64,000 nucleotides of DNA from Olsenella sp. An293 (GTDB taxonomy: Bacteria > Actinomycetota > Coriobacteriia > Coriobacteriales > Atopobiaceae), in contig NZ_NFIT01000004.1 of NCBI RefSeq assembly GCF_002159495.1, forward strand, positions 1 through 64,000. Reading direction: 5' to 3'. Positions 1 through 64,000 of the stretch are shown here, one piece after another. How positions within the stretch are numbered: the first letter of the stretch is position 1; each line of letters starts with the position of its first letter. The notes beneath the pieces were generated by a model. The model searched no databases. It was not told the origin of the DNA and saw nothing but the letters and a program-made list of their open reading frames with translations. The position numbers were made by a program, and so were the translations under genes.

Positions 1-670
1 AGAGCCCGATGGGGAGCCTACAAGGCTCGAGCAGGCTGTCAGCGTGGCGCAGGGCGTGACGGTGCCCTCCCCCTCTACGCTCGCAAGAGAGGGGGAGGGC
101 GGCCCGTCTTGGCGGTCAGTGACGGCCAAGAACAGTCAAACTTTGAATCGGCGGCGCCCGGGTCTCCTCGGGCGCCGCCGATTTCGTGAGCGGGGCGAAC
201 GAACGAGATGGCCCGTTGGCCCCCTCTCGGCCCCGCGGCCCGGGGCATCCCCTCAATATGATTTGGTCAGACGAGGCTAGGGGCGGCATCTGCCGTCCCT
301 CGCCCAACCATTCGAAAACGCTCGCGTCTGCCGGCCCGTCTCGGGGGCCGCGACAGCCAAATCCAGATCGATTTTCAAGGGCGACGCCGGAGAAGCCTTG
401 GCGTCGCATCTGTCGTACCTTCGACGCCCGCGGCATCCCACCGTCAGGTCAAGCGGCCTTCGGGGCGTCAGTTATGGGCTAATTCGAGGAAGACGCGTCG
501 AGGGGCGGCATTCGCCGTCCCTCGCCTATTCACACTCCTTTGTTCTAGGCCGTCGGCCCCAGATGGGCCGCCCTCCCCCTCGCCGTTGCGAGCAATGAGG
601 GGGAGGGCACCGTCACGCCCTGCGCCACGCTGACAGCCTGCTCGAGCCGTTAGGCTCCCCACGGGGCTCT
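1..670. repeat. Long inverted repeat with embedded hairpins
   Basis: Positions 1-134 are an imperfect inverted copy of 541-670, with near identity over about 110 bases plus a short inner extension (121-134 against 541-554). Each arm carries its own 12-bp perfect hairpin of the form GCCCTCCCCCTC / GAGGGGGAGGGC (64-75 with 89-100, and 570-581 with 597-608). The central 400 bases hold a 16-bp G+C-rich hairpin near 145-183 and two short hairpins built on GGGGCGGCA / TGCCGTCCC (around 281-310 and 500-525). No convincing gene is present. The right arm lies in the 3' region of the leftward S-layer gene, so the left arm may be the 3' region of a convergent paralogue just outside the window. A palindromic repeat element is the alternative. 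Confidence 0.75.
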
Positions 671-696
671 GCGCGAACAGAGCCCCGTGGGGAGCC
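653..696 (-). terminator. Perfect 19-bp hairpin after the S-layer-homology gene
   Basis: Two perfectly complementary 19-base arms (653-671 and 678-696) enclose a 6-base loop. It lies about 30 bases past the stop of the leftward gene at 727. There is no clear U-tract, so it may act as a 3'-end stabiliser or a weak terminator. Confidence 0.6.
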
Positions 697-726
697 CTCC
701 CCCGGAGGGGAGGGACTCGGGTCAAG

Positions 727-3390
727 CTACATGTCGTAACCGGGCTTGGGGTTGTCGGGGGTGACGTCAATCACCAGGTCGGTCAGCTTCTCGGGCTGCG
801 CGTTGACGGCCATGGTCGCCGCGCGCATGCGCAGGATGAAGCCGGCGGGCGAGATGTTGGCGCCGCCGCCCATGATGCCCTCGGAGACGCACCAGGCCAC
901 CGCGTCCTTCGCCCAGTCGGACACGACGGAGGCGTCGGGGTAGGCCGCGAGGGTCTCGTCGGCGTCGACGGCCTTGTACTCGTTCTTGGCCTTGGCGTAG
1001 TTCGCGAGCATGCAGGCGAACTCCTCGTTGGTCACGAAGCGGGAGACGCCGAAGGTGCCGTCGGCGTAGCCGTTGATGATCTCGGTCGCCTTGCACCAGG
1101 CGATCGCCTTGGCGAAGAACTCGTTGCCCTCCACGTCGGTGTAGTCGGTGTTATACACCTTCTCGTGGACGTCGTAGCCGGGCACGGTGGCGTCGGGGTA
1201 CATGTCGTCGCCGCCGGCCATGTTGAAGAGCACGCAGGCCGCCTCGGCGCGGGTGAGCTCGCGCATCGGGCCGAAGGTAGCGCCGTTGCCCTCGCCGTTC
1301 ATGTAGCCGAGCTTGGCGGCGTCGTAGACGCCCTGGCTGTACCACTCGTTCATCGGCACGTCGAGGAAGACCTTCTTGTCGGTGACCTCGAAGGAGTGAA
1401 CCGTGTCAATCTTGGTGAAGTCGTAGTTGGCGCCCTTCGCGGTGCCCTCGAAGCTCGGGGTGTAGGTGCCGACTTCCTTAAGCTCGGTCTCCTTCTTGTC
1501 CTTGGTGTAGGTGACCTCGTAGGCCTCGGCCGGAACCTCGACCTCGACACCGTCCTTATAGAAGGAGAAGGTCGGGGTCAGGACCTCGCTGGTGTAGGCG
1601 AGGTAGCCGGTGCCGTCCTTGTCGACGAGATCGGCGTCAACCTTGACCTCGGAGAAGGTCATCGGGTCAACGTGGAGGCTGAACTTGGCGGTCTCGTTGA
1701 AGGACTTGCCGGTCACGGTGATCGTGTAGTCGCCGGCGTCGACGATGGAGTCGACCTTCGTCCAGCCGCCGTCGGCGTCGGAGCGCTCGACGGTGACGTC
1801 GTAGTCGGTGCCCTCGACGAGGGTCTTGTCGCCGACCTTGACGGTGACGGACACCTTCTCGGAGAGGTCGGTGCCGTCGTACTCGTCGGTCGCCGTCTCG
1901 CCCTCGGCGTAGTTCTTGCCGTCGTAGACGAAGAAGATGTTGTCGGCCTCGGTGACGTTGTCGTACTTGACGACGACCTTGGCGGTCTTGGACTGGGCGA
2001 CCAGGTCGCCGTTGACGTACTCCCAGGCGTTGACCGTCACGTAGTAGGTGCCGGGGTTCCTGAGGGCGGAGTCGTCGGCGTAGGTGTTGCCCTCGTCGTC
2101 CTTGATCTCGAAGGTGTAGTCGACGTCGTCGGTGCCGTCCTTGACGGAGACCCTGTTGAGGTCGAAGTAGACCGGCTTCTCGGCGCCGAGGTCGACGGTG
2201 AAGTTGGTGCCGTCGGTGGTGGTGCCGCAGGGCGTGAAGTTGATGTTGGCGAGGCGGTCGGCCTTGACGACGGTCACCGTCTGCTCGCCCTCGACCCACT
2301 TGGAGTCCTTGGTTGCCTTGATGGTGAAGGTGTACTTGCCCTCGTCGCCGCTGGAGATCGGGTCGCCGTTCGGGTCGGTGCCGAAGACGATCTCGACGTC
2401 GCTGGAGAGGGCATCAGCGTAGTTCGCACTCTCGACGTCGTTGATGGCGGCAGCGACCTGCGCGATGGTGGAGGAGCTGCTGGGCGTGGCAGTGTCCACG
2501 ACCGGGGTGATGACGGCATCGGAGAGGTTGAGCTTGCCGACGGTGAACTCGACCGGCTTGCTCTGGCCCGCATAGCCGTTGATGCCGGTGATCACGGCGA
2601 CGTAGGTCTTGTCGGGGTCGAGCTGCCCGCTCGTGACGGAGGTGGCGCCGCCCTTCTCCCGGATGTTGAGCTGGTAATCGGCGGTTGACGTGTTGGAGCC
2701 GTTGTCCTTCACGAGGACGTGGCCGTCAACCTCGACGTTGAGGCGACCCCACCAGGCGTTGACGCTGGAGGTGTTCCGCTCGCCCGTCCAGTCGAAGGTG
2801 GTGTCGGTCACGTCGCTGCCGTCGATGAGGGTGGCGTCGGCGAGAGAGTAGCTGGCGATGGTGAAGGTGTCGGCGACGTTGACGAAATCCCAGCCCGCGG
2901 CACCATTGTACTGTCCGACGACGACGGCGTAGGTACCCGCGTCGGAGGGCATGGTGAAGGAGAGCTCGCCGCTGACCTGGACCATGCCCTTGTCGCCGGC
3001 GTCGTACTTGACGCCCGCGGAGCCGTTGACCGTGTGGAACTGCTTGCCGGTCGTGCTGCCGAGGTTCACATAGAAGTAGTAGTAGGCGCCGACCTCCGCT
3101 TTGCTGGGGAAGGAGGTCACCTCGATGTTGTCGATGCCCGCGACGGCGGGGTCGATCTCGGACGGGACGAGGCCCTGCTGCTTGCCGTTGGCGTAGTAGA
3201 CGTCGCCGGGCTGGCCCTTCTTGTAGACGATGTCGGCGCCTGCGAGGACGGCGGGGTCCTCGGCCTGCAGGCTCACGTCGCTGCCGGTCGCCAGCGCGAT
3301 CGCCGGGACCGCGCCGACGGAGAGGACGCCGACGAGCGCCGCGGTGACGACGCGGCGGGCCTTCCCCCCGTTGTTGGTGCAAGCTGTCAT
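727..3390 (-). CDS. S-layer homology (SLH) domain surface protein
   Basis: Large secreted protein of 887 residues. The chosen ATG at 3390 is preceded by AAAGGAG and gives a typical signal peptide: a charged start, a hydrophobic core rich in Val, Ala and Leu, then an Ala-x-Ala region near residue 33. Starts further upstream have no ribosome site. The middle is a series of beta-rich, Asp/Thr/Val-rich repeats resembling bacterial Ig-like folds. Three SLH domains occupy roughly residues 670-725, 750-800 and 810-860, each with the FxD(V)...W...A(I)...G(Y/I) pattern. SLH triplets normally anchor proteins to secondary cell-wall polymers. No export or anchoring partner is adjacent. Function beyond cell-surface display or adhesion cannot be read. 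Confidence 0.88.
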   Translation of the reverse strand: MTACTNNGGKARRVVTAALVGVLSVGAVPAIALATGSDVSLQAEDPAVLAGADIVYKKGQPGDVYYANGKQQGLVPSEIDPAVAGIDNIEVTSFPSKAEVGAYYYFYVNLGSTTGKQFHTVNGSAGVKYDAGDKGMVQVSGELSFTMPSDAGTYAVVVGQYNGAAGWDFVNVADTFTIASYSLADATLIDGSDVTDTTFDWTGERNTSSVNAWWGRLNVEVDGHVLVKDNGSNTSTADYQLNIREKGGATSVTSGQLDPDKTYVAVITGINGYAGQSKPVEFTVGKLNLSDAVITPVVDTATPSSSSTIAQVAAAINDVESANYADALSSDVEIVFGTDPNGDPISSGDEGKYTFTIKATKDSKWVEGEQTVTVVKADRLANINFTPCGTTTDGTNFTVDLGAEKPVYFDLNRVSVKDGTDDVDYTFEIKDDEGNTYADDSALRNPGTYYVTVNAWEYVNGDLVAQSKTAKVVVKYDNVTEADNIFFVYDGKNYAEGETATDEYDGTDLSEKVSVTVKVGDKTLVEGTDYDVTVERSDADGGWTKVDSIVDAGDYTITVTGKSFNETAKFSLHVDPMTFSEVKVDADLVDKDGTGYLAYTSEVLTPTFSFYKDGVEVEVPAEAYEVTYTKDKKETELKEVGTYTPSFEGTAKGANYDFTKIDTVHSFEVTDKKVFLDVPMNEWYSQGVYDAAKLGYMNGEGNGATFGPMRELTRAEAACVLFNMAGGDDMYPDATVPGYDVHEKVYNTDYTDVEGNEFFAKAIAWCKATEIINGYADGTFGVSRFVTNEEFACMLANYAKAKNEYKAVDADETLAAYPDASVVSDWAKDAVAWCVSEGIMGGGANISPAGFILRMRAATMAVNAQPEKLTDLVIDVTPDNPKPGYDM

Positions 3391-4043
3391 GTGTTGTCTC
3401 CTTTCAAAAGACAATCTAGAAACCTTGGACACAGGCGTCATTTTCCTACTTTGCCGCCTTGCTCGCAACTTTGAGACGGCAAAGCGTGCAGGCAATGAGT
3501 CTGCATCCTGCGTGGCATACTATCACTATCTTTCAGCACAGTCACGACTTTTTTCGTTATGTTTGAAAAAAGTCGCTGAAGGGTACGCTGCCCTTGATCA
3601 TCATATTTTCTGTGCTCAGGGCCCAACCTGGGCCATTTAAGCTCCCCTAAGGCGTCTACCTGCGGCTTCGTTTGGTGTTATCAGGTTCCTATGTGAAGAG
3701 CCACGGCTATATTAGCGCATTTTCTATATTTGCCTAGTCCTTTTTCCGTAACAATTTTGAAATCTTGCACCTTCAGGCGGCTGATTGTTTTGCCTCGATT
3801 TCCTCAGGTAATTGAAGTCGTGCGCACGTGGCCGCACAGAGCCGCTCGCCCTTCTCGCCCGCCTTGGCGCTCGTTAAGGTAGCTGCACTCCCCTGCCCCA
3901 CCGATGCCGTCCTTTGGCCGCCTCGCCCCGCTCTCTCGCTGCACGCTAATGGGGCCCGGCACCGTGCGCCGAGCCCCTTGCGTTCCTTATTATATAGATT
4001 TGTTCCGCGCTCCCCCGCCCGCCCGGGCGCGACCCAGGCCACT
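3391..4043. other. Gene-free, partly A+T-rich spacer
   Basis: Between the S-layer and glycosyltransferase genes lie about 650 bases without a supportable gene. The part from about 3480 to 3800 is much richer in A+T than the flanks and should contain the promoter of the S-layer gene. A leftward TAGTAT box near 3520 with a weak GTGACT-like -35 is a candidate. The remainder (3800-4043) is G+C-rich and shows nothing recognisable. Confidence 0.6.
3545..3575. promoter_or_regulatory. 11-bp perfect palindrome upstream of the S-layer gene
   Basis: CGACTTTTTTC (3545-3555) and GAAAAAAGTCG (3565-3575) are perfectly complementary around a 9-base loop. The site is about 155 bases upstream of the S-layer start and just upstream of the possible -10 box. 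It could be an operator or, because the right arm is A-rich on one strand and U-rich on the other, a bidirectional terminator. Confidence 0.45.
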
Positions 4044-5030
4044 CTAGGCGCTCTGGGCGGCTCTGAGGATGCTCTCCAGCGCCGCCTCGAGGTTGGCCTC
4101 CCGCTCGGGCGACCCTGCGTAGTAGAACTCCTCCAGCGGGCTCATGCCGGCCATCCACTCCCTGTGCTCGCGCTTGGCCGCGCGGATCTGCCTGAGGCGC
4201 TCCAGCGGCGAGGGCTTCTGCGGGCGGTAGGCATCGAGCTCGGCCTGCGCCTGGCGGGCGCGGGCCTCCATCTCGTCCATGACCTCGCCGGTGGTCCCAC
4301 GGTCGCGGTGCCACTGCGCGAGCTCCGCGTACTGCTCGGCCCGCACGCGCACGACCTGGTCCACGTCCCAGACCTTGGTCAGCTGCGTGGGGTTGTCCCG
4401 GCGGACGATGAAGTGGAAGTCGTTGGTGAAGAGGGTCTTCTGGGAGCAGAAGACGCAGCGGTGGCGGAAGATGCTCTCCATCTCGGGGAAGCCGTTTGAG
4501 AAGCGGATGTGGTTGCGCTCGATGACGTCAGCACGGTAGATGATCGTGGTGAACTCGTAGGGCAGGTTGAGCGAGGCGGCCCCGTTGCCGGGGAACACGC
4601 CCTCGAGCGGCACCTTGCAGAGGTGACAGCCCGTGAGGCGCTCGTCGGCGTGCAGGCGCGAGGGAACGAGGGTCTCTATCCCCTTGTCGAAGAGCGTCTG
4701 GAGGGTCCGCTTGGTCTTCTCGGTGTAAAAGCCGGGCACCAGGACGTCGTCATCGTCCAGGAAGATGAGACAGGTGCCCCTGACCAGGGGAAAGCCCTCG
4801 TTGCGGTTGCGGCCGATGCCGTAGTTGGGATGGCTCTCCACGCACACGCGCGGGTCGCGCGCCTCGAAGGAGCGGGCGATCTGGAGGGTCTTGTCGGTGG
4901 AGCCGTCGTTTAGGATGAGCAGCTCGAGGTCCCGGCAGGGCTGGCCCAGGACGGACTCGATGGCGTCCGCCACGTACTTCTCGCCGTTGTAGACGGGAAG
5001 CATGACGGTGAGGAAGGGCTTGTCTGGCAT
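4044..5030 (-). CDS. Family 2 glycosyltransferase
   Basis: Cytoplasmic nucleotide-sugar-dependent transferase of 328 residues. The N-terminus has the GT-A fold pattern: a TVMLPVYNGEKY-type first strand, LNDGSTD around residue 45, and a DDDD metal-binding (DxD) motif near residue 86. The C-terminal third is Arg/Glu-rich and probably helical. The ATG at 5030 is preceded by GGAGGT; an in-frame GTG four codons upstream overlaps that site and is unlikely. The acceptor is unknown and no other polysaccharide or cell-wall gene is close, so a specific role cannot be assigned. Confidence 0.85.
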   Translation of the reverse strand: MPDKPFLTVMLPVYNGEKYVADAIESVLGQPCRDLELLILNDGSTDKTLQIARSFEARDPRVCVESHPNYGIGRNRNEGFPLVRGTCLIFLDDDDVLVPGFYTEKTKRTLQTLFDKGIETLVPSRLHADERLTGCHLCKVPLEGVFPGNGAASLNLPYEFTTIIYRADVIERNHIRFSNGFPEMESIFRHRCVFCSQKTLFTNDFHFIVRRDNPTQLTKVWDVDQVVRVRAEQYAELAQWHRDRGTTGEVMDEMEARARQAQAELDAYRPQKPSPLERLRQIRAAKREHREWMAGMSPLEEFYYAGSPEREANLEAALESILRAAQSA

Positions 5031-5146
5031 GGGGACCTCCACTGCGGACGCGTGGGCTGGCTGTGGAGAGTATATCCGCTGCGGGGGCCGGGCGCCGGCG
5101 GCGGGGCGGGACGGGGGCCGCCGTCCGCCGCCGGCGCCTCGCTCCC

Positions 5147-5806
5147 CTACCCCAGCTCGCCGGCGGCCAGCAGGTCGCGGACCTCGGCGAGGTCGGCGCA
5201 GACGCGGGCGCAGAGGGCCCGGAGCTCGTCTGTGGGCTGGATGAGGTCGGGCACCATCACGGTGACAAAGCCGCCCGCGCTCGCGGCGCGCACGCCGGAG
5301 GGGCTGTCCTCGAGCACGAGGGTGCGCGCGGGGTCGGCGCCCAGGCGCTCGGCCGCGCCGAGGAAGATGTCTGGGGCGGGCTTGGAGGGATAGCCGTCGT
5401 CGCCGGTCACCACGGCGCCAAAGCGCTCCGTCACGCCGGCGTGGCGCAGGTTGGCCTCCACGACGCGCCGCTCGGAGGAGGAGGCCACGGCGCAGGGCAC
5501 GCCCGTGTCAGAAAGCCACGCGAGCAGCTCGTCGAGGCCGGGCTTCTTGGGGGCGCCGGAGGCGATGAACTTCTCGGCGCCCACCTCGTAGTGGTCGTCG
5601 AGGGCGCGCTGGGCGTCGGGGTTGCCGTCGTAGGCCTCGGCCACCATGCGGGAGATGCGCTCGTAGGAGCTGCCCACGCAGGCCTCGACGAGGCCCGGGA
5701 CCACCGTGAGCCCGTAGCGGGCGAAGGCCGGCGGCCAGGCGGAGGCCCAGATGGGCTCGGTGTCCACCATGAGGCCGTCCATGTCAAAGATCGCGGCTTG
5801 GAGCAT
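5147..5806 (-). CDS. HAD phosphatase, beta-phosphoglucomutase-like
   Basis: A 219-residue haloacid-dehalogenase hydrolase with the DxDG signature at the N-terminus (nucleophile Asp8, acid/base Asp10, then DTE), a helical cap with a GSSYERIS-like segment, SSSE (motif II), and a C-terminal EDSPSGVRAA motif (motif IV). This pattern fits the sugar-phosphatase / beta-phosphoglucomutase subfamily. GGAGGGG precedes the ATG. It starts 30 bases after the GntR regulator and probably shares its transcript, so it may remove dead-end sugar phosphates from the adjacent glucosaminate pathway. That link is inference from position. Confidence 0.85.
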   Translation of the reverse strand: MLQAAIFDMDGLMVDTEPIWASAWPPAFARYGLTVVPGLVEACVGSSYERISRMVAEAYDGNPDAQRALDDHYEVGAEKFIASGAPKKPGLDELLAWLSDTGVPCAVASSSERRVVEANLRHAGVTERFGAVVTGDDGYPSKPAPDIFLGAAERLGADPARTLVLEDSPSGVRAASAGGFVTVMVPDLIQPTDELRALCARVCADLAEVRDLLAAGELG

Positions 5807-5836
5807 GTCCCCTCCCTGGGAGCGGGACGCCGCGCG

Positions 5837-6559
5837 TCAGACGGGCAGGGAGTCGGAGTCGACGGTCTGGTACTCGACGAGGTTGCCGGGGAAGCGCGAC
5901 ACCAGGTACTCGAAGGGGCGACCGTCGTCCAGGTAGCCGACCTGCTCGATCTCGAGCAGGGGGCTTCCGGGCGCCACGCCCAGAATCTCGCACTCCTGCT
6001 CGGTGGCCGTCACGGCGCGCAGCGTCTTGTGATAGCTGTCGGGCGTGACCTCGTAGTTCTCGGCAATCCAGGGGCGGACGCTCGTCTCGGCGGCGGTGAG
6101 GCGGATGTCTCGGAAGATCTCCACCGGGTAGTAGAGGTACTGCATGTCGATCGGGGCGCCCTGGTGCAGGTGGGAGCGGACGATGTAGAAGGCGAAGCTG
6201 AACTCGTGGAGGCCAAGCTCGTGGCGGACGTGCTCGTCGGGCTTGAGCACGGTGAACTCGTGCACCGCGCACTCGGGGCTCTCGCCGAGGTCAAGGTGGA
6301 TGTCGTCGGCGAGGGAGACCGTGTTGAGGGGCTTTGCAAACGACGGCGTGGCGACCTTCTTGACGTAGACGCCCGAGCCGCGCTTGCGCGAGACGAGGCC
6401 GCGCTTCTCGAGCTCGTCCATCGCCTGCTCGATGGTCGTGCGGCTCACGTGGTACTTCTTCGTGAGCTCCACGACCGTGGGCAGCTGGTCGAAGGGCATG
6501 AGCTCCCCGCGCTTGATCGACTCCTCGATCTCTTTGACGATAGCCTTGTACTTTGGCAC
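5837..6559 (-). CDS. GntR-family regulator with UTRA domain
   Basis: 240-residue transcription factor. Residues 1-70 form a GntR winged helix (KAIVKEIEESI..., then VSRTTIEQAMDELEKRG and GSGVYV). Residues about 90-235 form the UTRA effector-binding domain common to the HutC subfamily, which senses phosphorylated sugars and related small molecules. The start is a GTG preceded by GAGGAAG. Its position directly after the glucosaminate PTS operon makes that operon the likely target, and the palindromes around the operon promoter are candidate sites. The effector is not identifiable. Confidence 0.9.
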   Translation of the reverse strand: MPKYKAIVKEIEESIKRGELMPFDQLPTVVELTKKYHVSRTTIEQAMDELEKRGLVSRKRGSGVYVKKVATPSFAKPLNTVSLADDIHLDLGESPECAVHEFTVLKPDEHVRHELGLHEFSFAFYIVRSHLHQGAPIDMQYLYYPVEIFRDIRLTAAETSVRPWIAENYEVTPDSYHKTLRAVTATEQECEILGVAPGSPLLEIEQVGYLDDGRPFEYLVSRFPGNLVEYQTVDSDSLPV

Positions 6560-6654
6560 GTGAACTTCCTCGAACCCGACGTCGCGCGCGACATCATCCT
6601 CTCGCTGCCCGCGCGCGGGCCCCGGGCTTTGCGGGGCCCGCGACAGGCAAGACG

Positions 6655-6674
6655 CTAGTATACCGTGGAACTAG
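6655..6674. promoter_or_regulatory. Promoter and possible operator of the GntR gene
   Basis: CTAGT (6655-6659) and ACTAG (6670-6674) form an inverted repeat that overlaps a leftward TATACT -10 box. It lies about 100 bases upstream of the GntR start. Autoregulation is plausible. The site does not closely match the GGTACC palindromes of the PTS promoter. Confidence 0.4.
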
Positions 6675-6714
6675 CCGGGAACCAAAGTCACCTCAAGGTT
6701 GTTAGGCGAGCGCC

Positions 6715-7449
6715 TTAGACGAGCGCCTTGACCTTGTTCATGAGGGTGACGACGTCCTCGGGGCGCGTGTTGCCCGTAGCCTTGTCCACGATGGAGCTGT
6801 AGACGTGCGGGATGACCTTGGGCACGCCGGCGTCGAGGATGATCTTCATGATCTCGTCGAAGTTGTCGAGGTCGATGCCGCCCGTGGGCTCGAGGATGAA
6901 GTCGTTGCGGCCGCAGGCCTCGGCGACAGCCTTGAGCTCGTCGGCCACCTTGAGGCCGCCCATCGGGAAGAACTTGAGGGAGTCGGCGCCCATCTCCTTG
7001 GCCATGGCGACGACGGTGTCGGCGTCGACGAGCGCGGGCTTCTCGCAGTCCTTGGACAGCGGGCCCGTGGAGACCTTGACCAGGCCCGGGGTGCCGGAGG
7101 GGGCGACCATCGCGTTGACGTGGCACGGGGCCCCGTCGAGGTTGGCGCGGGTCCAGCCCACGGCGCAGAAGGCCTGGTTGAAGTGGTTGGCCTTCACGTA
7201 CTTGGCCACCTCGGCCACGGCGCGCCACTGGTTGGGGTTGCCGCCGCCCAGGCCGACGGACAGGTTGCCCTCGAGGACCTCCATGTAGCGGTTGGCGTCC
7301 TCGACGTAGGCCTCGACGGTGGGATAGTCGGCCGTGAGGACGCCCACGGCGACGTGGCCCTCGGCGGCCTCGTAGACCTCGCGGGCGTTGTCGAGCGAGC
7401 CGCCCAGGACGTTGAGGACCACGCGGTCGTTGTAGAAGTTCATGCCCAT
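6715..7449 (-). CDS. dgaF: 2-dehydro-3-deoxy-6-phosphogluconate aldolase, DgaF-type
   Basis: 244-residue protein of the KDGP aldolase family represented by Salmonella DgaF. It would cleave 2-keto-3-deoxy-6-phosphogluconate to pyruvate and glyceraldehyde-3-phosphate, the last step of D-glucosaminate breakdown. Visible features are a (beta/alpha)8-like alternation, a SLKFFPMGG segment consistent with the Schiff-base lysine region, and EPTGGIDLDN near the C-terminus. It begins three bases after the stop of the ammonia-lyase gene, so the two are translationally close. Family assignment is strong. The exact sugar acid is inferred from the operon. Confidence 0.85.
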   Translation of the reverse strand: MGMNFYNDRVVLNVLGGSLDNAREVYEAAEGHVAVGVLTADYPTVEAYVEDANRYMEVLEGNLSVGLGGGNPNQWRAVAEVAKYVKANHFNQAFCAVGWTRANLDGAPCHVNAMVAPSGTPGLVKVSTGPLSKDCEKPALVDADTVVAMAKEMGADSLKFFPMGGLKVADELKAVAEACGRNDFILEPTGGIDLDNFDEIMKIILDAGVPKVIPHVYSSIVDKATGNTRPEDVVTLMNKVKALV

Positions 7450-7452
7450 TGA

Positions 7453-8562
7453 TTAACCCTCCATAATCTCTTGCAGACGCTTGACGATGAGCTCCTTGTC
7501 GCCTTCGTTGAGCGGGCGCGGGTCGAAGTCGACCTTGCCGAGGTTCAAGAACTCGGTGCGGGCCCAGACGATGGGGTCGCCGGAGCGCAGCTGCTCGTTG
7601 ACCTTCTCCATCGTGAGGCCCTCGGGCTGCGTGCCGTCGAAGGTGACGCGGCAGCGGTAGATGGCGCGGCCCGCCTCGTCCTGGATCTTCTCGGCGGCAA
7701 GCCCCGGGATGCGGGAGATCTGGTCGACGAGGTAGTCGACCTTGGCCACGTTGGCGGCGACCTCGGCGGCGTGGTCGCGCTCGTCGTACTGGTCGAGCGC
7801 GGCGAGAAGGCCCATGATCTGCTCCTTGCCGACCTTCATCGCGCGGCCGATGCCGTGGTACTGCGGCTGGACGTACTGGACGTACTCGCGCTTGCCGGTG
7901 ACAAATCCCGACGTGGTGGCCTCGAGCGCCTTGGCGCCCGAGTAGCAGACGATGTCGGCGCCCATGGCGATGTACTTGCGGAAGTCCTCCTCCGCGGCGC
8001 AGTCCATCATGAAGGGCAGGCCGTGGGCGTGCGCGATGTCGCGCATGGTCTCGATGTCGACCATGCCCTTCTGCACGCAGTGGTGGCTCTTGACGTAGAG
8101 CAGCGCCACGGTCTTTTCGGTGATGCCCTCCTCGATGTCCTCGGGGTGCACCTCGTTGGCCTGGCCCACCTCGACCGGAACGCCACCGCCCAGGCGGATC
8201 ATCGTGGGGATGGGCGCGCCGTAGTTGATCGAGTGGCCCTTCTGCAGGACGATCTCGTTGTTGAGGCCCGAGGAGTCGGGCAGGCGCATCATGTCGGTGT
8301 AGCGGCCCTTGGTCACGAGTCCCGCCACGGTGAGCGCGATGGCGGCGGATGCGCAGGGCGCCACGCAGCTCATCTCGGCGCCGGTGTGCTCCGAGATGAG
8401 CTCGCCGGCGCGGGTCATGAGGTCCTCGATCACCACGTAGGACTGGCCGCCCTCGACGGCGGCGCGCGCGACGCGCTCGCTGAACGTGGAGACGCCCAGC
8501 ACCGTCACGCGACCGGAGGCGTTGACGACCCGCTTGAGCCCGATTTCCTGGTAGATGCTCAC
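7453..8562 (-). CDS. dgaE: D-glucosaminate-6-phosphate ammonia-lyase, DgaE-type (PLP)
   Basis: 369-residue SelA-like pyridoxal-phosphate enzyme resembling Salmonella DgaE, which converts D-glucosaminate-6-phosphate to 2-keto-3-deoxy-6-phosphogluconate plus ammonia. The PLP lysine is Lys211 in CYSGAKALEATTSGF, preceded by an MMDCAAEEDF segment that supplies the cofactor-ring Asp. The start is a GTG at 8562 with GAGAGGGGG upstream; the longer open frame upstream is Arg/Ser-rich non-coding sequence. It lies between the PTS membrane gene and the aldolase. SelA itself is unlikely given the paired aldolase and the absence of selenium genes. Confidence 0.87.
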   Translation of the reverse strand: MSIYQEIGLKRVVNASGRVTVLGVSTFSERVARAAVEGGQSYVVIEDLMTRAGELISEHTGAEMSCVAPCASAAIALTVAGLVTKGRYTDMMRLPDSSGLNNEIVLQKGHSINYGAPIPTMIRLGGGVPVEVGQANEVHPEDIEEGITEKTVALLYVKSHHCVQKGMVDIETMRDIAHAHGLPFMMDCAAEEDFRKYIAMGADIVCYSGAKALEATTSGFVTGKREYVQYVQPQYHGIGRAMKVGKEQIMGLLAALDQYDERDHAAEVAANVAKVDYLVDQISRIPGLAAEKIQDEAGRAIYRCRVTFDGTQPEGLTMEKVNEQLRSGDPIVWARTEFLNLGKVDFDPRPLNEGDKELIVKRLQEIMEG

Positions 8563-8585
8563 GTATGCCCCCTCTCTGTACAGGT

Positions 8586-8618
8586 GCCGGCGCCGCGGCC
8601 AGTGAACGCGGCGCCGGC
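8586..8618 (-). terminator. Intra-operon hairpin between IICD and dgaE
   Basis: GCCGGCGCCGCG (8586-8597) pairs perfectly with CGCGGCGCCGGC (8607-8618). There is no U-tract. Its position between the transporter and enzyme genes suggests an RNA stabiliser or processing stem that sets relative expression rather than a full terminator. Confidence 0.5.
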
Positions 8619-8638
8619 GGGGATGTTGGCGTCTTCGA

Positions 8639-10240
8639 CTAGAGGATGCCGAGGACGGCGCAGATGACGCTGATGAGAACGATGGCAATCAGGATGACGT
8701 TGTAGCGCGGGCCCTTCTTCTGCATGTAGAAGTAGATGGCGAAGACCGCGATCAGCGGCAGGATGCCGGGGGCGATGGAGTCCAGGATGGACTGGATGCC
8801 GATGACGTTGCCGGCGCCCATCGTGATCTCGAGCGGGCTGGAGATCGTGATGTAGGAGCTGGACAGCGCGCCCATCATGATGAGGCCGAGGACGTTGGCC
8901 GCGAAGATGATGGACTGCATCACGCCGGACTGCAGCAGGCCGGTGATGGACTCACGGCCGAGCTTGTAGCCGCGCTGGGTCATGAAGTACTGGATGGCGA
9001 TAGAGACGCCGGGCCACAGGATCAGCGGGGCGATGCCGCCGAGAGCGTTGCCCTGCTCGGCGAACGGGATGAACATGCCGTAGATGATCGGCATGACCAC
9101 GGCCCAGACGATGGCGTCGCCCATGCCGGCGATCGGGCCCATGAGGCCGGTCTTGATGGAGGTGATGGCGGAGCCGGGGAGGTTCTTCTCGGTGGCCTTC
9201 TCCTCCTCCATGGCGATGGTGATGCCCTGGATGATGCCGCCGAGGGAGCCCTCGGTGTTGAAGAAGGCGAGGTGACGCTTGAGGGCGTCGGCCAGGTCCT
9301 CCTTGGCCGGGTAGAGCTTCTTGAGCGTCGGGATCATGGACGCGCAGAAGACCAGGCTCTGGAGACGCTCGTAGGAGTTGGAGAGCTCGCAGCCGAAGTA
9401 GTAGATCCAGAAGGACTTGGTGACGTCCTTCTTGGTGATGATGCCGCTCTTGGCGCTCTCCTTGGCCTCGGCGCTGCTCGAGGAGATCTGAGCGTTGACG
9501 GTGTCCGGGTAGAGGATCATGCGCAGGACGAGGGCGATGATCAGGCCGAAGATGGCCATGCCCATGACGGGGATCTGGAGATAGGCAACGGCGAAGTAGC
9601 CGAGGAAGAAGAACGGGATGAGCTCCTTCTTGCCGATGACCATGATCGTGAGGGCGAAGCCGAGCGCGGGCAGGATGCCGCCCATGACCTCGAAGGAGTG
9701 GATCAGCACCTCGGGCAGGGCCGCGATGAGGGCGTTGGCCCACTCAGCGCCAAACAGGTCGATGACGAAGACGAACGGGAAGCGGATCAAAAAGCCCATG
9801 AGGGCCGGGAACACGAACGCGCAGCGCATGATGCCGCCGGTGTTGGCGTCCTCCGCGTACTTGTCGGCCATGTGGACCCAGATGGCGTTGGTGGTGCGGC
9901 GCAGCTGGTCCACGAAGACGCCGATGACGCCAAACGGGACGGCCAGGGCCACGGCGAGCTCGGGGCTCATGTTGGACATGACGCCGAGCGGGATGGCGAT
10001 GACGCCGGCCAGGCACGGGTCGTTGGGGACGTTGCCGCCGGGCGTCGAGGTGACGCCGAGGTAGACGAGCTGGAGGGCTGCACCGATCTGCATCGAGAGC
10101 ACCATCTCGCCGGTCAGAAGGCCAACGAACACGCCGATCGTGGCCGGCTGGAGCAGGGCGCTGGAGAGGGTGTAGCCAAAGCGCAGACGGGCAAACCAGT
10201 AGTAGATGCCCATCGCGATTGCGATGCCCATAGTACCCAT
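8639..10240 (-). CDS. Fused PTS mannose-family IIC-IID permease
   Basis: 533-residue membrane protein that joins two subunits normally encoded separately. Residues 1-245 match the mannose/sorbose-family IIC (QPATIGVFVGLLTGE, LQLVYLGVTSTPGG). Residues about 246-268 are a Ser/Ala/Lys-rich linker. Residues about 269-533 match IID (ITKKDVTKSFWIYYFGCE, NTEGSLGGIIQGITIAMEEE, MGPIAGMGDAIVW). The frame is continuous and uninterrupted. With IIA and IIB encoded upstream it forms the membrane part of the transporter that phosphorylates its substrate on entry. By analogy with dgaABCD the substrate is probably D-glucosaminate or a close amino-sugar acid. Confidence 0.9.
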   Translation of the reverse strand: MGTMGIAIAMGIYYWFARLRFGYTLSSALLQPATIGVFVGLLTGEMVLSMQIGAALQLVYLGVTSTPGGNVPNDPCLAGVIAIPLGVMSNMSPELAVALAVPFGVIGVFVDQLRRTTNAIWVHMADKYAEDANTGGIMRCAFVFPALMGFLIRFPFVFVIDLFGAEWANALIAALPEVLIHSFEVMGGILPALGFALTIMVIGKKELIPFFFLGYFAVAYLQIPVMGMAIFGLIIALVLRMILYPDTVNAQISSSSAEAKESAKSGIITKKDVTKSFWIYYFGCELSNSYERLQSLVFCASMIPTLKKLYPAKEDLADALKRHLAFFNTEGSLGGIIQGITIAMEEEKATEKNLPGSAITSIKTGLMGPIAGMGDAIVWAVVMPIIYGMFIPFAEQGNALGGIAPLILWPGVSIAIQYFMTQRGYKLGRESITGLLQSGVMQSIIFAANVLGLIMMGALSSSYITISSPLEITMGAGNVIGIQSILDSIAPGILPLIAVFAIYFYMQKKGPRYNVILIAIVLISVICAVLGIL

Positions 10241-10358
10241 AGGTACCTCCTAAGGGACGAAACTAACACGGGTGTGCGACGCGAGGTCGCGCGGGGTGCG
10301 CGGCGCGGGGGGACGACGTCGCGCGGGGCGAGGCGGGGCGGCTTTGGGCCACCCGTGC

Positions 10359-10850
10359 CTAGCCGCGGTACTTCTTCAGGATGGAGTCGACGTCCTGCGG
10401 GGCGTCCTCGGGGATCGTCTGGAACACGATCTTGACGCCGTCGGCCGCGAGCTCGTCGAGAATGGCCGCGTCGGCGTCGTCGAGGGTGATGTTCTGGAAG
10501 ACGACCTTGCGCTCCGGGCCGCCGCCCAGTCCGCCGACCTGCACGGACGTGACCTTGACGCCCTGGTCGTAGACGCTCTTGAGGGCCTTGAGGCTCGGGA
10601 GCAGCAGCAGCACGTTGCCGGCGCCAAAGACGTCGGCGGCGTAGCTCTCGGCGGCCTGGGCCTCGGAGAGGCAGACGACCTCGACGCCGGTGGGCGCGGA
10701 CATGAGGTAGATGCTCCTCATGAACTCATCGGCGGCCAGCTCGTCGCTCACGACGACGATCTTGTTGGCCTGGACCTGGTTGACCCACTTGGTCATGACC
10801 TGCCCGTGGATGAGACGAGAGTCTACGCGCGTCAGAACAATGTTTCCCAT
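10359..10850 (-). CDS. PTS mannose-family IIB component
   Basis: 163-residue cytoplasmic phosphocarrier. The phosphorylation site is His15 in VDSRLIHGQV, the classic mannose/sorbose-family IIB motif. It accepts phosphate from the IIA encoded 17 bases upstream and passes it to the sugar at the IIC-IID permease. A G-rich 118-base gap with no gene separates it from the permease gene. Confidence 0.9.
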   Translation of the reverse strand: MGNIVLTRVDSRLIHGQVMTKWVNQVQANKIVVVSDELAADEFMRSIYLMSAPTGVEVVCLSEAQAAESYAADVFGAGNVLLLLPSLKALKSVYDQGVKVTSVQVGGLGGGPERKVVFQNITLDDADAAILDELAADGVKIVFQTIPEDAPQDVDSILKKYRG

Positions 10851-10867
10851 CTTTTCCTCCTTTCCAC

Positions 10868-11278
10868 CTAGCTCATGTTTGCCTTGACTTCTGCCACAAC
10901 ATCCTTGCAGGCACTGGCTCCTGCAGCGAGGATCGTGTCAAAGTCGAGCTTGCCGTCACCCTGAAGCTCGACGCAGGCCTCAAGCAGCATGGGCGCGTTG
11001 AGGCCGCAGAAGACCTTGATGCCGGTCTGGTTGCCGATGGCGGCCGCCACGTTGGAGGGCGTGCCGCCAAACAGATCGGTGATGATGAGGGAGTCGGGAG
11101 AGATGGTGTCCACGTACTCGCGGACCATGCCCATGTACTCGGGCAGCGTGTAGGAGGGCTTGAGGGCGATCTCGTGGACGCAGTCGATGGCGCCGAGGAT
11201 CATCTTGAGGCTCTCCGTGAGCGCCTCCCCCCAGCCGCCGTGAGTGAGCAGCAGAATCTTGGTGGGCTTGTCGGCCAT
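10868..11278 (-). CDS. PTS mannose-family IIA component
   Basis: 136-residue cytoplasmic protein of the mannose IIA fold. The phosphorylated histidine is His13 in LLLTHGGWG, and ITDLFGGTPSNVA is the conserved active-site loop. The ATG at 11278 has GGAGG just upstream; the open frame extends further but without a ribosome site. It is the first gene of the leftward glucosaminate operon (IIA, IIB, IICD, dgaE, dgaF). Confidence 0.9.
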   Translation of the reverse strand: MADKPTKILLLTHGGWGEALTESLKMILGAIDCVHEIALKPSYTLPEYMGMVREYVDTISPDSLIITDLFGGTPSNVAAAIGNQTGIKVFCGLNAPMLLEACVELQGDGKLDFDTILAAGASACKDVVAEVKANMS

Positions 11279-11484
11279 GGCTGGAACCTCCTCCGATAGG
11301 GCTGCCCGCGCTTCTCGCGGGCACACTGGCAAATTCGGAAAACCAGACGTCTGGCAGGCGCTCATTTGCGGGGCGCCAAGGCGCCTTTGGAACGATTCTA
11401 TGGCAATGCGCCAGCAGACGTCGAATTGAATTGGGCGAGCGGGCAGGTATCAGTAGCAGGCGATTCTCTTTTTGTTCTGGGATG

Positions 11485-11513
11485 AATCTATGTGATGTGG
11501 TACCGCTTGTCAA
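11485..11513 (-). promoter_or_regulatory. Promoter of the glucosaminate PTS operon
   Basis: On the minus strand a consensus TTGACA (11508-11513) is separated by 17 bases from TAGATT (11485-11490), about 205 bases upstream of the IIA start. This is the best sigma-70-type promoter in the region. Confidence 0.75.
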
Positions 11514-11544
11514 ATCGTACCGGAACGATTTTTCAAGTGGTACC
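11499..11544. promoter_or_regulatory. Palindromic operator cluster over the PTS promoter
   Basis: Two GGTACC palindromes (11499-11504, between -35 and -10, and 11539-11544) are 40 bases apart. A perfect AAATCGT-N6-ACGATTT inverted repeat (11512-11531) abuts the -35 box. This arrangement suits repression or looping by a dimeric regulator, most likely the GntR/UTRA protein encoded at the end of the cluster. Confidence 0.5.
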
Positions 11545-11730
11545 AAACGGTTTTCAGGCATGCGGAAATGCTGGTAGATGTGGGTGTTTTGGGGAGAATT
11601 GACGTGCGGGAAGCTGAAAGCGAGTCGGGGACGATTGCCGCGAGCGGCTTGGATTTGTCCGCGAGCGGTTACGGAGGTGGCGGGGGCGCCCTGGGCGGGC
11701 CGACCGCGCGAGCGAGGTTGCGGCAAGACG

Positions 11731-11762
11731 AAAAAGCCCGGAGGCCGCATGACCTCCGGGCT
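11731..11762 (-). terminator. Rho-independent terminator of tRNA-fMet
   Basis: On the minus strand AGCCCGGAGG pairs with CCTCCGGGCT around an 8-base loop and is followed by a run of five T. It lies ten bases beyond the tRNA 3' end. Confidence 0.85.
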
Positions 11763-11771
11763 GACTTTGTA

Positions 11772-11848
<77 letters not shown>

Positions 11849-11877
11849 ATGGGTGCACCTCGTGTGTGCAAGAAATA

Positions 11878-11906
11878 ACTATACCGACTAGCGCCCTTGT
11901 GTGCAA
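11878..11906 (-). promoter_or_regulatory. Promoter of tRNA-fMet
   Basis: Minus-strand TTGCAC (11901-11906), a 17-base spacer, then TATAGT (11878-11883), about 30 bases upstream of the tRNA. Confidence 0.75.
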
Positions 11907-11989
11907 CAACAGACTCGAATATGTACGCATCTCCACAACTCGCTCGGGCCGAAGCCCGCGTGACGGACGCCGGGGGTGCCTGTCGCGCG

Positions 11990-12346
11990 CTACGCGGATG
12001 CGGCGGCGCTCGCCCGCGGCGTGAACGCGCGGAGCATGAGGCGCGCGGCCTCGAGCGCGCCCTCCTGCGTCAGGCGGTAGACGTTGGCGAGCTGGCCGCC
12101 GTCAGGGGCATGGCGCTGGGAGGCGCTGACCAGCCCACGCCGGCGCAGCAGCGTCATGGCATAGTCCGTCGTGTTGGGGCTGAGCCCCAGCGCCCAGGCG
12201 ACCTCCCCCTTGCTCACGATCGAGCCATCGCCGTCCCCGCCGGTTTGGGCAAGGTAGATCAGCACCCGCTCCCAGGCGTAGGTGTGCCGGCCGTCAATGA
12301 CGTCGGGGAGGATGCTCCCCTGCACGGCGGGGACCTTCTCTGCCAC
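11990..12346 (-). CDS. Small MarR/winged-helix DNA-binding protein
   Basis: 118-residue protein with one winged-helix domain: a HTYAWERVLIYLAQTG first helix, SKGEVAWALGLSPNTTDYAMTLLRRRGLV as recognition region, and a basic wing ending RLTQEGALEAARLML. The start is a GTG at 12346 with a strong AAGGAGG eight bases upstream. The upstream extension to 12466 is Arg-rich and has no ribosome site. It resembles MarR or ArsR-like regulators. The target and ligand are unknown and no partner gene is adjacent. Confidence 0.75.
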   Translation of the reverse strand: MAEKVPAVQGSILPDVIDGRHTYAWERVLIYLAQTGGDGDGSIVSKGEVAWALGLSPNTTDYAMTLLRRRGLVSASQRHAPDGGQLANVYRLTQEGALEAARLMLRAFTPRASAAASA

Positions 12347-12691
12347 GGCTCCAACCTCCTTAGGCCAAGAGCGACCACGGCGAGGAGACACGAACTGAGA
12401 CGCCATCCCCCGGGCGAGCGAACGGCTCGAGCGCCTGGGGGAGCAAGCATGTCCCAAGTTGCTCATTCGAGTGTCCTCGCGAGATTACCTGACAACTCGC
12501 AAGTCAAATTGAGTATACCCCCCTAGCCATTTTTCAAGCGATTGAACTGGTATTTCAGTGTTCTTAAGTAATTTACGCGTGGGGGGTATTCATTTGTTGC
12601 GCCGCCGTAGCCCTCGCTCGCGTCAATTGTTGTCCGGTCGGGGTATATACTCGAACACAGGTTCGTATCCAACGCGCGGGAAGGGGGCGGC
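12347..12691. other. Divergent promoter region, no gene
   Basis: 345 bases separate the leftward winged-helix gene from the rightward hypothetical gene. The centre is A+T-rich. TATACCCCCC (12514-12523) and GGGGGGTATT (12581-12590) are inverted 10-base boxes flanking this centre. A TATACT box sits about 45 bases before the rightward gene. No RNA gene is recognised. Confidence 0.5.
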
Positions 12692-13009
12692 ATGTCCCGG
12701 CTGCTCGGCGGCACCAACGGCATACCCGGCTACGACGAGCGCACCTACGTCTGCGTGAGGTCGGTGACCGAGGCGGACGGCCACACGCGCCCGCTCGAGA
12801 TCTCGTGGGCGGACGGGCGCAGCTTCCCCATCGTCGCAAGCACGCTCACGCGCGTGGTCGGGCGCTGGGAGCTCGGGACCGTCATCATGGTCTGGGACGT
12901 TGAGCTGCGGCTTCGCGCGCGCCGGCGGCTCTTCTGGGAGCGCGGGCGCTGGTTCGTGCCCAGCCGCAGCATAGACCGCAACGGCGAGCGGGCGCCGGGC
13001 GAGCCGTGA
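12692..13009 (+). CDS. Hypothetical small protein
   Basis: 105 residues starting at an ATG preceded by AAGGGGGCGG. The sequence is predicted as a compact beta-rich domain (YVCVRSVTEADG, PLEISWADGRSFPI, IMVWDVELRLRARRRLFWE) with a basic C-terminus. Third-position G+C and the ribosome site support a real gene. No family is recognised. It has its own promoter region and stands alone between the winged-helix gene and the AIM24 gene. Confidence 0.6.
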   Translation: MSRLLGGTNGIPGYDERTYVCVRSVTEADGHTRPLEISWADGRSFPIVASTLTRVVGRWELGTVIMVWDVELRLRARRRLFWERGRWFVPSRSIDRNGERAPGEP

Positions 13010-13058
13010 GGGCCGCTCTTCTCGCCTGCCGCTGCGCGTCCGCAGTTGCGCGCGGCGC

Positions 13059-13757
13059 CTAGTTGGACTGCGTGGGCAGGTACGGGTGCATCGCCTGGGC
13101 CAGGTTTGCGAGGTTGCGCGTCTGGATGTACACACGGCCGCTGCCGACGAAGGTGTTCACCAGGCCCTCTCCCGTCGTGAAGCCGAGCATGCCGCTCGCG
13201 ACCTCGATGCGGTAGTCAAGGGCGGCGTCCCACGCCACCACGTGCTCGTTGTCCACGACCAGTGGCTCGTCGGGCGTGACGTCGAGCACCAGGACGTCGC
13301 CAAACGCGGAGACCAAAAGCGAGCCCGCACCGTGCACCTCCATCACGAAGAGGCCTCCCGTGTTGCCGAAGAGCGCCTTGGAGACGCCCTGGCTCACCAT
13401 CGTGTAGTCCACGCCCTCGTCGCAGGCGAGAAACGCCCCGGTGTTCAGGCGATACTGGTGAGCGTCATCAATCGCGAGCTCCATGATCTTGCCGGGGATG
13501 GGCGGGGCGATGGCGATCTCGCCGTCTGCGGAGGTGCCGGTGGCCGTGGTGATGAACATGGACTCGCCGCTCGTGATGCTGCGACCGATGGCGCTGAACA
13601 CGCCGCCGAGGCCCTTCTTCTTGGTGTTGAGCCCGCCCGTGATCTCGACCCCGCGGGAGTACACCATGCTTCCACTCTCGGTCCGCACGGACTCGCCCTG
13701 CGCGAGCGCGATGCGGGCGATGGGGCAATCGGAGTCGCCGGTCAGAACGAATCTCAT
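13059..13757 (-). CDS. AIM24 / TIGR00266 family protein
   Basis: 232-residue beta-rich protein of the AIM24 family, named after a yeast mitochondrial biogenesis factor. Visible hallmarks are ESGSMVYSRGVEITGGL near the N-terminus, a GLGGVFSAIGRSITSGESMF glycine-rich segment, and GSGRVYIQTRNLANLA at the end. Length is normal for the bacterial family. The biochemical role of bacterial AIM24 proteins is unsettled. It is transcribed alone, divergently from the ROK kinase. Confidence 0.85.
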   Translation of the reverse strand: MRFVLTGDSDCPIARIALAQGESVRTESGSMVYSRGVEITGGLNTKKKGLGGVFSAIGRSITSGESMFITTATGTSADGEIAIAPPIPGKIMELAIDDAHQYRLNTGAFLACDEGVDYTMVSQGVSKALFGNTGGLFVMEVHGAGSLLVSAFGDVLVLDVTPDEPLVVDNEHVVAWDAALDYRIEVASGMLGFTTGEGLVNTFVGSGRVYIQTRNLANLAQAMHPYLPTQSN

Positions 13758-13909
13758 GATGGTTCCCTTCTCGAGCTGGGAGGCACGTCCTTCTCGCCCA
13801 GTATAGCGTGCGGGTCCGCGTCGCCGAGCCGCCCGTTCGCCGACGCGGCGCCCATCCCCCGCCTGCCTCGCGCTACGATGGCACCGCAGATCCCGTGACA
13901 GGAGGAGAC

Positions 13910-14833
13910 ATGACCAGGCTCGCCGTTTTTGACGTGGGCGGAACCGCCATCAAGTACTGCGCGATGGAGGGCACCGACATCCAGCTCCAAGGGGAGGTCC
14001 CCACGCCGGACCCCGAGTCCGAGGACCAGGGCCCCTTCCTCGAGGCCCTCGAGGGCGTGCTTGCGCAGTTGGGGCCCGTTGAGGGTATCGCGCTCTCCAT
14101 GCCCGGCGTGATCGACGTCGACCGCAAGTACCTCCACACCGGCGGCGCGCTCAAGTACAACTTCAACGCGGACGTCACCGCGTGGGAGAAGCGCTTTGGC
14201 CTGCCCGTCGAGGTGGAAAACGACGCCCGCTGCTCCACGATGGCCGAGCTCGCCGTGGGCAACCTGCAGGGCGTCCGGTCCGGCGTGGTGCTCACCTTTG
14301 GGACGGGCATCGGCGGCGGCACGGTGATCAACGGAGAGCTCTACAAGGGCGCGCACCTCTACTCCGGCGAGGCCTCGATGATGTACTCCAAGCTCCCGCG
14401 CAAAGACAGCGAGCTGCGCGACGACGGCGCCTGGTCGACGGAGTGCTCCACGTTTGGCATGTGTCGGCGCCTGGCCGAGGCCAAGGGCATCGAGCGCTGC
14501 GACGGGCGCCAGCTCTTCACCTGGCTCGAGGAGGGCGACGAGGTCACCGCGCGCGTGTTTAGCGACGTGTGCGACGGCATCGCGATGCAGATTCACAACA
14601 TCCAGTGCTGGCTCGATCCGGAGCGCATCTGCCTGGGCGGCGGCATCAGCAAAAACCCGCTCTTCATCGAGGGCGTGCGGGATGCTCATCGCCGCTTCAA
14701 CGCGGAGCTGCTCTACGACTTCCCCGAGGTTGAGATCGTGACCTGCCGCTTCTTCAACGACGCCAACCTCATCGGCGCGTACCAGCACTTCCTCCGCATG
14801 CGCGAGAAGCGGTCCGCGGCAGAAAACCTCTAG
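13910..14833 (+). CDS. ROK-family sugar kinase
   Basis: 307-residue ATP-dependent sugar kinase of the ROK group. It has the phosphate-1 motif AVFDVGGTAIKY at the N-terminus, GVIDVD around residue 65, and LTFGTGIGGGTVINGEL near residue 130. The CxCGxxGC zinc cluster of many ROK glucokinases is missing, as in the beta-glucoside kinase and related branch. The ATG at 13910 follows GGAGGAG by four bases. Substrate is unknown; no sugar operon is directly attached. Confidence 0.87.
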   Translation: MTRLAVFDVGGTAIKYCAMEGTDIQLQGEVPTPDPESEDQGPFLEALEGVLAQLGPVEGIALSMPGVIDVDRKYLHTGGALKYNFNADVTAWEKRFGLPVEVENDARCSTMAELAVGNLQGVRSGVVLTFGTGIGGGTVINGELYKGAHLYSGEASMMYSKLPRKDSELRDDGAWSTECSTFGMCRRLAEAKGIERCDGRQLFTWLEEGDEVTARVFSDVCDGIAMQIHNIQCWLDPERICLGGGISKNPLFIEGVRDAHRRFNAELLYDFPEVEIVTCRFFNDANLIGAYQHFLRMREKRSAAENL

Positions 14834-14945
14834 GTTGTTGGCATTTTTGCCCCAAAGTGCATCGCCTCTCGTCAGAGCCCCTCGATCGGGCCGACGCGCC
14901 AAGCCACAAAGGCCAGTTGGCCGCCCAGCCAAGAAGCCCTTCACG

Positions 14946-14985
14946 AGTGCGCCCTCCGGCGGAGGGCGCACTTCGGGCCTTTTTC
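14946..14985 (+). terminator. Hairpin terminator after the ROK kinase
   Basis: AGTGCGCCCTCC (14946-14957) pairs perfectly with GGAGGGCGCACT (14961-14972), and a run of five T follows at about 14980. It probably ends the ROK transcript. Confidence 0.65.
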
Positions 14986-15023
14986 GCCAACGCAGCCACG
15001 CCGCACCGCCCCACCCCCGACCA

Positions 15024-15085
15024 GTTGACAATTACGTCAGGTTATATTGTCAACTTTGACAGTTGCGTCAGGTTATATTGTCAAC
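15024..15085. repeat. Two tandem copies of a 31-bp A+T-rich repeat
   Basis: Copies at 15024-15054 and 15055-15085 share the pattern TTGACA(A/G)TT(A/G)CGTCAGG followed by TTATATTGTCAAC. Each unit begins and ends with complementary GTTGACA / TGTCAAC boxes (first base T in the second copy) and contains a TGAC-N6-GTCA dyad. They lie just past the stop of the leftward phosphatase at 15093. The composition is clearly unlike the G+C-rich surroundings. Confidence 0.85.
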
Positions 15086-15092
15086 TTGCCGG

Positions 15093-15887
15093 CTACAGGC
15101 CCTCGAGGATCTCGCGCATCGTGGCCTGAACGGCGTGCTCGGTGTTGCGGCTGATGACGCGCTGGCCGATCTGGCGCACGGCGTAGCGGGCGTTCTCCAT
15201 CACGTAGGGGTGCCCCACGTAGCGCAGCATCGCGTAGTCGTTCATGGAGTCGCCAAAGGCCACGACCTCGCTGCGGTCGATGCCCCAGTAACGCAGCACC
15301 TGCTCGAGCCCCGTTGCCTTGTTCACGTGGCGCGGCACCACGTCGATCCAGCGCGAGCCGCTCGGCAGGAAGGTGAACCACTCGGAGAGCTCGCGCTCGA
15401 GAACGTAGGCCATGTCCATGAGCTGCTCGGGCAGCTCACAGCACACGGCGGCCTTGATGATGCTCACGTCCGGCGAGGGCGGGTCGAAGATGCGCTCGGC
15501 GTTGGGGAGGTCCTTGTCAAGCTCGCGCAGGTAGGAGCTCTGGTCGTTGAGCAGATAGGTGTGCGTGGCGTCATAGAGCGCAAGATGGATGCAGTCAAAG
15601 AGCTGCGTGGTCTCAAACAGGCGCATCACCGCGATGGTCGAGAAGACCTCGCGGTCGAGTAGGCGACCGTCGGCGTAGACCTGCGTGCCGAGCGATGCCA
15701 CATAGTCCATCTCGTCCGCAACCGGCCCAAAGAACCAGCGCAGCGTGTCATAGCGACGCCCTGAGCTGGCCACAAAGCGCACGCCCTTCTCGTGCAGGGC
15801 GTGGATGAGCTCGAAGGTCTCCTCGGGAACCTGGGCGTCGCCGTCCAGCAGCGTGCCGTCCATGTCTGACGCAATGAGCTTGATCAT
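15093..15887 (-). CDS. Cof-type HAD phosphatase
   Basis: 264-residue phosphatase of the Cof/IIB HAD subfamily. The DMDGTLL motif (Asp8/Asp10) opens the protein, SSGR is motif II, and the GDSMNDYAML motif IV lies near residue 220, with a large alpha/beta cap between. GGAGG precedes the ATG. Such enzymes dephosphorylate sugar phosphates, nucleotides or flavin precursors with broad specificity. It follows a paralogue (16068-16910) and is flanked on both sides by the 31-bp repeats. Confidence 0.87.
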   Translation of the reverse strand: MIKLIASDMDGTLLDGDAQVPEETFELIHALHEKGVRFVASSGRRYDTLRWFFGPVADEMDYVASLGTQVYADGRLLDREVFSTIAVMRLFETTQLFDCIHLALYDATHTYLLNDQSSYLRELDKDLPNAERIFDPPSPDVSIIKAAVCCELPEQLMDMAYVLERELSEWFTFLPSGSRWIDVVPRHVNKATGLEQVLRYWGIDRSEVVAFGDSMNDYAMLRYVGHPYVMENARYAVRQIGQRVISRNTEHAVQATMREILEGL

Positions 15888-15928
15888 GGCTGAACCTCCT
15901 CGTCTGGACTTGGCGGTCGTAACGGACC

Positions 15929-16033
15929 GCGGGTTGACAGTTGCGTCAGGTTATGCGGGTTGACAGTTGCGTCAGGTTATATTGTCAACTCGTTCCGAGT
16001 TGACAATATAACCTGACGCAACTGTCAACCCGC
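15929..16033. repeat. 31-bp repeat cluster with a perfect 38-bp-arm palindrome
   Basis: The first 26 bases of the unit appear at 15929-15954. An immediately following full copy forms the left arm (15955-15992) of a perfect inverted repeat whose right arm is 15996-16033, with only TTC as loop. The sequence lies between two leftward Cof-type phosphatase genes. If transcribed it would fold into a 38-bp stem; if DNA is the active form it offers several dyads for a regulator. Confidence 0.9.
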
Positions 16034-16067
16034 AACCTGGCACAGCTGTCACGACCAACAGCCCCTC

Positions 16068-16910
16068 TCACTGCAGGAACGCGGGCATCTCGCCGGCTCG
16101 GGTGGCGCGGGCGATCTCGAGCAGCGCGTCTGCCACGCCCTCGTCAGCGACGGAGCCCACGCGATAGTTGGCGGTGGCCAGGACCTCGTCGGTGGCGTTG
16201 GCCACGGCCACGGAGTGGCGGACCTTGCGCAGGATCTCGAGGTCGTTCTCGGCATCGCCAAATGCGACGACCTCATCGGCCGTGATGTCCAGCGCGTCGA
16301 GAAGAACGTCGAGCCCGGCGGCCTTGGAGACACCCTGCGGCATGATGTCAAACCAGCCCGAGATGGGCGACGCGATCCGCATGTCCGGCGCTGCCTCGGC
16401 CACGATCTGCCGGCAGCGCTCCATGTGCTCGGGGTCCTCCGGGCAGGCGATGGTCGCCGCGATGTAGTCCTCGTCGGGGATCTGGTCGACGGCGATGCCG
16501 GTGAAGCGCGTGCGGCGGGCGTAATAGGCGAGCTCATCGTCGGTGGTGCCCACGCCATACGCGGGATAGAGCAGGTTGGTCTGCTCGGGGTAGCACACGA
16601 GGAACATGCCCGGCTCGGGGCGCAGCGCCGCATCGATCCGCTCGAGGGCGTCGCGCGGGATGAGCGTCATCTGGACGTAGGCGCCGTCAAGGCGGATGCG
16701 CTTGCCGTTGGAGAGGATGCCCGTCTTGAAGCAGGACTCGTCCATGTCAAAGAAGCGCAGCAGCTCAACGGTGTCGCGACCGGTGGCGGGGCCAAAGCGC
16801 ACGCCCGCGTCCATGAGCTCGTGGATGGCGGAGATGGTGCGCGGGCTCACGTGCTTCTCGCCCAGCGGAATGAGCGTGTTGTCCATGTCCGAAAGAACGA
16901 GCTTGATCAC
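16068..16910 (-). CDS. Cof-type HAD phosphatase
   Basis: 280-residue HAD hydrolase with DMDNTLIP at the N-terminus, TGRD as motif II and a FGDAENDLEIL motif IV near residue 220. It keeps the large C2 cap of the Cof group. Its start overlaps the end of the membrane-protein gene by four bases, so translation is coupled. It belongs to the run pepT - membrane protein - phosphatase - phosphatase. Confidence 0.87.
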   Translation of the reverse strand: MIKLVLSDMDNTLIPLGEKHVSPRTISAIHELMDAGVRFGPATGRDTVELLRFFDMDESCFKTGILSNGKRIRLDGAYVQMTLIPRDALERIDAALRPEPGMFLVCYPEQTNLLYPAYGVGTTDDELAYYARRTRFTGIAVDQIPDEDYIAATIACPEDPEHMERCRQIVAEAAPDMRIASPISGWFDIMPQGVSKAAGLDVLLDALDITADEVVAFGDAENDLEILRKVRHSVAVANATDEVLATANYRVGSVADEGVADALLEIARATRAGEMPAFLQ

Positions 16911-17458
16911 GAGATGATTCCCCCCTCCACGCGCGGAAGCGCGTCAAAGCGGTCCATGGCCATGAGGATCTGCTCCACGTCCACCATGCCGGAGATGCGG
17001 CCCACGCGCCGGCCGCGCGCCCAGATGACGAGGTCACGGTACCCCGAGCCCTTGCGCAGCCCGACCCACCTGAGCAGGTCGATGTCGTCAAATCGGACGG
17101 ACGCGTCGTGCCCGACGAACGGCGTGATGACCAGGCGCGAGCCAAAGACCGAGACCTTGTAGCGGTTAAGGATGGCCCACCCGGCAAAGCACGTGACGAT
17201 GAACGCGTCAAAGAACGCGAACACCGGCAGCGGGCTGGGCAGAAACTCGAGCATCGCGCAGAGCCAGCCCAGGACAAACCCCAGCACGCTCATGAACGCC
17301 ATGGCCAGCACGAGGCCGCGGGCGAACGAGACCGGCACGACGTAGGTGTCGTGGTGGCGGTGATGCCGCTCGGAGAGGCGCACGTTACCCATGTGCTCGA
17401 GCAGCAGCGCGAGCACCGGCAGCACGACCTCCACGGCGGCAAGAACGACGAGCTCCAC
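16907..17458 (-). CDS. Membrane protein with C-terminal PH-like domain
   Basis: 183 residues. Hydrophobic segments lie at about 1-22, 45-72 and 78-100, followed by a soluble beta-rich region (KVSVFGSRLVITPFVG...DIDLLRWVG...YRDLVIWARG) that resembles a bacterial PH-like domain. It is six bases downstream of pepT and overlaps the next phosphatase gene by four bases. Function unknown. Confidence 0.7.
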   Translation of the reverse strand: MELVVLAAVEVVLPVLALLLEHMGNVRLSERHHRHHDTYVVPVSFARGLVLAMAFMSVLGFVLGWLCAMLEFLPSPLPVFAFFDAFIVTCFAGWAILNRYKVSVFGSRLVITPFVGHDASVRFDDIDLLRWVGLRKGSGYRDLVIWARGRRVGRISGMVDVEQILMAMDRFDALPRVEGGIIS

Positions 17459-17464
17459 GGGTCC

Positions 17465-18721
17465 CTACGCCTCTCCGCCGGGAGCCGTGGCGGCGAACTT
17501 CGCCACGAGGCGCTCCAGCATGTCGACGGTGAGCTCGAGGCTGCGCACCGGCACGAACTCGCGGACGGAGTGGGCGTTGTAGCCGCCCGTCGCGAGGTTG
17601 GGGCACGGCAGGCCGCGGAAGGTGAGCTGGGCGCCATCAGTGCCGCCACGCGCCGGGACCTCGACGGGGTCGATCCCCACCTCGCGGTTGGCCTCGAGCG
17701 CAAAGTCAATGAGACGCTGGTCGGCGGGGCCGAACTTCTCTGCCATGTTGCGGTACTGCGGGCGGATGGAGACGCTCACCGTACCCTCGCCGTAGCGGGC
17801 GTTGAGGAAGGCGGCGACGTCGCGCATGGTCTGCTCGCGGCGCGCGAAGGCATCGGCGTCGAAGTCGCGCAGGATGTAGGTGAGGGTGACGGCGGAGGCG
17901 GTGCCCTCGATGTCGGTGGGGTGGAAGAAGCCCTCGCGGCCCTCGGTGTGCTCGGGGCGCTGCGCGGCGGGAATCATCTGCTGGAACTCGCTCGCCACGG
18001 TGATGGCGTTGACCATGACGTCCTTGGCGGCGCCGGGATGCACCATCACGCCGCGAATGATGACCGTGGCCTCGCTGGCCGAGAAGCACTCGTAGTTGAA
18101 CTCGCCGAGCGCCTCGCCGTCCACGGTGTAGCCGCCGCACGCGCCGAGCGCCTCGACGTCGAGCAGGCTCGCGCCGTGGCCGATCTCCTCGTCCGGGACA
18201 AAGGCCGCGACGATGCGGGGATGCGGCAGCGCGGGGTTTTCCGCCAGGCGGGCGAGCAGCGCCATGATCTCGGCGACGCCGGCCTTGTCGTCGGCGGAGA
18301 GCAGCGTGGTGCCGTCGGAGCAGACGATGTCCTGTCCCACGAACCGCGCGAGGTCGGGGACCTGCTCGGGCGTGGTCTGGACCGGCTCGCCGTCGACGAC
18401 GCCCGAGACGAGCGGGCCGCCCTCGTAGCGCACCACGTGCGGGCGCACGCCGTGGGCCGGGGCGTCGGGCGAGGAGTCGATGTGCGCGCAGAGCACGAGC
18501 GCCGGCAGGTCCTCCGCGCCGGCCGAGGCGGGCAGGAAGCCCGTGACGTAGGCGTGCTCGTCTGCCGTGACGTTCTCGCAGCCGATGGCCTCGAGGTCGT
18601 CCGCGAGCAGGCGCGCCATGTCGTGCTGGCAGGGGGTCGACGGGGTCTGATCGAGGTTGTCGGGGTCTGACGGAGAGTCGACCTGGACGTAGCGCAGGAA
18701 GCGCTCGAGGACGTCTGACAT
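17465..18721 (-). CDS. pepT: Peptidase T (tripeptide aminopeptidase)
   Basis: 418-residue cytoplasmic zinc peptidase of the M20 family that removes the N-terminal residue of tripeptides. Metal and catalytic landmarks are LCAHIDSSPDAP, SADDKAGVAEIM, VPDEEIGHGA and the C-terminal NATGGYNAHSVREFVP. The length matches known PepT (about 410). GGGAGG precedes the ATG at 18721. First gene of a four-gene leftward set. It likely processes peptides supplied by uptake systems; an OPT family transporter is encoded elsewhere in the window. Confidence 0.92.
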   Translation of the reverse strand: MSDVLERFLRYVQVDSPSDPDNLDQTPSTPCQHDMARLLADDLEAIGCENVTADEHAYVTGFLPASAGAEDLPALVLCAHIDSSPDAPAHGVRPHVVRYEGGPLVSGVVDGEPVQTTPEQVPDLARFVGQDIVCSDGTTLLSADDKAGVAEIMALLARLAENPALPHPRIVAAFVPDEEIGHGASLLDVEALGACGGYTVDGEALGEFNYECFSASEATVIIRGVMVHPGAAKDVMVNAITVASEFQQMIPAAQRPEHTEGREGFFHPTDIEGTASAVTLTYILRDFDADAFARREQTMRDVAAFLNARYGEGTVSVSIRPQYRNMAEKFGPADQRLIDFALEANREVGIDPVEVPARGGTDGAQLTFRGLPCPNLATGGYNAHSVREFVPVRSLELTVDMLERLVAKFAATAPGGEA

Positions 18722-18923
18722 GGAACCTCCCGTGGTCGTTGCGGGGTCGCGATTTTCTCGCCTGATAGTCTAGCGCAGGGGTGGGCGACGCGCGTCAGCG
18801 GAGCGTAACCTCGCGGAGCCGGGGGCGGGGCGCCCGCCGATTCCCCGAACGAGGCGCAAATCCTGAGCGTTCGCGGGCGTATAGTGTTCGCATATGCCCC
18901 GCAAGGAGAAGGTGGGACACGCC

Positions 18924-20213
18924 ATGGCCGAGAAGAACGAGCGACAGCGGCTCAAGCCGCACCGCCGGGGAACGCCGATCGAGCCCGCGGCACCGGGCAA
19001 GCCCGCAAGTCGCCCGGCCGCCCAGGCCCGACCAGCCCGCGCACGCCAGAAGAAGACGCAACTCCTCCCCGTCGTGATCGTGCTCGCCGCCCTCTTTGTG
19101 GTAGGATGCGCGCTCGGCATCCGCGCGGCGCTGGCGCCGGCTCCCGAGACGCCCCCGGCCCTCGAGGGCCCAACGCGGGTCAGCTTTGTGGCCGTGGGCG
19201 ACAACCTCCCGGAGATCGAGATGGCCGCCTATGCGGACGCCCAGGCCGGGGAGACGGGCGACGGGGACTACGACTACACCCCCATCTACGCGCCGATCCG
19301 CGACTACGTTCAGGCCGCTGACCTTGCCTATGTGAAGCAGGAGACCCATCTGGGCGGGGACGACATCGGCCCCAAGGGCTACCCCTCCTTCAACACAACC
19401 GACCAGATGGCGGACGCCCTCGTGGACGCGGGCTTTGACCTCGTGGGGTCGGCCTCCAACCACTCCTACGACTGGGGCTCCTACGGGGCCAACGAGCACT
19501 CGCGCTCCGTCTGGAACTCAAAGCCCGTCGCCTTTGCCGGTACCGCGTCGAGCGCGCAGGAGGCCGACGAGCTCGCCCTGGTGGAACGGGAGGGCATCAC
19601 GTTCGCCCTTCTCGACTACACCTACGGCGTCAACGGCTACGAGCGCGAGGACCTGCCCGACTACGCCGTCAGCTTCATCGACAGGGACCGCATCGCCGCC
19701 GACGTAGAGCGCGCACGCGAGCAGGCCGACGTGGTGCTTGTCGCCATGCACTGGGGCACCGAGAACCTCATGGAGGCCGACCAGACCCAGCGCGAGTACG
19801 CGCAGTACCTCGCCGACCTGGGCGTCGACGTGGTGCTGGGCTCGCACCCGCACGTGATCGGCCCCGTGACGTGGCTCACGGGCGAGGGCGGAAACAGGAC
19901 GCTCGTTGCCTACTCGCTCGGAAACTTCACGAGCAACCATGAGGTGAAGCGCATCAGAAACGAGCTCGAGGGAATGCTGAGCTGCGACTTTGTGAAGGAC
20001 GACGACGTCAGCATCGAGAACGTCCGGTGGACCCCGCTTGTGATGCACACCGACGGGACGAGCTTTGCGGTCTACGCCCTCAAGGACTACACGCCCGAGC
20101 TCGCCGCCGCGCACCCGGGCCTCGCCGAGGAGGCGGACCCCATCGCGTGGCTTCGCCAGACCAGCTCAGACGTGGTGAACGCGCTCGGCGACGAGTTTCC
20201 CATCGACATGTGA
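18924..20213 (+). CDS. CapA-like membrane-anchored metallophosphatase-fold protein
   Basis: About 430 residues. A basic Arg/Lys/Pro-rich cytoplasmic stretch precedes one transmembrane segment (about residues 44-66), then an extracytoplasmic PGA_cap domain: VSFVAVGDNL, QETHLGG, SASNHSYDWG, VAMHWGTE, and GVDVVLGSHPHVIGP. These proteins relate to CapA of poly-gamma-glutamate systems, but no capB or capC is near. Two starts are possible: the ATG at 18894 lies only ten bases after a TATAGT box, and the ATG at 18924 has an AAGGAGAAGG stretch upstream. The second was chosen. Confidence 0.82.
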   Translation: MAEKNERQRLKPHRRGTPIEPAAPGKPASRPAAQARPARARQKKTQLLPVVIVLAALFVVGCALGIRAALAPAPETPPALEGPTRVSFVAVGDNLPEIEMAAYADAQAGETGDGDYDYTPIYAPIRDYVQAADLAYVKQETHLGGDDIGPKGYPSFNTTDQMADALVDAGFDLVGSASNHSYDWGSYGANEHSRSVWNSKPVAFAGTASSAQEADELALVEREGITFALLDYTYGVNGYEREDLPDYAVSFIDRDRIAADVERAREQADVVLVAMHWGTENLMEADQTQREYAQYLADLGVDVVLGSHPHVIGPVTWLTGEGGNRTLVAYSLGNFTSNHEVKRIRNELEGMLSCDFVKDDDVSIENVRWTPLVMHTDGTSFAVYALKDYTPELAAAHPGLAEEADPIAWLRQTSSDVVNALGDEFPIDM

Positions 20214-20291
20214 GGGCGCTCGCGGCCCGCGGCGCGCCGACGTCAGGCGGCGAGGCGCGGGCGCGGTCCGAGCAGGCCCGAGGAGGAGATC

Positions 20292-20729
20292 ATGAAGCGC
20301 AGCAATGGCAGGCAGGAGGCGATCCGCGCCATCGTGCGCGGCCAGTCCATACGGACGCAAAACGAGCTCGTGGAGGCGCTCGTCGAGCGGGGCTTTCCCT
20401 GCACGCAGGCGACAGTCTCGCGCGACGTCTCCGAGATGCACCTGAGAAAGCTCGCGGGAGGGCTCTACGTCCTCGAGGAGGACCTCAATCTGCAGCTCGT
20501 GCTCTCGGAGTTCGTCATAGAGGCGAGAAGCGCGCCGGGCCAGAGCCTCGTGGTGGTGCTCACCCAGCCCGACACCGCGACGAGCGTGGCGAGGGCCGTC
20601 GACGAGGCGCGCCTCGCCCACGTGCTCGGCACGGTCGCCGGAAGCGACACGGTGTTCGTGGCGACCGACTCCCCCGCCGGGGCAGACGAGGTCAGGGGTC
20701 TCGTCTGCGCCCTCGCCGAGAGCGGCTAG
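20292..20729 (+). CDS. argR: Arginine repressor ArgR
   Basis: 145 residues. The N-terminal winged helix includes RTQNELVEALVERGFPCTQATVSRDVSEM, and the C-terminal oligomerisation and arginine-binding domain includes RSAPGQSLVVVLTQPDTATSVARAVDEA and GTVAGSDTVFVATDS. Size and motifs are typical. No arginine biosynthesis or deiminase gene is nearby. Its stop overlaps the end of the convergent phosphatase gene. Confidence 0.92.
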   Translation: MKRSNGRQEAIRAIVRGQSIRTQNELVEALVERGFPCTQATVSRDVSEMHLRKLAGGLYVLEEDLNLQLVLSEFVIEARSAPGQSLVVVLTQPDTATSVARAVDEARLAHVLGTVAGSDTVFVATDSPAGADEVRGLVCALAESG

Positions 20730-21568
20730 TTCGTGGACGCCGGCGCCAGGGACGCGAGGATTGGCTCGAGGTAGCGCGCCACGCCCGACTCGTCGCAGGA
20801 CGCGGTCAGGTGGTCGGCGGCAGCCTTGACCTCGGGCGCGGCGTTTGCCATGGCGACGCCGTCGCCAGCGGCGGCCAGCATCGTGAGGTCGTTGTCACCG
20901 TCGCCGAAGGCGATGCAGTCCTGCGGCGCGACGCCCAGGTGCTCGCAGAGCCACAGCAGCCCGGCCCCCTTGTGCGCGCGGCGATCGGTGACCTCGATGT
21001 TGCAGGGCAGCGAGGAGGCGCGCCTGAGGGAGGGTTCGGCGTCGACGAGCGCGCAGACCGCGTCGCGGTCCTCGGGGCGGCGGTAGAAGACGTTCAGCCG
21101 GCACACCTCGCCGATGCGCGAGAGCTGGTCCTCCAGGCTCGCGTCGTAGACGGTGCGCACGCTGCGGACGAACTCCTTGGTGGCCTCGCTGAGCTCGAGC
21201 CGCTCGATCAGCGAGAAGCGCTCACGCTCGGCGTAGACGGTTCCGTCGGCAAACAGGTCGAAGGTGACGGGCCGGTCGCGGAGCCTTTGGTAGAGGCTGA
21301 GCACCAGGTCCTTGTCGATGGTCACCTCGCGCAGGGTCCGCCCGCCGGCGACCTCAGCCACGACGGCCCCGTTGGCGCAGACGGCGTAGCGAACGCTGGG
21401 ATGGGCGAGCAGCTCGGGCGGCAGCCCCGCGAGGTTGCGGCCGGTGCAGGGAACCACCATGACCCCAGCGGACGCCGCGGCGTCGAGCGCGGAGGCGTTC
21501 TCGGGGGTGATGGCCTTGGCGGAGTCGAGGAAGGTCCCGTCCATGTCCACGAACACGAGCTTGAGCAC
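20726..21568 (-). CDS. Cof-type HAD phosphatase
   Basis: 280 residues with DMDGTFLD at the N-terminus, PCTGR as motif II, HKGAGL and FGDGDNDLTML motif IV near residue 225. It belongs to the same subfamily as the protein at 28453-29271 (both share the CTGR...LLAHPSV pattern and a 'G(A/S)SLPCN / SSIPMN-LEVT' section), and probably arose by duplication. It lies 31 bases after the dehydrogenase gene and likely shares its transcript. Confidence 0.87.
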   Translation of the reverse strand: MLKLVFVDMDGTFLDSAKAITPENASALDAAASAGVMVVPCTGRNLAGLPPELLAHPSVRYAVCANGAVVAEVAGGRTLREVTIDKDLVLSLYQRLRDRPVTFDLFADGTVYAERERFSLIERLELSEATKEFVRSVRTVYDASLEDQLSRIGEVCRLNVFYRRPEDRDAVCALVDAEPSLRRASSLPCNIEVTDRRAHKGAGLLWLCEHLGVAPQDCIAFGDGDNDLTMLAAAGDGVAMANAAPEVKAAADHLTASCDESGVARYLEPILASLAPASTN

Positions 21569-21599
21569 AGCGTCTCCTTTGGTCCCGAGCCCTCCCGGC

Positions 21600-22580
21600 T
21601 CACGAGAAGCGCACGCGGTCCGCGAACGTCACGCGGTTGGGCGGCTCCTTTCCGTCCTTGAAGGCAATGATGTTGTCTGCCACCACGTCGCCCATGCGAC
21701 GGTTTGCCTCGAGCGTCGCCGAGCCGATGTGCGGGGTCGTGAGGACGTTGGGCAGATCGTAGAACTTGGGCAGCGTCGGCGGCTCGCGCTCGTAGACGTC
21801 GACGGCGTAGCCCCCCAGGCTGCCCGAGAGCAGTGCGCGCTCGAGCGCGGACTCACGCACGATTCCGGCGCGCGCCGTGTTGATGAGCAGCGCGCCCTCC
21901 TTCATGCGGCGAAACTCGCGGGCACCCAACAGGTTGCGCGTCGCCGAGGTGAGCGGCGCGTGGATGGTCACGACGTCGGACTTCTCGAGCAGCTCGTCGA
22001 GGCCCGTGTAGAGCAACCCGTAGTGGGACGCCTCGGGGCGCTGGACGATGTCGTAGCCCAGGATGTCCATCCCAAAGCCCATCGCGCGCGCCGCGACCGC
22101 CATGCCGATGGCGCCCACGCCGATGATCCCGATGGTCTTGCCGTAGAGGCTCCTCCCGGGAATCTTGTTCCACACGCCGGACTTGAGCTGCGTCACGGTC
22201 TGGGTGATCATGCGAGCCAGGTCGAGGATGAGCGCAAAGGTGAGGTCGGCCGTCTCCTCGCGGTTGGCCCCGGGGGTGTTGGTGATCGTGATGCCGCGCC
22301 GCGTGGCGCAGGCGAAGTCGATGCCGTCGAAGCCCGCTCCGTGGCGCGCGATGAGGCGCAGTCGGGGGAGCTTCTCCATGGTCGCGGCGTCAAGGTAGTC
22401 GTTGCCGAGCACGATTGCGTCGCAGTCGTGGGCGTGCTCGACGATCTCGTCCCCGGAGAGCGGCCGTCCGTACGGGTTGACGCGCACCGTGCATCCCGCA
22501 GCCTCCAGCCGCTCGACCGCGCTTGTGTCAAAGATGCCAAACGTCGCCGCACACGACGCGACAACAAACGAATCCGACAC
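21600..22580 (-). CDS. D-isomer-specific 2-hydroxyacid dehydrogenase
   Basis: 326-residue NAD(P)-dependent oxidoreductase of the phosphoglycerate dehydrogenase group. The Rossmann motif GIIGVGAIGMAVA lies near residue 145. The catalytic Arg region is NTARAGIV, and the catalytic His is in TTPHIGSAT. A GTG at 22580 with AAAGGG seven bases upstream was preferred to upstream ATG codons, which lack a ribosome site. The regulatory ACT domain of SerA is absent, so the substrate could be a 2-hydroxyacid other than phosphoglycerate. Confidence 0.87.
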   Translation of the reverse strand: MSDSFVVASCAATFGIFDTSAVERLEAAGCTVRVNPYGRPLSGDEIVEHAHDCDAIVLGNDYLDAATMEKLPRLRLIARHGAGFDGIDFACATRRGITITNTPGANREETADLTFALILDLARMITQTVTQLKSGVWNKIPGRSLYGKTIGIIGVGAIGMAVAARAMGFGMDILGYDIVQRPEASHYGLLYTGLDELLEKSDVVTIHAPLTSATRNLLGAREFRRMKEGALLINTARAGIVRESALERALLSGSLGGYAVDVYEREPPTLPKFYDLPNVLTTPHIGSATLEANRRMGDVVADNIIAFKDGKEPPNRVTFADRVRFS

Positions 22581-22695
22581 GTCGTGTCCCTTTCCCATAA
22601 TGCACACCGTCCGGTGGGTATTTTACCCTTGGCCGCCGCCGCGAGCCTCGAAGACGCGGCGGAGTCCCGACAGCGCACACAATGAGGGACGGGGC

Positions 22696-22726
22696 CGGGC
22701 GACGCCATCTCCCAGGGCGCCGCCCG
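22696..22726 (-). terminator. Hairpin after the dehydratase gene
   Basis: CGGGCGACGCC and GGCGCCGCCCG pair with one mismatch around a 9-base loop, just past the stop of the leftward dehydratase. No U-tract is visible. Confidence 0.45.
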
Positions 22727-22752
22727 TCCCCGGCGGGACCGGGCGCGTCGGA

Positions 22753-24396
22753 CTACCCGATGACCGCGCCCGTCTTGGCCGAGCTCACCTGCCGGGCGTA
22801 GCGCGCCAGGAGGTGTCCGCCGTTCTCGTGGACGACGGGCTTCCAGCCCTGCTTGCGGCGGGCGAACTCCTCGTCTGTGACCTCCACCTCGATGAGGTTT
22901 CTGGTGAGGTCGATGTTGATCTTGTCGCCGTTCTCGACGAGCGCGATCGGGGCGCCGTCGAAGGCCTCGGGGCAGAGATAGCCCACCGAGAGGCCACCCG
23001 ATGCGCCGGAGAAGCGCCCGTCGGTGATGACGGCGGAGTCGGGGATGCCCTTCATGATCTCGGTGACGCGGTGGAGCTCCTTCATGCCGGGGCCGCCCTT
23101 GGGGCCCTCGTAGCGGATGATGACGCCCGTGCCCGGCTTGATGGCGTGGGCGTTGTAGGCCTCGAAGGCCTCCTCCTCGGAGTCAAAGACCATGGCAGTG
23201 CCGCTCCAGACGTGCTGGTCGGCGGGCACGGCGCTGGTCTTGACGAGCGCGCCCTCGGGGGCCAGGTTGCCGTAGAGCACCTGGATGCCGTTGGCCACGG
23301 AGGCGGGGTCGTCCTGGGTACGGATGACCGAGCGGTCGCAGCGCAGCACCGAGGTCTCGAGGTTCTCCGCGAGCGTCTTGCCCGTGACCGTCATGACCGA
23401 CGTGTCGAGGTCGCCCGCGATGGTCTCGAGGACGGCGGGGATGCCGCCGGCCTTGTAGAGGTTCACGCAGGAGATGTCGCCGTTGGGCACGACGTTGCAG
23501 ATGACGGGCGTCTTGGAGGTAATCTCCGCCACCTGGGTCCACGTGCACTCCAGGCCGAGCTCGGCGGCGAGGGCGGGCAGGTGGATGAGGGCGTTGAGCG
23601 AGCCGCCGATGGAGGCGAGCAGCTTGACGGTGTTGTCGATCGCCGCCTGCGTCATGATGTCGGACGGCTTGATGCCGCGACGGACGAGGTCGACGACGGC
23701 CGCGCCGGTCTGGCGGGCCGAGAAGCGCCGCTGGCTCGTGGACGACGGCCACAGCGCGCCGTTGGGCAGCATCATGCCGAGGCCCTCGGTCAGGCAGCCC
23801 ATGGTGTTGGCTGTGCCCAGGAAGGGGCAGACGCCGGGGCCGGTGTAGTAGCGCAGGGTGCCCTCGATGACGTCGCGCTCGGTGGCCTCGCCGGCCAGGA
23901 AGCGGGCGCGCAGGGCCTTGGACTCGGACGGCTTGATCTCGTCGTAGCACGGGCCGCAGGTCACGAGCGCCGAGGGCAGGTCGATGCGGGCCGCCGCCAT
24001 GAGCATGGCGGGGATGATCTTGTCGCAGCTGCCGAGGTAGACGACGCCGTCGAAGCAGCCCTCGCCCACGATCATGGCCTCGCAGGAGTCGGCGATGATC
24101 TCGCGGTGGGGCAGGCAGTAGCGCATGCCCGCATGGCCCTGGGCGATGCCGTCGCACATACCGATCGTGTTGAACTCGATCGGCTCGCCGCCGGCCTCGA
24201 GGACGCCCTTCTTGACCTCCTCCGCCAGCTTCCTAAGCGGCTCGTGGCCCGGGCACACCTCGTTCCAGCTGTTCGCAATCGCGATGAGGGGCTTGTCGGG
24301 GTTCTCGAGCGAGTCCACGGCGACGCCGGCCGCGGCCAGGTGGGCCTTGGAGATGGCGCGCTGGAAGGGCTCGAGCTTGTCAATAGCACGTTCCAT
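22753..24396 (-). CDS. IlvD/Edd-family sugar-acid dehydratase
   Basis: 547-residue iron-sulfur dehydratase. Family signatures are CPGHEPLRKLAE, MCDGIAQGHAGM, GSCDKIIPAMLMAAAR, TCGPCYDEIKPSE and the C-terminal TDGRFSGASGGLSVGYLCPEA. These include the cysteines expected to bind the cluster (in MCDG, GSCDK and GPCYD). Standing between a galactitol-type PTS and a KDPG-type aldolase, it is more likely a (phospho)sugar-acid dehydratase feeding a 2-keto-3-deoxy intermediate than dihydroxy-acid dehydratase of branched-chain amino-acid synthesis. The position argument is inference. Confidence 0.85.
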   Translation of the reverse strand: MERAIDKLEPFQRAISKAHLAAAGVAVDSLENPDKPLIAIANSWNEVCPGHEPLRKLAEEVKKGVLEAGGEPIEFNTIGMCDGIAQGHAGMRYCLPHREIIADSCEAMIVGEGCFDGVVYLGSCDKIIPAMLMAAARIDLPSALVTCGPCYDEIKPSESKALRARFLAGEATERDVIEGTLRYYTGPGVCPFLGTANTMGCLTEGLGMMLPNGALWPSSTSQRRFSARQTGAAVVDLVRRGIKPSDIMTQAAIDNTVKLLASIGGSLNALIHLPALAAELGLECTWTQVAEITSKTPVICNVVPNGDISCVNLYKAGGIPAVLETIAGDLDTSVMTVTGKTLAENLETSVLRCDRSVIRTQDDPASVANGIQVLYGNLAPEGALVKTSAVPADQHVWSGTAMVFDSEEEAFEAYNAHAIKPGTGVIIRYEGPKGGPGMKELHRVTEIMKGIPDSAVITDGRFSGASGGLSVGYLCPEAFDGAPIALVENGDKINIDLTRNLIEVEVTDEEFARRKQGWKPVVHENGGHLLARYARQVSSAKTGAVIG

Positions 24397-24417
24397 GGTT
24401 TCCCCCTATGGGTATGG

Positions 24418-24448
24418 GGTGGGCGCCGCCCCGTCGGCGGCACCCACC
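24418..24448 (-). terminator. Intra-operon hairpin between PTS IIC and dehydratase
   Basis: GGTGGGCGCCGCC and GGCGGCACCCACC pair with one C:A mismatch around CCGTC. It sits in the 72-base gap between the two genes and lacks a U-tract, so it may tune expression or RNA stability. Confidence 0.45.
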
Positions 24449-24468
24449 ACCTCAGCTGAGATGGGCGA

Positions 24469-25851
24469 CTACTCCATCTCCTCGTACTCGGCCGCGTAGG
24501 CCTCGATCTTCTCCATGCCGATCTTCTTCTCGACGAGGAACCAGACGGCGACGAAGACGACGATGGCGACCGGAACGAGGATGATCGCGTTCTCGGAGAT
24601 GCAGGTCCAGAAGACGATGGCGGTCTGCGTGAGCGACGGGCCGGCCATGGACGCGATCTGGCCATCGAAGGACAGGCCGGTGGAGGTGGCCAGGTCCGTG
24701 AGGTACGGGGCGGCGAAGGTGCCGGCGTACAGGATGGCGGCCATCACCGGGATGGAGATGAGGATGGAGCGGAACACGTTGCCGCGGCAGAGGGCGACGA
24801 CGAGGGCGACGCGGAACGTGACGACGGAGAGGTCGGCCAGCGGCATCATGCGGTTGCCCGGGAGGACGAAGGCCAGGAAGATCGTGACCGGGATCATGAT
24901 GAGGGCCGTGGTGATGACCTCGGGGTTGCCCACGACGACCGCGGCGTCGAGGCCGATGGAGAGCGACTGGCCGCCGAAGTGCTTGGTCGTGAACTTCTGG
25001 GCGCCGTCGGAGATGGGCATGAGGCCCTCGACGAACATGGCGGTCATCTTGGGCATGAGGACCATGACGGCGGCGACGTTGACACCCGTGAGGAAGATCT
25101 GGTCGATCGGCATCAGGGCCAGGGCGCCCATGGCGCAGCCCAGGATGAGGCCCAGCATCATCGGGTCGCCGAAGATGCCGAGGTACTTCTGGACGTTGCG
25201 GATGGAGACGTTGACCTTGTTGAGGCCGGGGATGCGGTCGATGACCCAGTTGAGCGGGGCAGCGATGATGATCGACGACGTGTAGGAGATCGTCGGGAGC
25301 GTGACGTCGGGAATCCCGAAGAAGTGCTCGATCAAAGGCGAGGTCCAGTCGGCGAACTTGAGCGTCATGACGGCGGTGAAGGCCGTGGCGATGAGGGCCC
25401 AGACGATGTTGTTCGTCACAAAGAAGACGAGGATGCCGGCGATCATCATGTGGTGGTAGTTCCAGATGTCGACGTCCATGGTCCTGGTGAGCTTGAGGAC
25501 GAGCATCAGGATGTTGATGCCCAGGATCTCAAAGACCAGGAAGGCCACGATGGGAGAGGCCCAGGTGACCGAGGAGATGGCGCCCCAGCCGACGTCGGTG
25601 ACGTCGAGGTTGAGGCCAAAGTTGGCGACCATCGCGCTCGCGGCCGGGGAGACCGCGGACTTGAGCAGGTTCACGAGCAGGTTGATGCCCACGAAGCCGC
25701 AGGTGATGGTGATGCCGCTCTTGAACGCCTTGCCGATGTTCATGCGGAAGACGAGGCCGATGATCGTGATGATGATCGGCAGCATGACGTAGGCGCCGGC
25801 GTTGATGAGCGCCTGGAAGACAGTGCGGACTGTCTCAAGGAATGCGTCCAT
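24469..25851 (-). CDS. PTS galactitol-family IIC permease
   Basis: 460-residue polytopic membrane protein with about 11-12 hydrophobic segments, resembling GatC/SgcC permeases. Landmarks are the N-terminal NAGAYVMLPIIITIIGL, MFVEGLMPISDGAQKF and a VVVGNPEVITTALI segment. The hydrophilic C-terminus is short and acidic. It works with the IIB and IIA encoded upstream. The substrate is not readable; the attached dehydratase and aldolase suggest a hexonate-like sugar acid rather than a polyol. Confidence 0.87.
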   Translation of the reverse strand: MDAFLETVRTVFQALINAGAYVMLPIIITIIGLVFRMNIGKAFKSGITITCGFVGINLLVNLLKSAVSPAASAMVANFGLNLDVTDVGWGAISSVTWASPIVAFLVFEILGINILMLVLKLTRTMDVDIWNYHHMMIAGILVFFVTNNIVWALIATAFTAVMTLKFADWTSPLIEHFFGIPDVTLPTISYTSSIIIAAPLNWVIDRIPGLNKVNVSIRNVQKYLGIFGDPMMLGLILGCAMGALALMPIDQIFLTGVNVAAVMVLMPKMTAMFVEGLMPISDGAQKFTTKHFGGQSLSIGLDAAVVVGNPEVITTALIMIPVTIFLAFVLPGNRMMPLADLSVVTFRVALVVALCRGNVFRSILISIPVMAAILYAGTFAAPYLTDLATSTGLSFDGQIASMAGPSLTQTAIVFWTCISENAIILVPVAIVVFVAVWFLVEKKIGMEKIEAYAAEYEEME

Positions 25852-25938
25852 GCCTTTCCTTTCTCACATTGAGGACGGTCGAGAAGAACGCGGGGCGACG
25901 GGACCCGCACGCCAGCGGACGTGTCCGCGGGGCGTCAG

Positions 25939-26223
25939 CTAGTCCTTGAGCGCCTCGACGATCTTGTCGAGCGTGGCCTGCTCGTTGATGCCGGTGAGCA
26001 GGGCGATGGCCATGATGATCGGGGTCTTGACGTCGGCGTCCTTGAACTTGCCGGAGGTGACCACGAGGTCGTAGTCGTTGGCCTTGTCGTGGAGCTCGAG
26101 CATCTTGCACTGGGTGACCTGGATCGCCACGCCGTGGTCGGCGCAGTAGTCCTTGATCTTGGCGGCGACGACGGTGGAGGTGGCGACGCCGTTTCCGCAG
26201 GCCACGAGAACACGCTTTGCCAT
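25939..26223 (-). CDS. PTS galactitol-family IIB component
   Basis: 94-residue cytoplasmic protein with the phosphocysteine Cys9 in VLVACGNGVATST. Length and motif are those of GatB-like IIB. The gap to the IIC gene (87 bases) and the gap to the IIA gene each contain a short hairpin, for example GCGCACC / GGTGCGC near 26251-26269. Confidence 0.9.
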   Translation of the reverse strand: MAKRVLVACGNGVATSTVVAAKIKDYCADHGVAIQVTQCKMLELHDKANDYDLVVTSGKFKDADVKTPIIMAIALLTGINEQATLDKIVEALKD

Positions 26224-26299
26224 TTTCGTTCCTTTCTCTCAAAGAGAGCCTTGAGCGCACCCCTGTGGTGCGCCTCTTACCTGATGGTGGGACGGGCCG

Positions 26300-26764
26300 C
26301 TAGACGAGCAGCGAGCCGGCGAGCGAGAAGACCTCGTCAGCGTCCTGCGCCGCGATGACCTTGCCGACGAGCTCCTGGTCCTGGACGAAGGCGATGACCT
26401 TCTGGAGCATCTCGAGGTGGGCGTGGGCCTCGGTGAGGGCCAGCATGCACACGACGGAGACCTTGCAGGTCTCGTCGGGCTCGTCCATCTTGTGCCAGTC
26501 GACGGGGTTGGCCAGGACGCCCATGCACATGGCCGCCTTGTTGACGTTCACGACGTCGCAGTGCGGGATGGCGACGTTGAGGCCGCCCATGTCGAGCGCG
26601 GTCGGGAAGTTCGCCTCGCGGTCGACGATCGCCTGGGCGTAGGTGTCCTTCACGTAGCCCTGCTCCTCGAGGACGCCCGCCAGGCGGCGCTCCACGTCCT
26701 CGCAGCTGAGGCCCTCCTCGTCGATGCGGACGACGAGGGAGCTGTCAAAGCTCAGATCTGCCAT
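26300..26764 (-). CDS. PTS fructose/galactitol-type IIA component
   Basis: 154-residue IIA of the fructose/mannitol-IIA fold. The phosphorylated residue is His68 in NVAIPHCD. AAMCMGVLANPVDW and LALTEAHAHLEMLQKV are typical of the gat branch. It accepts phosphate from HPr for the IIB encoded downstream. It starts 42 bases after the aldolase gene. Confidence 0.9.
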   Translation of the reverse strand: MADLSFDSSLVVRIDEEGLSCEDVERRLAGVLEEQGYVKDTYAQAIVDREANFPTALDMGGLNVAIPHCDVVNVNKAAMCMGVLANPVDWHKMDEPDETCKVSVVCMLALTEAHAHLEMLQKVIAFVQDQELVGKVIAAQDADEVFSLAGSLLV

Positions 26765-26806
26765 GCTCTTCTCCTTCTCTGTTTTGGGGGTCGCGTGCGC
26801 GACCCG

Positions 26807-27427
26807 TTACCAGACGACGCTCTCCTCAAGCTTCTTGATCGACGCGGCGAGCCTGGGGGCGTCGCACGCCTCGATGTCGGCGGGATCGAAGATGCCGGAG
26901 CCGATGCCCGCATAGGTGGCTCCCTTGTCGAAGTAGGACTGGACGTTCGCGACGTTCACGCCGCCGACGACCATGAGCGGCAGCTTTCCGAGCGGCGCCT
27001 GGACGGCCTTGAGGTAGTCCGGGCCGAGCTGGCCGGCCGGGAAGACCTTCACGATGTCGGCGCCCATGTCGATCATCTTCTGGATCTCGGTGGGGCTGAA
27101 GGCGGCGGGGACGGTGATGACGCCGGCCTCCTTGGCGAGGTCGAAGATCTCCTGGGTGAACATGATCGGCGAGAGCATGAACTCGGCCCCGGCGGCGATG
27201 GCCTGGCGGGCGAGCTCGGCGTTCTTCACCGTGCCGGCGCCCACGTGGACCTCGGCGCCAAACTCCTTGCGCGCCGCCGCGATCGACTCCATCGCGTGCG
27301 GGGAGTTGCTGGCCACCTCGATGGAGTTGACCTTGGTGCCGACGAGCTGCTCCACGACGGTGAGGACCTGCTTGGTCTCATAGCCGCGGAGAATGACGGT
27401 CACCTTGGGAAGAACGAGCTCGCACAT
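26807..27427 (-). CDS. KDPG/KHG-family aldolase
   Basis: 206-residue class I aldolase of the Eda family, cleaving 2-keto-3-deoxy-6-phospho-sugar acids to pyruvate and glyceraldehyde-3-phosphate. The Schiff-base lysine is Lys127 in GADIVKVFPAG and the catalytic Glu is Glu37 in NSIEVAS. The usual EVTLRTP substrate loop reads EVASNSP here, which suggests altered stereospecificity or substrate. The ATG at 27427 has GAGGAGG seven bases upstream. First gene of the leftward aldolase - PTS - dehydratase operon. Confidence 0.88.
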   Translation of the reverse strand: MCELVLPKVTVILRGYETKQVLTVVEQLVGTKVNSIEVASNSPHAMESIAAARKEFGAEVHVGAGTVKNAELARQAIAAGAEFMLSPIMFTQEIFDLAKEAGVITVPAAFSPTEIQKMIDMGADIVKVFPAGQLGPDYLKAVQAPLGKLPLMVVGGVNVANVQSYFDKGATYAGIGSGIFDPADIEACDAPRLAASIKKLEESVVW

Positions 27428-27828
27428 ACCTGCCTCCTCTGTCCGATTCCGTTGGTGAGATTCTAGGTCTGCATATTCTCTTTTCAAAATTTGGAGTCAC
27501 TTCACAATTTTTGCATATCGAGACCGTCAGAGGAATTCAGGTCGGCACGAAGGCAGCTCTTGATGAGCCGGCCCGTTTATCTGTGGTTTTCGTAAATCGC
27601 CCATATTGAGCAGCATCTCATTACTCAATTTGTAATCCTGTGATAAGCTCAACCTGAAACGATACGGCAGATTTGTTCCGAAGTATCACTACTTGAGTCT
27701 CATTTTTGTTTGTATATTCTTTTTCTTTTTCTGAATATTATCTGAATATCTGATTCTATTCTTCATTTTTTCTCCATACTTATGCGCAAGAATGTGCCCA
27801 ACACAGGCCCCCTACGACAGGAGCTGGC
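27428..27828. other. A+T-rich divergent intergenic region
   Basis: 400 bases without a gene, much richer in A+T than the flanking coding DNA. It separates the leftward aldolase operon from the rightward HTH membrane protein. Short direct repeats of TCTGAATAT occur at 27730-27755, and an ATTGAG...CTCAAT inverted repeat at about 27607-27631. No RNA gene is recognised. Confidence 0.6.
27460..27487 (-). promoter_or_regulatory. Promoter of the aldolase-PTS-dehydratase operon
   Basis: Minus-strand TTGAAA (27482-27487), a 16-base spacer and TAGAAT (27460-27465), 33 bases before the aldolase start. No convincing operator palindrome overlaps it. Confidence 0.6.
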
Positions 27829-28434
27829 ATGGAGTTTGGGTCCACGGTCACCAAGCTGCGCGAGGGGCGCGGCTGGTCGCAGGCCAAGCTGGCGGAGAAG
27901 GCAGGCGTGAGCCAGGAGACCGTCGCCGCGTGGGAGAGCGGCCAGGAGTTCCCCGGTCAGGAGCAGCTGCTCTCGCTCGCCATGGCCCTCAAGGTCAAGA
28001 TTCCGCGCCTCATCGAGAAGGACGAGGAGCTCATGGTCAAGGTCATCGAGGGGACTGAGACCTACGAGACGGCCGTCATGGGCGTCGTCTCCGTCGTGAC
28101 CGCCGCCTGCGCCCTCGTCCTCATTGCCCTCTCCCACACCGACCCGGACGCGCTGCAGATCGCCATCCGCGTCACCGAGGCCGTCCTGATCGTGGGGCTG
28201 CTCGCCCTCGTCTGGCAGCGCCGCGGCCCGCGCGCGCAGCGCGCCAAGGCGTTCCGCGACGCGCTCGAAGCGGCCGACGGCTCCCAGACCGCCTTCGTCA
28301 TCAAGCGCAAGGCCGGACGCAACACCGGCAACGTCATCATGCAGTTCGTGCTCGGCGCGATCATCGCCGTCACGCTCATCGTCCTTCTCGGCATCATGGT
28401 GCCCGAGTCGCGCCTGCCCTGGGTGATGCTCTAG
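27829..28434 (+). CDS. XRE-type HTH protein with three membrane segments
   Basis: 201 residues. Residues 1-60 are a Cro/CI-type helix-turn-helix (VTKLREGRGWSQAKLAEKAGVSQETVAAWESG). Hydrophobic segments lie at about 80-103, 110-130 and 168-192, with a basic cytoplasmic loop (QRRGPRAQRAKAF) between the second and third. This is a membrane-tethered DNA-binding protein, possibly sensing envelope state. CAGGAG precedes the ATG. It has an A+T-rich promoter region of its own. Target unknown. Confidence 0.8.
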   Translation: MEFGSTVTKLREGRGWSQAKLAEKAGVSQETVAAWESGQEFPGQEQLLSLAMALKVKIPRLIEKDEELMVKVIEGTETYETAVMGVVSVVTAACALVLIALSHTDPDALQIAIRVTEAVLIVGLLALVWQRRGPRAQRAKAFRDALEAADGSQTAFVIKRKAGRNTGNVIMQFVLGAIIAVTLIVLLGIMVPESRLPWVML

Positions 28435-28452
28435 CGCCCGGGACGTCGGGGC

Positions 28453-29271
28453 TCAGGCGAGCAGCGGCTCGAGGTAGCGCGCGACTCCCGCAAGCTCGCA
28501 GCGCGGCGCCACGTGACGGGCGTGCGCCCTGACCTCGGGGGAGGCGTTTTCCATGGCGACCGCGTCGCCCGCGACGTCGAGCATGGAGACGTCGTTTTCC
28601 GAGTCGCCAAAGGCGACGGTGTCGGCGACGTCGACGCCCAGGCGCTCGCAGAGCCATAGCAGCGCCGTCCCCTTGGTTGCCTCCGCGCTCGTCACCTCAA
28701 GGTTCATCGGTATCGACGAGGCGCCGAAGAGCCCGGGGCGCGCCGCCACCGCGTCCCGCGTCGCCCTGCGGCCGCGCTCGTCCGCAAAAAGGACGTTGAC
28801 GCGACAGATCGAGGGGACGCGCTCGATGAGCTCCTCGGTGCCGCAGTCGACGAAGGTGCGCCGCGAGAGCACCATGCGGCGCGTGGCCTCGGTCATCTCG
28901 ACCAGGTCGTAGAGCGGCAGGTTCTCGCGCGATGCGAAGACGCCCTCCGGGGTGAAGAGGTCGAAGGCGACGCGCTGGCCGCGGACGTCTGCGTAGAGCG
29001 CGCGGACGAGGGGCCTGTCGATGGAAACCTCGCGGACGACCCGGCCCGACCGAACGTCGTAGACGAGCGCTCCCCCGCCGCAGACGGCGTGGCAAACGGT
29101 CGGGTGCGCGAGGAGCTCGCGGGGAACGCCCCGCAGGCTGCGGCCGGTGCAGGGGACGAACTGGACCCCGCGTTCGGCGGAGACGTCGAGGATGCGGAGG
29201 TTGTCGCGCGGGATGGTCTTGTCGGGGGCAACGAACGTGTCGTCCAAGTCGATGAAGACCAGCCTGACCAT
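28453..29271 (-). CDS. Cof-type HAD phosphatase
   Basis: 272 residues. The first motif is DLDDTFVAPD, an Asp replacing the usual Gly after the second catalytic Asp. PCTGR is motif II and FGDSENDVSML is motif IV near residue 215. The ATG at 29271 follows AAAGGAG. Closest relative in the window is 20726-21568. It is the last gene of the fructose-type PTS operon and may dephosphorylate an intermediate of that pathway. Confidence 0.85.
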   Translation of the reverse strand: MVRLVFIDLDDTFVAPDKTIPRDNLRILDVSAERGVQFVPCTGRSLRGVPRELLAHPTVCHAVCGGGALVYDVRSGRVVREVSIDRPLVRALYADVRGQRVAFDLFTPEGVFASRENLPLYDLVEMTEATRRMVLSRRTFVDCGTEELIERVPSICRVNVLFADERGRRATRDAVAARPGLFGASSIPMNLEVTSAEATKGTALLWLCERLGVDVADTVAFGDSENDVSMLDVAGDAVAMENASPEVRAHARHVAPRCELAGVARYLEPLLA

Positions 29272-29351
29272 CGGGCACTCCTTTCGCCTCGGGGCTCCCA
29301 TGATAGCGCGCGCGGGTTGCGGGCGGCCCCGCGGGCGAGGGACGAGAGCCG

Positions 29352-30767
29352 CTATCGCCGTTCGTACAGCGTGAGCAGACGGTCAAAGGCCAGGACGTAG
29401 ACGGCGAGCGCCCGCTTGAGCGCCGCCTCGGAGACGCCCTCGTTGGCGCCGTGCTCGGGGCCCACCCATGCGGGCGGCTCGTCCGCCGGGTCTAGGGGGC
29501 CAAAGCTCACGGCGTGGTCGAAGTGGTGCGCGTACGTGCCCCCGCCGATAGTGAACGGCCGCGCCTCGCGCTCCGTGACCTCGGCATACGCGCCGAGAAG
29601 AACCTGGACCTCCGGAGCCTTTGGGTCGACGAAGTACGGGTCCCGCGCATGCGTGACCTCCGCCGTGCAGCCGCGCCGCGCCGCCGCTGACGCCAGCGCG
29701 GCGCCAATCGCCCCAGCTGTCGTCGACTTGGGAAAGCGGATGTCCAGCTGCTGGACGAAGCGTCCCCCGTCCGTGGAGAGCACGGTTCCCACGCAGGTGA
29801 GTGGATCGAAGAGGTCGTCGGTGGCGTCGATTCCCAACCCCGAGCCGTCCGTGCAGCTCAGCAGGCTCTGCTCCAGCTCCAAAAACGAGCGCTCGCGCGA
29901 GGTCCCTACGCCTATGCCCAGCAGATAGTCCACGAGCACGCCCACAGCGTTGACCGTGCCTCCCGGCATGGCCGCATGGCCACCCGTGCCGCGCGCCCTC
30001 ACGCGCGCGAGCCCGGGGCCCGCCGCCTCAACAGTCACGCCCGCGCCCGTCGGCAGTCCCGCCGCGTCCGCGCGAAGCACCGCCTCGGCCGCGTCCGGAA
30101 CCGCGTTTCTCGCCGTCCCGCCACAAAGCGAGACGATCGCGCCGTCGGCATCTACCTCACAGGCAAAGCACGCGTTCACGCCGCCCTTCTCCCCGCAGCA
30201 CACGGGGAACGCGGCGTCTGGGGTGAAGCAGAAGAGCGGCTGCTCGTGATGCGCGCGATACCAGCGAACGTCCTGCATGCCGGCTTCCTCGCTCGCGCCG
30301 AGCAGGCAGCGCAGGCCGACGCCGCGCCTCTCCCCGAGCCGCGCGAAGAAGGCCGCCGCGTAGAGCATGGCCACGGCAGCGCCCTTGTCGTCCAGCACGC
30401 CCCGGCCAAGCAGATACCCCTGACGCCGCGCGAGCGCAAAGGGGTCAGTGTCCCAACCGCTCCCGGCAGGCACCACGTCAACGTGCGCGATTGCGGCCAC
30501 GTGACGCCCATCCGACTCGGCGCGGGGCAGCTCCGTCCAACCGAGATAGCCGTCGCCGTCGCAGGTCGCAAGCCCAAGCCTCTCCGCGATCCCCAGTGCG
30601 CGGTCGAGGGCCTCGCGGCACGCGCGACCCCACGGCGCGCCGTCGCGAGCGTCGCCCGTGTCCACCACGCTCGGAACGGCGACCAGCTCGGCCAGGTCCG
30701 CCAGATAGCAGTCCCAGACCTCGTCCGCGTACGCCAGCGCCTCCGCCGCCCTCACGACTCCGCCCAT
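29352..30767 (-). CDS. M20-family dipeptidase (PepV-like)
   Basis: 471-residue zinc metallopeptidase. Metal-site and catalytic motifs are AIAHVDVVPAG, GRGVLDDKGAAVAMLYA, LLGASEEAGMQD and a C-terminal GGGTYAHHFDHAVSFGP followed by GPEHGANEGVS. Size and order fit the PepV/Sapep group, which cleaves dipeptides with an unblocked N-terminus. It starts nine bases after the PRD regulator, inside the PTS-lyase operon. This suggests that the imported substrate contains, or yields, an aminoacyl or peptidyl part (inference). Confidence 0.87.
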   Translation of the reverse strand: MGGVVRAAEALAYADEVWDCYLADLAELVAVPSVVDTGDARDGAPWGRACREALDRALGIAERLGLATCDGDGYLGWTELPRAESDGRHVAAIAHVDVVPAGSGWDTDPFALARRQGYLLGRGVLDDKGAAVAMLYAAAFFARLGERRGVGLRCLLGASEEAGMQDVRWYRAHHEQPLFCFTPDAAFPVCCGEKGGVNACFACEVDADGAIVSLCGGTARNAVPDAAEAVLRADAAGLPTGAGVTVEAAGPGLARVRARGTGGHAAMPGGTVNAVGVLVDYLLGIGVGTSRERSFLELEQSLLSCTDGSGLGIDATDDLFDPLTCVGTVLSTDGGRFVQQLDIRFPKSTTAGAIGAALASAAARRGCTAEVTHARDPYFVDPKAPEVQVLLGAYAEVTEREARPFTIGGGTYAHHFDHAVSFGPLDPADEPPAWVGPEHGANEGVSEAALKRALAVYVLAFDRLLTLYERR

Positions 30768-30776
30768 CCGGTCCCC

Positions 30777-32510
30777 CTAAGCGCCGCCGAGGAAGCGCAG
30801 CGTGTCCTCGTACGTGCGCGGCAGCGACTCCCCGCGCGCCCGCGCGTCCTCGATCACGGAGAGCAGGTACGTGAAGATGCTGCTCTTGTCGGCCTGGCTC
30901 TGACTCGCCAGCACCACGATGACGAGCTCGATCCTGTCGTCCGTGTCCGTCACGGGCTCATCCAGGCACGCGACCGCGAGGCGGAACTCGTCGCTCTCAA
31001 CCGGCGTGATGGCGTGCGGGAAGGCGATGCCGCCCAGGTTGAGACGCTTGCCCGCGCGCTCGCGCTGCCGAATGAGGTCTGCCTCGTCGGCCGTGATGCG
31101 GTGCTCGTCCACCAGGCGCCCCAGCACGTCCTCCAGGACGCTCAGGTACACCTGCCCCGGCTCGACGCTCAGGTGGAAGTAGCTCTCCTCCCCCAGCATC
31201 CGCTCGACGTTCTTGCGGTAGAGGATGTCGAGCGCCATCGTTCGAATGATCTTGAGCTCCCCCGCGCTCAGCACGCCCCGGAAGGCCATGTCCCACGAGA
31301 CCTCCTCGACCAGCGTGGGATAGTCCTCGTCGCGCACGGCAAGGTCCCAGTTCCGCTCGTCCAGGGCAACCTGGAGCGCCGCGTCGTCGCACACCACTCG
31401 GACGTCGACCTTCTCGACGTTCTGCTCGATGAGGCGCTGGTTGATGGTGGACATGGAGCGCCGGTGACACAGCACCAGCACGCTCACGGGGCGCCTCTCG
31501 GGCTTCTCCATGGACGCGAGCACGTAGAGCGCCAGGAAGTCGGACTCCATGAGGAGCCGGGGATGGTCCTCGCGCAGGCGCGCGCAGAGGTCGTCGCCAA
31601 AGTCGAACTCAAACGGGTGCAGCAGCCGCATGCCGCGCATCTGCTCGCGCATCTCCTCGGACATGAGCGTGGGGAACAGCGCGCAGCGCACCACGTGGTC
31701 GAAGACGAGGGAGCACAGGTCGGAGCGCGTCGAGTGGATGCCGTAGGCGCGCAGCAGCGCGTCGATCTGGTCGACGATGCGCGCTCGATGCGTGACCAGC
31801 TCAAAGAGCAGCTCGCGCTTCTCCTGGTAGAAGTCCTCGGCCGCGCGGGCGCGCGTGACGGCCCAGTTGTCGCTCTCTCGGTGCGTGAAGGGCGCCGCGG
31901 CCATGGCGGCGACCGTCTGCAGGTGCGCCTGGCGAGAGGAGAGGTAGGGGCGCATCTCCTCGCGATAGCGCGCGCACGACTCGCGAACGAGCTGTCCGCC
32001 GAGGTCCCAGCCCGCAAGCTCCTCGAGGCGAGTCGCCAGATACGGGCTCTCCGCCGCGAGCGAGGCGAGCACGTCCGCGGCGCCCGCGGAGAGTAGCGTC
32101 GCCTCCACCCCGCGACCGGCGCGCGGCTCCAGACGGACGACGCTCGCGTACTCGGCGTTTATCTCGGCAATCGCGCGCCCGATGGAGCGGCGGGACAAAA
32201 AGGTCTCCTGCGCCAGGCTCGCCATGCTCTGGTCCGGCGAGGTCAGGACGGCGAGAAGCACCGCCAGCTCGTCGGAGAGGCCGTCCTTGAGCAGTGCGTG
32301 CAGCCGCTCGGCGGAGAGCACCTCGAGCCGGTAGCTCTGCTCGGACTCTATGCGCCCCGCGCCCTCCGACTGGAGCTTGGCGTTGACGGAGGCCACCTCG
32401 CGCACGACGGTTCGGCGCGAGACCCCCAGAACCTCGGCAAGCTCGGCGCCCGTGCGCGGTCGCGCCCGCAGCAGCGAGACGAGCATCTGTTCACGTTTGG
32501 TGAGGTGCAT
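30777..32510 (-). CDS. PRD-containing PTS-controlled transcriptional activator
   Basis: 577 residues in the BglG/MtlR antiactivator style. Residues 1-60 form an HTH (LTKREQMLVSLLRARPRTGAELAEVLGVSRRTV) and about 85-160 a second HTH-like section. PRD regions occupy about 180-390, with conserved His positions. A IIB-like segment follows (VSVLVLCHRRSMSTINQRL). The C-terminal IIA domain carries GGIAFPHAI. Such proteins are switched by phosphorylation from HPr and the cognate PTS. The ATG at 32510 follows GAGGAGG. Its place within the PTS operon makes that operon the obvious target. Confidence 0.87.
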   Translation of the reverse strand: MHLTKREQMLVSLLRARPRTGAELAEVLGVSRRTVVREVASVNAKLQSEGAGRIESEQSYRLEVLSAERLHALLKDGLSDELAVLLAVLTSPDQSMASLAQETFLSRRSIGRAIAEINAEYASVVRLEPRAGRGVEATLLSAGAADVLASLAAESPYLATRLEELAGWDLGGQLVRESCARYREEMRPYLSSRQAHLQTVAAMAAAPFTHRESDNWAVTRARAAEDFYQEKRELLFELVTHRARIVDQIDALLRAYGIHSTRSDLCSLVFDHVVRCALFPTLMSEEMREQMRGMRLLHPFEFDFGDDLCARLREDHPRLLMESDFLALYVLASMEKPERRPVSVLVLCHRRSMSTINQRLIEQNVEKVDVRVVCDDAALQVALDERNWDLAVRDEDYPTLVEEVSWDMAFRGVLSAGELKIIRTMALDILYRKNVERMLGEESYFHLSVEPGQVYLSVLEDVLGRLVDEHRITADEADLIRQRERAGKRLNLGGIAFPHAITPVESDEFRLAVACLDEPVTDTDDRIELVIVVLASQSQADKSSIFTYLLSVIEDARARGESLPRTYEDTLRFLGGA

Positions 32511-32529
32511 GGCCCCCTCCTCGCACCCC

Positions 32530-33696
32530 CTACTCCCCGAAGGCCGAGAGCATGCGCGCAAGGCCCTCGTCGAGCTTGGCGCGCGGGCAGGCGACGTTCA
32601 TGCGCAGGTAGCGTCCGTCACCGTATGCCGCGCCGGACATGATGCCCACGCGGCCCCGGTTGACCAGGCGGTCCTGGAGCTCCTCGGGTGAAAGCCCCGT
32701 GCCAGAGGCGTCAATCCATGCGAGGTAGGTGCCCTGCGGCTCGGCAAAGCGCAGCTGCGGGAGGTTCTTCTCGACAAAGGACCGCAGGTGGGCCATGTTG
32801 GCGGAGAGGTGCGCAAGCATGTCGCTCACGTAGACGTCGCAGCGCGCGTAGGCGGCCATCTGCGCCTCCATGCCAAGGATGCTCACGGAGGAGAGGGCGT
32901 TTTTCTGCTTGAGCTCAAAGAGGAAGCGCTCGCGCAGAATCGGGTCGGGGATGAGGCAGTAGGACCCGATGAGGCCGGGCGTGTTGAAGGTCTTGGAGGA
33001 CGAGCACGCGATGAGGGCGCCCTCGGTGGCCACGTCGAGGATCGGCGTGTAGCGCGCGGGCTCATAGACCACGTCGCGGTGGATGTCGTCGCTGATGACG
33101 GTGACGTCGTGCGCGCTGCAGATCTGGTGGATGCGCTCCAGCTCGGAGCGGGCGTAGACCTTGCCCGTGGGGTTGTGCGGGTTGGTGAGCAGCATCACGC
33201 GGTTGCGCGGGTTTCTCGCCGCGCGCTCCAGCGCGTCCCAGTCGAGCCCGTAGCCCTCCTGGGCGCTGGCCTGACAGACGGGGACGAGGGCGCGACCGTT
33301 GCCCTCGATGACGCCATAGAACGCGTCGTACATGGGCGTGCAGGTGATGACGCCCTCGCCCGGCGCCGTGAGGAGCCGGATGACCGAGGCGACCGAGAAG
33401 ATGACGCTCGGGCTGTAGACGACCCACTCCGGGTCAAAGTCCCGCGCCGACCCGTCGCGCTGGAACCAGCGGACCACGCTCTGCTTGTAGTCTGCGTGGT
33501 TCCAGCGGGTGTAGCCAAAGACGGGGTGACGCAGGCGCGCGAGCAGCGCCTCCTCAACCTCCTCGGGGACGGGGAAGTCGGTGTCGGAGATGGAGAAGGG
33601 CAGCACGTCGGCGCGACCAAAGCGGTCGGCGGCATAGTCCCACTGGGTGCTGTAGGTCCCCGTGCGGTCGATGACCTTGTTGAAGTTGGTAGCCAC
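32530..33696 (-). CDS. MalY/PatB-type cystathionine beta-lyase / aminotransferase
   Basis: 388-residue fold-type I PLP enzyme. The PLP lysine is Lys235 in CSSSKTFNTPG. Other landmarks are LPFSISDTDFPVP, TNPHNPTGKV and VISDDIHRDVVY. MalY/PatB enzymes eliminate C-S (beta) bonds in cystathionine or S-conjugates, releasing pyruvate and ammonia. Placement between a fructose-type PTS and its PRD regulator recalls E. coli malXY, although the PTS family differs. It may act on an imported amino-acid-containing substrate. Start supported by GAAAGGAAAGGG. Confidence 0.87.
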   Translation of the reverse strand: MATNFNKVIDRTGTYSTQWDYAADRFGRADVLPFSISDTDFPVPEEVEEALLARLRHPVFGYTRWNHADYKQSVVRWFQRDGSARDFDPEWVVYSPSVIFSVASVIRLLTAPGEGVITCTPMYDAFYGVIEGNGRALVPVCQASAQEGYGLDWDALERAARNPRNRVMLLTNPHNPTGKVYARSELERIHQICSAHDVTVISDDIHRDVVYEPARYTPILDVATEGALIACSSSKTFNTPGLIGSYCLIPDPILRERFLFELKQKNALSSVSILGMEAQMAAYARCDVYVSDMLAHLSANMAHLRSFVEKNLPQLRFAEPQGTYLAWIDASGTGLSPEELQDRLVNRGRVGIMSGAAYGDGRYLRMNVACPRAKLDEGLARMLSAFGE

Positions 33697-33735
33697 GATG
33701 CCCTTTCCTTTCTCCGATACCTGGGCGAGACGGGC

Positions 33736-33760
33736 GCGGGCCCGCTCGACGCGGGCCCGC
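33736..33760 (-). terminator. Intra-operon hairpin between IIBC and MalY-like gene
   Basis: GCGGGCCCGC occurs twice (33736-33745 and 33751-33760), separated by TCGAC. Each copy is itself palindromic, so the two can pair as a 10-bp stem. No U-tract. Confidence 0.45.
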
Positions 33761-33784
33761 TTCCTTTCCCTGCGAGATGGGCCG

Positions 33785-35224
33785 CTATGCCTCGAGGGCG
33801 GCCTTCTCCTCGCGCTTCTTGAGCCAGACGCCCTTGAGCACGATGATGAGGGCGACGTTCAGGACGAGGCCGATGGCGAGCGCGATGTAATAGCTCGGGA
33901 TGGGGTACATGAGGCCGAGCAGCGGGTCGAAGATGCCGATGCCGGGCGCGGTGCGCTGGACGCCAAGGGCCATGGAGGCGATGCCCGCGATGCCGCCGGC
34001 GATCACGTTGGCCGAGATCATGGGCAGCGGGGCGGCCAGGGCATAGGGGATGGCCGGCTCGGTGGCGACGGTGCAGCCCACGATGAACGAGGAGATGGAC
34101 ATGTCGCGCTCGGCCTGGGTGAACAGCTGCGGGCGGATCCAGGTGGCGATGGCGGCGGCCATCGGCGGGATGACGGTCACCACGCCCACGATACCGTACC
34201 AGTCGTACACGCCGGAGCCCACGAGGGAGAACGAGAAGAACCAAGCCGCCTTGTTGACCGGGCCGCCCATGTCAAAGGCGAGCATGCAGCCGACGAGGAA
34301 GGCGGCAAGAAGCTTGAGCTCGCTGGGGATGGACGAGAGCATCGTCACGAGGGCGTTCATGAGCCAAGCCATGACCGGGCCGAGCACGTAGTAGGTGAGC
34401 AGGCCAAAGACGAGCAGCGTCACGAACGGGATGATGACGAAGCCAAGCAGGGACTGGATCTCCTTGGGAAGCTTCACCTTGCGGAACGCCTTGACGAAGT
34501 AGCCCACGGACAGGCCGATGACCACGGCGCCGAGGAAGCCGCCGCCGGTCTCGGTGCCCAGCAGGTCGGCGCTGTTGGCGAGATAGGTGCACAGGAAGGC
34601 CGGCGCGAGGGCGGGCTTGTCGCCGATGGAGTTGGCGATGTAGGCGCCCATGATCGGGATCATCATCGTGAAGCCGAGGCCACCCACGGTGTTGAGCACC
34701 CAGGCGAGCGATGCCATCTCGCCCTCGCCAGGGGCCACGTTGGGGGCGCCGAACTGGGCCATGATGGAGCCGATGGCCATGAGCAGGCCGCCGCCGATGA
34801 CGAAGGGCAGCGCGGCGGAGACGCCGGCCATGAGGTGCGTCATGATGCCCTCGGCCTTGGTGCCCTTGGTGGTTCCCATGTGGACCTTGGTGGTCTGGAA
34901 GAGCTTGGCCTCGGACTCGAGATTGTCCATAATCTCGTCGACGCGCTTGAGCGCCTCGGAGACGGGGAGCTCGATGACCTTCTTGTTGTTGAAGCGGACG
35001 CGGTCGGAGTCCGTCATGCCCTTGCCCAGGGCGAGGATGACGTAGTCGGCCTCCTTGATCTGCTCGGCGGTGAGCTGGTTCTCAACGCCCGAGGCGCCCT
35101 GGGTCTCAACGTGGACCGTGTAGCCGCGCGCCTCGCCCTTCTGCTGGATGGCCTCGGCCACCATGTAGGTGTGCGCGATGCCAGCCGGGCAGTTGGTGAC
35201 TGCGACGATGGACTTGTTCGCCAT
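33785..35224 (-). CDS. PTS fructose-family IIBC permease
   Basis: 479 residues. The N-terminal IIB domain (about 1-100) has phosphocysteine Cys12 in VTNCPAGIAHTYM. After a short linker the IIC domain (about 125-470) has the expected hydrophobic segments, including LMAGVSAALPFVIGGGLLMA and DMGGPVNKAAW. Substrate of this family is usually fructose or a related ketose or hexose derivative. The lyase and peptidase in the same operon suggest something other than plain fructose. No 1-phosphofructokinase is present. Confidence 0.9.
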   Translation of the reverse strand: MANKSIVAVTNCPAGIAHTYMVAEAIQQKGEARGYTVHVETQGASGVENQLTAEQIKEADYVILALGKGMTDSDRVRFNNKKVIELPVSEALKRVDEIMDNLESEAKLFQTTKVHMGTTKGTKAEGIMTHLMAGVSAALPFVIGGGLLMAIGSIMAQFGAPNVAPGEGEMASLAWVLNTVGGLGFTMMIPIMGAYIANSIGDKPALAPAFLCTYLANSADLLGTETGGGFLGAVVIGLSVGYFVKAFRKVKLPKEIQSLLGFVIIPFVTLLVFGLLTYYVLGPVMAWLMNALVTMLSSIPSELKLLAAFLVGCMLAFDMGGPVNKAAWFFSFSLVGSGVYDWYGIVGVVTVIPPMAAAIATWIRPQLFTQAERDMSISSFIVGCTVATEPAIPYALAAPLPMISANVIAGGIAGIASMALGVQRTAPGIGIFDPLLGLMYPIPSYYIALAIGLVLNVALIIVLKGVWLKKREEKAALEA

Positions 35225-35272
35225 GCGTCTCTCCTCTCTTGCTCTCGTCGGGAGGAATCCCCCGCCTCTTTC

Positions 35273-35716
35273 CTAGCTGATGGCCGCCTGGATGGCCTCG
35301 CAGACCTCGTCGGCCGAGCCGCCCTTGAGCACGGCGGTGAAGTCGTCGTGCATGAGCTTGCGGGCGAGCTTGGCGAGCAGCTGCAGGTGCACGTCCGCCC
35401 CGCTCTTGGGCGCGAGGATGCTGATGAGCGTGTCCACGGGCTCGCCGTCGAGCGAGTTCCACTCGACGGGCTGGGACAGGCGCGCGAACAGCAGCGTGGC
35501 ATCGGAGACGTTGTCGGTCTTGGAGTGCGGGATGGCGATGCCGCCGCCAAAGCCGGTCGTCCCCTCGATCTCGCGCTCCTTGTAGTCGGCCACAACCGCC
35601 GCCTGGTCCGTGGCAACGCCCAGACGCACGGCCGCGGCCGCGAGCGCCTCGAACGCATCGGATTGGCTCGAGGCCTCGATGGTCCCGAGCATGTGGTCCT
35701 TCGCAAAGAGTGCCAT
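35273..35716 (-). CDS. PTS fructose-family IIA component
   Basis: 147-residue IIA domain protein with the phosphorylated His64 in GGGIAIPHSKTD. GGAGGGAGGTTACC precedes the ATG. First gene of the six-gene leftward operon IIA - IIBC - MalY-like - PRD regulator - M20 peptidase - HAD phosphatase. Confidence 0.9.
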   Translation of the reverse strand: MALFAKDHMLGTIEASSQSDAFEALAAAAVRLGVATDQAAVVADYKEREIEGTTGFGGGIAIPHSKTDNVSDATLLFARLSQPVEWNSLDGEPVDTLISILAPKSGADVHLQLLAKLARKLMHDDFTAVLKGGSADEVCEAIQAAIS

Positions 35717-35796
35717 GGTAACCTCCCTCCGGGCTTATCGCCTTCACGTACTCTACATATGTGAGCTTAGCAAGGGGGTGTTTTCAGCCTAAGGTC

Positions 35797-35825
35797 CGTT
35801 TTGTCACAACTGGACGGACAAAACG
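35797..35825. promoter_or_regulatory. Inverted repeat upstream of the fructose-type PTS operon
   Basis: CGTTTTGTC (35797-35805) and GACAAAACG (35817-35825) are perfect inverted 9-base arms about 80 bases upstream of the IIA start. This is a candidate activator or operator site, possibly for the PRD regulator encoded in the operon. Confidence 0.45.
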
Positions 35826-35945
35826 CGGCGAGAAGTGCGGTGGGTTTGGGCCGCGCGCGCTTCTCGCCTCGCGCCGGGCAAGAAAAGGCCCGCGCCCCGG
35901 ACGGTCCCGGGACGCGGGCGAGCAGCGCGGCCTGTGCCGTACGGC

Positions 35946-38900
35946 CTACTTGGTGACGCCGGCGCGGCGTTTGGCCTCCTCGATCTGGGCGAGCTGCTCG
36001 TCGGTGAGCTCGATGCTCCCGCCGTGCGCGCCGCAGGCCGAGCCGTCGCCGCGGGCGACGGAGTCCTCGAAGCGGGCGCTCCCGGTGTAGGGCGCGACCG
36101 CCTCGTTGGTCACCGGGTCGGAGGGGTTCTCCAGGCGGAATCCCCCCTCGCGGTTGACGCGATAGTTCTCCTTGGCCACGGAGATCATGAGCTTGATGCG
36201 GTTGAGCTGGTTGACCTCGGAGGCACCCGGGTCGTAGTCCACGGCCACGATGTTGCTCTCGGGGTGCATCTGGCGCAGGCGCTTGATCACGGACTTGCCC
36301 ACCACGTGGTTGGGCAGGCACGCAAACGGCGAGCAGCACACGATGTTGGGCGTTCCGGTCTCAATGAGGTCGACCATCTCGGCCGTGAGCAGCCAGCCCT
36401 CGCCCATCGTGTTGCACAGGGACAGCACCTTCTCGGCCTTGGCGGCGAGTTCGAAGATGTCGGGATAGGTCTGGAAGCGCGTGGTCTTGGCGAGCATCTT
36501 GTTGATGGGCTCGCGGAAGCTCTCGATGAGCTTGATGCCAGCCATGTGCGTGAGGCGGCTCGAGGCCTTGGTGCCAAGCTCGGCGTTGGTGTTGATGGCG
36601 TTGGTCATGCCAAAGAGGAAGAAGTCCACGAGGCCGGGCACGTTGGCCTCGCAACCCTCCTGCTCGATGACCTTGACCACCTGGTTGTTTGCCGTGGGGT
36701 GGAACTTGACGAGAATCTCGCCCACCACGCCCACACGCGGCTTGGAGCGGTCGTCCTCGAGCGGCAGCGCCTCGAAGGCATCGATGGTGCGCTGGCAGAG
36801 CTGGTAGAACCTGCCGCGAGACGCCGTGGAGGACGCCACGAAGCCCTTGGCCTCGGCCATCATGCGGTCATAGAGCGCATCGGCGGCGCCGGCCTGCGCT
36901 TCGTAGGGACGGCAGCGGTAGAGCAGCTGCATGATGAGGTCGCCGTAAAGCAGGGCGTAGACGGCCTTGACCAGCAGGTCGGGCTTGAAGATGGAGAAGC
37001 CCGGGTTCTTCTCGTCCAGGCCGGAGGCCGCGGTGAGGGAGATCACCGGAACCTCGGGGTGGCCGGAGTCCTTGAGCGCCTTGCGGATGAGCGCGATGTA
37101 GTTGGTGGCGCGGCAGCCGCCGCCGGTCTGGGTGATGATGACGGCCGTGCGCGAGAGGTCGTACTCGCCGGAGAGCACCGCCTCCATGATCTGGCCCGTG
37201 ACCAGGATCGACGGGTAGCAGATGTCGTTGTTGACGTACTTGAGGCCGGCCTCGACGGCGCCCTGGTCGACGGAGGGCAGCAGCACCACGTTGTAGCCGG
37301 CGCTCTTGAGCAGGACCTCGAGCAGGTCAAAGTGGATCGGCGCCATCTGCGGCACGAGGATGGTGTAGCCGGCCTTCTGCATGTCCTCGGTGTAGCGGAC
37401 CTTCTCGAAGGCGGCGCTGGCGGCCTCGCGATAGACGGGCACGCGGCCGGGCGCGGTGGCGCGGGCGCGCTCGATGGAGCCGTCGGCGCTCATGACGCCC
37501 ACGGGCTCGACCTCGCGGACCTTGCCCTGGGAGGCGGCGCGACGCAGCTCCTCGCGCTGCTCGGTGAGGGCCGCCATGAGTGAGCGGATGCGGATGCGGG
37601 CGGCGCCGAGGTTGGACACCTGGTCGATCTTGAGGACGGTGTAGATCTTGCCGGAGGCCTCGAGGATCTCCTGGACCTGGTCGGTGGTCAGGGCGTCGAG
37701 TCCGCAGCCAAACGAGAAGAGCTGAATGAGGTCGAGGTCGTTGCGGGAGGCCACGAAGCGCGCCGCGCGGTAGAGGCGGCTGTGGAACATCCACTGGTCG
37801 ATCACGCGGATGGGGCGCTCGGGCTTCATCTTGTGCGCCACGGAGTCCTCGGTGAGAACGGCAAAGCCGAAGGAGTGCACCAGCGACGGAATGGCGTGGT
37901 TGATCTCGGGGTCGTTGTGATAGGGACGGCCGGCGAGCACGATGCCGTGGGCGTCGTGCTCCTCGATCCAGCGCAGGGCCTCGTCGCCGGCGCGGTGCAT
38001 GGCGTCCTTGAACTCGAGGTCGGCCTCCCACGCGGCGTTGACGGCGGCGTCGATCTCGGAGCGGGTGATGCGCTCACCGCGGACGCGCCCGCGGCCCTCG
38101 GCGGCATCCTTCTCGCGCTGCTCCACGATCAGCTCGTAGAGGCGGCGCTTGAGCTCGCGCTTCTTGTCATAGGGGATGAAGGGCGAGAGGTACTCGACCT
38201 TGCTCCCCTCCCCCAGCTCGTCGACGTTGAGGCCCAGCGCCTGCGGGTAGCTCATGACGATCGGGCAGTTGTAGTGGTTCGTGGCGCCCTCGTCCTCCTG
38301 GCGCTCCCAGCGAATGCAGGGCATCCAGATGAAGTCGGGGTCCTTGGCCAGCAGGTTCATGATGTGGCCGTGGGAGAGCTTGGCCGGGTAGCACACGCTC
38401 TCGGAGGGCATCGACTCGATGCCGGCGTCGTAGGTGGCCGCCGAGGTCTGGTCGGAGAGCACCACCGAGAAGCCCAGCTTGGTGAAGAACGCGTGCCAGA
38501 ACGGGTAGTTCTCGTACATGTTGAGCGCGCGCGGGATGCCCACGGTGCCGCGGGGCGCCTCCTCCGGCGAGATCACCGGGCGGTCAAAGAGCAGCTTGTT
38601 CTTGAAGTCAAAGAGGTTGGGGGCGTCGTTTTTCTTGGCGCGCGAGCCGCCGGCGCCCTTCTCGCAGCGGTTGCCCGTGATGAAGCGACGGCCGCCGCCA
38701 AAGTCGTTGATCGTGAGCAGGCAGTTGTTGGAGCAGCGCCCGCAGTGGACGTTGGTGTGCTTGACCTGGAGGTTGTCGATCTCCTCGCGGGAGAGCAGCT
38801 GCGAGGTGCCGCCGACTCCGGCGCGGTCGCGGGCGAGAAGGGCCGCGCCGTAGGCGCCCATCGTGCCGGCGATGTCCGGTCGGATGACGTCGCGCCCGGT

Positions 38901-40673
38901 GAGCAGCTCGAAGGCGCGCAGGGTGGCGTCGGACATGAAGGTGCCGCCCTGGACCACGCAGTACTGGCCGATCTCGTCGAAGTCGCGGAGCTTGATGACC
39001 TTGAACAGCGCGTTCTTGATGACGGAGTACGAGAGGCCCGCCGCCACGTCGCCGATGGTCGCGCCCTCCTTCTGCGCCTGCTTGACGCGGGAGTTCATGA
39101 AGACGGTGCAGCGCGACCCCAGGTCGACGGGGCTCTTGGCGGCCACGGCCGCCTGCGCGAACTCCTGGACGGACATGTTCATGGACACGGCGAAGCTCTC
39201 GATGAAGCTGCCGCAGCCCGAGGAGCAGGCCTCGTTGAGCATGATGTGCTCGATCACGCCGTCCTTGACCTGCAGGCACTTCATGTCCTGGCCGCCGATG
39301 TCGAGGATGAACTCGACGCCCGGGACAAAGGCCTTGGCGCCGCGCAGGTGCGCGACGGTCTCGATCTCGCCGGAGTCGGCGCGGAGGGCCTCGATGAGGA
39401 TCTGCTCGCCGTAGCCCGTGGTGGTCACGTGGCCGATGACGCAGCCGGCCGGCATCTTGTCGTAGATGTCGTCCATGATGGTGCGCGCGGTGCCGAGGAC
39501 GTCGCCGTTGTTGTTGCCGTACCAGGTGTAGAGCAGCTCGCCCGCCTCGCCCACCACGGCGGCCTTCATCGTGGTGGAGCCGGCGTCGATGCCGATGAAC
39601 ACGCGGCCCTGATAGCTCTCGAGGTCGCCCTTGGGCACCACCTGCTTGTCGTGGCGCTCCTTGAACTCCTGGTAGTCGGCCTCGGTCTCGAAGAGCGGCT
39701 CGAGGCGCGCGACCTCGGAGCCCTGGACGTCCTTGAGGTTCTCGAGCAGCTGGATGACCTCGCCAAAGGTCACGTACTTCTCGGACTCGCCGGCGAGCGC
39801 CGCGCCGGTGGCCACGAACAGGTGCGCGTTCTCGGGCACGATGATGTGCTCGTCGTCGAGGTTGAGCGTGAGGTAGAAGCGCTTGCGGAGCTCCGAGAGG
39901 TACTGGAGCGGGCCGCCGAGAAACGCCACGTGGCCGCGGATGGGGTGCCCGCACGCAAGGCCGGAGACCGTCTGGTTGGCCACGGCCTGGAAGATGGAGG
40001 CCGCGATGTCCTCGGGGCGGGCGCCCTCGTTGAGCAGCGGCTGGACGTCGGACTTGGCGAAGACGCCGCAGCGGCTCGCGATGGGGTGGATCTGCGTGGC
40101 GCCCTTGGCGAGCTCGTTCAGGCCGGAGGCGTCGGTGTGCAGAAGGCTCGCCATCTGGTCGATGAAGGCGCCCGTACCGCCGGCGCAGGTGCCGTTCATG
40201 CGCTGCTCGATGCCGTTGTCGAAATAGATGATCTTGGCGTCCTCGCCGCCGAGCTCGATCGCGCAGTCGGTCTGGGGGATGAGCGTCTCGACGGCGCGCT
40301 TGGAGGCGATGACCTCCTGGACGAACTCGAGGTCGAGCCAGCTCGCGAGCAGCATGCCGCCGGAGCCGGTGATCGAGACGCGCATGGGCGCCTCGCCGAT
40401 CACCTTGCGGGCGCGGGCGAAGAGCTCCTTTGCCGTGGCGCGGATGTCGGTGTGGTGGCGCTCGTAGTTGGCGTAGACGAGGTTGTCAGAGTCGTCGATG
40501 ACGGCGAGCTTGACGGTGGTGGAGCCCACGTCGATGCCCAGGCGCAGGTGGGCGTGGGAGAAGTCAGCGGGACGCGCCGGCGAGAGCTCGGCGCCCTCCT
40601 GCTTGAGCTCGAGCGGCTTGTGGGCGCGCGCGGTTTGCTCGGCCCGGATGGAAGCGGCGGTCTTGTCGGTCAT
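35946..40673 (-). CDS. Giant acyl-CoA dehydratase activase-type protein (BadF/HgdC-HgdB fusion)
   Basis: 1575 residues. Two ASKHA ATPase domains of the 2-hydroxyacyl-CoA dehydratase activator type lie at about 45-310 (LGIDVGSTTVKLAV; NGTCAGGTGAFIDQ near 166) and 355-620 (GIDAGSTTMKAAV; CSSGCGSFIES near 486). The Cys in each conserved loop is where activators bind their shared [4Fe-4S] cluster. A CGRCSNNC motif follows near 645. The rest matches the COG3580/COG3581 HgdB-like regions, with CYPAKLSHGH (about 760), CYPSILVTGQ (about 1157) and CCSPFACLPNH (about 1450). Homologous fusions are known but their reaction is not established. An ATP-driven low-potential electron transfer to a cluster is the likely theme. 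Confidence 0.85.
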   Translation of the reverse strand: MTDKTAASIRAEQTARAHKPLELKQEGAELSPARPADFSHAHLRLGIDVGSTTVKLAVIDDSDNLVYANYERHHTDIRATAKELFARARKVIGEAPMRVSITGSGGMLLASWLDLEFVQEVIASKRAVETLIPQTDCAIELGGEDAKIIYFDNGIEQRMNGTCAGGTGAFIDQMASLLHTDASGLNELAKGATQIHPIASRCGVFAKSDVQPLLNEGARPEDIAASIFQAVANQTVSGLACGHPIRGHVAFLGGPLQYLSELRKRFYLTLNLDDEHIIVPENAHLFVATGAALAGESEKYVTFGEVIQLLENLKDVQGSEVARLEPLFETEADYQEFKERHDKQVVPKGDLESYQGRVFIGIDAGSTTMKAAVVGEAGELLYTWYGNNNGDVLGTARTIMDDIYDKMPAGCVIGHVTTTGYGEQILIEALRADSGEIETVAHLRGAKAFVPGVEFILDIGGQDMKCLQVKDGVIEHIMLNEACSSGCGSFIESFAVSMNMSVQEFAQAAVAAKSPVDLGSRCTVFMNSRVKQAQKEGATIGDVAAGLSYSVIKNALFKVIKLRDFDEIGQYCVVQGGTFMSDATLRAFELLTGRDVIRPDIAGTMGAYGAALLARDRAGVGGTSQLLSREEIDNLQVKHTNVHCGRCSNNCLLTINDFGGGRRFITGNRCEKGAGGSRAKKNDAPNLFDFKNKLLFDRPVISPEEAPRGTVGIPRALNMYENYPFWHAFFTKLGFSVVLSDQTSAATYDAGIESMPSESVCYPAKLSHGHIMNLLAKDPDFIWMPCIRWERQEDEGATNHYNCPIVMSYPQALGLNVDELGEGSKVEYLSPFIPYDKKRELKRRLYELIVEQREKDAAEGRGRVRGERITRSEIDAAVNAAWEADLEFKDAMHRAGDEALRWIEEHDAHGIVLAGRPYHNDPEINHAIPSLVHSFGFAVLTEDSVAHKMKPERPIRVIDQWMFHSRLYRAARFVASRNDLDLIQLFSFGCGLDALTTDQVQEILEASGKIYTVLKIDQVSNLGAARIRIRSLMAALTEQREELRRAASQGKVREVEPVGVMSADGSIERARATAPGRVPVYREAASAAFEKVRYTEDMQKAGYTILVPQMAPIHFDLLEVLLKSAGYNVVLLPSVDQGAVEAGLKYVNNDICYPSILVTGQIMEAVLSGEYDLSRTAVIITQTGGGCRATNYIALIRKALKDSGHPEVPVISLTAASGLDEKNPGFSIFKPDLLVKAVYALLYGDLIMQLLYRCRPYEAQAGAADALYDRMMAEAKGFVASSTASRGRFYQLCQRTIDAFEALPLEDDRSKPRVGVVGEILVKFHPTANNQVVKVIEQEGCEANVPGLVDFFLFGMTNAINTNAELGTKASSRLTHMAGIKLIESFREPINKMLAKTTRFQTYPDIFELAAKAEKVLSLCNTMGEGWLLTAEMVDLIETGTPNIVCCSPFACLPNHVVGKSVIKRLRQMHPESNIVAVDYDPGASEVNQLNRIKLMISVAKENYRVNREGGFRLENPSDPVTNEAVAPYTGSARFEDSVARGDGSACGAHGGSIELTDEQLAQIEEAKRRAGVTK

Positions 40674-41350
40674 CAGTTGTCCTCCTTGGAGCACATGGCG
40701 GCGAGCGCGAAGCTGGGTATGTCAAGGTCGATGGGGCTGTCGTAGAGGTCTCCTGGGCGCACGAACATGAGCGCGGTCATGAGGCGCGCCATGGTGGGAA
40801 CGCTCTCGCGCATGCCGCCGTCGAGCCAGCGCAGGAGCACGCCGACCTCGGCCGAGATGGCAAACGTGAGGTAGTAGTCAAAGAGCGGGCCAAACGCGCG
40901 CAGGTCAAGCCCGTCGACCGCGCGCATGCCCACGACCTCGTGCACGAGCGCCTTGATGCGCTCGGCAAAGGCCGGGTCACCGCCGTTGCCGAGCAGCGGG
41001 CGCAGGTAGTCGCCGCGTTCGCGAACGGCGCGCAGCAGCGCCTCGGCGCCGGGGGCCGGCTCGCCGTGGGCGAGGGCGCGGCGCAGGTCGTCGAGGTGGC
41101 ACGCGGCCAGGCGCGCGAGCGGAGCGCGCAGCTCGGCGAGGGTCTCGTCCTCGATCTGGCGAACGAGGTCGGGGATGTCACGGAAGTGGGAGTAGAAGGT
41201 GCGGCGCGTGACGCCGGCGCGCTCCGTCACCGCGGTGACGGTCACGCGGGAGAGGTCGCCGGTGGAGGCGATCTCCTCGGCGAGGGCGCGGCGCAGGGCA
41301 GACCTAGTCCGGACGCTCCTGCGGTCGGTGCTGAGCACGCATTCCTGCAT
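40673..41350 (-). CDS. TetR-family regulator
   Basis: 225 residues. The N-terminal HTH reads ALRRALAEEI...VTVTAVTERAGVTRRTFYSHFRDIPDLV; the C-terminal domain is a helical ligand-binding part. Its stop codon shares one base with the start of the giant activase gene (TGATG arrangement), so the two are translationally coupled. Start choice is moderate: the ATG at 41350 has only a GAAGGGA stretch upstream. Palindromes at 41402-41435 are probable autoregulatory sites. Confidence 0.85.
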   Translation of the reverse strand: MQECVLSTDRRSVRTRSALRRALAEEIASTGDLSRVTVTAVTERAGVTRRTFYSHFRDIPDLVRQIEDETLAELRAPLARLAACHLDDLRRALAHGEPAPGAEALLRAVRERGDYLRPLLGNGGDPAFAERIKALVHEVVGMRAVDGLDLRAFGPLFDYYLTFAISAEVGVLLRWLDGGMRESVPTMARLMTALMFVRPGDLYDSPIDLDIPSFALAAMCSKEDN

Positions 41351-41401
41351 GTGGCGGGCAGTCCCTTCGACGTTGCGGACCGGGTCGCGGGACCCGGATA
41401 T

Positions 41402-41435
41402 TGCACAGCCTGCGTAGTATTGCACAACCTGTGCA
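41402..41435 (-). promoter_or_regulatory. TetR promoter with repeated operator
   Basis: A perfect TGCACA-ACC-TGTGCA palindrome (41421-41435) is preceded 19 bases away by a half-degenerate copy (TGCACA-GCC-TGCG from 41402). On the minus strand TTGTGC and CAATAT boxes with an 18-base spacer overlap these sites. This is a compact self-repression arrangement. Confidence 0.6.
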
Positions 41436-41624
41436 GAAACCTTACGGCGGCGCGGATGCGGAGGCAGGCAGCACAACATCTCCACGGTGCGGCGGGGCTG
41501 CCCGGAGACGTATAGAAGAGGCCCTATCCCGCGCCCGACCGTTCGCGCGTTTTTTCACAATGGATACCAAACGCCCTCCTGACGCTGCGATAATGGGGAG
41601 GATTCAACGTGGGTTGGAGGCTTC

Positions 41625-42626
41625 ATGAGGCACGGAACGACGCTTGCTCAGGCGCTGGCAGGTACGGCATGCACGGTTCTCCTTGCCTCGTGCGGCGCGA
41701 CGGAGCCTGCCTTCACCGCCGAGCAAAGCGAGCCAGCGGCGCAGGTCGAGGTCGAGGACCGAGCCCCCGACGAGGAGCCGGACGACGCGGCGGCGGGCGC
41801 GCAGGGCGAGCAGGACGAGCAGGCCGCCGAGCCCGCGGCAGAAAACGCCCCCGCCGAGGACGAGGCCTTCGATCCCAGCGGCCCCGTCGTCGAAGCCGCC
41901 TCAGATCTGGGCGTGACCGTGAGCGCGCCCGAGGGCTTCCTCGAGACGGAGGAGTTTGCCGCCCTGGAGTCAGAGATCTCCCCGCTCGTGGAGGCGGGCC
42001 ACAGCGTGAGCGTGCGCGCCGTCGACCTGGAGACCGGCGTCGGCGTGAGCTACAACGCAGACGAGGTCCGCTATCCGGCAAGCGCCATCAAGGCCGCCTA
42101 CTGCGCCTACGTCTGCGAGACATACGGCGGCTCGGCGGGCCTGGGGCAGACCATGGCCGACTGCCTGCTCAACTCCTCCAACACCTCGTACGAGACGCTG
42201 ATCGAGACCTTTAAGCTCGCGCCGTTTGCCGCGTGGCTCACAGAGTGCGGGGCGACGGGCGCCGGCGGGCGCGCCTATGACCACTACTACCCCGACATCA
42301 CGGCAAACGAGCTCGTGGCGGTGTGGCGGGAGATCTGGCGCTACGGCACCTCGGGCGAGGCGGGCGCCGAGGAGCTCACGGGGCTGCTCGCGCAGACGGG
42401 CTTCTCTCCCAGCGGCGACGCCCTGCGCGACGAGCACGAGGTCTGGGCCAAGGCCGGATGGTATCCCGCTGACGGAACCGGCTACACCTCGACCAACGAC
42501 GCCGGCGTGGTCATCTCGGAGGACGGCGCCTACGCGTTTGCGGTGATGTCCGACCTCTCCGCCGACCTCGATCGACTCGTGCCGCTCATCTCCGCGCTCG
42601 ACGACGCCCTCGACACGATGCGCTGA
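41625..42626 (+). CDS. Class A beta-lactamase-like lipoprotein
   Basis: 333 residues. The lipobox LLASC places the lipidated Cys at 23, followed by an acidic Glu/Asp/Ala-rich linker to about residue 90. The catalytic domain has SxxK as Ser153-Ala-Ile-Lys156, an NSSNTSYE segment at the SDN position, and a WAKAGWYPADGTGY segment at the KTG position. The fold is that of serine beta-lactamases and related penicillin-recognising hydrolases. The conserved Glu of the omega loop cannot be placed with confidence, so peptidoglycan-related activity is as plausible as drug resistance. GGAGG precedes the ATG. Confidence 0.8.
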   Translation: MRHGTTLAQALAGTACTVLLASCGATEPAFTAEQSEPAAQVEVEDRAPDEEPDDAAAGAQGEQDEQAAEPAAENAPAEDEAFDPSGPVVEAASDLGVTVSAPEGFLETEEFAALESEISPLVEAGHSVSVRAVDLETGVGVSYNADEVRYPASAIKAAYCAYVCETYGGSAGLGQTMADCLLNSSNTSYETLIETFKLAPFAAWLTECGATGAGGRAYDHYYPDITANELVAVWREIWRYGTSGEAGAEELTGLLAQTGFSPSGDALRDEHEVWAKAGWYPADGTGYTSTNDAGVVISEDGAYAFAVMSDLSADLDRLVPLISALDDALDTMR

Positions 42627-42670
42627 AGCCGCGCGGGGCAAAAAATCCTCCGGGGATCAGTCCCATGGAC

Positions 42671-42900
42671 TGCAAAATCGGCCTTCAGTCCATATTCGGC
42701 CGACCCGCAGAACAAAACCGTGCTTCGATCCATGGAAAAATGACCCCTCGGGCCGATTCGAGATGCTCCTCGCGATAGCTCAACTGGGCATATGCAATCG
42801 AGCAAGCGCGAGGACCGCGCCTGAGGGCAAAATACTCATGGATCGAAGCGCGGTTTTGTTTTCCCGCCCGGCCGAATATGGATCGAAGGCCGATTTTGCA
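42671..42900. repeat. MITE-like long inverted repeat
   Basis: The left arm (42671-42749) and right arm (42823-42900) are inverted copies about 78 bases long with roughly 85 percent identity. Their outer ends are TGCAAAATCGGCC / GGCCGATTTTGCA. Repeated GATCCAT and CGGCC blocks occur inside the arms, and the 73-base centre has no open frame of note. No clear target-site duplication flanks it. It sits between two convergent genes (lipoprotein and LacI regulator). Confidence 0.75.
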
Positions 42901-42945
42901 GCGCGGCATCCCCCGCACAGGTCAGATTGCGCGCAAAGCGCCGCG

Positions 42946-43953
42946 TCAGACGAGGCGAAGGACGCTCTGCCGCTCGACGAAGGTCGTCGAGAGGTGCACC
43001 ACGCTCGTGTAGTCGCGCGGCGAGCGCATGCGGTCCACGATGGTCTTCACCGCGAGCTCGCCCATCTCGCCGTTGGGGACGCGCATCGTCGTGAGCGGCG
43101 GGTTGGAGATGCTCGCGAAGGAGAGGTCGTCAAACCCCAGCACCGAGACGTCCTCGGGGATCTTGATGCCGCGCTCGGTCATGGCGCGCATGCAGCCGAG
43201 CGCCATGATGTCGTTCTCGACGAAAAACGCCGTGGGCAGCACCGGGTTAGTGGCCAGCCACGCCTTCATGGACTCGTAGGCGGTGTTGACCGTGGTCCCC
43301 ACCTCAACACGGAAGTTGGGGTTGACGGGAAGGTTGGCCTCGCGCATCGCCCGACGGTAGCCGCGCTCGCGCAGCGGGAAGTTCTTGATGCGATACGACC
43401 CCGCGATGTAGCCGATCTCTCGGTGCCCCATCTTGATGAGGTAGCTCACCGCACGCAGGGCCGAGTTCTCGTTGGAGGTCACGATGCACTCGAAGAAGAG
43501 GTGGTCGCTCCACCCGTCAACGACCACAAACGGCGACTTGGCACCCCTGAACAGGTCGTAGTCCTCCTCCGCCATCTCCGTGCCAAGAAGGACCACGGCG
43601 CTCGAGGAGTCATTGACGATCTCGCGGGCCTCGCGCGCGGCCGCCTGGCGGTCACCGAGCTCCATGTTGGTGAAGATGATGCTCAGGTCGTGCTCGCGCG
43701 CCGCACGCTCGACGCCCTTGATGACACCCATGTGGAAGGTGCCTTCGTCGAGAATCTCTCCGGTCTTGCGCGCCTGGACAAAGTTGATGTGAGTGATGTG
43801 GTTGGAGCGGTCATAGCCGAGCTCGCGGGCCGCGCGCAGGATGATCGCCGCCGTCTCCTTGTTCACGCCGCGCTTGCGGTTGAGCGCATTGGACACCGTC
43901 GCCGGGGAGAAGCCCGTCTTCCTGCTGATCTCTCGAACCCCGACGTTTCTCAT
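42946..43953 (-). CDS. LacI-family transcriptional regulator
   Basis: 335 residues. HTH residues 3-50 (VGVREISRKTGFSPATVSNALNRKRGV) are followed by the hinge and a periplasmic-binding-protein-like sensor (about 60-330) with VLGFDDLSFASISNPPLTT. The ATG at 43953 was chosen because it starts directly before the HTH. It lies downstream of the phosphoketolase gene on the same strand and may control that gene or an unlinked sugar pathway. Confidence 0.87.
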   Translation of the reverse strand: MRNVGVREISRKTGFSPATVSNALNRKRGVNKETAAIILRAARELGYDRSNHITHINFVQARKTGEILDEGTFHMGVIKGVERAAREHDLSIIFTNMELGDRQAAAREAREIVNDSSSAVVLLGTEMAEEDYDLFRGAKSPFVVVDGWSDHLFFECIVTSNENSALRAVSYLIKMGHREIGYIAGSYRIKNFPLRERGYRRAMREANLPVNPNFRVEVGTTVNTAYESMKAWLATNPVLPTAFFVENDIMALGCMRAMTERGIKIPEDVSVLGFDDLSFASISNPPLTTMRVPNGEMGELAVKTIVDRMRSPRDYTSVVHLSTTFVERQSVLRLV

Positions 43954-44270
43954 GCAACAAACCGCCCTTCCGTGTCTCACAACGTGAACACCATGATAAA
44001 CACCGCCGAACAATGTTTGGCTCCCCATCTGGCCAGCGGCTCATTTCTCGGCGGACGGCATCTCTTCCCCTGGTTGTCAGCGACCTTCGTCGTACGCAAA
44101 CGGGCCCGGCCGGCTCTTCTTGCCCAGCAGCTCTTCTCCTAGTCGTCAGCGACCTTCGACCCATACGACACGGGCCGCCCGCCCTTCTCATCCGGTGATT
44201 TCTGAGCGAAGCTCAGTGAACCGGAGAGAAGGGCGGGCGGCCCCTCAGGTGCGTATGGTGCGAGCGCGAC
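43954..44270. repeat. Tandem repeat region with a large compound hairpin
   Basis: The block TCTTC-CCT-GT-GTCAGCGACCTTCG occurs at 44062-44090 and again at 44132-44160 (70-base period, three mismatches), and the similarity continues through a TACG...ACGGGCC section. Short open frames here translate to a repeated VVSDLR motif but look non-genic. Downstream lies the large hairpin described separately. Confidence 0.6.
44161..44258 (-). terminator. Compound hairpin after the phosphoketolase gene
   Basis: Perfect 18-bp arms (44172-44189 and 44226-44243) enclose a second stem (CCGGT / ACCGG) and a third (CTGAGC / GCTCAG). An outer CCATACG / CGTATGG pair (44161-44167 and 44252-44258) extends it. It starts about 12 bases past the phosphoketolase stop and probably ends or protects that transcript. 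Confidence 0.65.
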
Positions 44271-46748
44271 TTACTCGTTGTCGCCCGCGGTCATCTGCGT
44301 GGCGGAGATGTCCTCGCCCGCGTCGGAGGCGTCACGCCACTTCCAGTCGGTGAAGGCCGGGTGGTCGTAGCCGTTGTCGACGGCAAACTGGAACGCGTCG
44401 ACGCGGAAGTTCTCCCACTCGCCGATCTGCGCGGACCACTTGTCGGCGTCGATCATGCGCAGGGCATCGGCGGCAAGGGCCCAGCGGTCCATGTCGTTCA
44501 CGCGGACCATGTCGTACGGCGTGGTCGTGGAACCCTGCTCCTGGTAGCCGTGAACGTTGAAGTTGTCGTGGTTCGGACGGTCCCAGATGAGGCGGCGGAT
44601 CGTGCCGGGATAGGCGTGGAACGCAAACAGAACCGGCTTGTCGGCCGTGAAGAGCTCGACGAACTTCTCGTCAGACATGGCGTGATCGTTCTCGGAGACG
44701 TTCTGGATGCTGAGAAGGTCGACCACGTTGACCAGGCGGACCTTGACGCCGAGCTTGTCGAGCAGGTCGAGCGCGGCCATGGCCTCGCCGGTGGGCACGT
44801 CGCCGCAGCAGGCGAGCACGACGTCGGGCTCCTCACCCTCGGCGGTGTTGGAGGCCCACTTCCACTCGGCGGCGCCAGCCGCGAGCTCCTCGCGCGCCTC
44901 GTCGAGCGTGAGCCACGTGGGCGCGGGCTGCTTGCCGGCGAAGATGGCGTTCACGCAGTTGGTGGACGCGTAGGCGCGCTCGGCGACGGCGAGCAGCAGG
45001 TTGGCGTCGGCCGGGTAGTAGATGTTCACCACGTGGTCGTTGTTGAAGTTCTTGTTGAGAAGAACGTCCACGAAGCCGGGGTCCTGGTGGGAGAAGCCGT
45101 TGTGGTCCTGGCGCCAGACGTGGCTGGAGAGCAGCATGTTGAGGCCGGAGATGGGCTTGCGCCAGTCGATGTGGCGCACGGTGGCCTCGAGCCACTTGCA
45201 GTGCTGGTTGACCATGGAGTCCACGATGTGGACGAAGGACTCGTAGGAGCTCCAGAGGCCGTTACGGCCGGTGAGGATGTAGCCCTCGAGCAGGCCCTCG
45301 CACTGGTGCTCGGAGAGCTGCTCGATGACGTTGCCCACGGGCGAGAGGTGCTCGTCGTTGGCCGGGTCGTCGTAGTTGCCCTCGCCAAACCACTGCTTGT
45401 CGGTCACCTGGTAGGACGGCTGCAGGCGGTTGGACGCGGTCTCGTCCGGGCCAAAGATGCGGAAGGCGTCGCGGTTGTTGTTGATGAGCTCGGCGGTGTA
45501 CTCGCCCAGGACGCGCGTGGCCTCGACGGCGCCGAAGCCGTGGCCCTTCTCGGCGACCGGCACCTCGTACTTGCGGGTGTCGGGGAGCGTGAGCTCGTTG
45601 CGGATAAGGCCGCCGTTGGCGTTGGGGTTGGCGCCGATGCGCAGCTCGCCGGTGGGCATCCAGTCGTTGACCTCGGGACGGATGGCGCCGTTCTCGTCGA
45701 AGAGCTCCTCGGGCCTGTAGGACTCCATCCAGCCCTTGAGGATCTGGAAGTGCTCCTCGGTGTCGCGCGCGGAGGCCAGCGGCACCTGGTGGGCACGCCA
45801 GGAGCCCTCGGTCTTCTTGCCGTCGATCTCCTTGGGGCAGGTCCAGCCCTTGGGGGTGCGGAAGACGATCATCGGGTAGAACGGGCGGGACGCCTCGCCG
45901 GCTGCCACACGGGCCTTGATGTCGCAGATCTCGTCGAAGACGGCCTCGAGCAGCGCGGCGAAGCGACGGTGGATCGAGGAGTGGTCCTCGTTGTCAAAGC
46001 CGGCGACGAAGTTGTACGGGTGGTAGCCCATGCCGCGGAAGAACTCGTCGCGCTCGGCGTCGGAGATGCGGGCGAGGATCGTGGGGTTGGCGATCTTGTA
46101 GCCGTTGAGGTGCAGGATCGGCAGCACGATGCCGTCGGTCAGCGGGTCCATGAACTTGTTGGTCTGCCAGGACGTGGCAAGAGGTCCGGTCTCGGCCTCG
46201 CCGTCGCCCACCACGGCCACCGCGAGCAGGCTCGGGTTGTCGAGGACGGCACCGTAGGCGTGGGAGAGCGTGTAGCCGAGCTCGCCGCCCTCGTGGATGG
46301 AGCCGGGGGTCTCGGGCGCGTAGTGGCTGGGGATGCCGCCGGGGTAGGAGAACTGGCGGAAGAACTTCTGCAGGCCGGCCTCGTCGTCGGTGATGTCCGG
46401 GCGGACCTCACGATAGGTGCCGTCGAGCAGGGACTGCGCGGTGCCGGCCGGGCCGCCGTGACCGGGGCCCATCAGGAAGATGGCGTTTTGCTGGTGGTCG
46501 GCGATGAGGCGGTTGATGTGGCCAAAGAGGAAGTTGATGCCGGGCGTGGTGCCCCAGTGGCCCACGAGGCGGTGCTTGACGTCCTCGCGGCTGAAGCCCT
46601 CGCGCATGAGCGGGTTGGAGCGCAGGTAGATCTGGCCCACGGAGAGGTAGTTGGCGGCGCGCCAGTAGCGGTCGACGCCCTTGAGCTCCTCCTCGGAGAC
46701 CGGCCCGTTGAGCTTCTTCCACGGGGTGCCGATGACGGGGTTAGCCAT
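44271..46748 (-). CDS. xfp: Xylulose-5-phosphate/fructose-6-phosphate phosphoketolase
   Basis: 825-residue thiamine-diphosphate enzyme that splits xylulose-5-P (and often fructose-6-P) with phosphate into acetyl-phosphate and glyceraldehyde-3-P (or erythrose-4-P). Visible family landmarks are [33 protein letters not shown], a ThDP-type [19 protein letters not shown], and a C-terminal [15 protein letters not shown]. Full length. The ATG follows AAAGGGA. It lies downstream of araDBA and so completes a route from L-arabinose to acetyl-phosphate. A LacI-type operator overlaps its promoter. Confidence 0.95.
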
Positions 46749-46809
46749 GCTGTTCCCTTTCTCCCTCGCGGCCTCGCGTGTCGAGCCCGCGATGTTTCCT
46801 AACGGTTTC

Positions 46810-46834
46810 AGTATATTTGGTAAAACGTTTTACC
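46810..46834 (-). promoter_or_regulatory. Phosphoketolase promoter with LacI-type operator
   Basis: The perfect 16-base palindrome GGTAAAACGTTTTACC (46819-46834) lies directly upstream of a minus-strand TATACT -10 box (46810-46815), in the spacer region. This position is typical for repression. A related CGTTTACTAAACG dyad occurs at 46861-46873, over the stop of the LacI gene. Confidence 0.75.
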
Positions 46835-46866
46835 TCACAGGGTTTTTCATTTTGACCGAACGTTTA

Positions 46867-47904
46867 CTAAACGACCTCCGCAGGCGGCTCGCCCACCGCG
46901 CGCACGCTGCTCTTGATCACGAGGCGCGGCATGAGGATCCGCTCCTCGGGCTCCCCGAGCTCGTCCTCCTCCACGCGCCTAAACATCACGTCGAGCGCCG
47001 CCGCGGCGAGCTCGTCGACGTTCTGCTCGATGGAGGTGAGCGCCGGCTCAAACAGCACGTCCGCCGCCGAGTTGTCGTAGCTCACCACCGAGTAGTCGCG
47101 CGGGACGCGCAGCCCCCGCTCGTAGAGGCGCTTGAGCAGGCCCAGCGCGATGTTGTCGCTGCCCGCAAAGACCGCCGTGGCGTCGGTGTCGAGCAGACGG
47201 GCCGCCACCTCGTAGGCCTTGGGGATGTAGTAGGCGCACGGCAGCACGAGCGCGGGGTCGGGCTCGATGCCGCGCTCGCGCAGCGCCCGCTCGTAGCCCG
47301 CCAGGCGCTCGCGCCCGGTGTTGGAGGCCACGTTGAGCAGGCACGCGATGCGGCGGTGCCCGGCGTCGAGGAGGTAGCGGCACGCCAGGTAGCCGCCCGC
47401 CTCGTTGTTGAAGGCGACCTTGTCGCAGGCGATGCCCTCGGCGAGGCGGTCGACCATCACAAACGGCATGGGCAGGCCCTCGAGCGCCGAGCGCAGGGCG
47501 GGGTCCCCCTCGGACCCGGTGGAGGCCACGACAAAGATCCCGTCCACGCCGCGGTTGGCGAGAAGACCCACGAGCTCGGCGTCGTTTTCCGGGGAGTCGT
47601 CGGAGTTGGTGATCAGCAGCACGTAGCCGCGCTCGCGACACCCCAGCTCGAGCCTGCGCGCGAGGGACGAGAAGAACCTGCTCTCGATGTTGGGCACCAC
47701 CAGGCCGATGGTCTGGGAGCGCCGGGTCACGAGGCTGCGGGCGATCTGGTTGGGGATGTAGCGCTTGCGGCGCGCCACCTCCTTGATGCGCCGGCGGCTC
47801 TCCTCCGAGATCTTGCACGGGCGATCGTTGAGGACGAGCGACACGGCGGTGGTCGAGAGCCCCACCTCGCGCGCGATGTCGCGCAGGGTCACCTTGGCCG
47901 CCAT
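46867..47904 (-). CDS. LacI-family regulator of the arabinose/phosphoketolase cluster
   Basis: 345 residues. HTH residues 4-50 (VTLRDIAREVGLSTTAVSLVLNDRP) and the LacI hinge are followed by a sugar-binding sensor (TIGLVVPNIESRFFSSLARRLE; VVSYDNSAADVLFEPALTS). The ATG at 47904 follows GGGGAGGACG. It lies 34 bases after araD and 118 before phosphoketolase, whose promoter carries a LacI palindrome. Likely ligand: arabinose or a pathway phosphate (inference). Confidence 0.88.
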   Translation of the reverse strand: MAAKVTLRDIAREVGLSTTAVSLVLNDRPCKISEESRRRIKEVARRKRYIPNQIARSLVTRRSQTIGLVVPNIESRFFSSLARRLELGCRERGYVLLITNSDDSPENDAELVGLLANRGVDGIFVVASTGSEGDPALRSALEGLPMPFVMVDRLAEGIACDKVAFNNEAGGYLACRYLLDAGHRRIACLLNVASNTGRERLAGYERALRERGIEPDPALVLPCAYYIPKAYEVAARLLDTDATAVFAGSDNIALGLLKRLYERGLRVPRDYSVVSYDNSAADVLFEPALTSIEQNVDELAAAALDVMFRRVEEDELGEPEERILMPRLVIKSSVRAVGEPPAEVV

Positions 47905-47938
47905 GCGCTCGTCCTCCCCTCTCACTCGCTCGTGTCCG

Positions 47939-48649
47939 CTAGTGCGCGCCGCCCTGGCCGTAGTAGGCGTTGGGGCCGTGCTTACGCATGTAATGTTTGT
48001 CCTGCAGGTACTGCGGCGCCGGCTCGACGCCGGGCAGCAGCGCCTCGGTGCGGGTTGCCATCTTGGCGACCTCCTCGAGCACCACCGCGTGGTAGACCGC
48101 CTGCGCAGCATCCTTGCCCCAGGAGAAGGGGCCGTGGTTGCGCACGAGGACGGCGGGAACGGCCACCGGGTCGATGCCGCGCTCGGTGAAGCCCTCGTAG
48201 ATCACCTTGCCGGTGTTGAGCTCGTAGGCCTCCTCGATCTCGGCCTCGGTCAGGCCGCGCATGCAGGGCACCGGGCCGTAGAAGTAGTCCGCGTGCGTGG
48301 TGCCGTAGGCCGGCACGTCGCGGCCGGCCTGCGCCCAGGAGACGGCCCAGGACGAGTGCGTGTGCACGACGCCGCCGATCTTGTCGCCCCACTTCTGGTA
48401 GAGGTAGGCGTGGGTGGCGGTGTCTGAGGAGGGGTTGAGGTCCCCCTCGACGACCTTGCCGTCGAGGTCACAGACGACCATGGACTCGGGCGTGAGCTCG
48501 TCGTAGTCCACGCCGGAGGGCTTGATCACGAAGAGGCCCTTCTCGCGGTCGAGCTCGGAGGCGTTGCCCCAGGTGAACACGACCAGACCGTGCTTGGGAA
48601 GGTCCATGTTGGCCTCGTAGACCTTCTCGCGAAGCTCCTTGAGCATCAT
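47939..48649 (-). CDS. araD: L-ribulose-5-phosphate 4-epimerase
   Basis: 236-residue class II aldolase-fold enzyme converting L-ribulose-5-P to D-xylulose-5-P. Substrate and metal motifs are TWGNASELDRE, KPSGVDYDELTPE, VVHTHSSWAVSWAQAG (the zinc histidines) and YGTTHADYF. Length matches AraD. GGAGAG precedes the ATG. Third enzyme of the arabinose set. A near-perfect hairpin separates it from araB. Confidence 0.93.
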   Translation of the reverse strand: MMLKELREKVYEANMDLPKHGLVVFTWGNASELDREKGLFVIKPSGVDYDELTPESMVVCDLDGKVVEGDLNPSSDTATHAYLYQKWGDKIGGVVHTHSSWAVSWAQAGRDVPAYGTTHADYFYGPVPCMRGLTEAEIEEAYELNTGKVIYEGFTERGIDPVAVPAVLVRNHGPFSWGKDAAQAVYHAVVLEEVAKMATRTEALLPGVEPAPQYLQDKHYMRKHGPNAYYGQGGAH

Positions 48650-48673
48650 GTGCTTCTCTCCAATCAGTCAGAC

Positions 48674-48700
48674 GATGAAAAGGGACGGTCCCCTTTCATC
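48674..48700. terminator. araB-araD intercistronic hairpin with GGGAC/GTCCC core
   Basis: Arms 48674-48686 and 48688-48700 pair at 12 of 13 positions. The stem ends in the last bases of araB. A perfect hairpin with the same GGGAC-N-GTCCC core is at 60266-60296, and an imperfect one is near 50361-50389. Confidence 0.5.
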
Positions 48701-50306
48701 AGGCGAGGGCGGCCTCGGCGGCCTTCTCGGCCTCGTTGACCTTCTTGAACGTGGCAAGGAAGGCGCGGTAGCCCTCGACGTCGGCGGCGTCGGGCTCGAG
48801 CGTGATGCCCTCCATGTCCGCGAACACCTTGTCGTTGAGGTAGTCGGCCAGCGACTCGCCCTCGGCCTTGTGGATCATGTAGGACGCCGCGACGGCCTGG
48901 CCCCAGGCGCCGCCCTCGCCGGCGGTCGCCATGACGGTCACGGGCGCCTCGAGCGCGGCGGCGAGCAGGCTCTGCGCGACCTTGGGGGTCTTGAAGATGC
49001 CGCCGTGGCCGTAGAGCTTGTCGATCTTGACGTCCTCGGCGCGCAGGACCTCGTTGCCGGCGGCCAGGGCGCCGAAGGCGGCCATGATGTTCATGCGCAT
49101 GAAGTTGGCGATCGTGAAGTTGGCGTTCTGGCCGCGGACCACCATCGGGTAGCCGGTCTGGACGCCCATGACCGTCTCGCCCGAGATGAACGGGATGGAG
49201 ACGAGCCCACCGGCGTCCTTGTCGCCCGTGAGCGCGGCGTTGAAGAGCTTGGTGAAGACCTCGCCCTTGTCGAGCTTGGCGCCCATGAGCTCGGAGAAGT
49301 CGCAGAGCAGGTCGACCCAGTCGTTGATGTCGGAGGTGCAGTTGTTGCAGTGCACCATGGCCACCGGGTCGCCCACGGGGGTGGTCACGATGTCGATCTC
49401 GGGCACGGTGGCGTCCTTGAGCGCGTGCTCGAGCACGACCATCGAGAAGACCGAGGTGCCGGCCGAGACGTTGCCGGTGCGCGGCGCCACGGAGTTGGTG
49501 GCGATCATGCCGGTGCCGGCGTCGCCCTCGGGCGGGCAGACCGGGCAGCCGGGCTCGAGGTCGCCGTCCTTGTCGAGAAGTACCGCGCCCTCGGCCGTGA
49601 GGTGACCGGCGACGTCGCCGGCGACGAGGATCTTGGGCAGCAGGTCCTCGACCTTCCACGCCACGCCCTTGCTCGCGACGAGCTCGTCGAACTTGGCGAG
49701 CATAACGGCGTCGTAGTCGTGGGTGGTGGAGTCGATGGGGAACATGCCGGAGGCGTCGCCGATCGAGAGGACCTTCTCGCCGGTGAGCGCCCAGTGCGCG
49801 TAGCCCGCGAGCGTGGTGAAGAAGTCAATCTTGGAGACGTGCTCCTCGCCGTTCAGGACGGCCTGGTAGATGTGGGAGACGCTCCAGCGCTCGGGCGTGT
49901 GGAAGGCGAAGAGCTCGGAGAGCTCGTGGGCGGCCTGCGTGGTGGTGGTGTTGCGCCAAGTGCGGAAGGGCACGAGCAGGTTGCCCTCGGCGTCGAAGGG
50001 CAGGTAGCCGTGCATCATCGCGGAGATGCCGAGCGCGCCGAGCTTCTTGAGGGTGACGCCGTACTTCTCGGCCACGTCCTTCTTCATGGACGCGTACGCG
50101 GAGGCAAGACCCGCGAAGATCTCGTCTTTGCTGTAGGTCCAGTAGCCGTCGACCAGCGAGTTCTCCCAGTCGAAGGCGCCGATGGCGATGGGGTCGTTCT
50201 CGGAGCTCACGAGAACCGCCTTGATGCGCGTGGAGCCGTACTCGATGCCCAGCGAGGTGGCGCCGGACTCGATCTCTCCGACGATCTGTTCTTTGGTGAG
50301 TGCCAT
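48699..50306 (-). CDS. araB: Ribulokinase
   Basis: 535-residue FGGY-family kinase phosphorylating L-ribulose. Landmarks are SLGIEYGSTRIKAVLV at the N-terminus, WRNTTTTQAAHEL, TGTGMIATNSVAPRTGNVSAGTS and KLYGHGGIFKTPKVAQSLLAAAL. The ATG at 50306 follows AAGGAG. It belongs between araA and araD both in order and in pathway. Confidence 0.93.
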   Translation of the reverse strand: MALTKEQIVGEIESGATSLGIEYGSTRIKAVLVSSENDPIAIGAFDWENSLVDGYWTYSKDEIFAGLASAYASMKKDVAEKYGVTLKKLGALGISAMMHGYLPFDAEGNLLVPFRTWRNTTTTQAAHELSELFAFHTPERWSVSHIYQAVLNGEEHVSKIDFFTTLAGYAHWALTGEKVLSIGDASGMFPIDSTTHDYDAVMLAKFDELVASKGVAWKVEDLLPKILVAGDVAGHLTAEGAVLLDKDGDLEPGCPVCPPEGDAGTGMIATNSVAPRTGNVSAGTSVFSMVVLEHALKDATVPEIDIVTTPVGDPVAMVHCNNCTSDINDWVDLLCDFSELMGAKLDKGEVFTKLFNAALTGDKDAGGLVSIPFISGETVMGVQTGYPMVVRGQNANFTIANFMRMNIMAAFGALAAGNEVLRAEDVKIDKLYGHGGIFKTPKVAQSLLAAALEAPVTVMATAGEGGAWGQAVAASYMIHKAEGESLADYLNDKVFADMEGITLEPDAADVEGYRAFLATFKKVNEAEKAAEAALA

Positions 50307-50390
50307 GTCTTCTCCTTGTTGAGTGAAGCGGCCGCGCCCCCGGGCGAGGACGCGGCCGCCGTGTGACAAAGGGGCTGTCCCTTCGTGTCG

Positions 50391-51887
50391 CTAGCGGTAG
50401 CAGACCTCGCCGAGCATGAGGTCGCGCTTGAAGCCGCGGATGGTGGTGTCGGCGTCGATGACCACGGACTCGATGCCCATGGCGTCGGCCCAGTCGACCA
50501 TCTGGTCGGCCGTGAGGTCGTAGGACATCGCGGTGTGGTGCGCGCCGCCCGCGTAGATCCAGGCCTCGGTGCCCACCTTGAGGTTGGGACGCGGGGTCCA
50601 GAAGACGGTGCCGGTGGGCAGCATCGGCATGGGCTTCTCGACCTTCTTGCAGTCGACGTCCTGGATGATCAGGCGGAAGCGGTTGCCCAGGTCGACGAGG
50701 GACGTGGCGATGGCCGGGCCGGTCTTGGCGGTGAAGATCAGGCGCGCGGGGTCCTCGCGATCGCCCATGGAGAGCGGCGTGGCGCGGATGGCGATCCTGC
50801 CCTCGGCGACGGACGGGTCGACCTCGGCCATGTGGGACTCGAGGATGCCCTCCTTGCCCGGGACCAGGTTGTAGGTGTAGTCCTCCATGAGGGCGGAGCC
50901 CTTGGCGGACGGGTCGCCGGCGGTCATGGCCTTCATGAGGCGCACCATCGCGGGCGTCTTCCAGTCGCCCTCGGGGCCAAAGCCAAAGCCCTTCTGCATG
51001 AGGCGCTGGATGGCCAGGGACGGCAGCTGCTTGAGCCCGCCGAGGTCGCCGAAGTGGTCGGAGAAGGCGTTGTAGTTGTGCTCCACGAGGAAGCGCTCGA
51101 TGCCGATCTCCTGGGCGGCCTGGACCTCGACGTGGCGACGGAACTCGTCCGGGTCGCGGCCGTCGAGCACGAGCTCATAGGTGTCGTAGTACTCGTCGGT
51201 GAGGGCCTTGACCTCGTCCGGGGTGACGGCGTCGACGTAGGGCACGAGGTCGTTCACCGGCCAGGCGTCCACGGTCCAGCCAAAGACCTGCTGAGCCTCG
51301 ACCTTGTCGCCGTCGGTCACCGCGACGTTGCGCATGGTGTCGGCGAAGCGGCACACGCGGATGTTGCGGGACTCGTTGATGCCCACCGCCACGCGCTGCC
51401 AGGCGCCGAGCTCGGCGAGGACCGACTCGTCCTTCCAGTAGCCAAAGATCACCTTGTGGTTCCAACGCATGCGGGCGAAGATGTGCCCGAACTCACGCTC
51501 GCCATGGGCCGCCTGGTTCTCGTTCATGAAGTCCATGTCGATGGTGTCGTACGGGATCTCCTCGTTGTACTGCGTCGCGAACTGGCACAGCGGCTTGCGG
51601 AGGTCGCGCAGGCCGGCGATGTAGTTCTTGGACGGGGAGAAGGTGTGCGCCCAGGTGATGATGCCCGCGCACTCCGGGTCCATGTTGGCCTCGTTGAAGG
51701 TGGCCTGGATGACGTCGGAGGTGAGCAGGTTGGGCTTGAGCACGACCTCGAAGGGCACCTTGTCGGAGGCGTTGAGCGCCGCGACGACCTCGGCGGAGTG
51801 CTCGGCGACGTGCTTGAGCACCTCGTCGCCATAGAGGTCCTGGGTGCAGGGGCAGAAATAGAAGCGGTACTTCTTGATCTCGAGCAT
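50391..51887 (-). CDS. araA: L-arabinose isomerase
   Basis: 498 residues. It converts L-arabinose to L-ribulose with a Mn ion. The N-terminus has YRFYFCPCTQDLYGDEVL; WAHTFSPSKNYIAGL, EFGHIFARMRWNHKVI and the C-terminal GGAHHTAMSYDLT are characteristic. Length is that of known AraA. The ATG at 51887 follows AAAGGAA. The upstream 156 bases contain a diverged copy of the window's 31-bp repeat and TTGACA boxes, so it can probably be expressed separately from the transporter genes. Confidence 0.94.
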   Translation of the reverse strand: MLEIKKYRFYFCPCTQDLYGDEVLKHVAEHSAEVVAALNASDKVPFEVVLKPNLLTSDVIQATFNEANMDPECAGIITWAHTFSPSKNYIAGLRDLRKPLCQFATQYNEEIPYDTIDMDFMNENQAAHGEREFGHIFARMRWNHKVIFGYWKDESVLAELGAWQRVAVGINESRNIRVCRFADTMRNVAVTDGDKVEAQQVFGWTVDAWPVNDLVPYVDAVTPDEVKALTDEYYDTYELVLDGRDPDEFRRHVEVQAAQEIGIERFLVEHNYNAFSDHFGDLGGLKQLPSLAIQRLMQKGFGFGPEGDWKTPAMVRLMKAMTAGDPSAKGSALMEDYTYNLVPGKEGILESHMAEVDPSVAEGRIAIRATPLSMGDREDPARLIFTAKTGPAIATSLVDLGNRFRLIIQDVDCKKVEKPMPMLPTGTVFWTPRPNLKVGTEAWIYAGGAHHTAMSYDLTADQMVDWADAMGIESVVIDADTTIRGFKRDLMLGEVCYR

Positions 51888-51909
51888 GTCTGTTCCTTTC
51901 GGCACGACA

Positions 51910-51938
51910 TGACAATGTCGTCAGACGTTTTTGTCAAC
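51910..51938 (-). promoter_or_regulatory. araA upstream site matching the 31-bp repeat family
   Basis: TGACAAT-N2-CGTCAG, six or seven bases, then TTGTCAAC aligns without gaps to the repeat units at 15024-15085 (22 of 29 positions by eye). On the minus strand its end supplies a TTGACA -35 box, with TGTCAT 17 bases on as a weak -10. A second CGTTTGTCAACC copy of the box lies at about 51944-51956. Confidence 0.55.
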
Positions 51939-52043
51939 CAGACTCGTTTGTCAACCGCCCCTTCCGACCCCGGGGCCCCGCCCCACGAGGGGGCGGGGCG
52001 GAGGGAAGGGAAGGAAGGACTCGTTACCTCAGGAGAGGCAACG

Positions 52044-53087
52044 TCACTCCGTTTGCTTCTTGCGCGCGAGGACGATGCTCTGGATGACGAGGAACAGGCA
52101 GATCATCGCGGCGACGGTGATCTTGGCCCACCACGCGTCGGTGAAGCCGGCGGAGGAGACGATGTTCTGGATGGTGCCGAGCGACAGCACGCCGAAGAAC
52201 GTGCCGATGATGTTGCCCACGCCGCCGGAGAGCATCGTGCCGCCGATGATGGAGGCCGCGATGGCGTTCATCTCCATGCCGTCGGCGTTGGTGACGGCGC
52301 CGGAGGCGGAGTGCATGATGTACACGTAGCCGGCGATGCCCGCGAGCAGGCCGCTGATGAGGTGCGCGAGGAACAGCGAGCGCTTGGTGTTGATGCCGAG
52401 CATCAGCGCGCTCTGGCGGTTGCCGCCGAGGGCGTAGAAGCTGCGGCCGAGGCTCGTCCAGCGCAGCATCACGAAGGCCAGGACCACGAGGACGAGCGCC
52501 ACGGCGACGCCGATCTCCATGTAGGCCGCGGTGAAGTTGCCGGAGTTGTTGACCGACCCGAGGAACGGGATCGTGATGCGGGTGTCCTTGAGGGCGAGGA
52601 ACGCCTCGTTGGCCACGTTGAACGGCTCAGCGTGAATGATCGTGGTCAGGCCGCGGGCGAAGAACATGCCTGCCAGCGTGACGATGAACGGCTGAATCTC
52701 CAGGTACGCCACCAGGAAGCCCTGGACCAGGCCAAAGGCCAGGCCGATGCCGAGCGCGATGACGAGCGCGGTGACGGGGCTTCCGCCTTGGTAGTCGAGG
52801 TTGACCGCGCAGCACATGGTGACGAGGCCGACGACGCCGCCGACGGAGATGTCGATGCTGCCGCAGATCATGACGATCGAGAGGCCGATGGCCGTGATGA
52901 TGAGCGACGCGTTGGTGTTGAGGATGTTGAAGAACGTCTGCCACCTCAGGAAGCCGCGGCCGAGGAACAGCATGGCTCCGATGTACATGACCGCGAAGAC
53001 GACGATGGTGATGGTGAGCAGCAGGTTGGTGTCCGTGATGGCGCGCTTGCCGGCGCCCTCGGACTTCTTGAGCTTGAGGGTTGCCAT
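52044..53087 (-). CDS. ABC sugar transporter permease (CUT2 type)
   Basis: 347-residue inner-membrane protein with about nine hydrophobic segments and the CUT2 permease pattern (GSIDISVGGVVGLV, GMFFARGLTTI, GGTMLSGGVGNIIGTFFGVL). Second permease of the importer; two different permeases per system is the arrangement of YtfQRT-YjfF and FruEKFG. It starts one base after the first permease gene ends. Confidence 0.9.
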   Translation of the reverse strand: MATLKLKKSEGAGKRAITDTNLLLTITIVVFAVMYIGAMLFLGRGFLRWQTFFNILNTNASLIITAIGLSIVMICGSIDISVGGVVGLVTMCCAVNLDYQGGSPVTALVIALGIGLAFGLVQGFLVAYLEIQPFIVTLAGMFFARGLTTIIHAEPFNVANEAFLALKDTRITIPFLGSVNNSGNFTAAYMEIGVAVALVLVVLAFVMLRWTSLGRSFYALGGNRQSALMLGINTKRSLFLAHLISGLLAGIAGYVYIMHSASGAVTNADGMEMNAIAASIIGGTMLSGGVGNIIGTFFGVLSLGTIQNIVSSAGFTDAWWAKITVAAMICLFLVIQSIVLARKKQTE

Positions 53088-53088
53088 C

Positions 53089-54189
53089 TTACTTCACCGC
53101 CTCCACTTCTGCCTGCTTGGGACTGCGGATCTTCTTCCAGATCGCGGAGAGCTTGGCGCGCACGATCGGGGCGCTCAGCACCACGAGGATGATGACGACG
53201 ACGGCCTTGTACGCCGGAAGGGCGGCGGAGGCGACGTTGAACTTGTAGAGCGTGGTGGTGAGGAACTGGATGACATAGGCGCCGAGGATGGAGGAGCCCA
53301 TGTTGAACTTGCCGCCGGAGAGCGCGTTGCCGCCCAGGGCGACGGCCAGGATGGCGTCCATCTCGATGTCGGCCGCGATCGTCTGGTAGTTGATGGTGGA
53401 GATGCGGCTGACCTTGATGAGGGCGGCCACGGCCACGCACACACCGAGGATCACGAACGTGAGCCACTTGATGAACGTGGGGTTCAGGCCGTTGAGGCGC
53501 GCGGCCTTCTCGTTGATGCCCACGGACTGGACGTAGAGGCCCAGGCTCGTGAACTTGAGCACGAGGAAGATCACGACAAAGCACGCGATGGCGATGAACA
53601 CGGGCGTGGGGATGGGCACGCCGGGGATGAATCCGCCGAAGACGCCAAAGCCGGAGTCGGTCGGGATGATCGGGAGCGCGTTGTTGTTGATCCACGCGGC
53701 GATGGAGCGACCGGCGGTGTAGAGGATCAGCGTCGCGACCATCGGCTGCACCTTGAAGACGGCGACCATGACGCCGTTGAAGGCGCCGCACACCATGGCG
53801 ATGACCACGCCGAAGAGGAAGGCCACGATGATCGGGGCCGCCAGCGTGTCGGGGCGCATGTTGCCGCCGCAGAGCACGGCGAGCATGGCGGAGCCGGCGA
53901 CGGCGATCGTGGCGCCGACGGAGATGTCCTGTCCTCCGGTGGCCGCCGTGACCAGCGTCATGCCGATCGCGAGAATCGCGAGCTCGGAGCCGTTGTTGAG
54001 GATGGAGATCAGCTGGCCGGCAAGAACCGAGTTGCCGGTGGAGTCCTGGTTGATCGTAATGGCGAAGAACGACGGGTCAGCGATGAGGTTGAACACCACG
54101 AGCGCGAGAAGGGCCGCGATCGGGATGATCATCTGGCTGTGAAGAAGGCGCTTCAGGATGTTGTCGTCCTTGGTCTTCTCGATCGTCAC
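53089..54189 (-). CDS. ABC sugar transporter permease (CUT2 type)
   Basis: 366 residues with many hydrophobic segments and the signature GGQDISVGATIAVAGS and GGNALSGGKFNMGSSILGAYVIQ. It overlaps the ATPase gene by four bases and is followed at once by the second permease. The pair probably forms a heterodimeric channel for a pentose or related sugar, most likely L-arabinose given the neighbours. Confidence 0.9.
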   Translation of the reverse strand: MTIEKTKDDNILKRLLHSQMIIPIAALLALVVFNLIADPSFFAITINQDSTGNSVLAGQLISILNNGSELAILAIGMTLVTAATGGQDISVGATIAVAGSAMLAVLCGGNMRPDTLAAPIIVAFLFGVVIAMVCGAFNGVMVAVFKVQPMVATLILYTAGRSIAAWINNNALPIIPTDSGFGVFGGFIPGVPIPTPVFIAIACFVVIFLVLKFTSLGLYVQSVGINEKAARLNGLNPTFIKWLTFVILGVCVAVAALIKVSRISTINYQTIAADIEMDAILAVALGGNALSGGKFNMGSSILGAYVIQFLTTTLYKFNVASAALPAYKAVVVIILVVLSAPIVRAKLSAIWKKIRSPKQAEVEAVK

Positions 54190-55703
54190 TTTGCCTCACC
54201 TCCTGCGATGGTGCTCATGATCTTGTTCTGGTTGAGGTCGGAGCCGGAGAGCTCGCCGACGACGTGACGGTCGCGCATGACGACGAGCCTCGAGCAGGTG
54301 CGGATCATCTCGTCGAGCTCCGAGGAGATGAAGGTCACGCTCATGCCCTGGGACGCGAGCTGCAGCACGAGCTTCTGGATGTCGACCTTGGTGCCGATGT
54401 CGATGCCGCGCGTGGGCTCGTCGAGAATCAGGTAGTCCGGGTGGGTGAACAGCCACCGGGCCAGGATGACCTTCTGCTGGTTGCCGCCGGAAAGCGAGGC
54501 GATCGGCGTGTCGGCAGAGGCGGTCTTGATGTCGAGGAGCTTGATGTACTCGTCGGCGATCTTGTAGGTCTCGGCCTTGGAGAAGGGCTTGAGGAAGCCG
54601 CGGAGCACCTGGGCCGCGAGGATGATGTTCTCGCGGACGGAGAGCGACCCGATGATGCCGTCGCCCTTGCGGTCCTCGGGCAGGTAGGCGATGCCCTGCT
54701 TCATGGCGTCGAGCGGCTTGGAGATCTTGACGTCCTTGCCGGACTTCTTGACGGAGCCGCCGGTGACGTGGTCGGCGCCGAAGATGGCGCGCACGCACTC
54801 GGAGCGACCGGAGCCGAGAAGACCGGTGAAGCCCGTGACCTCGCCCTTCTTGATGTGGAAGTCGAAGGGGTAGACGGCGGCGTTGCTCTTGAGGCCGGTC
54901 GCCTCGTAGACCATCTGGTCGGCGTCGGCGCCGGCGTAGGTCTCGTAGTCGCCCTTGATGTCGGCCATGTCGTCCATCTGCTTGCCGAGCATGGCGGCGA
55001 CGAGGTCGACGCGCGGCATCTTCTCGATCTCGTACTCGCCGACCAGCTGGCCGTCGCGCATGACGGTGATGCGGTCGCAGATCTCATAGACCTGGTCGAG
55101 GAAGTGCGTGACGAAGATGATGCCGACGCCGCGGTCCTTGAGCTGGCGCATCATGCCGAAGAGCTTCTCGACCTCGGACTCGTCGAGCGACGAAGTGGGC
55201 TCGTCGAGGATGAGGACCTTGCAGTCCATGTCGACGGCGCGCGCGATGGCGACCATCTGCTGCATGGCGATCGAGCAGCTGCCGAGCTGCTGCTTGGCGC
55301 TCACGGGGATGCCGAGGTTCTGCAGGATCTTGTCGGCGTCGGTGTACATCTGCTTCCAGTTGGCGACCTTGGAGTGGCCGCGGCCGATGTACATGTTCTC
55401 AGCGACGGTGAGGTTGGGGCAGAGCGTGATCTCCTGGTACACGGTGGCGATGCCCACGTCCTGCGCGTCCTGCGGGGACTTGATGGAGACCGCGCCGTCG
55501 TGGCCCTGGAGGTAGATGTCGCCGCCGTCCTTCTCGTAGACGCCGGTCAGGACCTTGATGAGCGTGGACTTGCCCGCGCCGTTCTCGCCCATGAGGGCGT
55601 GGACCTCGCCCGGGCGAAGCGTGAAGTCGACGTTCTGCAGGGCCTTCACGCCAGGGAAGTACTTGCAGATGCCCCTCATCTCAACGAGGTGGTTCTCTTT
55701 CAC
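54186..55703 (-). CDS. ABC sugar transporter ATPase (two NBDs)
   Basis: 505 residues with two nucleotide-binding domains. The first has a normal Walker A (GENGAGKSTLIKVLTG) and a LDEPTSSLDESE Walker B region. The second has the degenerate GLLGSGRSE Walker A typical of CUT2 ATPases, LSGGNQQKV signature and LDEPTRGIDIG. A GTG start at 55703 with AAGGAGGTGA seven bases upstream was chosen over longer frames. It energises sugar uptake with the permeases encoded downstream. Confidence 0.92.
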   Translation of the reverse strand: MKENHLVEMRGICKYFPGVKALQNVDFTLRPGEVHALMGENGAGKSTLIKVLTGVYEKDGGDIYLQGHDGAVSIKSPQDAQDVGIATVYQEITLCPNLTVAENMYIGRGHSKVANWKQMYTDADKILQNLGIPVSAKQQLGSCSIAMQQMVAIARAVDMDCKVLILDEPTSSLDESEVEKLFGMMRQLKDRGVGIIFVTHFLDQVYEICDRITVMRDGQLVGEYEIEKMPRVDLVAAMLGKQMDDMADIKGDYETYAGADADQMVYEATGLKSNAAVYPFDFHIKKGEVTGFTGLLGSGRSECVRAIFGADHVTGGSVKKSGKDVKISKPLDAMKQGIAYLPEDRKGDGIIGSLSVRENIILAAQVLRGFLKPFSKAETYKIADEYIKLLDIKTASADTPIASLSGGNQQKVILARWLFTHPDYLILDEPTRGIDIGTKVDIQKLVLQLASQGMSVTFISSELDEMIRTCSRLVVMRDRHVVGELSGSDLNQNKIMSTIAGGEAK

Positions 55704-55729
55704 CGGTAGTTCACCTCCTTGTTCGAAAG

Positions 55730-55773
55730 AAGGGGCGCGGCGTCTGCGTAGTGCCAGTCGCGCCGCGCCCCTT
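55730..55773 (-). terminator. Intercistronic hairpin between binding-protein and ATPase genes
   Basis: AAGGGGCGCGGCG (55730-55742) and CGCCGCGCCCCTT (55761-55773) form a perfect 13-bp stem with an 18-base loop. Such a stem after a binding-protein gene usually protects the upstream mRNA and lowers expression of the membrane genes. Confidence 0.65.
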
Positions 55774-55811
55774 CGTACAGTCAATCTGTCAGAGATGCTG
55801 AGTCATGGCGA

Positions 55812-56822
55812 TTAGATGCCGTTCTCGTCGATGTACTCCTGCGTGATGGTCTCGCAGTCGGCGTAGCCCTCCTCCATGATGATCTTCTTCTCGGTGACCT
55901 CCTCGCCGGCCTCGAGCTTGTCGATGATCTCGAGGATGGTGGAAGCCTGGTAGGGGTTGCACTGGCCGTCGTAGTTCCAGTTGCCGGCCATGACCTCCTC
56001 GAGGGCCCAGGTGTTGTGGTCGAAGCCCATGATGATGACGTCGCCGTCCTTGCCGTGGGTGATGCCGGCGGCATCGAGGGCGGCCACGGCGCCACGGGCC
56101 ATGTCGTCGTTCTCGGCGTAGATGACGTTGAACTCCTGGCCGGAGTCGATGACGGACTGGGTGATCTGCTGGGCGGTCTCGGCGTTCCAGTCAGCGGTCT
56201 GCTGGACGACGAGGTTCCAGTTGTCGTTGGCCTCGACGGCGGCGTTCAGAGCGCCGGTGCGGCCGACCTGAGCGGCGGAGCCCATGACGCCCTGGATGTG
56301 GATGATGTTGTAGGTGTCGAGGGCCTGGTCGGTCAGCCAGTCAACGGCGGTCTGGCCCTCGGCGTCCATGTCGGAGACGACGGCGGCCACGTAGAGGGAC
56401 TCGTCAGCGTCGACGACGCGGTCGAAAAGGATGGTCTGGGTGCCGGCGTCCAGGGCGTCCTGGAGCGGGGTGTCCCAGCCGGCGGTGTCGGCGGCGGAGA
56501 CGAGCAGGTACTTGACGCCGTTCTGGATGAACTGCTGAGCGGAGGCGATCTGCTCCTCGTTCTTCATGCTGTAGGCGAACTCAGCGGCAAAGCCGTTCTC
56601 CTCAGTGAAGGTCTCCTTCATGTCCTTGTCGTTAGCGGTGCGGTAGCCGGACTCGTTGGGGTCGTTGTTGATGATGCCCACGGAGATGAGCTCGCCGCCG
56701 GCCTGCTCCTCGCCGCCCTCGTCGCCGCCGTCGTCGGTGGTGGTGTTGTTGCAGCCCGCAAGCGCGAAGACGCCAGCTGTGCCACCCGCGACCTTGAGGA
56801 AGTTCCTTCTCGAAATGCTCAT
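55812..56822 (-). CDS. Sugar ABC transporter substrate-binding lipoprotein
   Basis: 336 residues. The N-terminus SRRNFLK resembles a twin-arginine signal and ends in the lipobox LAGC, so it is probably a Tat-exported lipoprotein. An Asp/Gly/Glu-rich linker precedes a periplasmic-binding-protein fold (VGIINNDPNESGYR, AENDDMARGAVAALDAAG, GFDHNTWALEEVMAGNWNY) like YtfQ and related CUT2 binders. First gene of the leftward importer/arabinose cluster. The ATG follows AAAGGGAAC. Confidence 0.9.
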   Translation of the reverse strand: MSISRRNFLKVAGGTAGVFALAGCNNTTTDDGGDEGGEEQAGGELISVGIINNDPNESGYRTANDKDMKETFTEENGFAAEFAYSMKNEEQIASAQQFIQNGVKYLLVSAADTAGWDTPLQDALDAGTQTILFDRVVDADESLYVAAVVSDMDAEGQTAVDWLTDQALDTYNIIHIQGVMGSAAQVGRTGALNAAVEANDNWNLVVQQTADWNAETAQQITQSVIDSGQEFNVIYAENDDMARGAVAALDAAGITHGKDGDVIIMGFDHNTWALEEVMAGNWNYDGQCNPYQASTILEIIDKLEAGEEVTEKKIIMEEGYADCETITQEYIDENGI

Positions 56823-56886
56823 GTTCCCTTTCCCCTTCCTTGAACCTTACGTTCATTCCTGCCTTGCGGCAGCTCTACCAAACCAC

Positions 56887-56913
56887 AAGTAAACAATCGT
56901 GGACTGTTTACTT
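56887..56913 (-). promoter_or_regulatory. Operator-like dyad upstream of the sugar-binding protein
   Basis: AAGTAAACA (56887-56895) and TGTTTACTT (56905-56913) are perfect inverted arms with a 9-base spacer, about 65 bases upstream of the gene. Half-sites GTAAAC/GTTTAC resemble those of LacI operators, as at the phosphoketolase promoter. Confidence 0.55.
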
Positions 56914-57148
56914 ATTCGGCAAACCCCAGGAACGCATCCGGTCGCAGGTGAGAGGGCCCCTCGTAGCTACTCCCCTTTGGACGACACGCAACGCTGTCTT
57001 ATGAACAGCCTCTTGTTGCCATGCAAAGGGCGGGCGGTCCGGCGGCCCCTCCTATGCGCCTTCTGGTCCCGCATTCGCTAAGCTTTTTTTACGCCTTGCC
57101 AACCCGAGGGCAAACCGTTCAACCCGCCGAGCGGCAGACTTTCGTCTG

Positions 57149-57175
57149 TAAACGTTATGTTTAGATTGTGTTTAC
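57149..57175. promoter_or_regulatory. Additional LacI-like dyads
   Basis: TAAAC-GTTAT-GTTTA (57149-57163) is an inverted repeat, followed closely by GTGTTTAC (57168-57175). Two more GTTTAG boxes lie at about 57205 and 57215. Distance from the importer start (over 300 bases) leaves their role open; DNA looping is possible. Confidence 0.4.
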
Positions 57176-57370
57176 ACGAGGTTCGCTCGTTTTTGACGTT
57201 CTTTGTTTAGAAGTGTTTAGATATGCCGCAGGCTGGTGGCAAGCGTGGCGCTGGCGCCGTCTACCTGCTGATTTACAACTGTTGGCGAGCATAAACGCCC
57301 TTGGCCAGGCAAGCCCGAGTCAGGCGGCTGCCGAACGTCTTTTTCTGGGCAACGGTTGCCGCCTGCGCGG

Positions 57371-58165
57371 CTAGCGGCGGTTCGCCCGCCAGAGGCTCCA
57401 AAGCCCGCGCAGGGTGAGCGTGGCGTCCACCTGCGCGTCGTGGCGCAGCAGCGCGGAAATCGCTTCGGCGCCGTCCCCGGTGACAACGACCGTCGCGGGC
57501 TCGCCGAGCTCCGCCATCACGGCGTCCAGCAGACCGTCGATCCGCGCGACCTCGCCGAGCACCACGCCCGACTGCATCGCCGCGCGCGTGTTGCGCCCGA
57601 TGACCGCGGCCGGCGCGCGCAGCTCGATCATGGGCAGCCGGGCCGCCGCCGCGGAGAGCGAGCGGGCCCCCAGCGCCACGCCGGGCGCGATGATGCCGCC
57701 GACGAAGGTCCCCTCGGCGTCCACGACCTCGAAGTTGGTGGTCGTGCCCAGGTCAACCACCACGACGGGCGCACCATAGCCCTCGCGGGCGGCCCGAACG
57801 TCGGCCACGCGGTCCGCGCCCACCTCGGAGGGGTCGTCATAGCGCATCTTGAGACCCGTCTTGAGGCCCGGCCCCACCACGAGCGGTCGGGTCCCGCACG
57901 CAGCGGTCAGGGCGCGGCGCCAGACGTCGGTGAGCGTGGGGACCACGCAGGCGAGGATGGCCTCCCCCGGAACGCCCTCCCCCATCAGCGAGAGCGCCTG
58001 CGCGAGCTGCATGCGCGCCTCGTCCACGGTGAGGCGCCCGCGGGTGGTGAGCTCCCAGGTGCTCGCGAGCTCGTCGCCCACAAAGAGCCCGAGCCGCGTG
58101 TGGGTGTTGCCCACGTCCACGGCAAGCAGGTTCTTCTCGGCCACGCTGTTCTCGTCACGCGCCAT
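57371..58165 (-). CDS. coaX: Type III pantothenate kinase
   Basis: 264-residue ASKHA-fold kinase performing the first step of coenzyme A synthesis. Landmarks are LLAVDVGNTHTRLGLF, VGADRVADVRAA, VVVDLGTTTNFEVVD and GGIIAPGVALGARSL. Length fits CoaX. GGAGG precedes the ATG. It stands alone, with A+T-poor non-coding DNA on both sides. Confidence 0.92.
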   Translation of the reverse strand: MARDENSVAEKNLLAVDVGNTHTRLGLFVGDELASTWELTTRGRLTVDEARMQLAQALSLMGEGVPGEAILACVVPTLTDVWRRALTAACGTRPLVVGPGLKTGLKMRYDDPSEVGADRVADVRAAREGYGAPVVVVDLGTTTNFEVVDAEGTFVGGIIAPGVALGARSLSAAAARLPMIELRAPAAVIGRNTRAAMQSGVVLGEVARIDGLLDAVMAELGEPATVVVTGDGAEAISALLRHDAQVDATLTLRGLWSLWRANRR

Positions 58166-58215
58166 GCGTCCTCCAAAAGAAGCCCCCGGTTCAAGAAAAG
58201 GGGTCGGGGAATGGG

Positions 58216-58221
58216 TATACT
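58216..58221. promoter_or_regulatory. TATACT box between coaX and the small peptide gene
   Basis: GTATAC is self-complementary, so the box could serve as a rightward -10 (TATACT) or, read as TAGTAT, as the leftward -10 of coaX about 50 bases before its start. No good -35 is visible for either direction. Confidence 0.35.
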
Positions 58222-58274
58222 ATGGATGATGGCAAGGCCCGCTGTGATGGGCTGGGTCGCGCCGGATATGAGTG

Positions 58275-58312
58275 GAGCGGGTCGCTAGTTCGCTAGGCTA
58301 GCGGCCCGACTC
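58275..58312. terminator. Hairpin overlapping the stop of the small peptide gene
   Basis: CGGGTCGCTAG (58278-58288) pairs with CTAGCGGCCCG (58298-58308), with one G:U pair, and GAG/CTC extends the stem. The structure contains the peptide's stop codon. It could serve transcripts from either strand. No long U-tract. Confidence 0.5.
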
Positions 58313-58417
58313 ATGTTCGTCGTTGGACCTGCTCGCTTTGGACAGGAACGTCAAGACTCCGTTGACAAGGCCGAGCAGCGTACCGGCCAGCTTCAGGATT
58401 TCAGTCAGGAGTTCCAT
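58298..58417 (-). CDS. Small amphipathic peptide, possible type I toxin or signal peptide
   Basis: 39 codons, beginning MELLTEILKLAG, with a Leu/Val/Gly-rich hydrophobic core to about residue 26 and a hydrophilic tail (Lys, Arg, Asp, Glu, His). GGAGGTGAG lies four bases before the ATG, the best ribosome site in this part of the window, which argues for a real gene. The size and layout (hydrophobic helix, charged C-terminus, hairpin at the end) resemble small membrane toxins of type I systems, but no sequence family is recognised. It lies between coaX and the OPT transporter and is opposite in direction to the latter. Confidence 0.6.
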   Translation of the reverse strand: MELLTEILKLAGTLLGLVNGVLTFLSKASRSNDEHESGR

Positions 58418-58589
58418 GGGGCTCACCTCCCTTCCGGGAGGCGCGACCCAGCGAACGAGACCTTGCCGTCAACCGCCTTCGATTTTACTTCATGGGCCAA
58501 ACGCCTCGGCGCGCCGGCTTCTGCCATAATCAGACGGTCCCAGAAACCCGACTCCCCGCCAGGGGGAGCGGATATTCGAAGGAGCACAT

Positions 58590-60263
58590 ATGAGCGAGAA
58601 GGGCTCTCGCGCCTCGTGGCGCGGGCAGCTGAGCCCCGTGGGCATTGCCATCGGGTGCCTCGGCTGCGTCATCATCACGGCGTCCTCGGTCTACACCGCC
58701 CTCAAGCTGGGCGCGCTGCCGTGGCCGACCATCTTCACCTCCATCGTCGCGCTGTTCTTGCTGCGTGCCTTCGGGCACCGCAGCCTCAACGAGGCCAACG
58801 TCACGCAGATCGTGATGTCGGCCGGCTCCATGGTGGCCGGCGGCCTGGCCTTCACCATCCCCGGCATCTGGATGCTGGGCCTTGCCGACGAGGTCAGCTG
58901 GGTCGAGATGCTCGTCGTGGCGCTTTCCGGAACGCTGCTGGGCCTGGTGTGCACCGCGGCGATCCGCCGGCGCTTTGTCGACGAGTCCGACCTCGAGTAC
59001 CCCATCGGCACCGCCGCAGCCGAGACGCTGATGGCCACCCAGACCGGCGGCGTGACGGGCAGGCGCCTCTTTGGCTCGATGGGCCTCGCGGGGCTCTGGT
59101 GCGTCGCGCGAGACGCGCTCGGCCTCATGCCCACGCTGCTGGCGCAGCTGCCCATCCCCGGCGTGAGCTTTGGCATCTACAACTCCCCGCAGATGCTCGC
59201 CGTGGGCTTTCTCGTGGGCGGCTTTGCCGTGGCGTTCTGGTTCCTGGGCGCGCTCGTGGGCAACTTCGGCATCATAGTGGGCGGCCCCGCCGCGGGCCTA
59301 TGCGACGTTGCCACCGCGCAGGGGATCGTCTCCAGCCTGGGCATGGGCCTCATGATGGGCTCGGGCGCAGGCGTGGTCCTCAAGGACATCCTGCCCCACG
59401 CGGCGAAGCTACTGCGCGGGCACGCGACGACGGATGACGCGGCGGGCGAGAAGGGCAACGGCGCCCGCGGCTGGAGCCGCCTCGAGCGCGGCACGCTCGC
59501 GCTCATGGTCGCGGCGGCGGCGCTGCTCGTGTGCATCGGGCTGGACCTGGGGCCGGTCGTGGCCGTGGCGGTGGTTCTTCTCGCCTTTGTGACCACGATC
59601 ATGAGCGCTCAGTCCGTGGGCCAGACGGGCATCGACCCGATGGAGATCTTTGGCCTCATTGTGCTGCTTGCCGTCGCGGCCTTCTCCGACGCGAGCCAGG
59701 TGCAGCTCTTCTACGTTGCCGGCGTGGTGGCCGTGGCGTGCGGCCTCGCGGGCGACGTCATGAGCGACTTCAAGACCGGCGCGATCATTGGCTCGAGCCC
59801 GCGCGCGATGTGGGTGGGCCAGGCCATCGGCGCGCTTCTGGGCACCGTGGTGGCCGTGGCAGTGCTGTGCACGTTGGTCGCCGCCTACGGCACGGGTGCG
59901 TTTGGCCCGGGGCAGCTGTTTGTCTCCGCGCAGGCGAGCGTGGTGGCGACGATGGTCTCCGGCATCCCGAGCGTGCCCGGGTTTGTGATCGGGCTTCTGG
60001 GCGGCGTGGCCCTCTACTGGGCGGGGCTGCCGGCAATGATGTTTGGCCTGGGCGTCTACCTGCCGTTCTACATGTCCCTCACGGCGGCGCTCGGCGCGGG
60101 CGTCAAGTGGGCCTACGAGCGCGTCTGCGCGGCGCGCGGCGGCGAGACGGCAGAGGGCGCGGAGGAGAAGGGCGTCGTGGTGGCGTCCGGCGTGCTCGGC
60201 GGCGAGTCGATCGTGGGCGTGGTCATCGCGCTCGCGAGCGTGGTGAGCGGCCTGTCCGGCTAG
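58590..60263 (+). CDS. OPT-family oligopeptide transporter
   Basis: 557-residue membrane protein with about 14 hydrophobic segments. OPT signatures include GLAFTIPGIWMLG near residue 85, EYPIGTAAAETLMATQ (about 133-150) and GIYNSPQMLAVGFLVGG. It would import short peptides with protons, supplying substrate for peptidases such as PepT. AAGGAG precedes the ATG. Rightward single gene with its own terminator. Confidence 0.88.
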   Translation: MSEKGSRASWRGQLSPVGIAIGCLGCVIITASSVYTALKLGALPWPTIFTSIVALFLLRAFGHRSLNEANVTQIVMSAGSMVAGGLAFTIPGIWMLGLADEVSWVEMLVVALSGTLLGLVCTAAIRRRFVDESDLEYPIGTAAAETLMATQTGGVTGRRLFGSMGLAGLWCVARDALGLMPTLLAQLPIPGVSFGIYNSPQMLAVGFLVGGFAVAFWFLGALVGNFGIIVGGPAAGLCDVATAQGIVSSLGMGLMMGSGAGVVLKDILPHAAKLLRGHATTDDAAGEKGNGARGWSRLERGTLALMVAAAALLVCIGLDLGPVVAVAVVLLAFVTTIMSAQSVGQTGIDPMEIFGLIVLLAVAAFSDASQVQLFYVAGVVAVACGLAGDVMSDFKTGAIIGSSPRAMWVGQAIGALLGTVVAVAVLCTLVAAYGTGAFGPGQLFVSAQASVVATMVSGIPSVPGFVIGLLGGVALYWAGLPAMMFGLGVYLPFYMSLTAALGAGVKWAYERVCAARGGETAEGAEEKGVVVASGVLGGESIVGVVIALASVVSGLSG

Positions 60264-60265
60264 TT

Positions 60266-60296
60266 CTGCACGTTGGGGACAGTCCCCAACGTGCAG
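60266..60296 (+). terminator. Perfect hairpin with GGGGAC-A-GTCCCC core
   Basis: Arms of 15 bases (60266-60280 and 60282-60296) are perfectly complementary around a single A, just after the OPT stop. It shares its core with the hairpin at 48674-48700. No U-tract. Confidence 0.6.
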
Positions 60297-60311
60297 GTGC
60301 GCCAGGTGAGC

Positions 60312-60348
60312 GAGGCGGCGAGAGGATCGTTCTTCTCGCCGCCTCTTT
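60312..60348 (+). terminator. Rho-independent terminator of the OPT gene
   Basis: GAGGCGGCGAGA (60312-60323) and TCTCGCCGCCTC (60334-60345) form a perfect 12-bp stem followed by TTT. It lies between the convergent OPT and ATPase genes and may serve both. Confidence 0.65.
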
Positions 60349-60355
60349 GCGTCCG

Positions 60356-63035
60356 CTACTCCTCGCCGCGGTTCTCGTGGCGCACGAGGCGCCGACGGTA
60401 GAGCCAGGTCTCGTGACGGTTGTCCCAGAGCTTGAACGCCTCGGCCACGAGGGTGGGCACCACCGAGAGCGCGAGCGAGCACGCCCAGCTGAAGGGCCCG
60501 ATGGGCGCCAGGCCAAAGACCGCGCCCACGGGCTCCGCCAGCACGAGCGCCGAGAAGGCCGCGATCACCCCGAGCGCGCTCCACACGAGCGGCATGTTGT
60601 CGCGCGCCGTGCGGCGAAAGACCGAGCCGCGCGTGCGGACCGTGAAGACGTGCAGCACGCTGGTGAACGCCACCACGAGGAAGCACATGGTCTGTCCCGC
60701 CTCGAGCGACGGCCCCTCCCCGCCCGGCAGCCACGCGAAGGCGCCCAGCCAAAACGCGAGCAGGCCCACCGCCGCAAACGCCACGGTCTGCAGCGCGATG
60801 ACGCGCGTGATGCCCGAGAAGAAGCTCTCCGTGCGGCCGATCGGCCGGCGCGCCATGATGCGCTCGTCGCTCACGTCATTGGCGAGGTGGAGGCCGGGGA
60901 TGCCGTCGCCCAGCACGTTGATGAGCAGCAGCATCACGGGGGTGAGCGGCGTGCCCCAGCCCATGAGCTGGGCGCCCAGCATGACGGCGATCTCCGAGAG
61001 GTTGCATGCCAGCAGGAAGTAGACGGTCCGCTTGATGTTGGAGAAGACGTTGCGCCCCTCGCGCACCGCCTCCACGATGGTGGCAAAGTTGTCGTCCGTG
61101 AGGACCATGTCCGCCGCGGCCTTGGCGACCTCGGTTCCGGAGCGGCCCATGGCAACGCCCACGTCGGCGGCCTTGAGGGCCGGGGCGTCGTTCACCCCGT
61201 CGCCCGTCATGGCGACGACCTCGCCCTGCTCCTGCCACGCCTCCACGATGCGAATCTTGTCCTCCGGGGAGACGCGCGCGTAGACGGAGTACGCGCGCAC
61301 GTTCTCCACGAGCTCCTCGTCGGTCATCGCCGCGAGCTGACGCCCCGTGACCACGGGCGCCCCGGCGCGGATGAGCCCCAGCTGTTGCGCAATGGCGCCG
61401 GCCGTCGCCGCGTGGTCGCCCGTGATCATGACGGTGCGCACGCCCGCGCGTCGCGCGAGCGCGATGGCCTCCGCAGCCTCCGGGCGCGGCGGGTCTATGA
61501 GGCCAACGATGCCCTCGAAGGCGAGGTCGAGCTCGAGGGCCTCGAGCTCGCCGTCCGCGGGGAGCGCATCCACCACGCGGCTGCCCAGCGCGATCACGCG
61601 CAGCGCGTCGTGGGCAAAGGCGTCGTGGGCGGCCTGGCGCTCCGCGAGCTCCGCGTCGCTCGCCGGCGCAAAGGGCAGCCGGTCGAAGGCGCCCTTCGTG
61701 AGCACGAGGAAGCGGCCGTCCGGTAGCGCGTGCACGCTCGTCATCATCTTGCGGGCGGACGAGAAGGGCACCTCGCCCACGCGCGGGAGCTCCGCCAGCA
61801 GCGCCTCGCGCGTCTCGCCGGACGCCGCCAGCAGGCGCACGATGGCGGTCTCCGTGGCGTCGCCCACGATCTTCTCGCCACCCTTGCCGTCAGGCTCGAT
61901 GGTAGCGTTGCTCGCAAGGGCAAGGCGGCGGAGAAGAACCAGCGCCCGCGGGTCCTCCGCGTGCTCCCCCACCTGCACGGCCGGCGCACCCGGCACCCAT
62001 GCGCGCCGCACGGACATGCGGTTCTGCGTAAGCGTCCCCGTCTTGTCCGAGCAGATGACCGAGGTCGAGCCCAGCGTCTCCACCGCAGGGAGCTTGCGGA
62101 TGAGGGCGTGGCGCTCGGCCATGTTGCGCACGCCGCGCGTGAGCGTGAGGGTGACGATGAGCTGCAGGGTCTCCGGCACGGCCGCCACCGCCAGCGAGAC
62201 CGCGGCGAGCATCATGGCCCAGAACTCCTCGCCCTGCTGAAGACCGGTGGCAAACAGGGCCGCAGCGGCGAGCACGGCGACCGCGCTCACCCCGTGCACC
62301 ACGCGGGCGAGCCTGCGCTGCAGGGGCGTCTGCATCTTCTGGGCGTCGTTCAGGAAGAAGGCGATGCGTCCCATCTCGCTCGCCATGCCCGTGGCGGTGA
62401 TCACGGCGCGCGCGTTGCCCGCCGTGACGAGACAGCCCGAGAAGACCATGTTCGCGCGGTCACCCACGGGGGCGTCCCTCTCCGCGAGGGCATCCGCGTC
62501 CTTCTCCGCCGGCTCGGACTCGCCGGTGAGCGAGGACTCGTCCACCGCGAGGCCCGTCGACTCGATGAGGCGCGCATCCGCCGGCACGAGGTCGCCGGTC
62601 TTGAGCAGGACCACATCCCCGGGCACCACGGCCACGGTGTCGACCTCCGCGCGCACGCCGTCGCGCAGCACGAGGCAGGTGGGGCTGTTGAGGTCGCGCA
62701 GGGCATCGAGCGCGCGCTCGGCGCCGCGCTCCTGCGTCACGGCCAAAACGACGTTCATGGCTATGACGGCCAGGATGACGACGGGCTCCACGTAGCCGTG
62801 GCCCTCGCGCACCGCCAGTGCGAGAGAGCCCCGCGGCGAGCAGCAGGATGAGGTTGGCTACGTCCTTGAACTGCCGGAGCACCATGGAGGGCAGGGACTC
62901 TGGCCGTGCCTGCTGGTACTCGTTGGGCCCATGCTGGGCGGTGAGGTCTTTGACCTGCTGGCCGGTGAGCCCGTAGTCCGGGTTTGAGGAGAGTTTTTCG
63001 ATGGTCTGAGCTGCGGTGATGCTCCAGTATTTCAT
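60356..63035 (-). CDS. P-type cation (calcium-like) ATPase, broken by a frameshift
   Basis: The gene starts at 63035 (MKYWSITAAQTIEKL..., a cation-ATPase N domain). After the first membrane segment (about residue 70) it continues in the next frame, which stays open to 60356. The break is at 62822-62832, a GGGG run beside CTCTCTC; one extra base there explains it. The long part (about 820 residues) keeps all catalytic motifs: SLTGESEP, the phosphorylated Asp in CSDKTGTLTQN, and MTGDGVNDAPALKAADVGVAMG. Membrane segment 4 reads VAAVPETLQL instead of the usual PEGL. Ion specificity is probably Ca2+ or a related cation. Either a sequencing error or a recent mutation. Confidence 0.85.
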
Positions 63036-63158
63036 GTCCCTCGTTTCGTGTTCGGGGGGCGGATACTCTTACTTTAATACCATCGAAATACTAGGATTAT
63101 GCGGCGACGGCAGCCGGAGCCAGAACCTCTCCACAGGTCGTGAGCTGCGGCGCATTGC

Positions 63159-63193
63159 GTCGGCGCCGCGACAGGCCGCGTCGCGGCGCCGAC
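63159..63193 (-). terminator. G+C-rich hairpin after the AEC transporter gene
   Basis: GTCGGCGCCGCGAC (63159-63172) and GTCGCGGCGCCGAC (63180-63193) pair perfectly with a 7-base loop, 30 bases past the AEC stop. No U-tract. Confidence 0.5.
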
Positions 63194-63223
63194 CAGGTGT
63201 GGCCCCTGCGGAAGCGTCGCCCG

Positions 63224-64000
63224 CTAGGCGAGCAGGACGGCAGCTCCCAGGGAGATGAGCAGGGGCAGGGAGATGATCGAGAGGATGGTCGTGGCGCAGA
63301 CCGTGAGGACCGCGGTCTTGTAGTCGCCCTCGTACTGAGCGGCGTAGATCGCCACGTTGGCGCCCGTGGGGGCGGATGCCGCGATGAGCAGCGCGAGCCC
63401 GACCTCGCCGTGGCCCCACGGGAGCGCGGCGAGCAGAAGCAGCGAGAGCAGCGGCACCACCACCAGGCGCATGCCGCAGACCGCCCACACGCCCCCGGAC
63501 GTCGCAAAGTCCCGCAGCTTCACCTGGGCGAGATACGAGCCGCAGACGATCATCGCCGCCGGGGTGTTGAGCCCGGCGATCGTGGCGAGCACGTCGCTCG
63601 CGAAGGCGGGTTCGGGCGCGCCCAGGGCATACAGCGCGAGCCCCAGCGCAAACGAGATGATGATGGGGTTGGTCATGACGGCGCGCGGCCTCACGCTCGC
63701 GCGGTCCCCCGTGATCATGAGCACGCCCACGCTCGCCTGCAGGGCGTTGAGCCACCCGATCATGCAGACGATGTAGATGACCGCCCCCTCCCCCATCGCG
63801 GCCTCGACGAGCGGGATGCCCACGAAGCCCGCGTTGGAGAACGCGGAAGAGAACGCCAGGAGCCCGTCGCGGCGAAACGCCACGCGCGAGACGACGATGG
63901 CAAGCGCCAGAAGCGCGAGCGCGAGAAAGAACGTCTCCACGATGACCTGCGTGGTCCGCGCGGTGCGCTCGGTCCAGAGACTCCGCACGATGACCACCGG
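63224..64000 (-). CDS. AEC-family transporter (partial, 5' end outside window)
   Basis: About 258 residues of an auxin-efflux-carrier family permease, usually near 310 residues; roughly the first 50 residues lie beyond position 64000. Hydrophobic segments alternate through the whole length, with SNAGFVGIPLVEAAMG, MTNPIIISFALGLALY, NTPAAMIVCGSYLA and SAPTGANVAIYAAQYEGD as family landmarks. Bacterial members export organic acids such as malate. The GTG near 63997 is internal, not the true start. Confidence 0.85.
   Translation of the reverse strand, partial: PVVIVRSLWTERTARTTQVIVETFFLALALLALAIVVSRVAFRRDGLLAFSSAFSNAGFVGIPLVEAAMGEGAVIYIVCMIGWLNALQASVGVLMITGDRASVRPRAVMTNPIIISFALGLALYALGAPEPAFASDVLATIAGLNTPAAMIVCGSYLAQVKLRDFATSGGVWAVCGMRLVVVPLLSLLLLAALPWGHGEVGLALLIAASAPTGANVAIYAAQYEGDYKTAVLTVCATTILSIISLPLLISLGAAVLLA

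Follow-up and report, generated by a model that had tools for sequence, protein, structure and literature searches.

Repeat units of 29 nt on both sides of a Cof-type phosphatase gene in Olsenella sp. An293 are, judging by their sequence and genomic distribution, very probably non-autonomous REP/REPIN-like elements of a chromosomal RAYT, a HUH/Y1 transposase with a C-terminal helix-turn-helix (HTH). Their mobility is read from this distribution, and the RAYT would be the agent of their movement. The original prediction, made from the letters of the window (the whole 64,000-nt stretch of DNA that was analysed), had offered either a small mobile repeat or the binding sites of a regulator. A mobile repeat is strongly supported by the roughly 80 copies between genes, by a RAYT gene that has the unit at both ends, by repeat families particular to each species and by the dependence of the units on the transposase locus.

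Repeat units beside the phosphatase genes and across the genome

Between positions 15025 and 16028 of the window we recovered four complete units of 29 nt together with a partial one, placed by the phosphatase gene as the original prediction had them. Two full units form a tandem pair on the + strand at 15025..15053 (TTGACAATTACGTCAGGTTATATTGTCAA) and 15056..15084 (TTGACAGTTGCGTCAGGTTATATTGTCAA), and the first of these alone folds into an 8-bp stem with a 13-nt loop. The Cof-type HAD-IIB phosphatase gene (15093..15887, - strand; TIGR00099 over cut-off) lies between the two repeat sites and is a neighbour rather than a part of the element; a second HAD-IIB (Cof-like) phosphatase gene, identified by profile search, lies upstream in the same direction (16068..16910, - strand). 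The partial unit (15934..15954, + strand; TTGACAGTTGCGTCAGGTTAT) is accounted for by an exact 26-bp tandem duplication (15929-15980), of which it is the left copy. Next to it, a left unit (15960..15988, + strand) and an identical right unit (16000..16028, - strand) form the arms of an inverted pair contained in a REPIN-like element, a perfect palindrome of 81 nt (15954..16034, unstranded) with arms of 39 nt and a loop of 3 nt (TTC). A decayed extra copy (ATGACAATGTCGTCAGACGTTTTTGTCAA) was found at 51909..51937 (+ strand).

The 17-nt core of the unit was matched five times in the window versus 0.14 expected from shuffles, none of which reached five. Both the complementary unit ends (TTGACAAT/ATTGTCAA) and the TGAC-N6-GTCA dyad described previously were present. 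The folding energy of the 81-nt palindrome as DNA was -50.4 kcal/mol compared to -8.6 for shuffles, and as RNA it was -73.3 kcal/mol, that of a very stable hairpin. No sigma-70-like site or promoter-like hexamers were found at the repeats, no U-run was found 3' of the hairpin, and an Rfam search of 14800-16300 produced no match. A second repeat family was observed in the window at 42670-42901 as a 232-bp element whose inverted arms of 65 nt (88% complementary) enclose a variable centre of ~100 nt, with imperfect copies (about 68-85% identity) at roughly 30 other places in the genome. Near the window start, 24-95 and 577-648 form an inverted repeat of 72 nt (90% complementary), 481 nt apart.

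A lack of further copies in the genome had been named in the original prediction as grounds for abandoning it. We found 68 units in the genome when allowing 3 mismatches and 80 by a looser pattern, with 0 for the reversed-pattern control. The description of the repeats as framing a Cof gene is correct but not specific, as about 80 units are spread genome-wide. The units are arranged as inverted pairs, tandems and singles and are nearly all intergenic. In a survey of 40 stretches of the genome plus the window region, which covered 83 units, there were 21 inverted pairs with spacers of 2-26 nt, 13 tandem neighbours and 19 singles. Gene context was taken from a simple codon-usage gene caller, which is rough and was wrong at the RAYT locus. 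On this basis, 47 of 48 clusters were intergenic, with 28 in tandem, 14 in convergent and 5 in divergent gaps; +/- inverted pairs were confined to tandem or convergent gaps, with 0 in divergent gaps. Positions 1-6, 11-17 and 25-29 of the unit (TTGACA, CGTCAGG and GTCAA) were nearly invariant, and positions 7, 9 and 10 were variable.

At four loci of this genome (L055, L058, L061 and L065), some of the pairs are extended by outer half-units (TTGACANNNNCGTCAGG-like). The variable letters of these half-units match those of the inner unit, and the palindrome arms thereby reach ~50-57 nt. The exact unit was absent from 2.9 million viral contigs, and viral spread was thus rejected. A 4 kb segment bearing a tandem unit pair (L045, G000:C1:53600-57700) was 99% identical to a segment of another genome that is otherwise without units (L100, G023:C21), indicating either a recent transfer or assembly contamination.

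The RAYT and its cognate repeats

One gene of this genome lies between inverted unit copies, which are at 110742 (+) and 111695 (-); it is a chromosomal gene (G000:C34:110767-111597) that by its sequence and modelled fold encodes a RAYT-type HUH tyrosine (Y1) transposase with a C-terminal HTH. The unit at 110742 overlaps the RAYT stop codon. In profile searches the 276-aa protein matched Y1_Tnp (9e-13) and, below the cut-off of the model, the REP-associated tyrosine transposase of NCBIfam (6e-19), and its C-terminus gave weak, sub-threshold HTH matches in Pfam. An ortholog in Thermophilibacter mediterraneus is 67% identical and occupies the same place beside the GGGtGRT gene in the same arrangement, and in both species the 3' unit overlaps the stop codon. 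The AlphaFold model of this ortholog has a mean pLDDT of 90.5, with the C-terminal helices modelled at pLDDT above 90, and its best PDB match was 4er8 (E. coli RAYT on REP hairpin), followed by IS200/IS605 transposases. A PDB sequence search with the RAYT returned nothing meaningful, and the link to 4er8 is by fold comparison only. Among 84 relatives, the HUH motif and the HTH glycine were each conserved in 84/84 and Tyr138 in 83/84, and the C-terminal motif was also conserved.

A flanking inverted repeat pair clearly above shuffles was detected in 105 of 111 RAYT relatives with usable flanks, nearly all of which belong to Coriobacteriia. Repeat likeness was 0.81 within a locus versus 0.23 between loci. 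For 84 non-redundant proteins, protein identity was correlated with repeat similarity (Mantel r 0.479, 0/2000 permutations), with a repeat similarity of 0.93 above 80% protein identity and about 0.22 below 50%. At the GGGtGRT locus, the repeat of the RAYT is TTGACA..CGTCAGGTTAT..TGTCAA in this genome, GTGACAATTAGGACAGGTT..ATTGTCAC in G018, ATGACAAAGGTGACAGGGT..TGTCAT in G012, G013 and G028, and TTGACAGTTTGCTCAGGTCAAACTGTCAA in G015, with other types in other genomes. Between species the outer stem varies by compensation while CAGG is constant. The strict GGGGWSAS motif is present in 24/84 relatives and GGGAC[AG] in 61/84; GGGGWSAS is absent from the unit of this genome (NCGTCAGG). At the sequence level, these comparisons show that repeat and RAYT diverge together across species.

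The number of units also tracks the presence of a RAYT at the GGGtGRT locus. Units were counted with the general pattern TGACA-N6-WCAGG-N6-TGTCA, for which the reversed control gave 0 in every genome; the count for G011 is a lower bound because its own repeat type falls outside this pattern. The 12 genomes of the genus with a RAYT at this locus, among which we counted G022 with a broken copy, G030 with a remnant and G015 with a copy on a short contig, contained 88, 28, 10, 104, 113, 128, 177, 74, 133, 107, 59 and 68 units. Of 19 genomes without it, 17 contained 0-3 units, with 39 in G006 and 26 in G016; in some fragmented genomes the locus is incomplete, and RAYT absence there rests on the protein search. 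RAYT presence and unit number were associated (Fisher 6e-7, uncorrected for phylogeny), and the association is partly clade-structured. In a tree of neighbouring genes, G006 and G016 nest within the clade of G000 (this genome) and G018, which fits two recent RAYT losses, and the tree separates other neighbours with and without the RAYT, such as G017 (104 units) and G004 (2). Among the G018 units listed, nearly all were of its own RAYT's type, and those listed for G015 were mostly of its own RAYT's type together with a second family. Two repeat types were observed in G009, whose C29 RAYT is not flanked by GCTCAGG-type units; no RAYT flanked by the GCTCAGG type was found in that genome, and G015 has one.

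Turnover of the elements and alternative explanations

In relatives, differing repeats occupy the gap between the two phosphatase genes. This genome's type is found there in G000, the type of G018 in G018 and G006, the GTGACAGTTTGCCCGGGTC type in G009 and G015, and a truncated single unit in G011 and G022, while G016 and seven species with the genes 5-8 bp apart have no repeat. Across relatives, the gap contains differing species-specific repeat types or no repeat. This variation points to a place where elements have landed repeatedly or have been converted in situ, rather than to a dedicated regulatory target; different types in the same gap could mean either. The element parts genes that are nearly contiguous in relatives, with a possible predicted effect on the mRNA. 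The 11-nt loop of the window pair (15960-16028), when reverse-complemented, exactly equals that of a G006 pair (L091, 1999-2067) on the opposite side of the same gene, and at L080 two pairs 850 bp apart have loops that are likewise reverse complementary. Such loops in nearby pairs suggest short-range hops or flips.

The arms of the 21 inverted pairs differed by a mean of 0.14 letters versus 2.69 between pairs (0/10000 permutations), and were identical in 18 of 21 despite 17 different arm sequences. Pairs at orthologous sites in G006 depart from those of G000 in both arms together: three substitutions are present in both arms at L068/L095, an 18-nt mirrored insertion accompanies an inverted loop at L058/L094, and the loop is inverted at L071/L093. 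L075/L089 is a centre-deleted pair remnant, and a clean empty site in G006 for the L075 pair was rejected for this reason. This concerted change of the arms is an unusual feature that hairpin-templated correction or template switching explains most simply; the RAYT might also rewrite them. Bertels and Rainey 2011 (PMC3116915) had already described compensatory changes in REPIN spacers. We consider it a speculative and rather unlikely extension that the RAYT, or a hairpin process fed by it, might rewrite elements in place, so that arms change jointly, the population converts when RAYT specificity shifts, and orthologous gaps keep an element whose sequence follows the local RAYT. If this were true, it would represent transposase-driven concerted evolution of a dispersed repeat and not turnover by new insertions.

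In the mechanism we propose, a single-stranded unit or pair, such as on the lagging strand, would fold into a hairpin with the conserved CAGG core. The RAYT would bind this hairpin, cut beside it with its tyrosine, and join the cut unit to another single-stranded intergenic site. Placed pairs would outlast the RAYT and decay slowly, for example through loss of the centre, with their arms kept identical by the correction or template switching suggested above. Pairs that are transcribed would form very stable RNA hairpins which might affect mRNA ends, here between two phosphatase genes, as a by-product.

The chief competing idea is that selection acts on the units through an RNA function, in transcription attenuation or 3'-end protection, with only a historical link to the RAYT. 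Their location in tandem and convergent gaps, the RNA hairpin of -73.3 kcal/mol and the retention of some repeat type in certain gaps of several species would all fit such a role. We regard it as improbable, however, since most species lacking the RAYT hold 0-3 units though the flanking genes remain, no U-run follows the hairpin, and the repeat type is species-wide rather than gene-specific. It is less likely still that a DNA-binding regulator of scattered genes uses the units as its operators, for instance one of MerR type recognizing the TGAC-N6-GTCA dyad, the other possibility raised in the original prediction. While a conserved palindromic core, inverted and tandem arrangements and A+T-rich intergenic sites are what operators might look like, the intergenic clusters (47/48) lie mostly behind genes that are unrelated to one another, inverted pairs never occur between divergent genes or their promoters, and neither promoter-like hexamers nor a sigma-70-like site accompany the repeats. 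In addition, close relatives carry differently sequenced units in the same gap or lack them, and the closest unit-bearing gene is that of a transposase.

The terminal inverted repeat appearance and high copy number of the units could also be those of a MITE that belongs to an ordinary DDE insertion sequence and has no relation to the RAYT. This origin is the least credible of those considered, as the full-length gene between unit copies encodes a Y1 (HUH) protein at the same place in both this genome and T. mediterraneus, and no sign of target-site duplication was seen at the few orthologous sites compared. Target duplications had been expected of a mobile repeat in the original prediction; to our knowledge, they are not expected of single-strand transposition of the IS200/IS605 type.

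Relation to known repeat-transposase systems

Interpreted in this way, the elements and their RAYT operate like REPIN/RAYT systems, and the protein architecture and flanking repeats are closest to those of the TIRtron/TIRYT of Di Nocera et al. 2013 (PMC3733652). The features by which a REPIN is recognized were found here: two inverted units with a short spacer, a window pair that folds as one hairpin, many dispersed intergenic copies (~80 units) and a linked RAYT gene that has this repeat on both sides. As in REPIN/RAYT (PMC3116915), inverted doublets form long hairpins, are intergenic, are tied to one chromosomal RAYT and show compensatory changes across the hairpin. In contrast to that system, there is no GTAG tag, the RAYT has an extra HTH, a lone unit by itself forms an 8-bp stem whose loop contains the conserved core, and the pair arms are identical in 18/21. 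The catalytic fold is shared with the E. coli REP/TnpAREP system (4ER8; PMC8266576), the best structural match of the RAYT model, but E. coli REPs need a 5' GTAG (PMC8266576) which the units here lack. The GT[AG]G foot of canonical REPs is absent from the units and occurs within 8 nt in just 6/83. CGTC-tagged REPs (PMC3733652) resemble the units in the letters CGTC and in being small palindromes that form dimers; however, CGTC is an unpaired end tag in those repeats and no transposase has been linked to them, whereas here it is internal (positions 11-14 of 29) rather than an unpaired terminal tag and a RAYT is linked. Identity with canonical GTAG REPs or CGTC REPs was rejected upon testing for their defining tags.

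With TIRYT/TIRtron (PMC3733652), the system shares a Y1 HUH transposase with a C-terminal HTH, a single gene with inverted repeats near its ends that sometimes overlap the stop codon, the dispersal of repeats also as singles and dimers, and, in relatives, a GGGGWSAS-like core (GGGGACAG). It differs in that the core in this genome is NCGTCAGG and not GGGGWSAS, a motif common to the majority of described members but not all (PMC3733652), and in that unit populations in this genus reach about 177. The RAYT probably belongs to TnpAY1 subclass 2.1 of Quentin et al. 2018 (PMC6006769), with which those authors tentatively equated TIRYT/TIRtron. Near genes of this subclass, those authors found no REP-like sequences (PMC6006769), whereas nearly all HTH-bearing relatives examined here have flanking palindromic repeats. 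The main texts of PMC3733652 and PMC6006769 do not mention Actinobacteria or Coriobacteriia under those names.

How REP-type repeats spread and persist is unsettled, and RAYT transposition has been inferred but hardly observed. This genus presents a natural experiment, with the same RAYT locus in 12 species whose cognate repeats have diverged and many species without a RAYT. Two sister lineages appear to have lost the RAYT and keep fewer copies, one of which was seen with its centre deleted. HTH-bearing RAYTs, described as being without nearby REP-like sequences, are accompanied by cognate palindromic repeats across Coriobacteriia. In annotation, the repeats beside the phosphatase genes would best be labelled mobile-repeat DNA and not operators. 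The host is a gut actinobacterium, and related species likewise pair a transposase with a matching repeat of their own.
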